A DNA stretch of 64,000 nucleotides, taken from assembly GCA_946811695.1 (NCBI GenBank), contig OX328127.1, positions 51,588,274-51,652,273 on the forward strand, read 5' to 3'. The stretch comes from Gonocerus acuteangulatus (Eukaryota > Arthropoda > Insecta > Hemiptera > Coreidae). Positions 1-64,000 of the stretch are shown piece after piece. A program made the position numbers and the translations under genes. The notes under the pieces are model-generated. The model saw nothing but the letters and a program-made list of their open reading frames with translations, was not told the DNA's origin and made no database searches. Position 1 is the stretch's first letter. Every line of letters starts with the position of its first letter.

Positions 1-237
1 CGATAGTTTGCTTTTGTGACGACGATATATTTTAATTTCAACTTGCACTTCACCTTCAACACAGTGATGCAGTGTTGAACGGGAAAATTAGAGCAATTAA
101 TAATCGGTATTTTTGTATTTTAAGGCTGTTTAATGTCTTGATAAACTGTAAATGGAATCATGTGATGGTTTTCATGGACGGCAAATTAAAAAGGTAATTT
201 TTTTTTTCAACAATTCGGTTCAAGCAAGGCGACTATT

Positions 238-407
238 TTTTTTTTTTTTTTTTACGGCGCATGTGCATCTAGGCCCTTAGCGCTGGGATCTCTATAGATT
301 GCTAATTTTCCTAGGGCCCTGAACAAAGCAACCTTCAACAGGCGGGACTTGAACCCGCATGTCCCACATGAGAATCCACGGCATTAGCCACTATACCACG
401 GGACACT
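238..407 (-). mobile_element. tRNA-derived SINE (family SINE-1), complete copy
   Basis: Read on the minus strand this starts with a tRNA-like head (A-box-like TGGTATAGTGG, B-box-like GGTTCAAGTCC), continues through a short body and ends with the family tail GCGCCGTAAA and a poly(A) run, seen here as a T run from 238. It is flanked by a 13-bp target-site duplication, CAAGGCGACTATT at 225-237 and CAAGACGACTATT at 408-420 (one mismatch). The body differs somewhat from the other SINE-1 copies, so it may be an older subfamily. Such elements are transcribed by RNA polymerase III and mobilised by LINE enzymes; the partner LINE is not identified. Confidence 0.85.
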
Positions 408-420
408 CAAGACGACTATT

Positions 421-831
421 GACGGATATTCTTCTCCAAGATTACCATATGTAACTGGGTACGACTGTTTAGTACGTAGTTTCGTCTTCACGACTATAAA
501 TATTAAGGGAAGTAGCAATGTGACTATTTTTGTTCGAAGTAAATCAATCGGATTACTCATTCAGCTATACATTCTTCACGATCTGGCCATTGATTTGTTG
601 CCAGCTCTTCTAATAGAGGAGATTCTAATTGTCTCGAATCTCAATGGCAAGGTTCACAGGCTTGGAGCAAAGGATGGAGATTTAGTAAAAAAAAAAATAA
701 CTGACTATTATTCCCGGAGTTTTGGCTTGTTTCTTCTCTCCCCATAGGAAGGAAACCTATGAACCACTATGACGGAAACCTGACAATTCGAAGTGATGAC
801 GGGAAATGTCGTCGTTTCTTACCTTCACCGA
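421..831. other. intergenic, no gene seen
   Basis: AT-rich sequence between a SINE and a MITE. A 75-codon open frame at 520-747 has no recognisable motif and no splice context that would make it a convincing exon. Confidence 0.5.
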
Positions 832-1092
832 CATGGGCGTATATAGGGGGGGGGCTGAGGGGGCTGCAGCCCCCCCCTCCTCCCCAAAATTTTGAGTTGA
901 TCGGTAAAAATGTGTCATAAACCCATAAAAATAAATTAAATAAGATCACTATCTTCATAAAAAATATTTTATTTTGGGTGTAATAGCGTTTTAGTTGTTT
1001 AAAACTATTCCAAGTTCTAAATTGTTAGTATTCCATACCCCGGAAATGGTCTCAGCCCCCCCTCCCGAAATTATTTTCTATATACGCCCATG
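832..1092 (+). mobile_element. hAT-type MITE, copy 1
   Basis: Non-coding 261-bp element with 14-bp terminal inverted repeats, CATGGGCGTATATA at the left and its complement at the right. It is flanked by a perfect 8-bp target duplication TTCACCGA (824-831 and 1093-1100). Just inside the left end is a G-run/C-run palindrome built around GGGGCTGCAGCCCC. An 8-bp duplication and termini starting CAnGGGCG fit the hAT superfamily. It carries no transposase, so it must have been moved in trans. Confidence 0.88.
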
Positions 1093-3130
1093 TTCACCGA
1101 ACCAACCATAGCAACGGGAAGTTCAAATTTCTATTCACAAACACCCATATATATGTATAGTTAGCTAGCGACTAGTTAGGTAATGCGGGTTCAAATTCAA
1201 CAAAGTCCGACTCACAGGAACTGCGCCATCTTAGTCCGTTTCCGTTCATATCCATAAGGAACAGTGAGGTAAATAGAGACAAAATCCCGTTCAAAATAAA
1301 AAAAAAAAAAAAAAAACTAATAATTTCAACTTTTATGCATTTTAATAATTATTAATGAAAAACACTGATTAAAATGCAATTTGAACATCAGTTCAACTGA
1401 TTCATTACAAGGAACATTGATCAACGCTTGAAAAACACTAATTTTTAAAGATAGACCAAACGAATGTCCAGATTCCGTGATGCAAAATTAGATTTCTTGG
1501 TTCCCAAAATGTGCAGAATTTAGTGCCCTACAATATTTTTTTCACGGGTTTTCCTCTAACACTGCTTATAAAGAAGTTTCCGGGAGTTTTAAAACGTAGT
1601 TTTAGCAGTGTTATTTTAGCTGGATTGCCTCCAGAAAACACTTCCTATAAGTACCTTAAAGCTTACACAATACTTTGGGGCCACCCAGTATTTGAACAAA
1701 TTTGAAACACCGATATTTTCCGAAACGTGAAATTTTCTAATCGGGTTTGCGTCGTTAGGTCATCCACATAAACGGGACGGAGGAACCGCCATGAAACATC
1801 CATTTTCTTCATTGTTATTAATAATTAAATGATTTTTTTCCAAAATTGGCAAACCATTTTAACGTCCATACTGTTGCCATACTGACCACACATATACTCA
1901 AAAATTGAAGGCGTAATTCGGAAAAACCTACGAGTTTAATGCATTAAAATAAAAATAAATAATTCGCTAGTGTAAACTGCTTTAGTATATAAAACCAAAT
2001 GCGTAAAAGCTATTTTCTGCGATTGGTATCGACCCAACATCAAAATGGCTATAAAAGGGCACCAGAATGACCTTTCCTTACACAACTTAAGAACGTTTTT
2101 TCTCCATATGCCAATATTTAAATTCTATTTTTTTCTTTCGTCATAGGATTATTAAGATCATTAAATAAGGTATAATTTTGTCATTCTTTTATTCATAAAT
2201 TTATTTATTTCCTAATATACTAATATGTATATCTTTCTATTGTAATAGCTGAAAACGTTTTAGGCTGATATAGTTCCGTAGTCTAATAAGCATTATTTCA
2301 TGAAATTCTTGAAAAACGTCACTAATATCCACCGTTTGTAAAACAGCCGAAGATTGAATATTGTAATTTTTCAGTCTGTATGAAATTTATCATCTCTTAA
2401 AAACATTTTTTTTTTTCAAAAATTCGATAAAAAATAAATATGATTACTCTATTTGCTAATTTTTACATAATTTATAAAATCATTCATCTAGAAATAAATC
2501 AATTTTGTTAAAATCGTGAATCTATAATTCTATTTATAACTATAACTTTACTAAATATTTTCTCAGTTTCCTATTATATTTATTTACCAGCATTTGATGT
2601 TGAATTCTCAAATATATTTTGTACGTCCCTCCAAATTTCTGGGAAAAAGAAAAGCTAAATTTTACGTTTCGAGCATTGAAAGAAGACTATACAGTAATCA
2701 CCTTTCGGATTTGAAAATTTAACATTCTTCGAATAGAAAGTGCAAAAGAATACGAAGAAAATTCACTTACCAGATGACAGAAATTTCATCAACTTTGAAT
2801 CACCTTGAATTGAATGGAATAACTAATTATCACCAACAGGGCAAACTAAAATCGGATCGACTAGCAACGACATAAACTGCACAACGGCAATCTGACAAGG
2901 CGACTTCATTGGCCTTCACCTTACAAACAAGACCTTCACAGAAGAGTTGTACGTTTGTCAATAAAACGTCAATGTACAATGTTGCCAAATAACAATTAAA
3001 CAGAAGATATAGGTATGTACGCTTTATATAAATATAGTAAAGATACTTTACATACATAGGAGGCGAAAAATGTAGTATTGTTAAAGAGGTAGAATATCTC
3101 GAAATTCTGTATTTAACAAATGAAAGAATT

Positions 3131-3132
<2 letters not shown>
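1093..3132. other. intergenic, no gene seen
   Basis: AT-rich, with an A-run near 1299-1317 and no coherent coding frame. Open frames at 1511-1705 and 2830-3057 lack motifs and biased composition. No full repeat could be delimited. Confidence 0.5.

Positions 3133-3182
<50 letters not shown>
3133..3182. repeat. (AT)n microsatellite
   Basis: About 50 bp of uninterrupted AT dinucleotides, visible directly. Confidence 0.95.
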
Positions 3183-3185
<3 letters not shown>

Positions 3186-3681
3186 TGTATTGTATAATGA
3201 CCTTTTATTAATTTATTTATTATACCTTTTAGCCGCAATTGCGATAAGACATTTCATGATGCCAAACAGTCGTATCTCTGGAAATTATTAGGAGGAAATA
3301 TAAAAATAAAATACTGTAAAACCGAAAAGCGAAAGGCTAAGGTAGTAAAGTCGTATGAGCTTCACCCAGTGGCACACATATCAGTATTCTCATCAGTCTA
3401 TTAAAATTATGGGTCGAAATGGGCATCAATTTAGAATTTTAAAATAATTCATATACTGTCTCGTATTTTCTGTATTATAAGAGGACATAAACAACTCAAC
3501 AATAAATATTGTGAAAACTAATCACGTGGAACTTTTAAGAGATGTTCAATAATGCAATAGCGACACCAAATCATCACATAAGCAAATAAGTATATATGCA
3601 CTTACACCTTAAGCTTCCACATTCAAATTGTCAAACAAAGAAGAAAAAAAAACAACATTAGAGGGAACAGCTCCTGATTAG

Positions 3682-3683
3682 TA

Positions 3684-3748
<65 letters not shown>
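3682..3748. repeat. (TG)n(TA)n microsatellite
   Basis: A short TG tract passing into a long pure TA tract. Confidence 0.95.
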
Positions 3749-3849
3749 TTGAAAGAATTTCAAAAGAAAAGTAACTTATTTGACCTGGAAGGCTAAAAGA
3801 AGAAAACGTTGTAAAGAATAAATCATCACATAAACACTCATATATGTAT

Positions 3850-3861
3850 GTGTGTGTGTAT

Positions 3862-3915
<54 letters not shown>
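3850..3915. repeat. (TG)n(TA)n microsatellite
   Basis: TG then TA dinucleotides with one interruption (TAATAT). It lies only about 100 bp from the preceding array. Confidence 0.95.
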
Positions 3916-3920
<5 letters not shown>

Positions 3921-4550
3921 TATCCATACAAAATTCTATAGAATAGACAAGGAAGAAAATGTCAAAACGTGAATCACTATAAATACCTTTTTAGAGTAAT
4001 CCAAAAGAGAATTTTCGGGGGAGGCACACGAGACACTCACATTGTTTCGACACGAGAGAGAACAAACAGGCAACTGAAGCCCTTAGGTGTTCGTAGCGGT
4101 AAGGGGGGGGGGGTGCGCAAGCGTGACCAAGTCCCTCCAGCCCAGGGGCCTACCGACATATACTCACGAGACTTCGAACCGGCTCTTGTGGAATCACTTA
4201 AAGTTGTAGGTGAAGATCAATTAATTAATGAATACATTTGTTTTCTGAATTGATTTTTTTTTTTTTTATTTTTTTTTTTTTTTATCTAGGTGAGTAAACC
4301 TGATGATGCCTAAATGCTGTTGAATTAATGCTGCATAAATAATAAGAAAACTTTGAAGCGAGTGCATTATATAAGAAACCACAAAACAAACTATGCCAGA
4401 TTATATATGTGAATTATCTGAAGGGAAGAGTAAACTATATTTTGGATCTTAAATAAAACCCTTAAATCCCTCATAAAGGTGATAGTGTACGCTGTATGAA
4501 TAATTTGCTTAAAATAACCTATATAAATTCAAAACAAATATGAATGGTTA
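3916..4550. other. unassigned, with GC-richer island
   Basis: The stretch about 4010-4200 is clearly richer in G and C than its surroundings, includes a run of Gs near 4101-4113 and is open in one frame for 94 codons (3969-4253). The translation shows no recognisable domain. Composition suggests an old mobile-element fragment or foreign segment. T-runs follow at 4252-4283. Confidence 0.4.
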
Positions 4551-4914
4551 TGGCAGATACTGTAGAGGTATCTGATTCATGACCATACGGCACACTAGGG
4601 AGATAGTGTAGTCAATATATGCTCCGGCCGCCTGATTTTCCCCTTGGTGCTTCGACTGCTACAGTCATTAGCACTAAGGTACCCATTATTTTTATTTTTA
4701 TTTTTTTTTTTTTTACGGCGCATCAACAATTCTTGGCTGTTAGCGCCGGGTACCCATTTTTAAATGAATTAAAGGCTAGGTTGGCCTAGGGACGGTCAGG
4801 AAGGCCGAATTCAACCCATGAAAAGAAAAAATAATCTTCAGTATTTGCTCGGGATTTGAACTCAGGTCCTCTAGCATATGTGTCCAGTGCTCTACCACTG
4901 AGCTAACCTCGCCA
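4551..4914 (-). mobile_element. tRNA-derived SINE (family SINE-2), interrupted
   Basis: On the minus strand the head has A-box-like TTAGCTCAGTGG and B-box-like GAGTTCAAATCC, followed by the SINE-2 body (GGGTTGAATTCGGCC, then CCCTAGGCC, then GGGGAAAATCAGGCGGCCGG) and the 3' part. It is interrupted by a 5'-truncated SINE-1 tail at 4689-4748. Other copies are at 11314, 19888 and 32515. Confidence 0.82.
4689..4748 (-). mobile_element. 5'-truncated SINE-1 tail nested in SINE-2
   Basis: Only the last ~45 bp of SINE-1 plus its poly(A) (T-run on this strand, then ACGGCGCATCAAC) is present. Flanking GGTACCCATT at 4679-4688 and 4749-4758 forms a 10-bp target duplication, so this is a true truncated insertion and not a recombination scar. 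It splits the SINE-2 body between GGTACC and the AATGAATTAAAG segment. Confidence 0.75.
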
Positions 4915-5950
4915 CCATATATATATATCACAAAAACATTAATTAACCTTTTAAAATAAATACTGACATCTCAATGTCTCCAAACCAAGTAAAAAACCTA
5001 ACTTCCGCAACATTAAAACACTCATCTAAGAGTCACTATTAATGAAGATTGTTTGAATACTGTACTACAAATGTTTCTCAATGAGTTCATATTCGAATTG
5101 ATATTTATTCACTCTTTTTTAATATAGGATTTATGGGACTCTAAATGCTATTTTTAAAGTCCGAGAGTTCCAGTCGTAGTAGGTATCCCAGATCTTCCCA
5201 ACTTTCATCGCCTTCATTCAGTGATAATTCGTCTGAGCTTTGAGCTAATTTTTTGTCCTTTTAGAGGCTGTACTATACATTTAGGTCAGTTCTTTTATCA
5301 AAAATAGACGTATTTAAGGGAAAAGAGGAGAGAGAAGAAACCTCAGAAAAATAACCCCGAGAAGTCGCGGGCATCAAATTTATTAGTCTGGATAGCGCCG
5401 GTTTTCTGGAAGAATAACAGCTTTGATACATTTGGAAAGGGGGAAGAAAATAGTAAAATAAAAGAAAAACAATCGCCGAGGGTTGGATTCTTGGAATAGT
5501 GGATGACGTGGTCCAATCAAGTTCGCTGCCGCCACACCACGCCCCCTCCAACGTCACTAGAAGCCCCTCTGATCCATACCGCTGAGGACCACATTCAAGG
5601 ATTCCTGGCAACTATGAGATCTTATATTGTAGATCGTAGTCGTCATTGGCTAAAGTGACGTAGCGAAGTGTTGAGCTATTTCATAAGTCTCTCAAAAACG
5701 AATAAACTTTCCCATGAACGAAAAATGGAGGCGAAGCTTTTCACTTTATGCGGGAACAAAATATTTGGAAATTGTTATTATTAAATTAGAATGATTTTTA
5801 TTTTACTTGAAGTTGTTATTATTGAAATCTTGAATAGTTTACATGTATCAGGGTTATGATTTCGAAAGCTTAGAATATTAACCTAATTCTAAATATTTCG
5901 CTTCCAATGGAACGAAAGCAACATTTCCGTAACTTCAAGCATCGCAAGAG
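4915..5950. other. intergenic, no gene recognised
   Basis: AT-rich except for a GC-richer block at about 5480-5600. A 112-codon minus-strand frame (5273-5611) crosses it but has no family motif. Could be an eroded exon or element; I see no evidence that decides. Confidence 0.4.
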
Positions 5951-6216
5951 CATGGGCGTATATAAGGGGGGTCTGAGGGGGCTGCAGCCTTCCCCGAAAT
6001 TTAGATTTGATCGGTAAAAATGTGCCATAACACCCTTAAAAATAATTAAATAACATCACTTAGTTTATGAAAACTATTTTATTTTGGGTGTAATAGCGTT
6101 TTAGTAGGCTAAAACTATTCCAAGTTCCTAATTGTTAGCATTCCATACCCCGGAAATGGTCTCAGCTCCCCCGAACTTTTCCAGCCCCCCGGAATGATGT
6201 CCTATATAAGCCCATG
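5951..6216 (+). mobile_element. hAT-type MITE, copy 2
   Basis: Same family as 832-1092, with termini CATGGGCGTATATA and TATATAAGCCCATG. It is flanked by a perfect 8-bp duplication CGCAAGAG (5943-5950 and 6217-6224). Internal sequence is collinear with copy 1, including the block around TTTTGGGTGTAATAGCGTTT. Confidence 0.9.
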
Positions 6217-6333
6217 CGCAAGAGGTGTTCCTATCGAAAGTTAGGCATAAAACCGTAAATTAATCGAACAAGATGCTCTAACTGGTTGATTCTGTTGGTT
6301 GAAGAACTATACATATGTAAATGTGTATATTAG

Positions 6334-6571
6334 GTTGGTGAGAAGACTGTTCACTCTGGCTTGTGCTGTTCCTCAGCATAGTGCAATATTTCGCCGGATT
6401 TCTGTCCGGCTTCTTCAGGCTGCCATTCATCCTTGGAGGTTGCCAAGAGAATAATGGTAGGGTTCCCTTGATAACAATCGAAGTGGATGACAACCTCAAG
6501 GAGCCGGAGGGAAATCCAGCGAAATATTGCAGTATGCAGAGGAGTGAGAGAAGCCGTCTTACCTACCCAAC
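6334..6571. mobile_element. fold-back element with ~85-bp inverted repeats
   Basis: The left arm begins GTTGGTGAGAAGAC and the right arm ends CTTACCTACCCAAC. The arms are imperfect inverted repeats that share the block TGCAATATTTCGC-GGATTTC-TCCGGC. The loop is about 65 bp. No transposase is encoded; the overlapping open frames are by-products of the palindrome. No target duplication was clear. Confidence 0.65.
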
Positions 6572-6593
6572 ATATGAACCACAGCGAGGAAAA

Positions 6594-6638
6594 AAACACA
6601 CACACACACACACATATATATTTGTGTACTCACACATG

Positions 6639-6701
<63 letters not shown>

Positions 6702-6712
6702 TTGTGTATGTG
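6594..6712. repeat. compound (CA)n/(TA)n/(TG)n microsatellite
   Basis: A CA tract, a TA tract and a TG tract in succession. The CA and TG arms can pair to form a hairpin. Confidence 0.93.
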
Positions 6713-6743
6713 TATGGGAAACATGCTAAACTGACAGCGTATA

Positions 6744-6866
6744 CATGGGCGTATATCGAAAATAATTTCGAGGGGGGTGGGGGGCTGAGACCATTTCCGG
6801 GGTATGGAATACTAATAATTTAGAACTTGGAATTGTTTTAACCAACTAAAACGCTATTACGATTTA
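6744..6866 (-). mobile_element. hAT-type MITE, truncated copy 3
   Basis: Starts CATGGGCGTATAT followed by the right-end block GAAAATAATTTCG, so it is in the opposite orientation to copies 1 and 2. It matches them through the AACTAAAACGCTATTACG segment, then stops; the other end is missing. Confidence 0.8.
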
Positions 6867-8948
6867 GGCAGCTATGTAAACATCACCAAATCATTGCTCT
6901 CTTCCAACCCAAAAACTAACAAAATCACATTTTAATAATTAGGTTTTTATGACATAAAAAAGAATATGTGATGATTATTGGATTACTAAAATTTTAAAAC
7001 ATAGCCGAAATGAGTGAGAAATTGAGTGAGAGTATGACGTCATAGATGTTTAGTAGCCAGGAGTTAGGTGGGTGAGTCACCTCGCCGCCCACTCACAGGC
7101 CGGTCTCAGGTATACACCAGCTAATGTATACCTGCCTTAGAATTCATTTCACCAACATTGTATTCCTTCAGAGTTCACTCTAACCAGAACGCTTCAACGC
7201 CAATGCGGAGTTACTATTCCTCGCATAATATATCACTTTTCTCAGAGCAAAAACCAAATTAAAGGGATTAATGAAATCAGGATCTAGATAGATTTTGATT
7301 GAAAGATCTGGTCAATTTTCAAGAGTTGTATACATTAATTTCCTGCTGATAGTGATGCTCTTTTACCAATATGCTTGTTATGATGAACAGTGGTAGCATA
7401 CAGGGCCTCCGAGATATAACTTCACGGGTTCCTTAATCCCCCCCCCCTCCATTAATATTACCAAAAACTATTTAAAATTGACATTTCTCAGAAAAGTAAA
7501 TTAAATAAATTTTTAATTCAACGGAGTGGAAACTTGTCTAACAAAAAGTATTGTCTAAGGTACATTGACACTTCCTGGGGCGCTACAAATTTTTGGACAG
7601 ACAATATTGAAAAAACTAGTTCACAAATTAGAAATAGAGAATTTAGAAAGTTATCCATTGGTTGTTCACAATAATAAGTATGTGAACAATCATTTGGTAC
7701 ATAATTTTGTTATTTCAAATTATAATGGGAGTAAAAAAATGACGCCGGGTCCCGCTGAGTCTACGAGCCCCTGACCAAATGCCCACCGTGCCCCCCCCCC
7801 CTCCATAGCGGAGCATAAACAAAAGTGTTACCGTCAGAAGTGAATGGCCCTGGGGATTAACCAGTGTGGGAAGAGTGTGACACTTATCTATGGTCACCTA
7901 AAAGTTGTCGAGGTCTTCCTCCATCCCTTAGGCATTTATTGCTGAAGAAGGCTGTCAAAGTGCTTGCTCAGATTTTTCTTAAAATCTGACGTTTATATTG
8001 TCATAAAAAAATGGTCAACTTCATCTCGAATTTAAAGAAACCTCCTTAACAGAATCCCTTGAAGATATACAACCATGAGAAGGGACGCAGGTTAGAGGTA
8101 CCTGTCGGCCTACCTTGCCGCCATAATTCTAACAAGCCTTTGTCCCTATACAGGTCTAAAGCTACCTGCTACACCTGTTAGCTCTTCTCACACTCCTATG
8201 CACACAATGTTTCGTCCTGAGGTAGTCCCCCTTTGTAGTCGATTCTAAGTTTTAGGTTGTATTCTTTGGGCGGGAAAGGAAACAGAATGAATCATCCGGG
8301 CACAGTGGGAATGCTTAGAGGAGAGAATATGTATTTATGGAGTACCCAGAAGTGTATTCTTTACCTAATGATTTTCCTATATCTCAATATTGAATACAGA
8401 AAAGTATTCAAGCTAACAGGCCAAAACCGTTTGAAAAACCATTTCCCCAAATTTCTTTCAGATATAAAAACTCAATAAAGGATTGTCATAAATAAATTCA
8501 GTGAATGAAATAGGGAGGAATTCTTATTAACCCGGAAAGCAATAATATTCATAATGGAAAAACAAGAAGCCAGGGAATAGTTTGGATTCGGCTAAGAATA
8601 ACAATCAGATTGTCTAAAAAATCTTTATTTAGAACGTTTCAGCATGCTCTTTGGCTGCCTTCTTCAGATAAAAAAAAAAAATACAGCGTTATATGACAAG
8701 GAAAAATGCAGAATCTGCAGCAGCTTAGCGTATTTCCAAACATCTGGTTTAATTTCGGATCTCAAAACTTCATACACCGTTCTCTGTGAATCCTATTTCT
8801 GAGAAAAGTGCTTAAACTTACTTATAAATAAATATAAACATTCACCTATTTTAAATTCCTATTAATCGCCTGAATCAATAATCTAATTTTTATCGGGTAA
8901 TTACTTACTTTTATAGTGGAGATGGAGATAGTTTGCCGTTGCAGAGAT
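6867..8948. other. repeat-derived, no gene recognised
   Basis: Mixed composition, with C-runs at about 7439-7450 and 7791-7802 that look like the G/C-rich ends of further degraded DNA elements. A segment at 8576-8668 (TTTGGATTCGGCTAAGAATA and following) resembles the arm of the palindrome at 8949-9085. No credible exon is seen. Confidence 0.4.
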
Positions 8949-9085
8949 ACGCAGACAAGGTATAGTTGGGATTCGGCTAGGAGAAAAAAACGTCAGACTT
9001 TCAGGAAGAAATCTGATACAGATTTCTTCCTGAAAGTCTGACGTTTTTTTCTCCTAGCCGAATCCCAACTATACCTTGTCTGCGT
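8949..9085. repeat. 137-nt near-perfect palindrome
   Basis: Two 67-bp arms (8949-9015 and 9019-9085) are exact reverse complements separated by only 3 nt (ATA). The left arm begins ACGCAGACAAGG and includes GATTCGGCTAGGAG. Identical arms mean a recent origin, strong selection on a hairpin, or a sequencing or assembly fold-back artefact. Confidence 0.95.
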
Positions 9086-9195
9086 ACTTACTTTTATTTT
9101 ACTTTAAAAAATTAACTTAGAATTTTGCATTAAACGAGTTCGAGAGAACCATAAGTGTGTTTCTACCATAATTGTTGCCGCTATCTTGTTACCCT

Positions 9196-9202
9196 AACAC
9201 AC

Positions 9203-9237
<35 letters not shown>

Positions 9238-9240
9238 CAC
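9196..9240. repeat. (CA)n(TA)n microsatellite
   Basis: A short CA tract followed by a TA tract. Confidence 0.92.
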
Positions 9241-9404
9241 AAGATATAAAATAATAATGAATAAATATACTAATAATTAAAGGGCATAGAAAACATTCAT
9301 ACTTACTAAGCAGCACTACACAGCCTGGGGTGGGCCTTCGCTTCCTGGACATTCAAAAGCATGCCAATCATTCCTATAGTTCCAATTTCTCACAGCCAGT
9401 GTTT

Positions 9405-9558
9405 TTAGGTCGCTTTCCTCAGCTGCAGCCATCTTTTCCTTGGCCTTACTCTTCTTCTTGTCCCATACATTGTAGAGAACAATGTCTTATAAGACATCCT
9501 GCTGTAGTTCATTCTAGCCACGTGGCCTAACCATTCTAAGCGCCTAGTTTTAACAAAA
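9405..9558 (-). pseudogene. LINE fragment, reverse transcriptase C-terminal part
   Basis: The minus-strand translation reads RRLEWLGHVARMNYSRMSYK, then a basic R-P-R-K-R-W block, then a stop. The pattern RRL-W-GHV-RM followed by RPRKRW is typical of the far C-terminus of non-LTR reverse transcriptases and their relatives. Only about 50 codons survive, and the core motifs are absent. Confidence 0.65.
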
Positions 9559-9738
9559 TGGACTATGTAATACATTCATACTGAAACATGCTAAAAAAAG
9601 TATACATTTTTTTAAAAATTATTAATTTAACTCATTAACCATAAATTAGCTGTATTTGCATAATTGTATAAATATTTATAGAGTTTGCCCCAGTTCCTTC
9701 CATCTAGGATCATCATAACTTCTTCTGGAGAGGGTAGA

Positions 9739-9990
9739 TCATTGCCGTAGTGATCTCCTAAACTGGTTCCTTACCAGACATGACGGGAGAAAATGCAGCG
9801 GCTGTTCTTCTTCCAGATTGCATATGGAGCAGTGTGCATCCCCTGCTGTACGCCATGGTCTACTGTTAATACGCAGCATCTCTGTCCTAGCTTTCATGAT
9901 AAAGCAAACAGCATAGAGGGATCTGTCATCCCTCATAAGAAACAGCACCCTTGGTGTAATTCCACGTTTTGTAAATAGCTTTAAGGAATC
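9739..9990 (-). pseudogene. LINE fragment with C-terminal zinc knuckle
   Basis: The minus-strand frame contains KARTEMLRINSRPWR, then AGDAHCSICNLEEEQPLHFL and a C. This is the C-x2-C-x8-H-x4-C arrangement found near the C-terminus of many non-LTR retrotransposon polyproteins. It is a short relic without reverse transcriptase motifs, and lies about 200 bp from the fragment at 9405-9558 on the same strand. The two could come from different elements. Confidence 0.7.
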
Positions 9991-10487
9991 CTCTATACAG
10001 ATATAATTATCTGTATTATTTGTTGACAGTCCGCCTTAAGTATAATAAAAAGTTTAAACGCTTAAAGATGTCACCTTAAAAATGATTTCACCTGATTTTC
10101 CACCATCTATAAATATGTACTTGCAATTTCTAAGCAAATTAAAACAAAACCTTAAGTACTACGATTTCTTTGGACATATTTCAGTTCTATAAAATTGGGA
10201 TATAGACAAACTATCCCAACAGAACTTTGAACAACCGCTTTTTCCGTAACTTATTGCTTATTAATTCCTTGTCAGCACTTCTTGGAGTATACAGCCGACA
10301 TAAGCGGGTTGTCAACCCTATTTTTAGTAGAGAAACATGATAATATAAATATTTATTTCTTAAACAACATAATTATAATATATTTTATTGTAAAATATGA
10401 CCAAAAATTTAGAAATGATATATTCAAGAGCATAGTGCTTAAGAAATAAAATAAATGCTTATTTTTATAATTTCACCCTTTTGTTTT
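9991..10487. other. intergenic, no gene seen
   Basis: AT-rich, without open frames or recognisable repeats. Confidence 0.5.
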
Positions 10488-10586
10488 TTTTACGGCGCAT
10501 CGACATCTTGGCCATTAGCGCCGACATCCAGGGTGCAGGGAGGAATATTCCCAACGAGCCGTGAGATGAGAAAATTCCTGCCGCCT
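10488..10586 (-). mobile_element. SINE-1, 3' half (split by Transib-like element)
   Basis: T-run, then ACGGCGCATCGACATC and the family body up to AAATTCCTGCCGCCT, where the Transib-like element begins. The tRNA-like head of the same SINE resumes at 12252. Rejoining the halves restores the usual SINE-1 order. Confidence 0.85.
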
Positions 10587-10615
10587 CACAGTGTAACGTC
10601 CAATGGACAAAAACC
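10587..10615 (+). other. RSS-like left end: heptamer-13-nonamer
   Basis: Heptamer CACAGTG (10587-10593), 13-nt spacer (10594-10606), nonamer ACAAAAACC (10607-10615). Heptamer and nonamer both equal the vertebrate V(D)J recombination-signal consensus. The spacer is one longer than the canonical 12. Confidence 0.85.
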
Positions 10616-11313
10616 TGAATTTTTGTTTTCTTATATTTCATTTTTAATCCTCTAGCTAAGTTTAGAAACTCTTCAAGGAATTGAAATCTTATGAAACTAA
10701 TAAGTATTAGTTTTATTTTGATTAAGAAACACATTAGCAGTATTATAAACAATGCAAAATCTTTAAAACCTGTTTCATACCAACAATCAGTTTGAGCCTC
10801 TCTCGTTGAAGAAAGGACCGTCTTTTTATTAAGTCATGCGAAAGAAATTACGTCAAAACTATTCATTTTTTATCTGATATAATTGATTATGGGTAATTAC
10901 TCCCTTATTGTTTATCCTGAATTATTCTTCATTGATTTTTGATATTTTTCTTAAGTACAAAATTTTGATAGACCATAGCAAAAAAAACTTCATCTGAACA
11001 CATCTCAAGTTTTTTAGAGAATAAAGTTTACCTCAAGTATAATGTACTGAGGGCAATTTAGTTTGCCGATTCCAAAGATTTTTATTTTTAGATCCATCAC
11101 ATAATACAATTTTTTTTCCAAATTTGAAAAAATGTGGATAAATCCAAGAAAACGGTATTAATCCTTGGGCAAATGATTCAATTTCATCTGCAGGATGCTC
11201 CTAAAGAAGCATTAAGCAATATTAAAAAGACTGCCAGTTTAGTCCTATATTATATGTAAAAAATGTGGGAACGTGTTCACCGCAGAGAAAAAACTCTTAT
11301 ATAAATACTGTTT

Positions 11314-11641
11314 GGGGGCGAGGTTAGCTCAGTGGTGAGCACTGGACTAATAAGCTGGCGGCCTGAGTTCAAATCCCGAGCAAGCTCTAAAGATTTTTTC
11401 TTCTAGTGTCTTCGTTCATGGGTTGAATTCGGCCTCCCTGACCGTCCCTAGGCCGACCCAGCCTTTAATTAATTTAATAATGGGTACCTTGGGTGCTAAT
11501 GACTCCAGCAGTCGAAGCAGCCAAGGGGAAAATCAGGCGGCCGGAGCATAGTGCTGACCACACCATCTCCCTAGTGTGCCGTATGGTCATGAATCAGATA
11601 CCTCTATAGTATCTGCCCCTCAGGGCCCTCGTGGCCCTTCT
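11314..11641 (+). mobile_element. SINE-2 copy inside the Transib-like element
   Basis: Full-length by comparison: head GGCGAGGTTAGCTCAGTGG, B box GAGTTCAAATCC, body, and 3' end near GGGCCCTCGTGGCCC. Compared with the other Transib-like copy, about 60 bp of host element is missing at the junction and no clean target duplication is visible, so the insertion came with, or was followed by, a deletion. Confidence 0.85.
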
Positions 11642-12212
11642 ATATATATTATATAATATTCACGTCCTGATGGCCCTTCCGGCTTCCTTAGAGGCAGACA
11701 TAAAAAAGAGTTTACAGCGTTGTGTGAGATATCGAAAAAGCGCTGGGTTCTTCTGATATCTGGCCCAGAGCTTTCTTTACGGAGAAAAAACATAAAAAGG
11801 CAAAACAAAATCAGTCCAGACATTAATGAATGCATAATAGAGGATGACATTGATAATCAAATAGATATTGATTTCGATATAAGTTTTCATTCTCAAGAAT
11901 CCTAAAACGATTCAGACTCGGAATTAAGAAATTATTTAATAATTTCATAGAAAATAGTAAAATATTATTACTCTACGGCAATATTACTATAAGTATAATT
12001 TACTACTATACTATTACTACATGTTATGTTACCGTTATAATATATTTTATAATATTGTTATTAATAATATTATTACCTGCTATATTATGTCTATTAATAT
12101 TACAATTAATATTATTATAGTCGTTTAGTATGCATTATTATACTATTGTTACTTTGTTTTGAGTCGATTTCAATTAATAACAATTTTTATTTGAAAATAA
12201 CTAGTGGTTAAT

Positions 12213-12251
12213 GATTTTGGTCCATAATCCTCGCTACTTTGTTACACTGTG
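12213..12251 (-). other. RSS-like right end: heptamer-23-nonamer
   Basis: On the minus strand: heptamer CACAGTG (12251-12245), spacer of exactly 23 nt (12244-12222), nonamer-like ACCAAAATC (12221-12213), 7 of 9 matching ACAAAAACC. Confidence 0.82.
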
Positions 12252-12310
12252 CGCCGGTGGGAACCGAACACATCATCTGCCGCAAATGAATCTAAATCGT
12301 TAGACCCCTT
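12252..12310 (-). mobile_element. SINE-1, tRNA-like head (other half)
   Basis: Continues the SINE broken at 10586. It begins CGCCGGTGGGAACCGAAC, the complement of the B-box region, followed by the anticodon-stem-like part. Degraded past about 12310. Confidence 0.75.
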
Positions 12311-12810
12311 CACCCTTATTAATTCAAATTTACGAAGTAAAAATTTTTATATTTATAATAATCAGCTACGTATATATTTTTTTTTAAATATTATTTTGGT
12401 AATACTGAAGTAACCAATATGTATTTATTACATTTCGATTTATTCGCAAACGCCTGATAAACCTTTCAACACAATTTTGGATTACTGGAATTCATAATTC
12501 TATTTGTATCAAATTTTCTCGAAAAATGCTAACATATAACCTTGAAAGTGTTTGGTAGTACAATGTGATCTAGTGTGTAGTAAGTAGTTCAGAGAAGGCC
12601 CGCTAGAGTCGCATGTAAAACATATGGTACTTAGATTGTCATACTTAAACAAAAGACACTAGGTAGTTTTCCAGCAGTTTGTGAGATACAGCCATGTAAT
12701 AAAGAGATGCGATTTACTATGTAATCTGTGCGAGTTATTTACACCTAATTACTAAAAAGAAAGTCATTTCACTGAATGCCCCAAGTCAAAATATTAATAT
12801 AAAGTACTAG

Positions 12811-13430
12811 CTGTTACCCAGTGTGCCATGCTACACCTACTTTCTGTCTATGACTATCCCCGTATCAAGATCTACTTGATACCTAGTTGTCTATACCCAG
12901 TTAAGAAAATCGGTCAAACGATGTGAATTTGTTTTAGTTCATAATAATACCGGCAGAGGCCAGCACAACAGCACTTCATCTAACAGCCGACAGAGGCCAG
13001 TAGCAGAGCCAGCGAGTAGATAGCTCTTTTCAAAGAATAGCCAGCGCTCCTTAGTTAGGCAGTGACTGTTGAAATAAAATTGAAATAAACTGCATTACAT
13101 GATTATATAATGATGTAAAGTCATCATTCTAATTATCAGGAACATCAATAAATAAATTTGAGATATTATTCAAAATGGCTGTCGATTCAAAATGGCCGTC
13201 ACAATCTGAATGGTTCAGTGTAGCCAATTTTTCTTGAACAAAACTTTTGACCTTTTAACCAAATTTTGAAATTTGACTGTTTTGACCTAGCCTAGGAGAT
13301 TTCTCGTATCAAGACCTACCTGTGTGCCAAGTTTGGTCAAAATCGGTCAAACGGTGTAGATTTGTATAAGGAACAAACAAACAGAAAAACAGACAGACAC
13401 GTGATTTTTATATATATAGATATATGGAAG
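12811..13430 (+). repeat. dispersed repeat with 'AAAATCGGTCAAACG' tail
   Basis: Contains two blocks of the type GTCAAAATCGGTCAAACGG followed by a GAACAAACAAACAGA-type stretch and a short TA tract. This kind of 3' end is common on insect LINE and related repeats. A second occurrence in reverse orientation, again beside a TA array, is at 26549-26620. No coding frame remains. Confidence 0.5.
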
Positions 13431-14276
13431 TCCACGATTCTATTTTCTGGGGAAAACGGCGTTTAGGTGGGTGGATTACTAGGTCAGTGGAATAAATTTG
13501 TATCTAATTTCATGAAAAGAGAATCGTTTTCAAAGACTCTTGTCCACTGACATAAATATTTTCATACATAAATTTGAAAAAAACTCATTTTTCGTTACTA
13601 TTCGGTGATAAAATGTGGACACATCATACCTACACTTCCGGATTGCATCACAAGCGTGTTTTCATTATTAATGGCATATGTGGGCAATACCTGGGCCGCG
13701 GGCTGGATCCGGCCTTCTGTAAGTTTTGATCCAGGCCGCGAGACATTTTGAAAATCCCAATTAAAAAAAAATATTACACTCCTTACTCTCACTCACTCCA
13801 AATAAGGAAGATCGAGTGAGATAGGGTTTGTCGCTTGCCTCCTGCCGAATCAAGTGAGCGAACAAGCGGATTGACTTATTTATTTTTTGTCGCTATTTAA
13901 CTTTCGTAGTTTGCAATTATTCCAAATTTCACGATTTAATTATAATTTTGTACCTATTTTTTTTTTTTTTTTAGTTTTATTTTAATAAATTGTATTGCAA
14001 TAACATTTTCGTATTATTTCATGTCTGATATCTATCCCAACAAATTATGAAAGCTACTTTAAAATCCTATGTTATTTTATTTTGAACCATCTACGTGGCC
14101 GACGAACGTATTTGCACACTAAAGTATGGCCCAGAATATGTCAAAGGTTGGCTAAACCTGCTTTAGGGAGAGAGGTAAGACGCTAAATGATCTCATCTTA
14201 CAATGACTGTTGAAGGTAAAAAATACGTCATCTCTTTTGGTCAAGAACATTTTAAATGTTAATACGAATAAAGCTG
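13431..14276. other. intergenic, no gene seen
   Basis: AT-rich with a T-run at 13959-13972. A segment near 13440-13550 resembles sequence near 25220-25310 (GTGGATTACTAGG-type, then CTAATTTCAT), pointing to a shared degraded repeat. Confidence 0.4.
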
Positions 14277-14501
14277 CATGGGCGTATAAAAGGGGGGGGG
14301 CTGCAGCCCCCCCACCCCCGAAATTTTGATTTGATCGTTAAAAATGTCATAAAACCCTTACAAGTTCATAAAAAATATTTGTTTTGGGTGTAATATCGTT
14401 TTAGTAGTCTAAAACTCTTCCATGTTCTAAATTGTTAGTATTCCGTACCCCGGAAATGGGGTCAGCTCCCCCCCGTAAATTATTTTCTATATACGCCCAT
14501 G
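14277..14501 (+). mobile_element. hAT-type MITE, copy 4
   Basis: Termini CATGGGCGTATAAA and TATATACGCCCATG, flanked by TAAAGCTG (14269-14276) and TAAAGGTG (14502-14509), an 8-bp duplication with one mismatch. Slightly shorter inside than copies 1 and 2. Confidence 0.88.
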
Positions 14502-14913
14502 TAAAGGTGTGAATCCGACGCAGAGAGAGTAAGTCATTGCGACTGCGGATAATGCAGTAGTGGATGCATCCGAAAGGGTGTTTTGGTTAGAAGGGTTATC
14601 GATTCCAGAGGGTGAACTTGGCGTCAGGTTGTTTTGGCTCCAATAAGTCTGGTTTGGTATTGATCTACGGCCCCATTCACAACTACTGTTGTCTCCGGCA
14701 GGACGCTTGAACGGCACCATGGAGTCCCCCTTATCCAGGGCAAAACATTCAGTTTTAATTAGCAAGAAATGCATTCACATTTGCGTCATGGGAACCGTTG
14801 CATATGGTATTCTTGATCTGCTGTATCAATTTATAGTGTCATACAGCGTTTTCAAGGCATACAGCACGACTGGTGGTACCGTAAATCGCGGGTTGGTGAT
14901 TTTTTCCCTTTAA
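14502..14913. other. GC-richer segment, possible exon, unassigned
   Basis: Composition is more balanced than the surroundings. Both strands are open: a minus-strand frame of 95 codons (14487-14774; ends inside the MITE) with several cysteines and serines, and a plus-strand frame from about 14661 to 14913 containing a hydrophobic stretch (YGILDLLYQFIVSYSVF). Neither resembles a family I know. It could be an exon, an old element or a pseudogene. Confidence 0.3.
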
Positions 14914-15203
14914 TTTATATAAAAAAAAAAAAAGATTTAATATTAATTAATGATATTGCACAGTAAACATGTAAGCCCATCAATATAGATTTTTTCGAAT
15001 GTAGTTTAAAATTTAGCAGGTAGCCATCTATAATTTGAAGTATCGCCTCCTATACACACACACACAAACACATATTCTTCATTACAATGTCTACCGAGTT
15101 TCATTTAAAGGACGATTTAATTTGCCCGTAATGATAGTAATTTTTACGTCTCAATGAAATTCGGTAGATATCATGCCCAGGTAGAGAAGAAAATATACGT
15201 GTT

Positions 15204-15206
<3 letters not shown>

Positions 15207-15299
<93 letters not shown>
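15207..15299. repeat. (TA)n(TG)n microsatellite
   Basis: About 53 bp of TA followed by about 38 bp of TG. Open frames predicted across it are repeat artefacts. Confidence 0.95.
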
Positions 15300-15301
<2 letters not shown>

Positions 15302-16552
15302 ATATAGATATATATTATATAAATTTCTCGTGTCACTGTTTTAGTCTTTATACTCCTCCGAAACGGCTAAACCGATTTTATAATTTTTATTTTTATTTTC
15401 AGTAGGTCTGAGAATAGTTTTATAACTAGTTTTTATACCCCTTAGTGATAAGAGGAGCCCACCCCAAAAAGTTGTTTTTTTTTTTTTTTGGACAAAATAT
15501 TTAATTGTTATTATTTAGCATTAAAAATACATAAAACCCTAAATTGTCAACCTTCTACCACCAATCCTTATTTTATAATAACAGTATTAGTACTTAAATT
15601 ATAATAAATAAATTTTAATTATAAAATGTAGTTGAATTGAACGTTTGCTCTTTTGACAAGGAGAAATATGGCTCCAGACTCTGGCCTTTTCCTGTTAATT
15701 CCTACATTCAATTCATGTTTCCAAATGACATCGTTCGGAGCAACGCAAAAATTAGACAAAAGGGTAGCAAGTATGCACCACCCCATTAAAAAACCTCATA
15801 TAGAATCGAATAAAATAATAAAAGTTGCAATAATTAATTAGTAAAGGTGCTAATGATCTTCGATGTTCAGCGCCAATAAATCTCCACTAATTAATCAAGT
15901 TTTGCTTTTATGTCGAAGTGGTTATTTTATATTTTAATTTAAATAATTATAAACATCTTTAATAAATGGAAATGGGTCTTACATTAACAGGGAGATTAGC
16001 GTTCCGGACTTTCAAGTAGGAGATGGGGTACCGAATATGCTTGTAGTTGGTTGAATGTTTTCAGGTTCTTAGGTTTGCTGAAAACGTTTCCTACGTATCC
16101 TTACCTGTTTTTGAATAGCGGGAACCAGTGGATAGCTAGGTGATATAATAGAAAATATGAATAAAAAAAACGACATAGGCAAGAAGCCTGCTCAAAAAAG
16201 ACCCTTTAAATCTAATAGATTTTAATGTTTTTTTTTTGTTTGTTTTTTTTTTTTTTTTTTTTTTTTTAATGAAAGCTAATAAAATTTAGAACAACATTAT
16301 CTAGTCATATATTTGTTTTTTTTTTTGTTCTCATTGTTTATTAAATTACGTGTACTCACACCATACCTAATGATATTAAAAAAAAATAAATAAAAGAAAA
16401 ATCTTCTGGGGGGATTATTGTTAGCTTGACCCCAATTAGAAGACTCTATATACTGGGCTATTTGTCAAGTCGGATTTTTGTTTTTTGTTTCCCTTGTTTA
16501 TTAAATTACGTGTAAAGGTGTTAAATTCACGAACTCATATATAAGTAGTCTT

Positions 16553-16556
<4 letters not shown>
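15300..16556. other. intergenic, no gene seen
   Basis: AT-rich, with T-runs at 15475-15489, 16226-16267 and 16316-16326. The phrase TTGTTTATTAAATTACGTGT occurs twice (about 16334 and 16494), so a short segment around a T-run has been duplicated. Confidence 0.5.

Positions 16557-16609
<53 letters not shown>
16557..16609. repeat. (TA)n microsatellite
   Basis: Pure TA dinucleotide tract. Confidence 0.95.
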
Positions 16610-16612
<3 letters not shown>

Positions 16613-16734
16613 AAATATATAGGGATAAGAAGGAAAACGCAGTTATTCTATGATGAAGCAGTTACAAGTCAATTCAGTCATTATGAGGGAAAACCAATGC
16701 ATACAATGAATTCTTAAAATTTTAACGTCCATTA

Positions 16735-18005
16735 TTATTTATTTAATTTATTATGAGTTTCGCGACGGAGGCGACTGACTCACAAGAACAGCAGAATCAA
16801 AGTCCGTTAAAGTAGTAGTCAGGTCGTAATATTACAAAAGATTAAACTTAAATAAAACACTAGTGAAAAAAAATAAAAATAAAATAAATAAAAAATTGAA
16901 AAAGACAAAACATGAAGCAACATACTTTATACAATAAAGACAGAGAAAAAAAATTAGAAGAATACATATAATTATATTTTCGAATAATAGTTCAGTGTTT
17001 TGAGATGTGTCAGAAGTATTTCGATGTATTGGCTACCCTCTGTTAGTAAGTCATGTAAGTCGTGTGGAATTGTCAAGTTGCTGAGTTGTCTACAGTCTGT
17101 CAGTATATGTTTAACAGTTAGAGTTCTGTTACACTGTCTGCAAGTCGGTCTTTCTTTTCTGTGTAGTAAGTACGAATGGGTAAGTCGGGTGTGACCTATC
17201 CGAAGCCTGGATAAGATGACTTCCTCTCTTCGGGAGAATTGTTCTTTTATCCAGGCTTTGGTTGTGTTTTTGATTTCCCTTAACTTCGAACTACTTCTCA
17301 ACCAATCTCTTTCCCATTCGTACAGTAAGTTAGTTCGTAATGTTTTGGTCAAGTCTGATGAAGTCACAGTGTTTACATCAGGCACGGGTCGGTCTGTAGC
17401 CAGTTTTGCCTGTGCGTCTACAGCTGTGCTCGTTCCGATGTCTTCGTGTCCAGGTAGCCAGAACAGTGTAATGTGTTTGTTTTTATTTTGAAGAATGTTG
17501 ATTTGAGTAAATATGTTTTGAATAATAGGGTGTGTGTTATAAATGTTCTGTAAGGATATTAAGGAACTTAAGGAATCTGTACAAACCGTGATCATGTCTG
17601 TTTCTTCGTCATGGACGTTAGTCAGTGCCAAAAGTATTCCGTAAAGTTCTGCTGTATATACTGTCGCTTGTTCTGGTAATTTAATTTGGTACGTATTGTC
17701 CCTTAAAATGGCTGCTGCTCCTGTTCCAGAGTTTTTCTTGGATCCGTCGGTATAAGTGTACAATGTGCTAGGATTTTGTCTTATCATCGAGTGGAATGTA
17801 TGTTTGTATAATGATGTGTAAGTCGGTTCTGTCTTCTTATATTTTGTTAGAGTCAAGTCAATCCTTAAGTTCCTTAATCTCCAAGGTGGTGTGTCACTGA
17901 ATTTGTTTTTAAGGATTGAAGAGTCGGCTAAAATTGAATTCCTTCTATCTTCTAGAGAAGTGCTATCTAGTTTTAGAGAAAGACAGGTGATCGAAGATTG
18001 TCCCC
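16735..18005 (-). mobile_element. 5'-truncated LINE (I/R1/LOA-like) with RNase H
   Basis: The surviving 3' portion of a non-LTR retrotransposon: an RNase H and zinc-knuckle coding region (16972 to about 18000), then an AT-rich 3' region. Reverse transcriptase and endonuclease are missing, so it is a dead 5'-truncated copy. I could not find a convincing target duplication, so both outer limits are approximate. Confidence 0.8.
16972..18000 (-). pseudogene. LINE polyprotein C-terminus: RNase H + zinc knuckle
   Basis: The open frame runs from about 18000 to the stop at 16972; no true start is expected because the 5' part is lost. RNase H type I motifs are in order: YTDGSKKNSGTG (first Asp), AELYGILLAL (Glu), CTDSLSS (second Asp), LPGHEDIG and a following VDAQAK (His/Asp). 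It ends with C-x2-C-x7-H-x4-C (CRQCNRTLTVKHILTDC). This arrangement is that of I/R1/LOA-type LINEs. The frame is uninterrupted for over 330 codons, so the insertion is not very old, but lacking a reverse transcriptase it cannot move by itself. Its sequence differs clearly from the LINE at 58580-60875, so it is a different family. Confidence 0.88.
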
Positions 18006-18598
18006 TAAAAGAGCATGACCCCTAAAGGTCGGATCTATTGGGATTCCCCATTACCATGCCGTCCAATATAAACGAAACAATCACATCCTATAAACCACAT
18101 ATCGTCCACTGTTTTATCAATTGAAGATATCATTATCTCCTAAGGAACTTGAACCAAATCACGGTTAGTTGCTTTCTGACGCAAAAAACGGGAAAAAGTC
18201 AGAATCGCAGGAAGGAACTGCTTCATCTTTTCGAATTACAATAACATTCTCGTTATCAAGGTAGAGAGCGAACATATAAATACACCCTAATTGGAATGAC
18301 ATTTGTAATCGAAGGCGCCCGAAGTTTTATCGGCTTGACGGCGCATGCATCTTATCTTCAACTACTGTTATGGCAAAAACGCACACATTATGGTTTAAAG
18401 AGTCGTATCTGATTAGGACATTTCGTCTCTACCGACTTGGAAGAAACCTACTTTGACACAATAAGGACGCCCGAGGAAAAATATCGGCGGTTCATAGCTA
18501 GTAAGTACTGAAAATTAAGGCCACTCAAATTTACATAGAAAGGGTATCCCATTAAGTACCATTAAACGCCGGACTCGCAGGAACGGCGTCATCTTATA
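18006..18598. other. intergenic, no gene seen
   Basis: Unique-looking AT-rich sequence without coding frames. Confidence 0.5.
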
Positions 18599-18843
18599 CA
18601 CTAACGTATATAGAAAATAATTTCGGGGGGAGGGGCTGGGAGTACCTAGGCATTTGGGGTACAGAGAAAAGTTTTGTGTAAAATGATGGGTTTTAAGGTC
18701 CTCTTGTCACCTAATAGTCAAGGGTAAATGTAAAAGGTATTTTTCGTTGCTATAAGCTTTTTTTGTACATGAAATGTTCTCAACAAAACTAAATTTCGGG
18801 GGGGGGGGCTGCTGCCTCCTCAGCCCCCTAATATACGTCCATG
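18599..18843 (-). mobile_element. hAT-type MITE, divergent subfamily copy
   Basis: Termini CACTAACGTATATA and TATACGTCCATG are decayed versions of the family repeats. Flanks ATCTTATA (18591-18598) and ATCTTAAA (18844-18851) give an 8-bp duplication with one mismatch. The interior (CCTAGGCATTTGGGGT) differs from copies 1-4 and matches the element at 22309, defining a second subfamily. Confidence 0.8.
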
Positions 18844-19887
18844 ATCTTAAATCTTATTATTGCGTTTCCCTTGTTATCCATAGTGTAATTTTGAAAGCGG
18901 GCGAATCGCATTCGTTGCGGGTTCTCATAAATAAATAAATAATAAATTTTGAAAGCTTAGAATAGAACCAGTTAATGTATTGTTTTGATCATTCGTGAAA
19001 GATGTAAACACATGTAAAAATGTATAACGAAATCTCAAAGAGAAGCTACAAAAAGGAACTGACATTATCCGATCAGATTTTATTCCCTCGCCTTCTCAAC
19101 AATATTAAAAGTATTTTTCTCATTTTACATATCTTGTTTTACTGGCAAATTAATATTACTGACAAAATCAATTATAAAACACAACAAGCTATATATAAAC
19201 TAAGGCAATCAAACTCAAAAACCGTCTAAAGCAACGAATCTAACACTTTCGAAGATTTAAGCACTAATTTCTCCGATTGACGTCGTCCCATCGAAAATTA
19301 CTTCAGAACCTTTTTTGGAGACAATTTAGTAAACTTTTGAATGATTACCTTTCACTTATCAGGATTTCTCAACCGTTGTCGAGATATTTTAGAAAATATA
19401 CGAAGATCCCAAAAATGTTCGTATCTATTAATAATTGGTTTTACGAATAATTCTTTAACTCTAAATGTAACAACAATTTAAATATATTAATTTAGACGAA
19501 TTTCAAACTTCTAGAACGTATTTCAATTGATTCTCAGTCACCAAACCAAAAATTAGTTTGAAAAACTATTTTTATCCACTTTTCTAACACATAACATTAT
19601 TAACATTTTATAGTAATAACACATTGAAAATGGTTTTATTCGATTACTTACATTCGAAAACCTTTTCCGAGAAAGCTTTACGAATTTCGCCCCCATAACT
19701 TGTTCCGGTGGAAGGATTCTGCTAGTTGACAAACTTGACCTTTCAAATTCATAGATGGGCATAATTTTATTTATAAAAAAAAAATACGAATTTATTTCTA
19801 CTTCATATATTTGTAAATACGATTATAAATAAATTCGTATTCATCAGAGTGAATATGAATTTATTTGTGTTCACTAATATTAAATAA
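18844..19887. other. intergenic with degraded repeats
   Basis: Contains a phrase GTCGAGATATTTTAGAAAAT near 19377 that recurs in variant form near 22873 and 25818, and AATAAATTCGTATT-type motifs at 19784-19870. No gene seen. Confidence 0.4.
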
Positions 19888-20231
19888 AAAAAATCAGTCC
19901 CGTAACGGGCCACGAGGGGCAGATACTATAGAAGTAACTGGTTCACGGCCATACGGCAGACTAGGGAGATAGTGTGGTCAGTGCTATGCTCCGATCGCCT
20001 GATTTTCCCCTTGCTGCTTCGACTGCTCGAAGCAGCTTGTAGCTGAGGGTCATCAGCAACAAGGTACCCATTAATAAATTAATTAAAGGCTGGGTTGGCC
20101 AAGGGACGGCCAGGGAAGCCGAATTCAGCCCTTGAACGAAGACACTAGAAGAAAAACTCTTTAGTGCTTGTACGGGGGTGATCCTCCAACTTCCTAGTCC
20201 AGTGCTCTACCACTGGGCTAACCTCGCCCCC
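19888..20231 (-). mobile_element. SINE-2, complete copy
   Basis: 3' end first (CGGGCCACGAGGGGCAGATA), then the body, then the complement of the tRNA-like head (GAGCTAACCTCGCC-type, with one change). Flanked by an 11-bp duplication AATATTAAATA (19877-19887 and 20232-20242). It lies inside a cluster of AATAAATTCGTATT-type motifs. Confidence 0.87.
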
Positions 20232-20242
20232 AATATTAAATA

Positions 20243-21315
20243 TATAAATAGAAATTAAATTTTATTCGCAAATTTTCATGTAAACAGAAATAAATTCACA
20301 GGAAAAATTGTAAATATTCACAAAAAATCAAGTGATCACAAAAGAATTCACGTTAAAATATATGAATACATATGTATTCACATTATAATTTGTGAATACA
20401 AATTTATTCCATAAATGCCACCTTCAATATCCATGTCCAATCCTGACTTAAGTAAACAAAGATTATCCCTTTGGTAAAACATTTATAATATAACACACTT
20501 CATAATATAATCCATTAATAATCAAGGGATATTCAAATCGCCATGAACAATGATTGGCACAAAGAAAGTTTTCAAAAGCCTAGCAAGTTTTGAAGTTTAT
20601 TTTGCTTATTTAGTCCCTTATGTTGGGTGGATATTGGAAAACCAAAGAATATACTCGACGGCCATTAATAGGAGACACTTCAGCGAAAAAACTAATTTCA
20701 GCGAGGCAATGAGAACTATAAATATACCTGTACTTGAAGAGTTGAACACTAATGGCGATGTGGCCGAAAACCGATCTCCCGCCATTAAGCAGTGTTGCCC
20801 AAACACAGAATCACTTATAACTTGAAAGGTTCTAAATACAAAATATCGATAGATGTTTGGTGATGAAAAATTTCCGAGTAATAACTTTCGAATTCGCTAT
20901 TAATATTATCAGTTGCATTACAAAATATTGGAAATTCATTGTTAAAGGGCGACCTTATATTATTAAAAGGGTTTCGTTTGAAAATAAAAAACGTATCTCC
21001 AGTTCTCAGAAGAGAAACAAAATTAATTTTGTTACAGATAGTGTTATTGAAACCCCAATCATTGGTTTTAGCTTGTTTCCTCCCTCTCCCCAAAGGGGGA
21101 AGACCCGCTTATGGGGAACTCCGGAAGTTTGTACTTGTATATTTGTCTGTTCGCTCTTTAGTTGCAGCAAAAATGGTCCTTAAAATGGTTCATAAAACCT
21201 TCGACTAATTTGAAATGTTCGTTACCCAGCAGCATCCGTCCACCGGAACACGTTTTTAGGGGCAAAATTCGCCAAAAAATATTAGCGCTTGTTTTTGCGT
21301 TAATATGCTTGCAGG
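20243..21315. other. intergenic, no gene recognised
   Basis: 20246-20410 carries more of the GAATACAAATTTATTC-type palindromic motifs. Overlapping open frames at 20550-21208 on both strands have no domains and do not align with splice sites. Confidence 0.4.
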
Positions 21316-21476
21316 GGGTCTCCCGTGGTCTAGTGGCTATCGCGCTGGATTCATAAGCGGGAGATGGTGGGTTCGATTCCCACCTCCGGCAGGAATTTTC
21401 TCATCTCAGGGCTCGCTGGGAAAATTCCTCGCCGCACCCTGGTTGTCGGCGCTAATGACCTAGATGTAGATGCGCC

Positions 21477-21545
<69 letters not shown>
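21316..21545 (+). mobile_element. young SINE-1 with 67-A tail
   Basis: Complete element: A box TGGTCTAGTGG (21326-21336), B box GGTTCGATTCC (21370-21380), body, tail motif TAGATGTAGATGCGCCGT, then an uninterrupted poly(A) of about 67 nt (21479-21545). The duplication AATATGCTTGCAG lies at 21302-21314 and 21544-21556. A long pure A tail decays quickly, so this is probably among the most recent insertions here. It is the best reference copy of the family. Confidence 0.93.
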
Positions 21546-21548
<3 letters not shown>

Positions 21549-21557
21549 GCTTGCAGG

Positions 21558-21926
21558 AACATTTGAAATAGGCTCTCTGATGTAGGAAAGCGAATGAAAT
21601 CATTTTTAGAGATTTGTTTGCGTTTGATTCAGTTGAAAATTGTGCCACTTTTGACATTCATCTGAACTAAGATATTTAAATTTTGTTTGCATATGGAGTT
21701 TATTTTCAGACACTTCTACTTTTATTATATTCTTTACTAATTGTACTAGGAATATGAAAGAAAAGGATATTACGCAGATCCTGCAAGTCAGACTTTTATT
21801 AATGGATATTGTAAAAGTATTCATTATAATACTCCAGTTTCACTATAATTGCTCTTTTATTCTAGAATCAGCCAATTAGACAGGAAAAGTTAGGTATTTA
21901 TTTAAAAAAAATAATGATAATTCTTA
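21558..21926. other. intergenic downstream of MRPS21
   Basis: AT-rich, no gene seen. Lies past the MRPS21 poly(A) signal. Confidence 0.5.
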
Positions 21927-21932
21927 TTTATT
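21927..21932 (-). terminator. MRPS21 poly(A) signal
   Basis: AATAAA on the minus strand, about 70 nt after the MRPS21 stop codon. Confidence 0.6.
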
Positions 21933-22001
21933 TACAAAAGGTACATATAATTGATAAATATTAATATACTGCTAAAACACAAAAATAATATTCAAACAAC
22001 T

Positions 22002-25000
22002 TTAAATACAGCCAGGGAAAGGTTCAGTTCTATTCTTTCTCAAAATAAACTGCATTTTTCGGGTCATGTCTTCATTATAAATAGCCTTGCACTTTTCAAA
22101 ATTTATTCGTCTTCTTTGCTGAAATAAAAAACAAAACAAAAAAAATGGAGTGACGTTTTAAAGATTGGGTAAGTAAATATAGCAAAATATAAAATTAAAT
22201 CACATATTCATAAATTATAAAATTAATTTAGCATTTAAAAGTTTGTCCCTCAGGACCTGTGTGTACTAACAACTTTCTTCAAACACCAGATTGCTGAGGA
22301 TTATACTTGGGAGGGGGGCTGGGAGGACCTAGGCATTTGGGGTGTAGGGAAAATTTTAAATGTTTTAGTGTAAAATGGTGGGTTGTACGGTTTTCTGGAC
22401 ACCTAGCAGACCAGGGTAAATGTAAAACACATTTTTCTTTGTTATAGGCTTTTTTTTACATGAAATGTTCTAAACAAAACAAAATGTCGGGGAGGGGGGG
22501 GGGCTGCAGCCCCCTCAACCACTCCTTGACTTCTTCTAATAAAATCATGTTGGCATCTGATATTTTGATCATACAGGGTCAAGAAATTATTCAGAAGAAT
22601 TAAGTGTGCTATGGAACGTCCCCGCCAGACAGTGTGTCTTAGCCATCCTAAAGGATTTCCAACTGGATGTAAAGTTCACTATGTAAGAAAAAGATGACAG
22701 CAAGAATCCATTTCATGGACAAACCTCCATTCCATCTCCATACATCTTTTACAGGTCGCCATCTGCCAAAGGGAGATACACATGACACTGACCCTGAGTG
22801 CTCTCACATTCCAGCAATGAACATCAATTTTTGTAAGTTTATTGAAGTTTTGAATAGGAGACTTATATTTACCACGATTTCCCAACTGGTTTCGGGATAT
22901 TTAAGAAAATATTCAAAATTCTCAAGAAAGAACTAGTTTCTTGAAAACCTTTATAAATATGGCGGGCCATTCCATGTCAATTCAACCAATGAAAGTACTG
23001 TTTACAACCCGACCCTCTTAGATTTTTTTGAAATTTTGAATCCTAATAGCTCTAACCATTCCTTGAATGGTACAATTTTTTAAAAAAAATTATCTGTTTC
23101 CGTTTTTTTAGTATTAATTTTCAAAGTATTGGAAAACCGTCTTTTTTTGGTCAACTGGATGATGTTAATTGCTTGGTAGATTGAGTTCTATTTTAGCTAG
23201 AACAGCCAGCATAGTCTCATTGTTTAGCTAATTAAATGGACTTTAATTTGATATAAAACAAGACCAACTTATTACAAATTTTACGTTTCAAACAAAATTT
23301 CGAAAACTTGTACGTAACGGTTTTCGAAAAACTGTACTTTTAAAATTCTGAAAAAAATATATTTGAATCTTCAGTTCATTGACTACATATGCTGTTAGTT
23401 TCATTATGGGATGGGAACGGGATCATTTTATAACATAATTTTGACTTTATAATTGTCACTGCGTAGTTGGTAAAAATATGGTGATTGATGGGTATTTGTA
23501 TTGTAAATTCAGCAATAAGCATCCCTGATCAAAATTTGAATTTTTTTCAGACAGAACTAAAATTAAAGGGGAGATTTGGAAAAAAAAATACTGGAACCCA
23601 GAAATTGCACCCTTTCATTCCTTTGACTAAGAAAAAAATTAAGACTCAACTTTACTCGAACTTTAATAAAAGTGAAGTTGAACTGGTAGGTAACTGATTT
23701 AGACACAGATACAGTAGCCTTTAATGGAAAAATATGTGGTAGTTTTATTGCCTGTAAATATGACGACCAGTGGTGGCTGACATGTGTACTCAACAAAAAT
23801 GAGGAGATGGATGAAATAAAATTTAATATCCAACATGTCTCAATTATTACAAATTTCATTTTTCAAAAAATGTTTTGAAAATTTGTACAAAACGATTTTT
23901 GAAAAACTGAGCTTTTAAAATTCTGAATATATTTCAATCTTTAGTTCATTGACTACATGTGCTGTTAGTTTCATTATGGGAAAATTTTACAACATAATTT
24001 TAACTGATTTAGACTCTGATCCAGTAGCCTTCAATGAAAAAATATGTGGTGGTTTTATTACCTGTGAATATGACAACCAGTGGTAGCTGGCATGTGTACT
24101 CAACAAATTACACAGTTACACCCAATAGCGCAAAAATGGATGTGATCGTTTATTAAATGTTATAAATGGCGTTTTTTGGGGTTTCCCCCAATGCCATCCC
24201 ATAATAAAACCAGCATCATTTGTAGTCTAAAATTATGTAAAACATTTTTTGAAAAATGAAATTTGTAATAATTGAGACATGTTGGATGTTAAATTTTATT
24301 TCATCTATCTCCTCATTTTTGTTGGGGCAATAAAACTACCACATATTTTTTCATTAAAGGCTACTGTATCTGTGTCTAAAGCAGTTACCTACCAGTTCAA
24401 CTTCACTTTTATTAAAGTTCGAGTAAAGTTGAGTCTTAATTTTTTTCTTAGTCAAAGGAATGAAAGGGTGCAATTTCTGGGTTCCAGTATTTTTTTTTCC
24501 AAATCTCCCCTTTAATTTTAGTTCTGTCTGAAAAAAATTCAAATTTTGATCAGGGATGCTTATTGCTGAATTTACAATACAAATACCCATCAATCACCAT
24601 ATTTTTACCAACTACGCAGTGACAATTATAAAGTCAAAATTATGTTATAAAATGATCCCGTTCCCATCCCATAATGAAACTAACAGCATATGTAGTCAAT
24701 GAACTGAAGATTCAAATATATTTTTTTCAGAATTTTAAAAGTACAGTTTTTCGAAAACCGTTACGTACAAGTTTTCGAAATTTTGTTTGAAACATAAAAT
24801 TTGTAATAAGTTGGTCTTGTTGTATATCAAATTAAAGTCCATTTAATAAGCTAAACAATGAGACTATGCTGACTATTCTAGCTAAAATAGAACTCAATCT
24901 ACCAAGCAATTAACATCATCCAGTTGACCAAAAAAACACGGTATTTCAATACTTTGAAAATTAATACTAAAAAAACGGAAACAGATAAAAAATTTTAAAA

Positions 25001-25330
25001 AATTGTTTTTGGTTATTTTTTGTTAGAGTAACCAACCTAACAAATTTTATTAAAATCCAAGAAGGTCGGGTTGTGACCCTTGTTGATTTGACATGGAATG
25101 ACCCTGGCCTTGAATAGTGTTTCATTTGATTCCCCCACATAAAGGTAAGGAAAGGTGTACCTGAAAGGCAAGCTGTAAAATTGAAGAGTTTTTCACGTCA
25201 ATTTTGCCAAAGAAATAGTGTTTTGGTAGGCGGATTCATTTGGTTAATGAAGTTAACCTTTTGTAACGGAAAAAGTATTTTTGCACCTAATTTCATCAAA
25301 ATCGGACCATTTTAGATCCTGCTAGAGCAG

Positions 25331-25403
<73 letters not shown>

Positions 25404-26477
25404 ATATATATATATATATACATACATATACATATATACATATACATACATACATATATACACACACATACAAATTTGAACCACCGGTATTTTCATAACC
25501 TATAGGATCTAAAATGTTGTGGGCATTGCTCCTTGGCACCTCTGGATTGCATCATATGCTTCTTGCTAGTTTTGTTAGAAACTGTACAATATATTTATAA
25601 CTTCATTCTAAGGTTGAAATAAATTAAATATGAACTAGAATAAAATCTTAAAGAAAAGTAAGTAATGCATTTATTAAGGGAAAGGGAGAGTCGAATGAAG
25701 GTATAGATATACTCACTTCCTCTTAATAGAATTTCTCCAGTTCTAAAGGACGGATCCCTTTAAAAAAAAACCTTTCAAATTTTCACCTTCTGCTTGCCAT
25801 GATTTTACAACGGTTTTCGAGATATTAAAGAAGGTATACAAAAAGTTCAAAAGTTGCTCATGTCTGAAGAAAACATATTTTTTAGTAAGACTTTCTCCAC
25901 TCATAACGTATCAAAAATTTTTGATGAATGTCAGACGTGTGAAAGAAGTTTCAACTGAATCCGTTTTTTAGGAATCCCTGAAACTATAAGTCTAGTTTTT
26001 CCACCTTCCTCAAAAGGCCCTTTTTTGTACATTTCCAATGTAAAAATACCTATAAAGCACAACTAATGTAAGTGGTATGATTTTTTTTTGCACGAATGTT
26101 GTTCAAAACATAGTTTTCTGCCGGGCGTATTATGCTTGTTAGCAAACTATATTTTTGTACCAAATTTCATAAAAAATTGGACTCAAACTTTTTTTGAGGC
26201 TGCTTGAACAAATTAGTTTTTATTGAGCTATGACTTATGAAACTCCAACATCTCTTATCAGCGTCTTATAAGCAGGTTTTCCTTCTTATAGGGAAGAAGG
26301 AAACACATTGAAGTGTGATAAACTAATGAAATAAATGGCTGTACATAAGAATAAGTATACATTGTGACTAACTTAATTATTTAATATCCACGGTTTGACC
26401 ATCTTTGTGTAAACGGTGGATCCCTGTCAAACCGTTATTATTATTTTCTTTTATTGGTGTGCTCTCTCTCTCTCTCT

Positions 26478-26551
<74 letters not shown>

Positions 26552-27282
26552 CAGCTGTTTGTCTGTCTGTTTGTCCTTATACAAATCCACACCGTTTGAC
26601 TGATTTTAACCACACATGAAAAGTTTAAATTAGGCTGAAATTTTCCTATTTAATACATGGTATGCTATTCATCATGAAATATATTATTGTATGATTTGAA
26701 AGATTATATGAATAGTTAGACACTGTCATTTTTTTTAAGTGCAAAATAACAAATCAATAAAGATGTTTACTACTTTACATTTTTTCAATGAATGTCATAA
26801 ACATTAATATATTTTTTGTGCGATGAAAAATGTTACTTTTGTTTACAATGAGGCCCAGGGTAGCTAAACATTTAGACCATAGAACAATGCAAAGCATGTT
26901 TAATAGACAGATTTATAAACAAAAAACTTTTCAATAGAAATAATACCAGATAATACAGAACAAAAATATGTAACGCTTATTGGGATAAATGAATTCATTA
27001 TTGGTGGTTAATGTCAATGGGTGAGATATTATTTGAATGAAAAGCAATCTTTATTACCTGAGTTGGTTTTTCATAATATCTTGTCCTTCGATATTGATCA
27101 AAAATTCCTTCTCTCCCAAGAATCCTAAAAAGTTTATTATCAGTTAAATAAGCATTCATTAAAAGTACTAAAACATTATTTTATTAAATTAAATACCTGT
27201 TTAAAATTCTGGCTGCCTCATCAACATTGCCATTTCTTACTAATACTGTCCTGGCTAAAAAAGGAAAATGTCTGTTTGACAT
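22002..27282 (-). CDS. MRPS21: mitochondrial ribosomal protein S21 (bS21m), 3 exons
   Basis: Component of the mitochondrial small ribosomal subunit. Coding exons (minus strand): 27282-27197, 27124-27058 and 22118-22002, all with GT-AG borders; codon phases join exactly and give 89 aa (the vertebrate protein is about 87). Exon 1 gives a start followed by [20 protein letters not shown]; exon 2 gives [20 protein letters not shown]; exon 3 gives [18 protein letters not shown], then a basic RKNR block and PFPGC near the C-terminus. The order LARTVLV-GNV-A-R-LN-IL-RYYEKP-RR-E-C--IYN-DM-RK--F-LRKNR-P-PGC is that of bS21m. Intron 1 is 72 nt; intron 2 is 4.9 kb and carries a MITE remnant, a 2.1-kb fold-back element and TA arrays. 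The start codon lies about 0.55 kb from that of the divergent F-box gene. An AG two bases before the ATG could be an acceptor for a 5' UTR intron. Confidence 0.93.
22309..22519 (-). mobile_element. hAT-type MITE, second subfamily, truncated
   Basis: Starts in GGGAGGGGGGCTGGGAGGAC, continues CCTAGGCATTTGGGGTGT and ends in GGCTGCAGCCCCC. Collinear with 18599-18843, but the terminal inverted repeats are gone. Lies in MRPS21 intron 2. Confidence 0.72.
22964..25104. mobile_element. 2.14-kb fold-back DNA element, copy A
   Basis: Ends in inverted repeats GGGCCATTCCATGTCAA and its counterpart ending GACATGGAATGACCC; the inverted arms are about 0.9-1 kb each and meet around a short unique centre near 24110-24200. 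TGGC flanks both sides (22960-22963, 25105-25108), a 4-bp target duplication. Within the left arm a block around 23290-23410 recurs at 23860-23980, so each arm is itself partly duplicated. Open frames of 70-98 codons on both strands are mirror translations of the arms. It lies in MRPS21 intron 2, so the pre-mRNA could form a very long hairpin. Superfamily uncertain: a 4-bp duplication is compatible with Sola1, Academ or Ginger types. Confidence 0.88.
25332..25480. repeat. (TA)n/(CATA)n microsatellite
   Basis: About 60 bp of TA followed by imperfect TATATG/CATACA units. Lies in MRPS21 intron 2. Confidence 0.93.
26463..26548. repeat. (CT)n(TA)n microsatellite
   Basis: A short CT tract and about 65 bp of TA. 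Confidence 0.95.
26549..26625 (-). repeat. dispersed repeat tail beside TA array
   Basis: Reverse orientation of the tail at 13350-13400: TGTTTGTCTGTCTGTTTGTC-type run (slightly altered) followed by CCACACCGTTTGACTGATTT. Suggests that the TA array grew from the 3' tail of a retroelement. Confidence 0.5.
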
Positions 27283-27828
27283 TCTAAGGCAAATTATTTG
27301 TGAATTTTAATTACAATACACGAATTGACAACGTTTATAACAGACTAGCCAGGTAATCACTCCAGTTGCTCAAACTTCTAATCAGCTTAAACTCCATAAA
27401 TAATGAGGAGGTTTCCCGAAGGTTATAAGTCGTGGTGTTTGTGACCTGACAGCAAGTTGTTGCTGTGGTACTTTTGAATGCTTATTCAGTCTTTTTGAAA
27501 TTCGAATTGGTTTTATTTTGAGGGTATTATTTTATCCTTCTTTGTTTAACGCCAAAATCGTATTTCTTTAGACAATGTCTAACTCAATAGTGCAGGACTC
27601 TTACAGAATAATATCTAATGGAAGGAGGTATAATCAGTCACTGAAAATTTCTGGAATACATTTTTTAACATCATGAATTCCTCTAATTAAGAGTCAATGG
27701 AGTTTTATATTCGGAGTTCTAGTGTTTTTGCGTATTAATTGTTTCCCTGAAAAATTGGAAGGTAAGTACCATAAAACTATTTTAAAAACAAAGAAAATTC
27801 ATTTTTTTTATTGATCTTTTTTTTACAG
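27283..27828. promoter_or_regulatory. divergent MRPS21 / F-box promoter interval and 5' UTR
   Basis: The two genes point away from each other across about 0.55 kb, so this interval probably contains both promoters. For the F-box gene a non-coding exon is suggested: GGAAG followed by the donor GTAAGTACC at 27762, then a 67-nt intron ending TTTTACAG at 27828. No TATA box is obvious. Confidence 0.5.
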
Positions 27829-30313
27829 ATGGACTTCATAGGTTTACTCCCTCCAGAAATATCTTTGAAAATACTTTCACATCTGGATATGCAAGACATA
27901 TTAAACTGTTGTTTAGTTAGTAAAGCTTGGTACAACGTTACTAATTGCAATAGTATTTGGAAATATTTTTGGAATCCTAATAATCCACTGAAAGAATGTG
28001 AAGGATGTGCAGGTAAATTTATTTCTTATTTCATTAATTCCTAAGGCAAATTGGTACATTCCGAATGTTTTCCCAAGACTTAAAATTAATAATTTATAAA
28101 TTAAAAAATGAATATTTTGACGTATGCTTTGAATAGTATATTTTTCTTTTCTTATACATTAGAATTTCTTTTTGAACAGAATGTGAATTAAACTATTTAT
28201 TATGGGGTTCCCTTACATTCCATTAAACAAAAAACACAGTTTATATTTTTTAGCCTTTCAATTTATAATTTCGACAGACAAGGAAGACAGTGGTATAATA
28301 AACTCTTATCGAGGTAACTGCCAATATCCCTGAGAAAAAATAGAACTTCCTAAAATTTCTGTTTTCGACACTTTTAAAATTGAGTTAATTCATTAGGCTG
28401 CTTTACATTTTTTTCTGCAAACTAGATTTTTATTAATGGGGTAACCTTTGGATAGGAAATCCTTAAAAAAATTGCCATAAAAAAGAGGCGTTAAAGTAAA
28501 ATTACAAGTATAATTTATAGTTCCAGATTTTTTATTTTACAAATTGGATTAGGTATATAATTCGCAACAAAACTCTAAAGTCTAAGGAATTTTATCAGTT
28601 TTTTTTTCAATAATTGATTTGAAGAATACCAATGTTCTGGAGAAAACTCATTTTTTTAAATTAAAGCCCAAAGGGCTTTCTCATCCAGCGTTTAATCTCT
28701 TCATGACAAATATTATAAGTAGTTACATAGACATTGTTTGTATGAACGTTCTCAGACATGGTCTCCCAGTTACGAATAAATACTTCTGATCACTACCAAT
28801 GCACAGCAATAATTGAGTATTGATGGCCCAAAATCAGAATATCAAGGCTATCGCTTCAATTCCGACCGCCAATACTTTTTTTTCACAGCACACAAATATT
28901 ATTGATTGTGTGCGGGCCTCATTAGATTGGTACTACCTTCCCCAAGATAATCTTATATAATATAGACGCCACTCGCTTTTGGCTTTGTCTGTTCGACCAA
29001 TGTTTGGCAAGTGATGCCTTAGGACCATTACAATGGAAATCAGAATGCCTTTGGGCGTTCGATATTATATAGCCAATTCTAGGCTATATAATATAGAATA
29101 AGTTAATTAGTATAGTTTTTGGTTTGAGAAATTCAAAGTACTTAAAAAGGATTTAGAGATCGACTTTAATTTTTCAGATTTTGATTGGACCTACAGTGTT
29201 CCTTGTAAGTGGAAACTTTATCGCATGAATCACTACAGAGTAATTAATAATTGGCGGGAAGATAGATATAAAAGGTATGAAATAAACGGAAGGTGGCTTG
29301 ACACAACAGCTTATGATGGAAGAACATTAGTGGTGAATAATGGACCCCTAGATGTATACAGAATTGAAAATGGCAACTTGGTTCATATACAAACTCTGAG
29401 GTACAAAAAGCATGATGCTTACATGTGTTCGACCAACAGTTCATTTATTGCTGTGAAATATAAACCTTTTGTTGTTATTTACCGGTGTGAAAATGACAAA
29501 TATAAAATTTCACATTATTTATATAATAGAGGTAGGAATACTAAACTTTATTGTACAAAGGACCCAAAAGAAATAGACAGCCTGACTGATGATTATTTTA
29601 CTTATCCTTATTGGTCGAATTTAATGTGTATTTTGAGTGATACACTATATGTGTATTTACCTCACCTAAAGGTTATGTATGCATGGGAGATGAAAGAAAT
29701 GAAATGTTTGCTTGAAAAAGAAGCAGACATCAATGATGTATCCTATGATAAACATTTTGTTTATTTATGCATAAGGAACTCAATATATGTTTTCGACAAG
29801 GACGGAAATATGGTCATGAGGCTGGAAACCAAGTGGAACATTGGAAAAATGCATTGTAACCACAACATGATCTTAGCTCAACATGGACTAAATGATGAAG
29901 TCGAGTTTTGTGCATGGGACAAAACGACCGGTAATTTAATGTTCCATAAAAAAATGAACGTTAGTGAAGATATTATCCTTCATCCGAAGAGAGATGTAAT
30001 TTTGGATATGGTCGACAAGTGGCAAGTAGAAAAGAAGGAAATAACAGCTTACAATTTGATGAATGATTCCATTTTATGGAAATCTCGAGTAAGTGAATAT
30101 AGCCTTTTAGGAGATCTGCATAGCATTGTTGCTGAAAGGTTTCTTCTTTTCTGTACATACACTAGACATATATTTGACATATATGACACTGAGACGGGGA
30201 GATACTTGTATTCCCTCAATCACATCGATGACGATGATTTATATGCTTCATATGATTTGTTAATTTATTCGTGTAACAAAAACGCTAAATTAATTTTACA
30301 TATTTACTCATAA
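27829..30313 (+). CDS. F-box protein with probable beta-propeller C-terminus
   Basis: Two coding exons, 27829-28012 and 29178-30313, joined in phase 1 (GT at 28013, AG at 29177), give about 439 aa. The ATG follows an acceptor directly (TTTTACAG then ATG). Residues 4-45 are an F-box (LPPEISLKILSHLDMQDIL, then CCLVSKAWYN and W-KYF), the part that binds SKP1 in SCF ubiquitin ligases. The remaining ~375 residues have repeated hydrophobic/aromatic strands (YRCENDKYKI, LYVYLPHLKV, YVFDKDGNMV, FCAWDKTTGNL, FDIYDTETGRYLYSL) about 40-50 residues apart, as in WD-like propellers, but without clean WD signatures. Substrate unknown and no orthologue recognised. Intron 1 is 1.17 kb. Starting at the ATG at 29225 would lose the F-box and is not favoured. 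Confidence 0.82.
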
Positions 30314-30545
30314 AAAAATTACAATATGTAACTAGGTCTTTCAAAAAATATTAAATAACTTAGTTTTGTTCAAAATGAATTTGTTTGGGGCTATTCTTAC
30401 TCATATCAGCAGTTTGGAATGCTACTTTTTGTAGTTTAAAAAGAGTGTTGGAAATTAATGTGTTACTTGGAATTCAAAATAATTGTTTTTCCATGATAAA
30501 CACTCTTTCTAGGAAGTGACTATACCCCCTACTTATGTCTTAAAA

Positions 30546-30569
30546 AATAAAACTGAAGTACTAAATAAA
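30546..30569 (+). terminator. tandem poly(A) signals of F-box gene
   Basis: AATAAA at 30546-30551 and 30564-30569, about 235-255 nt after the stop codon. Confidence 0.55.
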
Positions 30570-31734
30570 AACGTCTGGTAATACATGTATTCATTTTTAT
30601 TGTGAATCAAGGCAGAAAATGATGTCTTGAAAATTGATGTGCAAAGAGAAAACTTTGTGTTTATCTTGTCGGGTAAAATTATAATGGAAACCCTTGTTTA
30701 TATTTACCCATTAATGTTTGTTGTTATCATTAAAGATGAGAATATACAGTTATTGGGTTATTTTAGATGCTCTAAGTACAAGTATGTTTCAAATGATATT
30801 TTGTGAGCTTATGAGGTGAGGTATTAATGATTAAGAGTTAAAGAGTTTGCTTAAAGCGAACATCAATAACAGTTAATGTTGTTAAATGGATTTCTAAAAT
30901 ATTTCTGTCCATCCATGTCAATTAAAGTGCTATTCACTTTAGAATTTAATTTGAAATCTATGAAAACATAGATAGTTCATTTCGTCTGCAGAACCATTGT
31001 AATTCATGGATGTGATACTTTGTAGAACTTTCTTGTAAAAGGATTCTAGATGTTTAAAGATCTTTAATGCCTTACAAACTGAAATATTTTCTTTCAATTA
31101 CAAGAAGTTGAGATGTATAAATGTTTAATGAAATAGTATACTATTTTAAACATCTAGAAAAAAGGCCTTTATTTATTTACTTTTTTCTCATTGGAAATAA
31201 AATTTCTTTTATGGGGAAAAGTAAGATTAAAAAGTATTTATATATTATCACTTAATTTTTATTGTTACTTATTAAATAAGTTAATATCTTGCACGTTTTT
31301 TTTTGTTCTCTATTTGAATTAATGTCAAAAAAGTACCGAAAAAATCTCTTCATTTCGTTTTGCATGTACTGATTTTTAATGCCATTGTATGTCATGAAAT
31401 TGTAAAATGTTGTAATTAGTTAGGGAATTAAGTGTGCTATTAAGTAGGATAAGTAAACAACTAATATGACTGAATGAATATTTGAAATTTAAGTTAAAAT
31501 AAAATTTATAGCTTGAGATTCGTGGCATAAAAGTTGGTGAAAGCTGTAATAAACTGCTGAGCCAGCTTTGTCTTCCAAGAGACAGAAACTTGCAAGGGGT
31601 AAATATTCTTAATGTATTTATCCCCTTGCAGAAAAAAGGAAGTTTCTCTATGTAGACTATTCTAGAATGTTGGGTGAGTATGGAGAAGAAGTCCATACAA
31701 GTTAATGTTATTGTAAATATTAGTAGGTATTCGA

Positions 31735-31765
<31 letters not shown>

Positions 31766-31921
31766 AGAATATTGAAAAAATGTTCCAACAAGAAGCATCA
31801 CAGTGACTGTCATTCCTTAAATTGTTAATATTCTTAAGTTTATGTAACACCTTTAGAATTCATAATAGACTTGATAATATTTTTTTTTAATTCAATTTAA
31901 CATAATTAGGGTTTTTAGAAA
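30570..31921. other. intergenic, no gene seen
   Basis: AT-rich, with a T-run at 31736-31759. A 106-codon minus-strand frame (31376-31696) has no motif. Confidence 0.5.
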
Positions 31922-32003
31922 AATTAACTCGCCGGGCTAGAATATGAACCCAGAAACTTTTTTTTTTATGCTCAGGTGTATTGCCAATTACGTTACCAAG
32001 CTT
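31922..32003 (-). mobile_element. tRNA-like SINE fragment (family SINE-3)
   Basis: Complement of a tRNA-like head: TGGTAACGTAATTGGCAATA on the minus strand, then a region ending in a weak B box. Same arrangement as 37391-37466; degraded. Confidence 0.45.
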
Positions 32004-32514
32004 CATATTGTTGCTTTGCTAAATAATTCATCTAATGGGGGCACACGTTCAAGCAGATGGGACAATGTCAAATCTGAAGCCAGGCAACGTTAGTTTCACA
32101 TAAGGCTCCGAGTGAATGTTTATAGGATTTAAGTGCATAAAACCACTATTTAACATAAAGGACGGTGCCCACCATCAGTGACATAACTCTTGTCTCTTAT
32201 TTTAGTTTTTAGAAGAAAATTCCTTGCCTGGCGACTTTATTTTTCTAAAAAATAAAAGTTTTTAAAATTACATCATTGAGTGCTTATAAAATCTTTTGTA
32301 TTATACAGTGGTTTAATAAATGAAAATAATTAGCTTTGTGCAAAGTGTTGCTTGGGTCCATTATGAAATAGGTTTCAATCTTTGTAAGTTTAGTAGATCT
32401 CAATGAAATATTGAATATCATCAGAGTGAAGTTAGTAAGTCTTTAATTGAAAAATTGTCACAACAATGATTTATTTAGTTATCAGTTAAAAGTAGTAGTA
32501 GTAGTAGTAGTATA
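32004..32514. other. intergenic, no gene seen
   Basis: AT-rich, ending in a short GTA trinucleotide run (32490-32510). Confidence 0.5.
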
Positions 32515-32709
32515 GTAACAGGCTATGAGGGCCCTGATGGGGCAGCTATAGAGGTACCTGATTCATGACCATTCGCCAGACTAGGGAGATAGTGTGGTCA
32601 GTACTATGCCCCGGCCACCTTATTTTCCCCTTGCAGGTACCCATTAATAAATTAATTAAAAACTGGGTTGGCCTAGGGACTGTCAGGGAGGCCGAATCCA
32701 ACCCATGAA

Positions 32710-32710
<1 letters not shown>
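32515..32710 (-). mobile_element. SINE-2, 3' part
   Basis: Matches SINE-2 from its 3' end (GGGCCCTGATGGGGCAG) through the body to AACCCATGAACG, with an internal deletion (TTTTCCCCTTGCAGGTACCC). The tRNA-like head is replaced by a TA array. Confidence 0.75.

Positions 32711-32763
<53 letters not shown>
32711..32763. repeat. (TA)n microsatellite
   Basis: Pure TA tract between a SINE-2 fragment and a pogo/Tigger-like end. Confidence 0.95.
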
Positions 32764-32765
<2 letters not shown>

Positions 32766-33033
32766 TTTCACTGTATATATATACAGTGAAACCTCCCTTA
32801 ACGGACACCTCTATTAACGGACATTTCCTGGCAGTCCCGAATTTTTCTATAGGTAAAATAAACCTCTATATTGCGGACACCTCTGTACAACGGACAAGGA
32901 CAGAGAAACCTGGTTTTTTACCTCCTTACTACGGACAAGTACAGCTTATGTAAGTTATCGAAGCAATCCTATCGGTGTAGGTTTCCAGTAAAATGCGTTA
33001 ACAATAACAAACTCTTTGTGAGAATAAGATAGA

Positions 33034-33035
<2 letters not shown>

Positions 33036-33091
<56 letters not shown>
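33036..33091. repeat. (TA)n microsatellite inside pogo-like element
   Basis: Pure TA tract. Confidence 0.93.
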
Positions 33092-33095
<4 letters not shown>

Positions 33096-33312
33096 AGTGA
33101 CTAGTAATATCTTCCTAGAAATTTCACAACAGGAACCTCTTCCTTTTCAGCAGAAGCATATGATTTTCCCGCTGGCAGATTACTATTGCTTTGCCTACGA
33201 GGTATCACGGTTCCGGGTCTATTCCAAAACTCTCATTCTGTTCACATTCCTCTCTTCAATTTTCAGTTGGTTTTTAGCTTTTGTTGAGTAAATATCGTGC
33301 TTTCTCTTCAAT

Positions 33313-33495
33313 ATGTCTAATCTGAAATCTCTGACTCTTAAAGAACAAATTGACGTGATAACATTTTCTAATCGCGAAAAATGTGGTGTGCGTAAAGTTG
33401 AGAGCCATTTGTGGAGAATCGGCATTGGTGAATGCGGAAACAGTTACTCAGTAGGAATCCAAGCTTCCATCATAACTCTTTGGATATACGCCTGA
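33313..33495 (+). pseudogene. pogo/Tigger transposase remnant (CENP-B N-type helix-turn-helix)
   Basis: Begins with ATG and reads LKSLTLKEQIDVITFSNREK followed by CGVRKV. This is the pattern of the CENP-B-like N-terminal DNA-binding domain (LT-KEK--VI-F----GV-K-A) of pogo/Tigger transposases. After about 30 residues the match to the family is lost. The DDE catalytic domain is absent. Confidence 0.65.
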
Positions 33496-33736
33496 AAATA
33501 TTTTTAATTTTTTTTTTTTTTTTTTTTTTTTTAAGCTTATACTTATTGAACTTCTTTCTATATACTTAAAAAAAATTGTGATGGGTAATTATTAAATGGT
33601 TAATTAAAACATGAATTAAATGTACAAATTCAGTACGTAGTCATCTCGACCAACCCCTCTGTACAGCGGACACCTCTCTATAGTGGACAACTTTGGTTCT
33701 CCCAGAGGTGTCCACTATAGGGAGGTTTCACCTCCC

Positions 33737-33763
33737 TATATATATATATATATATATATATAA
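33737..33763. repeat. short (TA)n tract
   Basis: TA dinucleotides directly after the pogo-like element. Confidence 0.85.
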
Positions 33764-34581
33764 GCGCTATATGTATAGGGATGTTCTAAATAAATAAATA
33801 TTGAATATTAATAACCACTCTAATCAAAATGTTCTCTCATTTCTGAGTCACTGAGTTGGACATACAACTTTTTTTTCTGTTGATCTGTCAAAATGCTAAA
33901 AGAGAAACCAACAAAATTTAACGTTTTTCAGTTTTATTTGAAAAGGAAAATCTTTAATTTGAATTGGAAATTCTATTTGCCAAACAAGTACTTGTAATTT
34001 ACTTCTAAAAAATATAAACTATTATTCTCTATATATAAACATATTTTTTTTTCATTCTCGATCACATAATTTTGTTATATTATATTTTAAAGGTTAAATG
34101 TTAGTTCTTTATATTTCATAAAAATATGATAAATGTCATGTAAAGATTTTCTTGTGATGTTGATGAATGCTTCTAATATCTTAAGATTTTTTTGGTTAAA
34201 CTCGTCTGATTTATCAGCATACAAAGATAATGTTGGTTCATTATTAGTCAGTGCCTTAATCTAAATCATGGAATTTGCAAGAGAAAAGTTTGAAGCATCA
34301 CATTTTGTTATGGTGTAATAATAGCAGAGTAAGCAGGTAGCTTAGCTGCAGGTTGACATTAATCTCACCGGAATGGAAGTGTTCCCTTTTGTTCTGAATA
34401 ATGCCTCGCCCTTGTAGAACTTGAATTAACAATGTATCAAGAATGTTAAAAATTATTAATAATTACTGATTTTTATTTCAATTAAGATTTTAAATTGTAA
34501 ATTAAGATTCCAAACTCATTGTATTTCTCGGTTTTGTATTTGCTTCATTCTTCTTCTTCTTTCTCTATCTCCTTTGTGCCC
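33764..34581. other. intergenic, no gene seen
   Basis: AT-rich, without coding features. Confidence 0.5.
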
Positions 34582-34728
34582 TTAAGCGTGGAGTGTATTA
34601 GCCTCGACCCATTTCTTGAAAAGCCGTCTATCCTGGGCCATTCTTTTTGCTTCAGGCACAGAACTGCCCTTATCTCTTACTACCTTCTCGATATGGCTTT
34701 CATAAGTATGCCTTGGCCTGCCTACTGG
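34582..34728 (-). pseudogene. LINE fragment, reverse transcriptase extreme C-terminus
   Basis: The minus-strand translation reads VGRPRHTYESHIEKVVRDKG, then SSVPEAKRMAQDRRLFKKWV and a stop. The GRPR-T----I--------S--EA---AQDR--++ pattern is the conserved tail of many RTE- and Jockey-type LINE proteins. Only about 48 codons remain. Confidence 0.7.
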
Positions 34729-37390
34729 ATTTGCTACATGCACTACTTAATTTAGGAAGTTTTTTCTTTCATTTAAGCCAGTTTAAAACATTTGAAATTC
34801 ACAAGTAACCCTTCTAAGGATGTCCTTAATGCATTTGGTTTGACTGATAAAATCCATCTATAAAAGTATGTGTTTTTTCTAAAAATGTATTGTATTATTG
34901 TTCTTCAATTTTCTTCATGAATTCTCTTCTTTCGCTTAATTGTTATTGTTAATATATAGCTTTAACTTGTGTTCCTCAAATTTCACTTCCTGGTTAATAT
35001 GAATTCAAACAAACTATTATGGACGTAAATTCGAAATATTGCATATGCTTCTTTTTCTTTTTATCTGAAACTTAGCACATGTCTTCGCCATCTTCTTTGT
35101 GCAGCGGTCCATGGTCTTGGTATTGTTCCTAATTCATTAACTCATTTTTATGTGCCTGGTCTCCATGCAGTTCCTCTTGTTAGATGAGTTCGAAAAATAT
35201 ATTGATGTATGGAAGGAACTGTCTTTCAAAATTTAATGTTTTAATGTACTGGATAATTAAAAAATAAAATATTTAGAAGAATAGTTTAACACAATTATAA
35301 AACTTTATGATTTTATTTTTAATGCAAATAATACTTTTTTTCAGGAGCTTATAGTTAGTGTAAACTATATAATTTTGCTAATTACAGCAATTACTTTATT
35401 TTATATTTTCCCTGAATGAGTATATGTTTATGATTATAAATTTCAGTGCAATTTATTTTAATGCTGTTTCAACTTCAAATTAGCTGATAAGTGTCTTTAA
35501 AAGCAATTTTTTGTAGTTTTGTTAACAAAGTAATATAAATTTACTGTAAATACCCATAATAATTTAGCATAAATTGCATTGCAAGATACTGAAATGAATG
35601 TGTTTAAGCTGCTGTATATAGAGATAAATTTGGTTAATTGTACATATTTGTTGTATATAATTAGATGCATGAGCCACCTAAGTGCTTAAGTTAGAAGAAG
35701 TGTTATTTGGCTGCGCCAATGGCCTAAAAGCGGCTGCGCTGTAAGAAAAAAAAAGTGTTTTATTGTAAATTTATTGTTTATAACAAGTACAACTTTGATT
35801 TATTTTGGCTATTAAAATCAAGCAATAGTACACACAATTATGACAACAAAACGTAATTATTATCAAAATGTGAGACACACACTTGTCTGGGAAACACCTT
35901 TAATAATTACATTTTTAATCTGTGAGTGATGGAGAAGGGGATTTTGGGAATACTTTGTGCCTTTGTTTATCTCTCTTCCCTGTCTACACACTGTCAAACT
36001 TAGACAGACACTGAACATTGAAAAATGGTTGGCTATTTAAATCGCTATCGTAAGGTCTGAACCCTAGAAGGTCCTTCATCACACGAGAAATATTGTCTAC
36101 TCTTCCACGCCTATATTCAATGAATTACACAATTACATCTTTCTTTATCTATGTTTTAATTTTTTATACTTTACTCCTGCCTTAAATGTATTCAAAACAG
36201 GCTAACCAGTATCTGTCAATTTTAGGTAATAAATGTATACGCAAAAATTGTTTATGTTTATTTTAGTTTGGTCAATCTACTTTTTTGAAAATTGTGTAAT
36301 CTTAAATTTAATTTTCTTTTTAAGTAGAAGAGTATTGTGAAATCCTGTCAAACATGAAACTTTACTTTTCACCATCTTAAGGCTGTTTTGTTGTAAATGA
36401 TATTGTCACATATATCTCATCTTAATAACGATTAAATGTTTCCACTTTCCTTTTTAAATTGAAATTTTTAAAATAGAAGCTCTTTGCCAGCATTCAGAAA
36501 ACTCTTTACTAACGGTAAATCAAGATTATTGAAGACTTCTCAATTCACTTTCTGAATCAAACTTCTTTTTTTAAAGTAGGTCAGTCCTTTGATCATGTAT
36601 TTATACAATTTCTATGGTTTGGCTTTCATTTAACAATAAAAGAAAATACAAATTTTACATAAACTGTTTAGTAAGGGTCTGCAGGTTCACAAATCATGAT
36701 TTTTAAATAACAAAACAATTATTTCCGTATTTATTTTTCCTCTAAAATTTTATATTATATTAGCATTTCTTCTCGTAAACATGTGGCTCTTGTATGTTAT
36801 TTTTCTATGTTTATTAGTTAATAGTTAATTTAATTATAATTTTTTAAAAATGATTGTAAAAACCAAAGTTTTGATTTATTATTTTCAACCATTCCTATCA
36901 AATGGCATGTAAATACTTGTTTTATAATTAAAATTGCTAAAAAAAAAAAAAATTGTTTTTATAACTGTAATTTATATATATTAAAATTAAGAGCTCTGTT
37001 AGAACAAAGTATAACAATTTAGATAGGTGTAGATTTTTTTCTCTATTATTTAGTATGATTGTGGGAAGAATAGTTAAACATTCTGTTTTTACTTGAGTGG
37101 GTACTTCTGTGTCTATGCTAAGGTATAGTTATTATTTTAATATTATATCTTTATTCTCTAAAATTTAGTGTAAGCTGTTTTGAAATCTCCATATGTATTA
37201 TTGGAACATAAGCTTACTATAACATTATAATTATTATTTTAATATAACAATCTTAATATTGTAATATGAACTTAAGTATCTTTTTGCTTGATGATTTTTC
37301 TGATCACTATCTCCTCTTGGCCAGTTATTTACCCATTCTTGTTTTAAACATTCACGTATATATTAGTTTTCAAATCTTTATTTATAAGAA
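34729..37390. other. intergenic, no gene seen
   Basis: 2.6 kb of AT-rich sequence with short A/T runs and no open frame above about 60 codons. GCTGCGCCAATGGCC at 35712 and the following GCGGCTGCGCTGTAAG-AAAA may be the tail of an old SINE-1-like insert (compare GCGCCGTAAAA). Confidence 0.5.
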
Positions 37391-37466
37391 AAGTTAACTC
37401 ACCCAGATGGGATTTGAAATCAGAATCTACCGTTTTATGCTTGGGTGTGCTACCAATTATGCTACT
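37391..37466 (-). mobile_element. tRNA-like SINE fragment (family SINE-3)
   Basis: On the minus strand: TAGCATAATTGGTAGCACAC (A-box-like), then a B-box-like stretch ATTTCAAATCCC. A second copy is at 31922-32003. Distinct from SINE-1 and SINE-2. Confidence 0.55.
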
Positions 37467-37556
37467 GGTGGATGCCAATACTTATAGTATTTAAGTTCTT
37501 CTGATGGTGCCAAAGCCACCAAATAGACAGGTTCATATTTATCTGACGCCTGATAT

Positions 37557-37580
37557 TATTATTATTATTATTATTATTAT
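37557..37580. repeat. (ATT)n tract
   Basis: Eight ATT units. Confidence 0.9.
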
Positions 37581-37603
37581 AAGGCTCAAATTAGGCATTC
37601 TTA

Positions 37604-37690
37604 TAGGATTTAAATTAAAATCCCGAGTGTTAAAGGGAGATTCCAGGTTCAAATCCCAGCCTAGAGAGATAATTTTTCAAAAAAAGAAAG
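37604..37690 (+). mobile_element. possible tRNA-like fragment
   Basis: Contains a good B box (AGGTTCAAATCCCAG) near 37647 and ends in an A-rich run. The A-box region is poor. May be a degraded SINE head. Confidence 0.35.
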
Positions 37691-37992
37691 ATTTGGAGTC
37701 ACTTACGGTGTATACTGCTCTGCGAGTTGTGCAGTGGTTTAAAAAATTATACTAGAATTGCTATATAGAAGAATGCCCGACTTCAAACAAAAATTCCTTT
37801 TTTTTTCTATAATTTGGAGTGTTGAAATTTGTTGGCCTCATGCTATTGAAGAGTGAAATCATTGGACGTAATGCATTGTTACAACCATAAAACTTAACAT
37901 TGTGGTTTATAATCTCTACATTGACATTTTACATAGCACTTGCATAACAATTTGTTGAATTCATGCACACATAGGTATATATTATTAATACA

Positions 37993-38053
<61 letters not shown>

Positions 38054-38677
38054 CATACACACACATTCATATTTTTGGCCAATTTTATTTGCTACAAGAA
38101 ATAACCATTTATTTCAAATGTAATCTTTGTCTTTTATGTATATACATACATATATATGAGGTATGTACACCAAGTGTATTTATTATTTATATTGAAGTGT
38201 AGTTATTGTCACATAGGAATCATACTATGCCTTTGTTACTTACTGCACAAAGAAACGAACTATCTTTATAATTTTAACAACAAATACTCTTTTTTTCTTT
38301 TACGTGCAATTTTAACAGGAAAGATTTGAAGATCAAATGATATAGAAAATTTAAATGTAGATTATCTGGATGTTTTTATGTTAATGATATTTATATTTTT
38401 ATAAAGATTAAAATTGTTTTTATAATAATTTTGACTACATTATTCACACCTACATTGTTTCTTAAATTAGCTTTTATTACTGTGTCCAAAAGTTTATCTT
38501 AATTTCAACACGATTCATAAATAACACGGACTTTTGTGTGTGGGTTTTCTACAGGTTAACACAATTTTCTAGCCAGGATATGGGTGGTAGGCTAACAAAT
38601 TTATTTAAATTTTATTGTAAAAATGTTCTCATTATGTATATATATATTATTTATTATTGTAGATGACCCAAAATATC
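37691..38677. other. intergenic, TA array, no gene
   Basis: Contains a (TA)n array at about 37997-38062. Otherwise AT-rich without coding signal. Confidence 0.55.
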
Positions 38678-38933
38678 TAAATTCTTTTTTGATCTTTGGA
38701 GGTATGGGGTCGTTAAAGCAGTCATTTTGTCTTCATACTACTTTATTTAATAGGCCTGACATGTTTTTGTGCATATTTTTTTCGCACCTCTTCAGAGGCA
38801 CTTCTTGCTAGGAAGTCCTCCCATTACCATGTACTCCTTCTGGAGTCTGGCTTAATACTCATAAAAATAAAGTAGTATGAAGACAAGATGACTGCTTTAA
38901 CGACCCCATGCTTCCTAAGATCAAAAAGAATTT
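38678..38933. mobile_element. 256-bp fold-back MITE
   Basis: Arms 38678-38748 and 38865-38933 are inverted repeats of about 70 bp sharing GGGTCGTTAAAGCAGTCAT and CTTCATACTACTTTATTT, with a few mismatches. The 116-bp loop has an AGGCACTTCTTGCTAGGAAG segment. No transposase. Flanks are AT-rich, so the target duplication cannot be judged. Confidence 0.8.
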
Positions 38934-38990
38934 ATATATATATATATATATATAAATATAAATATATATATAAAATATATATAGGGTGGT
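38934..38990. repeat. imperfect (TA)n array
   Basis: TA dinucleotides with AAATA interruptions, directly abutting the fold-back element. Confidence 0.85.
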
Positions 38991-40077
38991 AACCTATAGA
39001 TAACCCGTCCTAAAATTCGTAGTTAATAATAAATGGACGTTAAAATTTAAATAACTAATTAAAATATATACACTATGTGTATTTCACACACACACACACA
39101 CACACCAACAAAGTCCGGTTATTTAAATGTATCTTAGAATGCTTTGTTCTGGGTTTACTATGTGGACTGTAATGTATAAGTGGAAATCTCTCAACTACTA
39201 TAACATACTATACTGGCTTTGAAAAAAAAAGAAGAAAAGATACAGCTGAGAAAATATAATATAATACAGCTTATTAACATATCTCTTAAAATTACATTTT
39301 ATACCAACAAACAAAATTCCTCCTCAAAATTTGTTTGCAAGAAATTTAAAATTTCCCATAATATTGAGCAGAAATTAACAAATTAAACTGGCTGTGTTAG
39401 AGGTAAAGTATATTTTATTAAATTTTAATATTTTACTTTTAAAAAAAGACCTCATACGCATTCAAATGTCAGTTTGTCCATTTACTCAGTGGACATTTGT
39501 TTATAAAAGAAGTCTTGATGGTTACAATTTAGTATAGGTTAGTTTAAATTATATTTAAATTTAGTAAGATAGATCAGGATTTGAGACTGTAGAATCAGGT
39601 CATGTAAGCCTTTATTTAGCCCAGCTTTTTTTAAAATGTATTTATAACTATACTAAAACCTCATTAGCTTCCAAAGAGGCAAACATTTCTTTATTCAAGA
39701 CAAGTAATGCTGGATCCAGAACCAAAGTGTTGAAATTTAAGGCATACTCACTCCTTAATCAATTTCAATTCACGGTGATTTTAATCTGAATACAGTGCAT
39801 GTGTATTGGTTCATACTAACACTCAGCTGTCATCTGGTTTTGTAATGACAACCAAGAAGGAATTAAGGTGTGAACGATGATATCTGGGAGTTGAGGATGT
39901 TTAATAAAGGAGAAATCGTTTTTTATAAAATACATTAATTACAAAATATATTAATGTTTTATTTAAAAACAATAACGGGACCAAAATTAAAACTTTTGAT
40001 CCCAACAATAACTATTCTTATTTACACTGCCCATGCAAAAAAATGGTACTTAATATTTGGGCAAATATTTGGAACTG
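38991..40077. other. intergenic, no gene seen
   Basis: AT-rich with a short CA tract at 39086-39105. The phrase TAATAATAAATGGACGTTAA near 39026 resembles the segment after the LINE 3' region at 16721-16740. Confidence 0.5.
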
Positions 40078-40083
40078 TTTATT
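40078..40083 (-). terminator. probable ARMC1 poly(A) signal
   Basis: AATAAA on the minus strand about 115 nt after the ARMC1 stop codon. Confidence 0.5.
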
Positions 40084-40195
40084 TTAATAACACATTAAAT
40101 TTGTAAGGCGCAAGAGTATAAAAAATTAGTATAAACTCTTTAACAAATAATCACAGATAAATGGCTGAAATTTCTATCTAAATGGCTGAAGCATT

Positions 40196-41748
40196 TCACC
40201 AATAGAATGAATTCTGAAGAAAAGAGGTTGCTGTATTAATAATTCCCGCAGCACTTGCTTTTATCCTTTGAAACGGGTGCAATGCTTTTTCTTTAACAAT
40301 AGGCTCTTCTTCTGGAAGGTATTCAGGAAGGTATCTTTCATCAACAGTATCTGTATTATCTTCAGAAACAGCAACCAACATCTGGAACAAACAAAACAGA
40401 GTTGAATATATGCTTTCTTTTACAATGAAGAGCAGTGATCCTAGTTCTACATAACATATATAAACAAGATGTCATACCACAGAAAACTACTGTTATACTA
40501 TAAATCATGATATATTCAAAGAATAAACTTGTGAATAAGGAAAGCAGAATTAACTCAGACTTAACAAAGTATGTGAGGGAAAGTAACAATACAATTTATA
40601 AAAAATTATCTGATTGGCAACAAAAAATTAAGTGGAACTGTTTTTAATGATTTTGACCTTGAGATTTTAGATAATGGAGTGGTCTACGAATTGCTCAAGA
40701 AGCAACTTCTCAATGGCTTAACCTTAATTGAAATGATATTAGTAAGAATATTTTAGTGAAAATAAAAAGAAATTGTGTACAAATTAAAATAATTGATTTA
40801 TTATTAAAACTATTAAAGTTAATACTTTCCGTACCAAGAGAGACATATGGTGAAGGTTTGTCCTGTACGGTATACTCGCAACCGGTCTCAACCCACCTGT
40901 ATGGGATACTTTTGCCACTCTCGCTCCTATCACCTCGGCTTTGAGCAATCTCCTCGCCAAAATAAAACTCGTTTTTTATAATTGTGATTTTGGTTGTGTT
41001 TACTATCATTATGAATTTATTTTTATCTTTAATTAATTTTGAGTTTGGATTATTTTTAAGTTTAATACTTCATTTAAAAGCAAGTTAAGAAAAAAGTTAT
41101 ATTGTATGCGTGTAAAAAATATATGTATGTGTATATACTCAATAAAGATGCTGTTAGGTTGGAAAGAGGTATAAACACTTACGGCAATTTGACAAGGGTT
41201 GAGAAGATGAATGAGCTGAGAGGGTAACAAGATGTAATAAGCCTGAATAGCTCACACAGCCAAAACCTTGATTCAAATACCTGCTAGTGACAGGCGGTAA
41301 TATTGGAAGTATACTGCGGTAACGCTAGGTAAATCCAAATTCAAAAAATGGTGAGAGAAAGGTAGTGAGAAATATGAGGAGCTCTCGACTACTATACAAG
41401 TCAAGGTTCCAGCTACTCTCGACTGCTGGTGCAGTCAATGGTAGAGAAAGGGTCAATTTGGAAGAATGACAATCGAAATGGGTTAAAAATATTTGTGGTG
41501 AATGAAGGCAAAGTGGAATGCTGGGTTTGGCTAGTTTTGGGGATATAAGAGTAATTGACTATAAGAATATTTAATAATGATAAACTCCCTAACTTACACT
41601 CTCAGACGAACTGATTAAATAAATCCAAAAAAGCAAATAAATAAGAATACATGAAATAATTCTTTCAGTTAGGAATGTCTCTTCAAAGAATTCAGCTTGG
41701 GAAACTGAGCTAAACATAATAATAATGTATGTTTCTGTTTTATCTTGC

Positions 41749-41821
<73 letters not shown>

Positions 41822-44800
41822 TATGTTTATTTTATTAATAGTGGTAGACTATTTTTCTTATAATTGGAAAAGGCTAATCATTCCCGATGTTCCTTATCTT
41901 AGCAATCGAATGAGAAAGGGTATATTTGATCACTATCACGGATCTAAGTTCTGTTATTAAAAACGTTTGTAACAAACATTGAAATAATTTGTTTTTATAT
42001 GAATTTTTAGGTTAGGAACAGCAATAGAGATAAAATGATTAGCATTTTTCTGAAAAGAGACTATTTATTTATGAGAACATAAATGTCCAGAAAACAAGAA
42101 ATAATAAACATCTAGTCCAATACTTCTATTAAAATCATAATGTGCTTTTTATTTGCTACCAAAGGTTCTAAAATATTATATTGCTTATACATTATCCTAA
42201 AGGCACTAAAAATGATTTTATGAACATATCATAGGTCCGCCCGTCAAGAAAAATATCCATTAATTATATCAAATTGTATTCTAATGTAAGAGTCTGTATT
42301 CTAATGGCATTGTTTCAAAATTAATATTTTATTAAATAAGAGAAAAAAGAAAAAAACTCAAATCAATCTTAAATCATAAGTTGCACCCGGTACAGTTCTA
42401 TGACCGAGACAAATTACCTTTGAACTGTTTGTAATTTTCATTGGGTTCATGCCTAACAGCCATTTAATTGCACTTATTGTCAAAAATAGCTAATAAATAT
42501 TTTCAACCTCTCTGAGAGATTAAACACATACCTGATGAATACAATAAACATCAAGGAGATAAGATCTTTGATTTTTTGACAAGAGAGTCAGTGAGATTAA
42601 TTTTGTGCACAACCATGTTATCAATGTTAAAACACTTAGGTATACCTTTTATTTCAGCCTTGATATTTACAATTATGCAACAATGTTTACAATTAAAGCG
42701 CTTCTCTTACATGTCTTAGTAATAATAAAAACAACAAAGGAAACAATATTTTATGACGTTCTACGTAGTTTTTTTTTAAGAAAGTTAAAATTATGAAGGA
42801 TTTAATTCTAATAATAGAAGCTTTGAGCTATAATAATTTTTATTATAATAGCATGCAGCGAATAAGGGGTGATGTTAAATCAATCAAGTTATTGTTCAGA
42901 TAAAATAACAGTTTTACAAAAATAATCGACCATTATCCAATTAAATAAATATACTTCTTCCTTAAATGTTTATTCAACAACTGAGCAATAAATTTTAAAT
43001 AATGAATACAAAATTTAAAGGAAAAATAGAACCAAATTTGAAAAAGCTTAAGGAAAAAGCATGAATGAAAATACATTTCTGCAAAAAGAGAGAACAGATT
43101 TTAAAAGGATACAAGTAATTTCATGTTTCAAATAAAAAAATAATAAGTTGTTTTCTCTCTATCCCAAGGGAGGAAACGGTCTTTTGACTTCAGCCAATAA
43201 CACAATCTCAAAGTTATGACAAGAATTGACCAAGCTTTCCATTCACACCAGATATAACTATTATTTGGGAACATGCTAAGACAATGTAGTTATTGTGAGT
43301 CGCACTAAATAATATTAATATTAATAATCTTTATTCCAGCAGGACCAGAATATAATATATAATGCACATCTAACGTATAATTCCACTTTATACAATATTG
43401 CCCTTTTCAGGTAAATGGCTGTAAAGCAGAGTGCAGGAAGACCACAAACCGTGCAGCAGAACAATTTGAATAGTATACATATTGATATGAAAAAAAAAAA
43501 AAAAAAAAAAAAACAGTGTAAATGTGTTATCTTACTATTAAGCTATGCCACATTGCCGAAAAATAATGATTTTCCAATAAGGCCAATTAAGCCAAATAAT
43601 TGAAAACTTTTTCTTTGTTATAATATATTTATAAACAAATGAAAAGACATAAATACCTCCTGATTCAATTTATTCTTCACTACCAAACGTGCTTGAAGTT
43701 TCGTTTTAGTTGAAATATGATTAATGAGAGCTTCTGGAGTGACCTTTTCAACAGCTCTGACTGTACAGCGTTGGTGTTCAACATCTAGGACTACTGAGAT
43801 TACACCTCTAACTCTAATAAGAGCACTTTCTAGGTCATTTTTTGTATACTGAAAATTAAAATTGTATTTTTAAGAAATATTTGTTGTTCTATAAACTACA
43901 GTAATTTTAAAAAATCAACATTAATGAAATATATAACTGATAGAAAATTCATTTATTGTATTTAAACAGGTGTCCAATGGCAAATTTCCAACTTTGAAAA
44001 CAAGACACTTCTGAACGTGGCAATTAGATTATTTTCTATTTGGATTAAACTTACAAATAAATGTTACAAAATATATATTTTTTTTTTAAAGATTAGAGGA
44101 TAATATCATCACTATTGGGAGAAAATTCAGTATGTCAAAATTGTCAGCAAAATTTGATTGATGAAAAAACACTTAGATTTTTTAGCCACATCTGCTCTCA
44201 AATTATAGAATGTCACAAGGTGATTTATCAGCAATCGACATGCAACAATTTGGGATTAGATGTAGCTAACACATAATAAATGTATTTGTCAACAATGATA
44301 ATTTTGTAGCAAATTTTACACACAATACTATGATACTAGAAAGACTAATGCAATTCCTACATAAGGCAATGATTATAAAAAAATAAAAATAAATAAAATA
44401 AAATAAAAAGAGTATTCTTTATTATAACCAGCTGACTAAAGAAAACCAAGTTGAACTAGATTAATAAAAATTGAAAGATTCCAAGAGCCGCATTCTGGGT
44501 TAAGGCTTGGTTTGGAAATACTCTTTAGCCAATAGTGTTTTTGTAATATTTATTTTCAGTTAGCTAGTAGTTTTTAACATTAAATTAATGAGAGTAAAAA
44601 ATATATCAGAAAATATCTTATTTCTAATCAGAAACAAATTTATAAAAAAAAAAATCAACACAACAAATAGTGCTAGTTGTCTTTACTGTGAATCTGATAA
44701 TTAATACAATTTCAATGATCACACTTGGGAATAATTGAGTCTTTTTATCCCATCCTTACTATACGATTAAATTTATATTTCACAAAGATTGTTAAAGTAA

Positions 44801-46096
44801 ACAATCAAATCATCAAATGTAAGATTCTTTTTTTTAATGTTGTTAATACTCAAACACATCAACTAAAAAGAAAAAAAAAGAAATAATCCTTTTCCAGATG
44901 ATTAATACTTATCTAAACGAGGAGAAGGAAGGCCTTTTTAATTTTAATAAATTAAAGAATTTTTTAAAGATATTCAAAAATGTCATTAATTTTGCTATCA
45001 ATTTTATTGAAGAAAGGAAGTTGATTCTCCACCATGCAAAAAATTGGTTCTTCATTTAATGTGTATTATAAAAAAAGACATTAACATTCCTTTTCTCAAA
45101 AGCATGCTTATTCTACATAATTATTTAAAGTAAGAGATTAGCCATTATATGGGTTTACCTAAACAAAGAATTGGTTATGATTTCAAGTTTTAAATTAGGG
45201 TAGGGCCAAAACAGCAAATTAAAGAGAGAAAAAGAAGATGGATATTTGACAATTCACACCAAATAGCCTGTCCTGCAACAATTTGAGTAATATTTCTCAT
45301 TATTAATTACAAATCAGATGATCATCTGATTATGACTTCAAAAGTCTTTCTAAACTACAAAATAAGCTAAAAATAATAACAGTCCTGCTTATTATCAACA
45401 TATTACAACAGATTCTATTTGCTCCTCATAATATTTATAAAATAAAACTTTACAGTAATAACATATTTTATTTTGTACAAATACCTGATTCAATCCAAAT
45501 ACATGTAGTGAATACACTTTTGAAGAAAATTTCTTTTTGGTAACTTCAGGTTTCGATGTACTTCTACTCATTGAGCAATAAGCAGTAGGTGGGGATTCTA
45601 AGTCACTACAAATATCCTTAGCGAGATTGAGCAAAGAATTATCCAAATCATGCCTGCAGGGGTCATTAGATATAAAAATTTGATTAGAAAGAAAATGCAT
45701 AATATTACATAACATAAATAATTCTTCTGGTTGTGTAGAATAAATTTTATTACCTTTGAAATGTGGCCTTCAAAGCCTCTGTAACACCAAAAGTAGTTCT
45801 AAGAACACCATAATTTTTGGGGTTTCTTACTAAAAGTTCTATAGTTTTAAGAGATATTTCCACAACTTCTGGGTCATTGTGGTCCAAACTGTAGGCCAAA
45901 AATTGAACCAATGTTTTATCCTAGAAAGTAAACAACATCATGTTTAACAAAGTCTTCACAGAATAAGTAAGTAATAAAATGCTGTACATAGATAATTCTT
46001 TAAATCAATCAACATACAAACCTTAATCATTTCTGGGTGATTTTTTTCATCCAGGGCCATTTTTTTATAGGATAAAACAATTTCTTTCTCCGACAT
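40196..46096 (-). CDS. ARMC1: armadillo repeat-containing protein 1, 5 exons
   Basis: Minus-strand exons 46096-46022, 45920-45754, 45653-45485, 43848-43657 and 40381-40196, all with GT-AG borders and consistent phase, encode about 262 aa (vertebrate ARMC1 is about 280). Residues 1-~100 are armadillo-like helices (DKTLVQFLAYSLDHNDPEVV, then LKTIELLVRNPKNYGVL). Residues ~125-200 form a heavy-metal-associated-type fold without metal-binding cysteines (KVYSLHVFGLNQ, then LESALIRVRGVISVVLDVEH, RCTVRA, ALINHISTKTKLQARLV). The acidic linker YLPEYLPEEEPIVKEKAL and the C-terminal FLQNSFYW match the family's conserved tail. ARMC1 associates with mitochondria through its C-terminus and takes part in mitochondrial distribution with metaxin/DNAJC11-containing complexes. 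The last intron is 3.3 kb with TA and A-rich tracts; no large insertion was recognised in the introns. Confidence 0.88.
41749..41820. repeat. (TA)n microsatellite in ARMC1 intron 4
   Basis: About 70 bp of pure TA. Confidence 0.95.
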
Positions 46097-46377
46097 TTTA
46101 ATGATCTTCCATTGAAAAATTCTAGAACTTGACTTCTAACTCACCATCTTATGCTTTTCAGAACCTTTTGTACTGTTACATATTTCATTGTTTTCTTGTA
46201 TCAGTGTTGCTTAAAAAGATCGTTCCTAATTAAAACAGAAATTGTATTATTGCTAGCATTTTAGAAGAGGTAGATATAAAAAATAAAATAACACTAATAC
46301 AAAATACTTATAATTAAATAATTTCTGGAGTCATAATGAAGTAAAATATAAAAGATTACTATACAATTTATACACCC

Positions 46378-46379
<2 letters not shown>

Positions 46380-46418
<39 letters not shown>
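46380..46418. repeat. (TA)n microsatellite
   Basis: TA dinucleotides upstream of ARMC1. Confidence 0.93.
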
Positions 46419-46421
<3 letters not shown>

Positions 46422-48356
46422 ATTTATCTCAATCATTTTAAGAATATAGATAATTGTAGAGCATAATATATACTTATTTTAAATATATTATAACCCCCCC
46501 CCCTCTTCACTAGGTAGGCTGAGTGGAGAAGCTTTTGTAACATGCTAAAATATATAAGAAATCTTTTTTAAAATAAATATATATACTTTAACAAATCTTT
46601 ATTTCTCATAGATAAAAATATAAATAATGAAAGTTTACTAATTGATAACTAGAAATAAGAAATCTTGCCCCTTTTTGTGAGAACACCATCCTTTTTCTTA
46701 TTGGGAACTAACTTTAAAAAATATTCAAATTTTAATTTTTCTTCTTTGCAGTTTACAACCAAATCTCCAATATATAGCCATTCTTTCTGTTGCAAGGCAA
46801 ATACTCAAATGCACCAGTAGAATATTCTCTAAGAGCTACAATTATCTCTACCCTCATGTTTTGAACTCAGAAAGTTTGGGTTTTCTTCCATTATATATAC
46901 AAGAATATATTTAAACCTCTATAGGAAAAATAAATTTTCTTATTAGACGAACTAAAATTCTCTGCCAGAAGACAGATGTCAAAGTAAGTGTATGGTTGAA
47001 TAAAAAATCAGGATGGCTATCATGCCAGATTTCCATAGGGGAACATTTTTCTATATCCTACTTTATTCACTTAAGAATTTTCTTGACAATTTATGACTCA
47101 TTTTCTCTAAAAAATATTTCGAATTATATATCTTATTTTTTCTCTAATATAAACAAATATGGGTAATTCGTTTTCGCAATTTTAAAAACTCATAGTTGTT
47201 TTTGTAATTATTATTTCCGTTATCTATGTATGTGTAATCTTATTTATCTACACTTTTTCTATGTTAATAAATTAAAATATACCCATATATTGCTTATTTG
47301 ACAAAACTGCATTAATTGCAAATGATCTATTTTACAAAATGAAATAATGTAGGTCATGTTGCATAACTACATTAACAACTATTGGTATCAATTTCTTTTA
47401 TACATTTTATGATATAATTTATTAATAAACTAAATTGCAGTTGAGTAGTCTGTTGAGAAAATATATAACAAACATATTTTATTGTATATCTAGTGTTTTT
47501 GAAGCAGGGTCAAACAGAATAGAGACATATTATTTATGACAATTTTATTTTTATTTATATAATATTAACTATTATGACCAATCCCTGGTAAACACAACCT
47601 TGGCAGTGATGTAGCAACTTTCAAACAGATCCGTTGACGTAGGCTTGAAATTCAAGCCGAAAAATTATGAATAAAAACTCATTTTTATATATTTTCCTGT
47701 TTTATTAATTATTATTAAGACCAAATATGTACTTATATCAATGGTCAACAATCCTTTTGGACAAAGATACATGAATATGCTGAGCTAACATTCCTACTGT
47801 AGCAACCAGGTAGTCAAATCAGCAAAACATAGTGAATGTTTAACACCTGCAATGATAGTAAGACAGCCAGATCCACTATAAAATATGGTTTAACTGCTAC
47901 TCCCTTCCTGGCAAGGGCTGAAATAGATTTTCTCCCCACTCTACTCCCTAACTGGTGCCGAATGGACTACGAGGCTGCATGTTCTCTCTTAAAACATAAC
48001 TCTTGCACTACCTAGAGGATTTTCTTTTTAGTTCGCCAGTAGATAGTTCATGATGTATGACATTCTCCTGACTGCCCGCTCTTTAACTCTACTTGGTCAG
48101 GTGAAAATCAACAAGGAGCACATGACTAAATGACCTTCAAACTTTTGCAAACAAATTTTGTAAGCATGTGAGCCTTCAATGAGCTGCGAAATAGGATATT
48201 TTGGACGGCATGTCCTCCTAGAAAATTAAGCTGGAGAATGTAACCTATGCGTGAATGTTATGGCGTTATTGAATTTTTTTGATAATTATAAATTTTTAAC
48301 TTTAGAAAAACATAACTTACCAGGCATAAGGTTGAACCATAGTTATTATTTTTATT
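46419..48356. other. intergenic upstream of ARMC1, no gene seen
   Basis: AT-rich. The part from about 47740 to 48240 is somewhat more balanced in composition, but no frame or splice pattern makes an exon. The ARMC1 promoter should lie in or just before 46097-46400. Confidence 0.45.
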
Positions 48357-48458
48357 TTTTTTTACGGCACATCAACATCTGGGCCATTAGCGCCGACATC
48401 CTTTGGGCAGCGAAGAATTTTCTCAACGTGCCATGAGATGAGAAAATTCCTGCCGCCG
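48357..48458 (-). mobile_element. SINE-1, 3' half (target of second Transib-like copy)
   Basis: T-run then ACGGCACATCAACATC and the SINE-1 body to AAATTCCTGCCGCCG, where CACAGTG begins. Breakpoint identical to that at 10586. The head half is not found past 52019. Confidence 0.83.
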
Positions 48459-48497
48459 CACAGTGTAACGAAGTAGTGAGGATTATGGACAAAAATA
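48459..48497 (+). other. RSS-like end: heptamer-23-nonamer (copy 2)
   Basis: Heptamer CACAGTG (48459-48465), 23-nt spacer (48466-48488), nonamer-like ACAAAAATA (48489-48497), 7 of 9 to consensus. Preceded by CGCCG. The spacer length matches the corresponding end of copy 1. Confidence 0.82.
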
Positions 48498-48620
48498 ATT
48501 AACCACTAGTTATTTTCAAATAAACATTTTTATTAATTGAAATCAACTCAAAACAAGGTAACAATGCATACGATATGGCTATAATAATATTAATTGTAAT
48601 ATTAATAGAAATAATATAGC

Positions 48621-48797
48621 GGGGGTCTCCCGTGGTCTAGTGGCTAGCGCCTTGGATTCATAAGCGGGAGATGGTGGGTTCGATTCCCATCTGCGGCAAG
48701 AATTTTCTCATCCCACGGCTCGGGAAAATTCCTCGCTGTACTCTGGATTTTGGCGCTGATGGCCTAGATGTAGATGAGCCGTAAAAAGAAAAAAGAA
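48621..48797 (+). mobile_element. SINE-1 inserted in Transib-like copy 2
   Basis: Head GTCTCCCGTGGTCTAGTGG, B box GGTTCGATTCC, body, tail TAGATGTAGATGAGCCGTAA and a short mixed A/G tail. Flanked by AATATAGC (48613-48620 and 48798-48805). The empty site is seen in copy 1 (complement of about 12070-12100). Confidence 0.9.
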
Positions 48798-48825
48798 AAT
48801 ATAGCAGGTAATAATATTGTTAATA

Positions 48826-50964
48826 GGGTCATTCCATGTCAAATCAACAAGGGTCACAACCCGACCTTCTTGGATTTTAATAAAATTTGGTAGGTTGGTT
48901 ACTCTAACAAAAAATAACCAAAAACAATTTTTTTATCTGTTTCCGTTTTTTTAGTATTAATTTTCAAAGTATTGGAAAACCGTCTTTTTTTGGTCAACTG
49001 GATGATGTTAATTGCTTGGTAGATTGAGTTCTATTTTAGCTAGAACAGCCAGCATAGTCTCATTGTTTAGCTAATTAAATGGACTTTAATTTGATATACA
49101 ACAAGACCAACTTATTACAAATTTTACGTTTCAAACAAAATTTCGAAAACTTGTACGTAACGGTTTTCGAAAAACTGTACTTTTAAAATTCTGAAAAAAA
49201 TATATTTGAATCTTCAGTTCATTGACTACATATGCTGTTAGTTTCATTATGGGATGGGAACGGGATCATTTTATAACATAATTTTGACTTTATAATTGTC
49301 ACTGCGTAGTTGGTAAAAATATGGTGATTGATGGGTATTTGTATTGTAAATTCAGCAATAAGCATCCCTGATCAAAATTTGAATTTTTTTCAGACAGAAC
49401 TAAAATTAAAGGGGAGATTTGGAAAAAAAAAATACTGGAACCCAGAAATTGCACCCTTTCATTCCTTTGACTAAGAAAAAAATTAAGACTCAACTTTACT
49501 CGAACTTTAATAAAAGTGAAGTTGAACTGGTAGGTAACTGATTTAGACACAGATACAGTAGCCTTTAATGGAAAAATATGTGGTAGTTTTATTGCCTGTA
49601 AATATGACGACCAGTGGTGGCTGACATGTGTACTCAACAAAAATGAGGAGATGGATGAAATAAAATTTAATATCCAACATGTCTCAATTATTACAAATTT
49701 CATTTTTCAAAAAATGTTTTGAAAATTTGTACAAAACGATTTTTGAAAAACTGAGCTTTTAAAATTCTGAATATATTTCAATCTTCAGTCCATTGACTAC
49801 ATATGCTGTTAGTTTCATTATGGGAACATTTTACAACGTAATTTTAACTGATTTAGACTCTGATCCAGTAGCCTTCAATGAAAAAATATGTGGTGGTTTT
49901 ATTGCCTGTGAAAATGACAACCATTGGTAGCTGGCATGTGTACTCAACAAATTACACAGTTTAAATGTATTATCACAATAGCACAAAAATGGATATGACC
50001 GTTTATTAAATGTTATAAATGGTCTTTTTTTTCCCCCATTGCCATCCCATAATAAAACCATCATTTGTAGTCTAAAATTATGTAAAACATTTTTTGAAAA
50101 ATGAAATTTGTAATAATTGAGACATGTTGGATATTAAATTTGATTTCATCCATCTCCTCATTTTTGTTGAGCCAATAAAACTACCACATATTTTTTCATT
50201 GAAGGCTACTGTATCTGTCTAAATCAGTTACCTACCAGTGCAACTTCACTTTTATTGAAGTTCGAGTAAATTGAGTCTTAATTTTTTTCTTAGTTAAAGG
50301 AATGAAAGGGTGCAATTTCTGGGTTCCGGTAATTTTTTTTTTTTTTTTCAAATCTCCCCTTTAATTTTAGTTCTGTCTGAAAAAAATTCAAATTTTGATC
50401 AGGTATGCTTATTGCTGAATTTACAATACAAATATCCATCACTCACCATATTTTTACCAACTACGCAGTGACAATTATAAAGTCAAAATTATGTTATAAA
50501 ATGATCCCGTTCCCATCCCATAATGAAACTAACAGCATATGTAGTCAATGAACTGAAGAGTCAAATATATTTTTTTCAGAATTTTAAAAGTACAGTTTTT
50601 CGAAAACCGTTACGTACAAGTTTTCACAATTTTTTTTTTAAAAGTAAAATTTGTAATAAGTTGGTCTTGTTGTACATCAAATTAAAGACCATTTAATTAG
50701 CTAAACAATGAGACTGTGCTGACTGTTCTAGCTAAAATAGAACTCAATCTACTAAGGAATTAACATTTTCCAGTTGACCAAAAAAAGGCGGGTTTTCAAT
50801 ACTTTGAAAATTAATACTAAAAAAAACGGAAACAGATAAATTTCTTTAAAAAATTTACCATTCAAGGAGTTGATAGAGCTATTAGGATTCAAAATTTCAA
50901 AAAAATCTAAGAGGGTCAGGTTGTAAATTGTACTTTCATTGGTTGAATTGACATGGAATGGCCC
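48826..50964. mobile_element. 2.14-kb fold-back DNA element, copy B
   Basis: Same family as 22964-25104: ends GGGTCATTCCATGTCAAATC and GACATGGAATGGCCC, with inverted arms of about 1 kb. It is flanked by AATA (48822-48825, 50965-50968), and the uninterrupted Transib-like copy 1 shows a single AATA there (complement of ~12056-12060), which proves a 4-bp duplication. Frames of 134 and 77 codons on the minus strand are translations of the arms. Confidence 0.9.
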
Positions 50965-52019
50965 AATAACAATATTATAAAATATATTATAACTGTAACA
51001 TATAATTTAGTAGTAGTAGTATAGTAGTTAATTATACTTATAGTAATATTGCCATAGAATAATAAAATTTTACCATTTTCTATGTAATTATTAAATAATT
51101 TCTTAATTCCGAGTGTGAATCGTTTTGGGATTCTTGAGAATGTAAACTTATATCGAATCCAATATCAATTGGGTAATTAATGTCATCCTCTATTATACAT
51201 TCATTAATGTTTGCCTTTTTATATTTTTTCTCTGTAAAGAAAGCTCTGGGCCAGATATCAGAAGAACCTGGCGCTTTTTCGATCTCTCACACAACGCTGT
51301 AAACTCTTTTTTATGTGGGCCTCTAAGGAAGCCGGAAGGGCCATCTGGGCGTGAATATCTTTTTTCTTGATAAAAGTTAATAACAATTTCTTTTAAGTTG
51401 ATATATTGTTTCAACCAGTATTTATATAAGAGTTTTTTCTCTGCGGTGAACACGTTCCCACATTTTTTACATATAATATTAGGACTAAACTGGCAATCTT
51501 TTTAATATTGCTTAATATTTCTTTAGGAGCATCCTGCGTATTAAACTGAATCATTTGCCCAAGTATTAATACCGCTTTCTTGGATTTATCCACATTTTTT
51601 CAAATTTGGAAGAAAAAATAAATTGTATTATATGATTGATCTAAAAATAAAAATCTTTGGAATCGGCAAACTAAATTGCCCTCAGTACATTATACTTGAG
51701 GTAAACTTTAAGCTCTAAAAAACTTGGGATGTTTTCAGATGAAGTTTTTTGCTATGGTCTATCTACATTTTGTACTTAAGAAAAATTTCAAAAATCAATG
51801 AAGAATAATTCAGGATAAATAATAAGGGAGTAATTACACATAATCAATTATATCAGATAAAACAGGAATAGTTTTGATGTAATTTCCTTCGGATGACTTA
51901 ATAAAAACACTGTCCTATCTTCAACGAGAGAGGCTCAAACTGATTGTTGGTATGAAACAGGTTTTAAAGAGTTTGCCTTGTTTATAATACTGCTAATGTG
52001 TTTGTTGATCAAAATAAAA

Positions 52020-52110
52020 CCAACTAACCTTTGGTTTTTCTCCATCACCTGTTAATTGTTGCTGAAGAGCATGCCAAAACATCCAATCTAGGTGATAATC
52101 TGTAGCTGAA
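52020..52110 (-). other. exon-like segment next to truncated Transib-like end
   Basis: The minus-strand frame reads ATDYHLDWMFWHALQQQLTG then DGEKPK, followed by a possible donor (AAG/GTTAGT) exactly at the start of the Transib-like match. The text looks protein-like (two W, aromatic-rich) but I cannot name a family, and the upstream acceptor is unclear. It may be an exon truncated by the element, or part of the element. Confidence 0.3.
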
Positions 52111-52753
52111 TGCATTGCTTCATAAAATAATTAACTTGTCAAAGGCTAGGAGCCTATTTGATTAAGGAAACAAAATATAAACTGGGTTCTAATTCCTGTC
52201 ATTTTTTTATATAATGTTAAAGCTTTATAATTAAGTACTGATGTGAATTTCATCCCATAGAATCATAGAGCAGCAAATATTTGTGTCAATCCGACTTTTA
52301 AGTTCTGAAATAAGAATTGTTAAACCTTGTATTCTAAGATAAACCTCAGCTAACCCATGTCTACCTATTTCAAAATTGGATACCTGCACAGTGTTTGCCC
52401 CTTGCTGATTATTTATTTTTCAATCTTCCATCATTTGGAAGGCTCTAAAGCTAAACACATCTTAGAAGTAAACATAGTTCTTTTAGATACAAAAACTATG
52501 TTTAATTCATAAAAACGGATGCTTAGACAAATCATTTGTTTAAATAATAAAACCTTTACTTATAATTTAGAGGTTATGATTCATATAACACAAAGACAAC
52601 TACAGGTTTGAATGAAACTCGTAATACTATAAAAATCAAATAAATATATTTTAATTTTAAATAAAAAAACCAAAGAATTATTTTTTTTTAATAGGAAGTA
52701 ATGCACTACGACACAAACATTTCAGTAATGGACAGAAAATTCAATTTAAAAGA
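52111..52753. other. intergenic, no gene seen
   Basis: AT-rich sequence downstream of TMED2. Confidence 0.5.
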
Positions 52754-52783
52754 TTTATTATGCAAAAAATGTACAAATTTATT
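52754..52783 (-). terminator. TMED2 poly(A) signals
   Basis: AATAAA on the minus strand at 52778-52783 and 52754-52759, about 140-170 nt after the stop codon. Confidence 0.6.
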
Positions 52784-52923
52784 AACGAAGACAAATTAAT
52801 CTGGTATTATTAAATATTCAGTCCTCAATACATTTACATAAGGCAGTGCACACCAAAGTCAGTCCCACTTCAAATCACACTTAAACCACTGCTGAAAATC
52901 ACTTTTACATAACTTTATAAACA

Positions 52924-53523
52924 TTATACAACTCTTCGCACTTCAAAGAATCTTTTCAAATAATAGACTTGACCTATTGTCATAGTTATAAGGACAACTG
53001 CTTCAAAAATTGACCATGTTACCACTCTGCTATTAGTAGCTTCATTTATGCCATGATGTATACGATCCCTGACACTCATGTACTCTTGTTCGTGTTTAAC
53101 ACCAGTCAATGCTGTCGTTAATTCTTTGATCATTTGTTCCATTTTATTGTGGTCAGCATCATCTTTATTCTCACTTGAGGGAGCTTCACCAACTTCCATA
53201 TTGAACATAACAACTTTTGGAGTCATAGTAGACATTTGGTTACTGAAGCAGTATGTGTAGATTCCATCCTTATGAGCAGAAAATGTAAATTTCCCACTAG
53301 TTTCTCTTTCTCCCGAGTATATAACATTTCCATCTGGTCCTACTATTTTCACATCTATGTCTAAAAATCCTCCTTCAGAAATTTCAAACATTAATCCAAG
53401 TTTAGTACCTTCTTTAACTTTCTCGAAAAAACATTCTTCAGAATGTGCATCCACAGTCACAAAATAAGCTTTGGATAAACAAATGAAATAAGATAATAAT
53501 CCTAAATAAAACAGGTAATACAT
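52924..53523 (-). CDS. TMED2: transmembrane emp24 domain-containing protein 2 (p24 beta)
   Basis: 199 aa, single open frame. Residues 1-~19 are a hydrophobic signal peptide ([15 protein letters not shown]); a GOLD domain follows ([20 protein letters not shown], then [20 protein letters not shown], ending [10 protein letters not shown] with the paired cysteines). Next come a heptad-rich coiled coil around residues 125-160 ([20 protein letters not shown]), a transmembrane helix (~172-190, [19 protein letters not shown]) and the cytosolic tail [11 protein letters not shown] with the FF (COPII) and RR (COPI) sorting signals. p24 proteins cycle between ER and Golgi as cargo receptors and coat-recruiting factors. 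Length and tail match animal TMED2 closely. The CDS has no intron here, whereas many animal TMED2 genes have several, so a retro-copy that became functional is possible. Divergent from the GTSF1-type gene, 2.7 kb away. Confidence 0.96.
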
Positions 53524-56197
53524 TTTGAGACTCAGGTAACTAACTTAATGCCAAGATAAGACATGAAGATGTGGCATGAAATACAACCATTACAGGAGGT
53601 TACAGTTTGTTATGATTAAAACAAGTTGCAGTCATAAAACAAAATGCAATAAAACTAAAAATTAAAGAAGATGTATTTTAAATTGATTTCATTTATAAAA
53701 TCCTGTTGAGTAAAGAAAAATTATAATAAAATTAATGAATATATATATTTGGATTCAATTTTAGTTATTTATAAATCATATTTCGTTAATAATATTAAGT
53801 TTAATAGTAATGTAGAACCCAAGAATAGCTTGAAGTATTTCAATCGTATTTTTCAATGTGTAAATTATTATTATTTATATTTTGGGTACAACAAATTAAT
53901 TAAATCCGCCCCCCGCTTCTCTTATCTTCACTTTCAAAATAGTTTCAATAAAATTCATAAGTTTTATAGATAACAAAAACACATTCAGGGGGGCTTTTGT
54001 AGAAATTAGGAATGGGATGAAATTAACACTTACTTTCTTACTCTAATTTTTAGTTTACAATTATTGTAAGAAAAATAGTTCTGTTAATTTTTCTAGCAAC
54101 CCAATGTAAATGGGCAGCCCATTTTATTTGTTTATAATAAAAGTATTCTCTCTGCTCTACAGCACATATTAAATAATAATGCCTAATATATCAATAATAA
54201 TAATCTATACTATAAGTCATATGACCTACTATAAACTATTATAACGCATAATTTAAATCTTCAAAATTTATATTATAACTTTATCAGTATACGTCTGCTT
54301 TAAGTAATGTGGAATGAATACCAGATCAAAACTGTTTCGGTAAATGCTTGTATAAAATTGAAAATGGAATATATTTAAATTTATCGCTCAGTAAGTTGTA
54401 CATTTCTTGAAAATGTTTAAGTACAAGCTATTAAAAAAATACCAATATTTATATTAGATCGTTGATATTCTGCGCCGTTGCTCGTTTCTATAATAGTATA
54501 AATGCAGAATTTATTACTCATTTTTTCAACCTGTTTTTTATGTTCTTTTCCGGTTTATTTTTTTACATCACTGCTGGAGGCTATGTTCCTGATTGTTGAG
54601 AAGCCATCATATATTAATATATTGTAACAATATTTAATTTACGTAAGTAACCTAACGAATTAAGTTTCCTAATAGATCTACTTTAATGGGCACAGGTTTT
54701 TTGTAATTTTATCTTGACGAATTTCTTCTTAATTTTCATGAATAGTTTTTTTTTTTATATATGAGGGAATGGTAATAATTTAAACAGGGCATTGACTATT
54801 TGTTTCTGTATGTTAATTACAATGAATATTAATCATTTTTATTTATTTAAATTTTACATTTTCTGTACCGTAATAAGGAGCATGGAAATTAAGCCTGAAA
54901 TGTTCCTTTTAGTTCCTGATTATCATTTTCTATTTTAATGAAAGTAGTTGTTTTTGGACTTTTTAGTTTCAACATGTTGTTTGATTATCAGTGATAATTG
55001 TTTGTGTTATTAAACTTGTGAACATATTCTTTCAAATCACGAGTGTTCTTCAAGCTTCACAGATGAATGAATCATATTACAGAATGAAATTGCACATTGC
55101 AGAATTGCACAAAAACAATACAAGTGACTTATGATTTAACTTCATTTAATGTTTACTTGTAGCTCACAAATTGATATAAAATTTGGGCTGATTGAAAAGC
55201 TCCTTCACAGTTGAACGTGAACAACAAATGTAAATAATTCTAGTTTCAGTTTCAGATTTAAAGAAAGTTCCTATTTATGTAACTAAATAAGGAACAGCAA
55301 TTGCTAATAATTCTAATAAAGGAATTTCGATAATATTTTATTGGGGAACTATAATTAATTAATAATCCATTTAATTGATAAGTTACTTAGAATGTGTCCA
55401 GTTACCCATCTATTTTTTTTTTCTTTTTTCCACACTGCAGTAACCCTGCGATGTGGGAATTTATTTTCTACATGTGGTTAGCTAGTTAGCCATCTATATG
55501 GTCTATTGTTTTGTAGTTCAACATTATTTCATTTGGAAGCAAATGTAAATATAGATCAAAATAAATGTTTAATTTTTATGTTCTTCCTCTTTATTCTTTG
55601 TCTTGTCTCACAATTTTTAAAAAATATTCCTTAAGAGTTCCTAATATACTGAAGAAATGTTTTTCATATTCTTTCAACTAATATTTTTAAGATCACTTTA
55701 AGTGATACCCTTCAGATATTTTTGTAAAAATGATGTTTATGAGACATTGTAAGATTGGTGTTTCGGCCCTTACTGTTAACCCTCTCTACCAGACCATCAA
55801 TCTTGCTTGCTGTATGTCTGCACTATCTTACTCCTATGGTCACTATAAAGTGATTGTAATTGGAACAAGTCAAATCAAAAATCATAATTGCCTGTATGAA
55901 TAAGTGTATGTGGAAGGTGTCTCATCTAAAGCTAACAAAAAAATTACTTCTGAAATCGCCTGCTCAAAAATGTTGATAAGATGTTATCCAGAGAAAATTG
56001 CTTCTAAACTTTTATATTTATTGTATTAGCTCAGAACAGAATTCCAATAATGTATTCATGCTTGTTATTTATTTGTTATTTTATTATACAACTCGTTCAG
56101 GGATATTATATAAACATTGTCCTATTTAACAAAAACTGAGAGTTGGGTCTCCAACATGTGTATTGAATAAATTGTACTTTAACTTGAATTGTTTCAG
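53524..56197. promoter_or_regulatory. divergent TMED2 / GTSF1-type upstream interval
   Basis: Must contain the TMED2 5' end and probably a non-coding first exon of the GTSF1-type gene. A strong donor-like TTTACGTAAGTAAC lies at 54640-54653, and the acceptor at 56196-56197 immediately precedes the coding exon. The donor assignment is a guess. No mobile element was recognised. Confidence 0.4.
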
Positions 56198-59100
56198 AGG
56201 ATGACAACGCCTGAGGAGATCATAACATGCCCTTATAACAAGGCGCATAGTATAATACTGAATAGAATGCAATTTCACTTGGCCAGGTGCCGAGTTCAGC
56301 ATCCTCATGCAGAGAAGACAACCTGTCCTTTTAATTCTACTCACGTAGTTAATAAAGTCGAACTAGATGTAAGAATCTTACTTTATTAATCATTAATTTA
56401 CTACGAATGAGTGACTTGAAGTAAATTTTCTTCCTAGGGCATTGTCATGAGGTGTGGAATTGAAAAAAAAAAAAAATGATACATTTCAAAGAAAAGTAAC
56501 TATTATGGTTGCCCTCATGAAAGAATTTTCAAAAAATCGTCAAATCTTTATCAATCCCATCTACTAGGCACTGAAATTATTTTGTTAACAATTATATGTG
56601 CGTGCGAGGCTGTTAACATGGTAGGGGCACAATTTTTGTTCTTGTATCTTTTATGCATAATGAGTTAGAAGGCTCCATATCCATACGCAGTTCTTCTGAG
56701 CTAAGCATTATTCATTTGTGCGAGTTAATGCTCAACACTATGGAAAAATTCTTATAAGTTTACTTTATTTATCATTAATTATTTATTTTTCAAAGGGGGG
56801 CCAGGTGGTACAACAATCGACTCAAGTTCTGGTGGACCTGAGTTTGAAACTTGGCCGCACACTGAAAGATTTTATCTTTTAGAGTTGTTCAGGTTCCCAC
56901 GTCCTCCCTAGGCCATCCAGCCTTTAATGGACGGGTAACTGCAAAGGGGAAAATTAGGACGTCAGAGCATAGTACTGAGCACACTATCTCCCTTGTGTGC
57001 CTTATGATCAAGAATTCTCATCAACTTCTGCTCCTTTGGACCCTTCTGATCTGTTACGGGACTATTTTACATTAAATTCAGTGACTTCGTTCAATCTTTA
57101 CATCAGTGAATCTTGGTACGGCAAGGTTAGAAAGGAGGGTTACAGTAAGTTGGGTATAGAATCTATATCAAGAATAGAAACTACTCATTGAAAACTAACA
57201 ACAGATAAAAAAGCAAATTACTTACTACTTAAGACTGTAATCTAACTGAGAAGTTATTTGTGATTATGTATTTGGATTCAAATTTGGAAAAAGGTTTGTT
57301 TTTTTTTTTTTTTTACTTTAGACTTTAAAAAATCAATCTCTTAACACGAGGCCACAAAGAGACTCATCATTTAGAGATATCCGAAACTTGACCATATTAG
57401 GGAGACAGTCTGGTCTGTAATACGCTCCAATGGCCTGATGCTACGTATGAAGTGATCCATTAATGGCTGGATAGGCCTAGGGATGGTCTGGGACCCAAAC
57501 TCCATCTCTGGAAGATGAAATCTCTCAGTGAATGTCCGAGTTTTGAACTCAGGTCTTACTGAATGTGAGTGTTCTACCATTGAGCCTATTGGTGGTGGTA
57601 ATTAAAATCTTTTATTTAGCTGATTCTAAATTTATTTATGAGTAGAAAGAAATATTTTAGAACATTAAACGAATGGAGCAAGGGAGCTCACATTTAGTAT
57701 ATAAATTTAGTCCCATTACAGGCTGCATGAGTCCAACAAGGCAGATACAGTGTTTCTCTGTTTCTTTATCATCAATAATTAACTATTTAATCATAATAAG
57801 CCTAAATAATTTGAAGCCTCAGTTTTCTATTTATACCCGAGCTCACATAGACAGATTCTTCGTCTTAGCAATTGGCCATAAATCGGCCATCTTGGTAATA
57901 GGCCATAAATTACACTTCAAGCTTTATTTTTATAAACGAAATATTCTATTATAATTTGTAGCAAGTATCACTACTAAAGAAAAGGGTGGCCTGGTTGCAA
58001 ATGCAGCTGAACAGAGTTTTTGGAAATCTACGATTGAACGTTTCAAACTTATAATATTAAAAATAAATAAATCATCTACGTACTCCACTTCCTGTCATCA
58101 TAAAGAACATTGAATTTTCTTTTTATAGATTCATCAGAAAATTTGTGATGATCGGATTGTACTGGATTCATTCAGGTACAAAGTTGGGGAGAGCTCCAAA
58201 ACTCGTTTAACTACGAATGTTGATGAAAAAGTGAGCTTTGATGAAAGCTGGGATGATGTAAGTTTTATTATAGTCAACTATAATATTGTTTTGCTGGCAT
58301 ACTAATTCATATTATTTTAATTTAATAATAATCTTGTCATTTAGCGTGCATTCCGATAGTGCTGACATTTTTATACCACATAGATCAGGAAAAAGAAGGT
58401 TGCTCAAATTTTATATATATATATATACATAGATAAAAATGCCATCTCTAAAACTTAATTTTATTCCTATCCAGGAAAATTAAAATTTCCGATTTATAAA
58501 AATTAAAGTTAAATTAATTAAGTATGTATTACATGCTTGAACAGCAATTATTGATTTACTATTTTTGATTTTTCACATAGAAGATTTTCTAGATTTAGAT
58601 TTAGAAAACAAGGTGCCCGGCTAACCGAGGAACCGCACCGAGGCCTATAAGACCTATTGTGCCACCCGACATGTCGTTCTGTTACAATGCCAGACCCGTA
58701 TCAGAGATGAACTTCCTTAAAGTTGTGATGTTCAGCTCTGGTATCCTCCTTGGATCATCAATTATCGCCGTCCCGAAGTGAAAATACCTCTTGGCTGCCA
58801 GTGTCGTGCATCTGCATACAATATGGTATGGGGTCTCGTCATCCTCAGAGCACAATCTGCACCATGTTGTATTGGAGAGTCCCATGGAGTAGAGGTGTCT
58901 CCGTAGTTTGCAGTGCCCTGTAAGTAGGGCCGTCAGTAGTTTCACCTTGCTTCTACATAGATTAAGCAGTGAATCCGTTCTTTTCTTATCCGCAAAGACC
59001 ATGAATTGCTTAGCCTGTCTCTGGGTAGCACTTCTGCTCCAATTCCTCTTGTGTTCAGCTTCAGCCCACCTACGGATGCTCAATCTGGCAACAGCCACAC

Positions 59101-62100
59101 ATCAGCAATTCCACATATTGGCTCTAGTGAGAGAGGTGTCGTGGATGCTCCTATGTTAGCCAATTCATCAGCCTTCTCATTCCCAGGTATGCCAGAGTGC
59201 CCTGGTACCCACTCTAGTTTGACCTTGTTTTTCCGGCCTAGATTATTCAGGCTATCCTTACACTCCTGTACGACCTTAGATTTTATTCTGTTTGCAGCTA
59301 ATGCCCTTATAGCGGCTTGGCTGTCCGAGAATATAGTAAAGCGTTTGTCTCTAGGGCTTCCGGTGTTCATGATGTCCGCACACATATTAATGGCCAATAC
59401 CTCAGCTTGAAACACTGTAGCATAATTGCCAAGTGGTATGTTGAGACTGTGTGTGGTATCCTGAATCCACACCCCTGCTCCTGTACCTAGTTCAATTTTC
59501 GAGCCGTCGGTAAATCCATAGCTGTCTACCCGGCTTTGTATCATTTTATGTCCCATCGCCTCCTCTCTTGTTTTGATTGTTGTAACAAAATTTGAGCTGA
59601 AGGTTATCTGGTCTTGGTAGTCCGAAGGCATGCAGAGAATTGGTTCCTGCAGGTTCCTCCAGATAATATCACAGTGTGCACTAAACGTTGGACATGGTTT
59701 CTGTCCCAATATACTGAACCTATATGCCGTATGTCTAGCCGTTTCTTCAATAAAAATCTCTATTGGCCTTAGGTTAAGCAGGATCTCCATAGCCCCCGTG
59801 GGGGTGGAGCCCATTGCGCCTGTAATCATCAGGCAAGCCATCCTTTGCGGAGAGCCTAGTATTCTCTTATTGATCGTAGTGTCGCAGCGATGCCACCACA
59901 CTATTGCTCCATACGTAATTATCGGTCTCACAATCGCGGTGTAGATCCAATGCATAGCCTTGGGGGTTATGCCCCAGTTGTTCCCAACAACTCTCCTACA
60001 TGCCCACAGGGTCCGTGTGGCCTTATTGGCTTTGTTGTGAATGTGCTCCTTCCAGTTAAGTTTCGAGTCCAAAGTGACTCCTAAGTATTTTACTGTACTG
60101 GAATAACTTAAATTGCTGCCTGCAAGCCTCGGTGTACCTAGTCCCTCCACTTTCCTTCTTGTTGTGAAGGGTACCAGTGTGATCTTCTGCGGGTTGATCT
60201 TAAGATGTTTATCCCTGCACCATTCGTCCACAATGCGTACTGCTGCATCGAGCAGTTCAGCTAGGGTAGGTAGTACCTTCCCCGCCACTGTAATCACCAG
60301 GTCATTAGCACACGCCTGTACGTTAAATCCCTGATCCTTGAGTCTTGTCAGCAGTGTATCTACCACCATACACCACAACAGAGGTGATAAGACTCCCCCC
60401 TGGGGGCAGCCTGTCCTTGGTTTAATGTATTTGCAGTAAGTTCCCTCTAACAGCCTTATGGTACGATCTCTCAAAAGGGTTACCGACCAGTCTGTTATGA
60501 GTTCCTCTACTTTCCTGCTGACCATGGCGTCTCTTACCGCCGCGATGGGAGTTTTATCAAAAGCTCCCTCCACGTCTAGAAATGCACATAGTGCTGTCTC
60601 CTTGTACTGTACAGTCCTCTCCAGCTTGCACACCAGATCATGTAGTGCTAATTCGCACGATTTGCCTGTCTGATATGCATACTGTTGCTTGCCAAGAGGA
60701 TTATGTCTTAACGCAGAATCCCTGATGTGTCTGTCTATGATCTTCTCTAGTGCTTTAAGTAAGAAAGATGATAGACATATCGGCCTGTAGTCCTTTGCAT
60801 ATAGGTGTGACGCTCTTCCTGGTTTGGGGATAAAGCACAGTCTGGCTACTCTCCAGTTCCGTGGTATGTAGCCTAATTTTTCACATAAATTTGTATATTC
60901 TTTGATTCATATTCCTCTGATATCATATTTATTTTGGTCTAGTTATGATTTGAAATGGAAGACAAACTTATTTGATTAAATTCGGTAGCTCAAGTAAAGA
61001 TGAATTGAAACTTGTGAATTTCTTAACAGTACTCAGGAAGAGCAATAAACCTAATGCGAATTTCTTTTGTTAAACAAAAGTCTTCAGAAACAACAATATT
61101 TGTTTTATTTTCCTAATTCATTTGGCTTATCAGGAACTCTTGGTTGAATCAGTACTGGAGAATGTAAAGAAGGATTCTCTTAGTAAACCCGCATTTACAG
61201 TTTTGATTGGAGCTGCTAAGAGTGAAAGGAAAGCTCATAGATTTTGTGAAAGACTGAGAATTCAACGAGTCTTGGATGAAAAGGTACCTTCATAAAACAT
61301 AAATGTCTTGATAAGTAATAAATATTTTATTAATCACATTCATTACTGAGTGTCTAGCTTTTGAGAAGGCCAATATTTTACATAGAAATAATTTATATAA
61401 CGTTTACCACAAATTTTTCTAAAGAAAAATGTGTTAAACCATTCTCAGTGATTATGACCATTCCTTTGTGAAATTGGCTTCTGCCTGTCTGATGAATCTA
61501 CAAACATTTGTATCATATCAGGCAATAGGACCGTGTGCTAAAGGAATGTCTGGTGTTTATTAACTTTACAAATTATAAAAACAGAAAATAACACAACTTC
61601 TTTGATGCTCTGAGAATCGATGGTGGAGGAATAATTTACTGAAAAACTGTTAAAACATAGTGCCCAATAAACTATAATGATGAAGCTCTATGTCTGAATC
61701 TGTTGTTAGTATTGCTCAGACGGTAAGGGTTCCAAGTATAAAAAAGAATATACATAAAAATGGCTTAAACTTGTTGAAAAGTTGAACATTTGAAACTTAT
61801 GACCTATTCTGATTTAGCACGTCAAATTACATAAGAATAAGCTTGACGACTATCTGTTTTTTTTTTTAAGCTTTCACCAGCTTAGCTGGTGGTCAGATTG
61901 TTCACAATTTGTCATTATCTTCATAATTTGTTTTGTGATCACTTGGAATCCAGGGCTTTCTGATCAAAACTGGTGTTTCCAGATACAAACATTTTATATT
62001 CTTTTCATTGGTGTATTATTGAAAATAATTGTTTGGCAGAAAATAATGTAATACATTTAGAATAGAATTTATAATTGGAATATTTTAAAATTTCAAATGA

Positions 62101-63632
62101 GAAGTTTTATTTTTATAAAATTCAGGAATTCTATTTCCTATATTTGCTAGATGATTTGTAAACTGTAAGTTTAATAACAGCTTTGACAAATCTTTAAATT
62201 ATTTATTTTAATTCTAATGTTCTCCTTTATTAGTGATTCAGACTTTTTGGAATAGTTACCTACTGTATACTGCCAATTTTTACAAAGATTAGGGTTTAAG
62301 ATATTGCCTGAGTTAACACTAGCTCACTCATATTGTATTTTGCTACCCATAATTTATTTTTATGCCTGCAATCTCAAGTCCTTATATTTTATGTTTTACA
62401 GGTGAACCAGGAAAAAAATAAAATCATTGAGAATAAAGATGACTCAAGTAAGGATTGTGAAGTAAGTGAGACTAGTGTCAAATATTATTATTATTGAAAA
62501 TTTAATGTAGATTCTAAAAACGCGGTCTTTATTTGCGATGCATTGATCAGAAATTCCGAAAGCTCACTTTTTCTTTAGAAAATCCAGTAGTTTTTAAAAA
62601 AGACAAAAGTTTGCATAGCTCCTCTGCATGTTGAGATAGAACGCTCATTTCTGCATCCCTGAACTACAATTGAGATGTAGAATAAACCCCTAAAGTTATG
62701 ACATCTCAATGTGGGACACCCTGTATATTATTATTATATTATTTACGGATAGCATTGCAATCATACAGGGAGTTATAGAGAAAATCAAGGCTTTAGAAGG
62801 AGATACTGGGAATAAATTTTTAAAAAAATTAAAAGACTGCCTAGGAAAAAACCCTAGATGGAAAGATATCCAGATTATTCGAGACATCCACAGTGGGAAA
62901 ACAGCAAGTAGATGTTCAACAGTTGAGTTGAATCCCATGGATATTGCAGCCTTCAAATACACACCAGTCACTTCAGTAAATGTTGAAAGATCATTCAGTC
63001 GCTTCAAAAATATTCTCTGATCTCACCAGCGCCATTTCACGTTTGACAATTTAAAAATGCATGTTGTTGCAAACAATTTTACAAAATAATGCACATATTT
63101 TAAAATGTTCAACTTCCTTTTTCCTCTTTTATAAGTTCCTAATTTTAATTTATTATTACTTAATAATAAATTTATTACTAATTTATTATTATTTACTTTA
63201 TTTTTCTATATGTTATAGAGTTTAAGTCATTTTGTTCTATCCATTTATAATAACAGAGTTCCTAGTTATTATTTCTGCTTTTCTTTTTAATATTTTATAG
63301 TGTTTTAGGTATTTTTTACTACATATTTTCAATTTTTTATTTCATATTTCATTATAAATAGTTACATATATATGTACATATTTTGAATTTTATTTTTCAT
63401 CAACATCCATTCCCTAGTTATAAGAAATTCGAAATTGTCCAATCATGTGTGGATTACTAAGTAAGTAGATATTTAAACCCTTCACTTTGCAGCCCAGAGA
63501 ACACACAAATTAATTTTTTTAATTATTTTGTAGGAACTTGCGTGTGCTAAAGAGACAAATGGAAAGGACATTACTGATGGGAGCAAAATCACTGATAATA
63601 TAGGTGACAAAGAAAAAAATCATGTTATGAAG
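56198..63632 (+). CDS. GTSF1: GTSF1/Asterix-type CHHC zinc-finger protein, partial
   Basis: Exons 56198-56368 (ATG at 56201), 58129-58257, 61134-61283, 62402-62461 and 63534-63632, all GT-AG and all in phase 0, give 202 codons and continue past the window. Finger 1 is CPYNKAHSIILNRMQFHLAR plus C (C10, H16, H26, C30); finger 2 is C42, H48, H58, C62, split by the first intron (CPFNSTHVVNKVELD | IHQKIC). Both are C-x5-H-x9-H-x3-C, the U11-48K/GTSF1 CHHC type. FDESWDD in exon 2 resembles the acidic W motif used by GTSF1 proteins to bind Piwi. Family members (Drosophila Asterix, mammalian GTSF1) assist Piwi-directed silencing of transposons. Exons 4-5 encode a charged, low-complexity tail, longer than in the vertebrate protein. 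The introns contain two old SINE-2 pieces, a LINE and a hAT relic. Confidence 0.88.
56796..57040 (+). mobile_element. degraded SINE-2 in GTSF1-type gene intron
   Basis: Head GGGGGGCCAGGTGGTACAAC, B-box-like GAGTTTGAAAC, then CCTAGGCCATCCAGCCTTTA and the GAGCATAGTACTGAGCACAC block. Clearly SINE-2 but heavily mutated. Confidence 0.7.
57365..57595 (-). mobile_element. degraded SINE-2 in GTSF1-type gene intron
   Basis: Reverse orientation: GGGAGACAGTCTGGTCTGTA, GGCCTAGGGATGGTCTGGGA, then the complement of the B box (TTTTGAACTCAGG) and of the head. Together with 56796 it forms an inverted SINE pair about 325 bp apart. Confidence 0.7.
58580..60875 (-). mobile_element. 5'-truncated LINE (I/R1/LOA-like) in GTSF1-type gene intron
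   Basis: 2.3-kb insertion, antisense to the host gene, flanked by a perfect 12-bp duplication ATTTTTCACATA (58568-58579 and 60876-60887). The 5' end is cut inside the reverse transcriptase (the first element codons give GYIPRNWRVARLCFIPKPG). The 3' end has a short A/T tail. Much more G+C-rich than its surroundings. Not autonomous. Confidence 0.93.
58682..60875 (-). pseudogene. LINE polyprotein: reverse transcriptase, RNase H, zinc knuckle; broken
   Basis: The main frame runs 60875-59080, the end in another frame 59098-58682. Reverse transcriptase motifs: KDYRPICLSSFLLKALEKII, FLDVEGAFD (motif A), GCPQGGVLSPLLW (motif B), but motif C reads CANDL where YADD/FADD is expected, losing one catalytic Asp. 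RNase H follows with Asp (FTDGSK), Glu (AEVLAINM), Asp (FSDSQAA) and His/Asp (PGHSGIPGNEKADELAN). A one-base frameshift near 59085-59095 separates the C-terminal part, which has the zinc knuckle CRLCSEDDETPYHIVCRC. Translation upstream of 60875 is flank. The lesions (truncation, D-to-N in motif C, frameshift) show it is inactive. Confidence 0.9.
62742..63089 (+). pseudogene. hAT transposase C-terminal remnant
   Basis: The frame reads IEKIKALEGDTGNKFLKKLK, then GKNPRWKDIQIIRDI, then AAFKYTPVTSVNVERSFSRF followed by an in-frame stop (63018-63020) and RHFTFDNLKMHVV. The P-TS--VERSFS---I pattern followed by RH-----NL--H-- is the hAT C-terminal dimerisation region, as in many hAT-derived genes. 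N-terminal zinc finger and catalytic residues are missing. It lies in the intron between the last two visible exons of the GTSF1-type gene, in the same orientation. Confidence 0.75.
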
Positions 63633-64000
63633 GTAAGAAGAAATATATGTATATAACCCAGAAATGTCCTAGCTTTTTTCATTGTACTTCTAATGACCTA
63701 CATTCTATATTTAAATGACAAGTTATTTTGAAATGTATTTTTGTCAAACTATTACTATCAGAAGATTGTTGCCTCTTTAACACTTTTCCCTTAGCAATGC
63801 GTTTGTTTTGTTTACTAATGAGAGAGATGAATAAAAAAAAAAAAAAAAAAAAAAGAAAAATTTCCATTAGAAGTGGTGGTTTTCTCTGACCAAATTATTC
63901 ATTTGCCTATAATTTGTGCATTCTTGTAAATAAATTGGGTATACGTCGTACTTAACCTCTTAGAAATATGTGATGAAAATAAGCAAAATTTATGTTTTGG
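63633..64000. other. intron of GTSF1-type gene, runs off the window
   Basis: Starts with the donor GTAAGA. Contains an A-run at 63833-63854. No further exon seen. Confidence 0.6.

What the first reader, a model, noticed from the sequence alone, without database searches (positions are those of the whole stretch)
10587..12251. Mobile element whose ends read as 12/23-type V(D)J recombination signals
Seen: left end CACAGTG, 13-nt spacer, ACAAAAACC (a perfect RSS heptamer and nonamer); right end CACAGTG, exactly 23 nt, ACCAAAATC (7/9). The second copy (48459-48497) repeats the 23-nt version with ACAAAAATA. Known: the RAG recombinase and its signals derive from Transib transposons, whose ends begin with CACAGTG-like heptamers and give 5-bp GC-rich duplications. 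Inference: this is a Transib/RAG-lineage element with asymmetric 12/23-like termini, i.e. the spacing pair used by the jawed-vertebrate 12/23 rule, inside an invertebrate genome.
Basis: partly seen in the sequence, partly recalled or inferred. Interest (0 to 1): 0.92.

Follow-up and report, generated by a model that had tools for sequence, protein, structure and literature searches.

The report
Transib transposon with RSS-like ends
An abundant, gene-less jumping element in this animal genome carries two unequal end signals that look almost exactly like the signals vertebrate immune cells use to shuffle antibody genes; such elements were known from flies and mosquitoes, so it is a fine new example rather than a new kind.

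Summary
The element at 10587-12251 is one copy of a family with at least 1,020 matching ends in this 1.1-Gb genome. In the 40 best-scoring loci, 40 of 40 left ends have a heptamer, 13 nt and a nonamer (commonest ACAAAAACC), and 34 of 34 right ends have 23 nt (commonest ACAAAAATC). Insertion makes 5-bp, mostly CRNYG, duplications (22 of 41 exact). These are Transib hallmarks. The genome holds many Transib transposases (959 candidates, 150 scored); one 498-aa frame matches the solved Transib at E 1.5e-100. Of three other Transib families read, two carry heptamer plus A-rich nonamer at 22-23 bp at both ends (one 3' copy has 25), so the 13-bp end is the oddity. The 1.39-kb element is non-autonomous; its neutral ORF weakly resembles a Transib N-terminus fused to a C-terminus. 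No enzyme with the same ends was found. Asymmetric 12/23 Transib ends are already published (Transib5; Anopheles Transib2, N1-N3). New in detail: near-consensus match, copy number, and one favoured palindromic site in a SINE-like repeat (29 of 41 insertions).

The parts
10587..12251 (+). Non-autonomous Transib-type element, both ends present, with a 341-bp stretch of foreign repeat in place of about 53 bp; family consensus about 1,391 bp
10587..10593 (+). left-end heptamer CACAGTG
   Evidence: 38 of 40 copies
10594..10606 (+). left spacer, 13 nt
   Evidence: 40 of 40 copies have 13
10607..10615 (+). left nonamer ACAAAAACC
   Evidence: ACAAAAACC 22 of 40, ACAAAAATC 13 of 40
12245..12251 (-). 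right-end heptamer CACAGTG
   Evidence: 30 of 34 copies
12222..12244 (-). right spacer, 23 nt
   Evidence: 34 of 34 copies have 23
12213..12221 (-). right nonamer ACCAAAATC (family consensus ACAAAAATC)
   Evidence: ACAAAAATC in 25 of 34 copies
10582..10586 (.). target duplication, left copy CGCCT
   Evidence: 4 of 5 match to the right copy
12252..12256 (.). target duplication, right copy CGCCG
11690..11905 (+). decayed ORF; in the consensus 139 aa, weakly like a Transib N-terminus (WL..., RSKRR) fused to a Transib C-terminus (LLIS.P.LS.R plus acidic tail)
   Evidence: neutral
11315..11655 (.). tRNA-SINE-like repeat inserted in this copy
   Evidence: other copies align 1-728 and 1070-1665 with about 53 bp between; repeat class judged by eye
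10490..10586 (-). SINE-like repeat that served as target, left half
   Evidence: extent by eye
12252..12300 (-). SINE-like repeat that served as target, right half
   Evidence: extent by eye
48459..48623 (-). second copy, right end (23-nt spacer, nonamer ACAAAAATA)
50965..51358 (-). second copy, interior part after an interruption
51412..52023 (-). second copy, left part; its outer ~120 bp are not found

Best explanation
It is a non-autonomous member of the Transib superfamily, probably an internal-deletion derivative of a Transib whose own transposase gene I could not find in this genome. Its two ends are a 13-spacer and a 23-spacer heptamer/nonamer signal. Inferred working: a Transib transposase dimer cuts at the heptamer/flank border by nick and hairpin (as published for HzTransib), holds the ends partly through an NBD-like N-terminal domain on the nonamer, about one helical turn apart in the two ends, and inserts the excised DNA into a 5-bp CRNYG site, with a strong preference for one palindromic site in a SINE-like repeat. 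Shown: ends, spacers, duplications, target site, copy number, Transib enzymes and RSS-like Transib ends in the same genome. Inferred: which enzyme moved it, nonamer use, and any rule pairing 13 with 23.
For: Ends and spacers: 13 in 40/40 left, 23 in 34/34 right; 1,020 genome-wide matches, control 0. Among the 100 printed places, all 23 convergent neighbours within 12 kb pair a 13-end with a 23-end. TSD: identity 0.873 at 5 bp, exact in 22 of 41; 0 exact at 3, 4 and 6-9 bp; CRNYG in 32 of 41 on each side. Published Transib target motifs are CCANTGG (hopper, transib2; passages of PMC3276498), and mouse RAG strand transfer was solved on CGCCG (passages of the preprint PMC11844651). Transib transposases in the same genome; L065 ORF against the solved Transib 6pqn, E 1.5e-100. 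Family A ends CACAGTG-22-CCAAAAATC; family C 5' ends CACACTG-23-ACAAAAGTS. Family C sits at the same site of the SINE-like repeat in 2 of 2 copies (by eye). The ORF aligns to a profile of Transib N-termini at residues 22-73 and of C-termini at 73-129. Hairpin cleavage by HzTransib: passage of PMC6941560.
Against: No copy with both these ends and a transposase was found: the Transib probe matches nothing in the window or loci L001-L060 at E up to 10, and two chimeric probes found no place with high identity over both halves (150 scored of 1,379 and of 1,346 candidates). The ORF similarity is weak: N-part rank 18 of 1,940 and C-part rank 3 of 1,912 scored among the ORF and 2,000 shuffles; no Pfam family and no Transib in PDB. 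Transib family B has the heptamer but no good nonamer. The whole end, spacer included, is conserved, so there is no separate sign of selection on heptamer and nonamer.
Confidence: 0.88

Rival explanations
1. It is a Transib, but the nonamers and the 13/23 spacing have no function: A-rich subterminal sequence fixed by descent from one master copy.
For: Copies are about 3-4% from consensus and the ends are conserved throughout, spacer included; HzTransib-like TIRs are described as having little or no nonamer similarity (PMC8289069 passages); family B here lacks a good nonamer.
Against: The two ends share CACAGTGTAAC and ATGGACAAAAA but not what lies between; families A and C of the same genome carry A-rich nonamers at 22-23 (one 3' copy at 25) with unrelated spacers; the spacing persists with varying right spacers.
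Confidence: 0.3
2. A CACTG-ended element of another superfamily (CACTA/EnSpm, Chapaev or similar) that converged on CACAGTG ends.
For: No partner enzyme with identical ends was found.
Against: 5-bp CRNYG duplications; same target site as a bona fide Transib, family C; same heptamer and similar nonamer context as Transib family A; CACTA 3-bp and Chapaev 4-bp duplications (recalled) do not fit.
Confidence: 0.04
3. A relic of, or donor to, the vertebrate V(D)J system (shared recent ancestry of the 12/23 pair).
For: Left end equals the RSS consensus in heptamer and nonamer (consensus quoted in PMC8289069).
Against: Families A and C in the same genome are near-symmetric at 22-23, so the 13-end is most simply a local shortening; no RAG1 (PF12940) match in this genome (but that search rang in no control either).
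Confidence: 0.02

Closest known systems
Transib5 (Drosophila melanogaster) and Transib2, N1, N2, N3 (Anopheles gambiae)
   Same: Transib elements with asymmetric 12/23 (plus or minus 1) spacers between RSS-like heptamer and nonamer (PMC8355894 figure legend and section 6, read as passages)
   Different: Host and family differ.
Subgroup I/II Transibs (PMC9435367)
   Same: Subgroup I all asymmetric, subgroup II both kinds; both carry an NBD equivalent with a GRP motif (passages)
   Different: Subgroup of this element cannot be assigned without its enzyme.
HzTransib (Helicoverpa zea)
   Same: Superfamily; the solved Transib chain (6pqn; that it is HzTransib is recalled) matches an enzyme of this genome
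   Different: Described as symmetric, without clear nonamer (PMC8289069 passages).
Vertebrate 12RSS/23RSS
   Same: Heptamer 7/7 both ends; nonamer 9/9 left, 8/9 right (consensus); spacers 13 and 23
   Different: Transposon ends, not signals beside V, D, J segments; no RAG2 gene in the element.
ProtoRAG (amphioxus)
   Same: Asymmetric TIRs, 5-bp duplications biased to GC
   Different: 27/31 spacers and other elements (PMC8289069 abstract and passages); carries RAG1L/RAG2L genes.

Membership tests
Transib superfamily | TIRs starting CAC, heptamer close to CACAGTG/CACAATG | tested here: met
   38 of 40 left and 30 of 34 right ends are CACAGTG
Transib superfamily | 5-bp GC-rich palindromic target duplication | tested here: met
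   22 of 41 exact at 5 bp, none exact at 3, 4, 6-9; CRNYG 32 of 41 each side
Transib superfamily | RAG1-core-like DDE transposase between the same ends | tested here: inconclusive
   No partner found (genome searches score 150 places each); other Transib enzymes abound
Transib superfamily | Remnants of transposase in the non-autonomous element | tested here: inconclusive
   N- and C-terminal profile matches in order, but weak
12/23-asymmetric Transibs (Transib5-like) | One 12 (+/-1) and one 23 (+/-1) spacer between heptamer and nonamer | tested here: met
   13 in 40/40, 23 in 34/34
12/23-asymmetric Transibs (Transib5-like) | Common descent with Transib5 or Anopheles Transib2/N1-N3 | not testable with these tools
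   No reference sequences held; no partner enzyme
RAGL (RAG1L-RAG2L) transposons | RAG1L and RAG2L gene pair inside the element | tested here: not met
   In the 1.39-kb consensus the longest stop-free stretch is 139 codons, without a Pfam domain
V(D)J recombination signal pair | Flanks antigen-receptor segments | tested here: not met
   Ends of a dispersed repeat
V(D)J recombination signal pair | Cut by RAG1/RAG2 under the 12/23 rule | not testable with these tools
   Needs a bench assay

The most novel reading that the evidence does not exclude
A Transib lineage has independently arrived at, and kept through subfamily diversification, a near-consensus 12/23-type signal pair without RAG2, and its enzyme requires one short and one long signal. 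The ends would be a natural substrate for vertebrate RAG, and the near-symmetric 22/23 Transib families A and C in the same genome would show how 12/23 asymmetry arises by loss of one helical turn at one end. In addition, Transibs of this genome are guided to a single palindromic site of a SINE-like repeat.
Probability: 0.2. Interest if true: 0.7.

Novelty: new member of a known kind. Interest (0 to 1): 0.42.

Why it matters
How the 12/23 asymmetry of V(D)J signals arose is open, and one published hypothesis rests on the few Transibs that have it (PMC8355894 passages). This family adds a case with over a thousand sequenced ends, a left end identical to the RSS consensus in heptamer and nonamer, and near-symmetric Transib families beside it in the same genome for comparison. 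The concentration on one site of a SINE-like repeat is an unusual target choice; one search for such reports (20 of 297 papers listed, only listing and abstract starts seen) showed none.

Tried and rejected
Autonomous partner by RAG1 Pfam model: no match, but the model rang in no control genome either, so uninformative. Partner by long copies: in L049-L060 the aligned parts are copies of the element split by other sequence, or end pieces; the ORF listing of that call was cut in the middle, so I did not see all of it, but the Transib probe matches nothing in the window or L001-L060 at E up to 10. Partner by chimeric probes (recalled catalytic part plus the element's ORF tail; the ORF head plus a Transib N-half from L062): the best place, family A (the L064 locus), spans residues 1-170 of 176 at 49% identity and one other reaches 146, so the tail resembles family A's own tail; rows at 70% identity or more cover only the ORF part. 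In one search the top 3 rows cover only the L062-like half, the rest the ORF half, apart from a few low-identity extensions, some with stops (for instance 1-122 at 57%), judged noise. Selection on the ORF: none (nonsynonymous/synonymous ratio against expectation 1.06; stops 31 observed, 30.6 expected; 51 copies). ORF against Pfam and PDB: nothing relevant (a DGCR8 match at E 0.75 was discarded). tRNA call on the SINE-like repeat at 48600-48830: ARAGORN found none; 'SINE-like' rests on a B-box-like motif (recalled) and copy number. Host species: not determined.

Full report
What is there. The element at 10587-12251 starts CACAGTG TAACGTCCAATGG ACAAAAACC and ends, read inward on the other strand, CACAGTG TAACAAAGTAGCGAGGATTATGG ACCAAAATC. 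The copy at 48459 is the right end of one interrupted minus-strand copy continuing at 50965-52023. A search of the host genome (1.106 Gb, 135 contigs) with the first 614 bp gave 1,257 candidates; of the 40 scored, 39 start at base 1 and one at base 2.

Consensus and spacers. Forty loci (the window and 39 others) gave 40 left ends, 34 right ends and 32 pairs. The spacer to the best nonamer is 13 in 40 of 40 left ends and 23 in 34 of 34 right ends. CACAGTG is intact in 38 of 40 and 30 of 34. Left nonamers are ACAAAAACC in 22 and ACAAAAATC in 13 of 40; right ones ACAAAAATC in 25 of 34. The 40 loci were the best scorers with a left-half query, so left ends are biased towards good preservation. The pattern CACAGTGTAAC-N(4-30)-ATGGACAAAAA, which allows spacers of 12 to 38, has 504+516 matches and none for the reversed control. 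Of the 100 printed, all on the first 98 Mb of contig C1, 49 have 13, 50 have 23 and one has 16; all 23 convergent neighbours within 12 kb pair a 13-end with a 23-end. That pairing fits a rule but also plain descent from one master. The majority consensus, from 8 copies, is 1,391 bp. Outside the ORF and CpG sites the copies differ from it by 3.3%, at CpG sites by 8.9% (51 copies).

How good is the likeness. With the heptamer fixed and the rest shuffled, a perfect nonamer at 11-13 occurs in 8 of 200,000 shuffles of the left end and an 8/9 nonamer at 22-24 in 270 of 200,000 of the right end. The two ends share CACAGTGTAAC and ATGGACAAAAA but not the bases between, and differ by 10 bp, about one helical turn.

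Why Transib. Of 41 paired insertions, 22 have exact 5-bp duplications; mean identity is 0.873 at 5 bp, and no insertion is exact at 3, 4 or 6-9 bp. Both copies mostly read CRNYG (32 of 41 left, 32 of 41 right). Published Transib motifs are CCANTGG for hopper and transib2 (PMC3276498, passages), and mouse RAG strand transfer was solved on CGCCG (preprint PMC11844651, passages). A recalled Transib probe, which matches the solved Transib 6pqn at E 3.7e-72, found 959 candidates in this genome, 150 scored. The 498-aa open frame at C31:78532264 matches 6pqn at E 1.5e-100 over residues 34-495, although Pfam has no family for it. Three families were read. A has CACAGTG-22-CCAAAAATC or CCAAAAATA at the 5' end (two copies) and spacers 22 and 25 at the 3' end (two copies). 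C has CACACTG-23-ACAAAAGTC or ACAAAAGTG at the 5' end, and its 3' ends read by eye as CACACAC-23 followed by ACAAAAGTA or AAAGTATTT. B has the heptamer but at best 5-6 of 9 nonamer bases, at other spacings. So RSS-like ends at 22-23 occur in two of three Transib families read here, and the 13-spacer end is the exception.

Origin of the element. The consensus ORF of 139 aa, KYWLKQYINLEEIV...GRHKKEFTALCERSKKRRV|LLISGPELSLRRKN..., aligns to a profile of Transib N-termini of this genome at residues 22-73 and to one of C-termini at 73-129. The order fits an internal deletion that removed the catalytic core. The scores are weak: rank 18 of 1,940 and rank 3 of 1,912 scored sequences among the ORF and 2,000 shuffles. 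A GRP-bearing NBD equivalent is published for both Transib subgroups (PMC9435367, passages). The ORF now evolves neutrally. No partner enzyme with the same ends was found, so the element is orphan or cross-mobilised as far as tested; searches score only 150 places each.

Target. In 29 of 41 paired insertions both flanks are halves of one site, about GATTCCCACCGGCGGCAGGAAT, in a SINE-like repeat (at most 6 of 19 mismatches per flank; a looser rule gave 30). By set it is 27 of 32 in the first, best-scoring loci and 2 of 9 in the later ones from the C1 listing, so the genome-wide fraction may be lower. The left end faces either half about equally (15 and 14). By single flanks it is 66 of 95. Five unoccupied sites lie in the first 40 loci; two of these paralogous sites (L017, L047) carry a single CGGCG/CGGTG, in keeping with a 5-bp duplication. 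Transib family C sits at the same place in 2 of 2 copies. The site is close to palindromic, as is usual for such elements (PMC3276498).

Known or new. PMC8355894 (passages and figure legends) lists Transib5 of Drosophila and Transib2, N1, N2 and N3 of Anopheles as having 12/23 asymmetry with spacers exact to plus or minus 1, some with heptamers and nonamers identical to RSSs, after Kapitonov and Jurka 2005, which is not held. PMC6941560 (passages) also notes identical heptamers and nonamers, with spacers of various lengths. PMC9435367 says subgroup I Transibs all have asymmetric TIRs. The finding is therefore correct but a new member of a known kind. What it adds is copy number, a near-consensus match, near-symmetric Transib families in the same genome and the preference for one site of a SINE-like repeat.

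Noticed in passing
L060:418-4584 (G000:C1:1050800-1056000): A copy of the element whose ORF region has expanded into a 27-bp minisatellite of about 154 units (98% matches), keeping a 1,477-codon stop-free stretch.
   Followed up: partly
window 52924-53523, minus: ORF of an emp24/gp25L/p24 (GOLD) protein, Pfam E 1.7e-56.
   Followed up: partly
window 59080-60633 minus and 16972-17856 minus: Retrotransposon ORFs (non-LTR by look): reverse transcriptase plus RNase H, and RNase H.
   Followed up: partly
window 29225-30313, plus: Uninterrupted 362-aa ORF with no Pfam match at E 0.001.
   Followed up: no
L025 flanks: Both flanks are the same half of the SINE-like target site in inverted orientation, as if two inserted elements had recombined (the only such case among 29).
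   Followed up: no
L015, L028 and L058 flanks: Three insertions at what looks like one position of a second, different repeat (CTTGATTTTGCGCCGATG-like on one side, GGTCTGTTTCACCCCATCG-like on the other), L058 in the opposite orientation (by eye).
   Followed up: no
element copies, 51 loci: CpG sites are mutated 2.7 times as often as other non-ORF sites (0.089 against 0.033), suggesting germline CpG methylation of these repeats.
   Followed up: no
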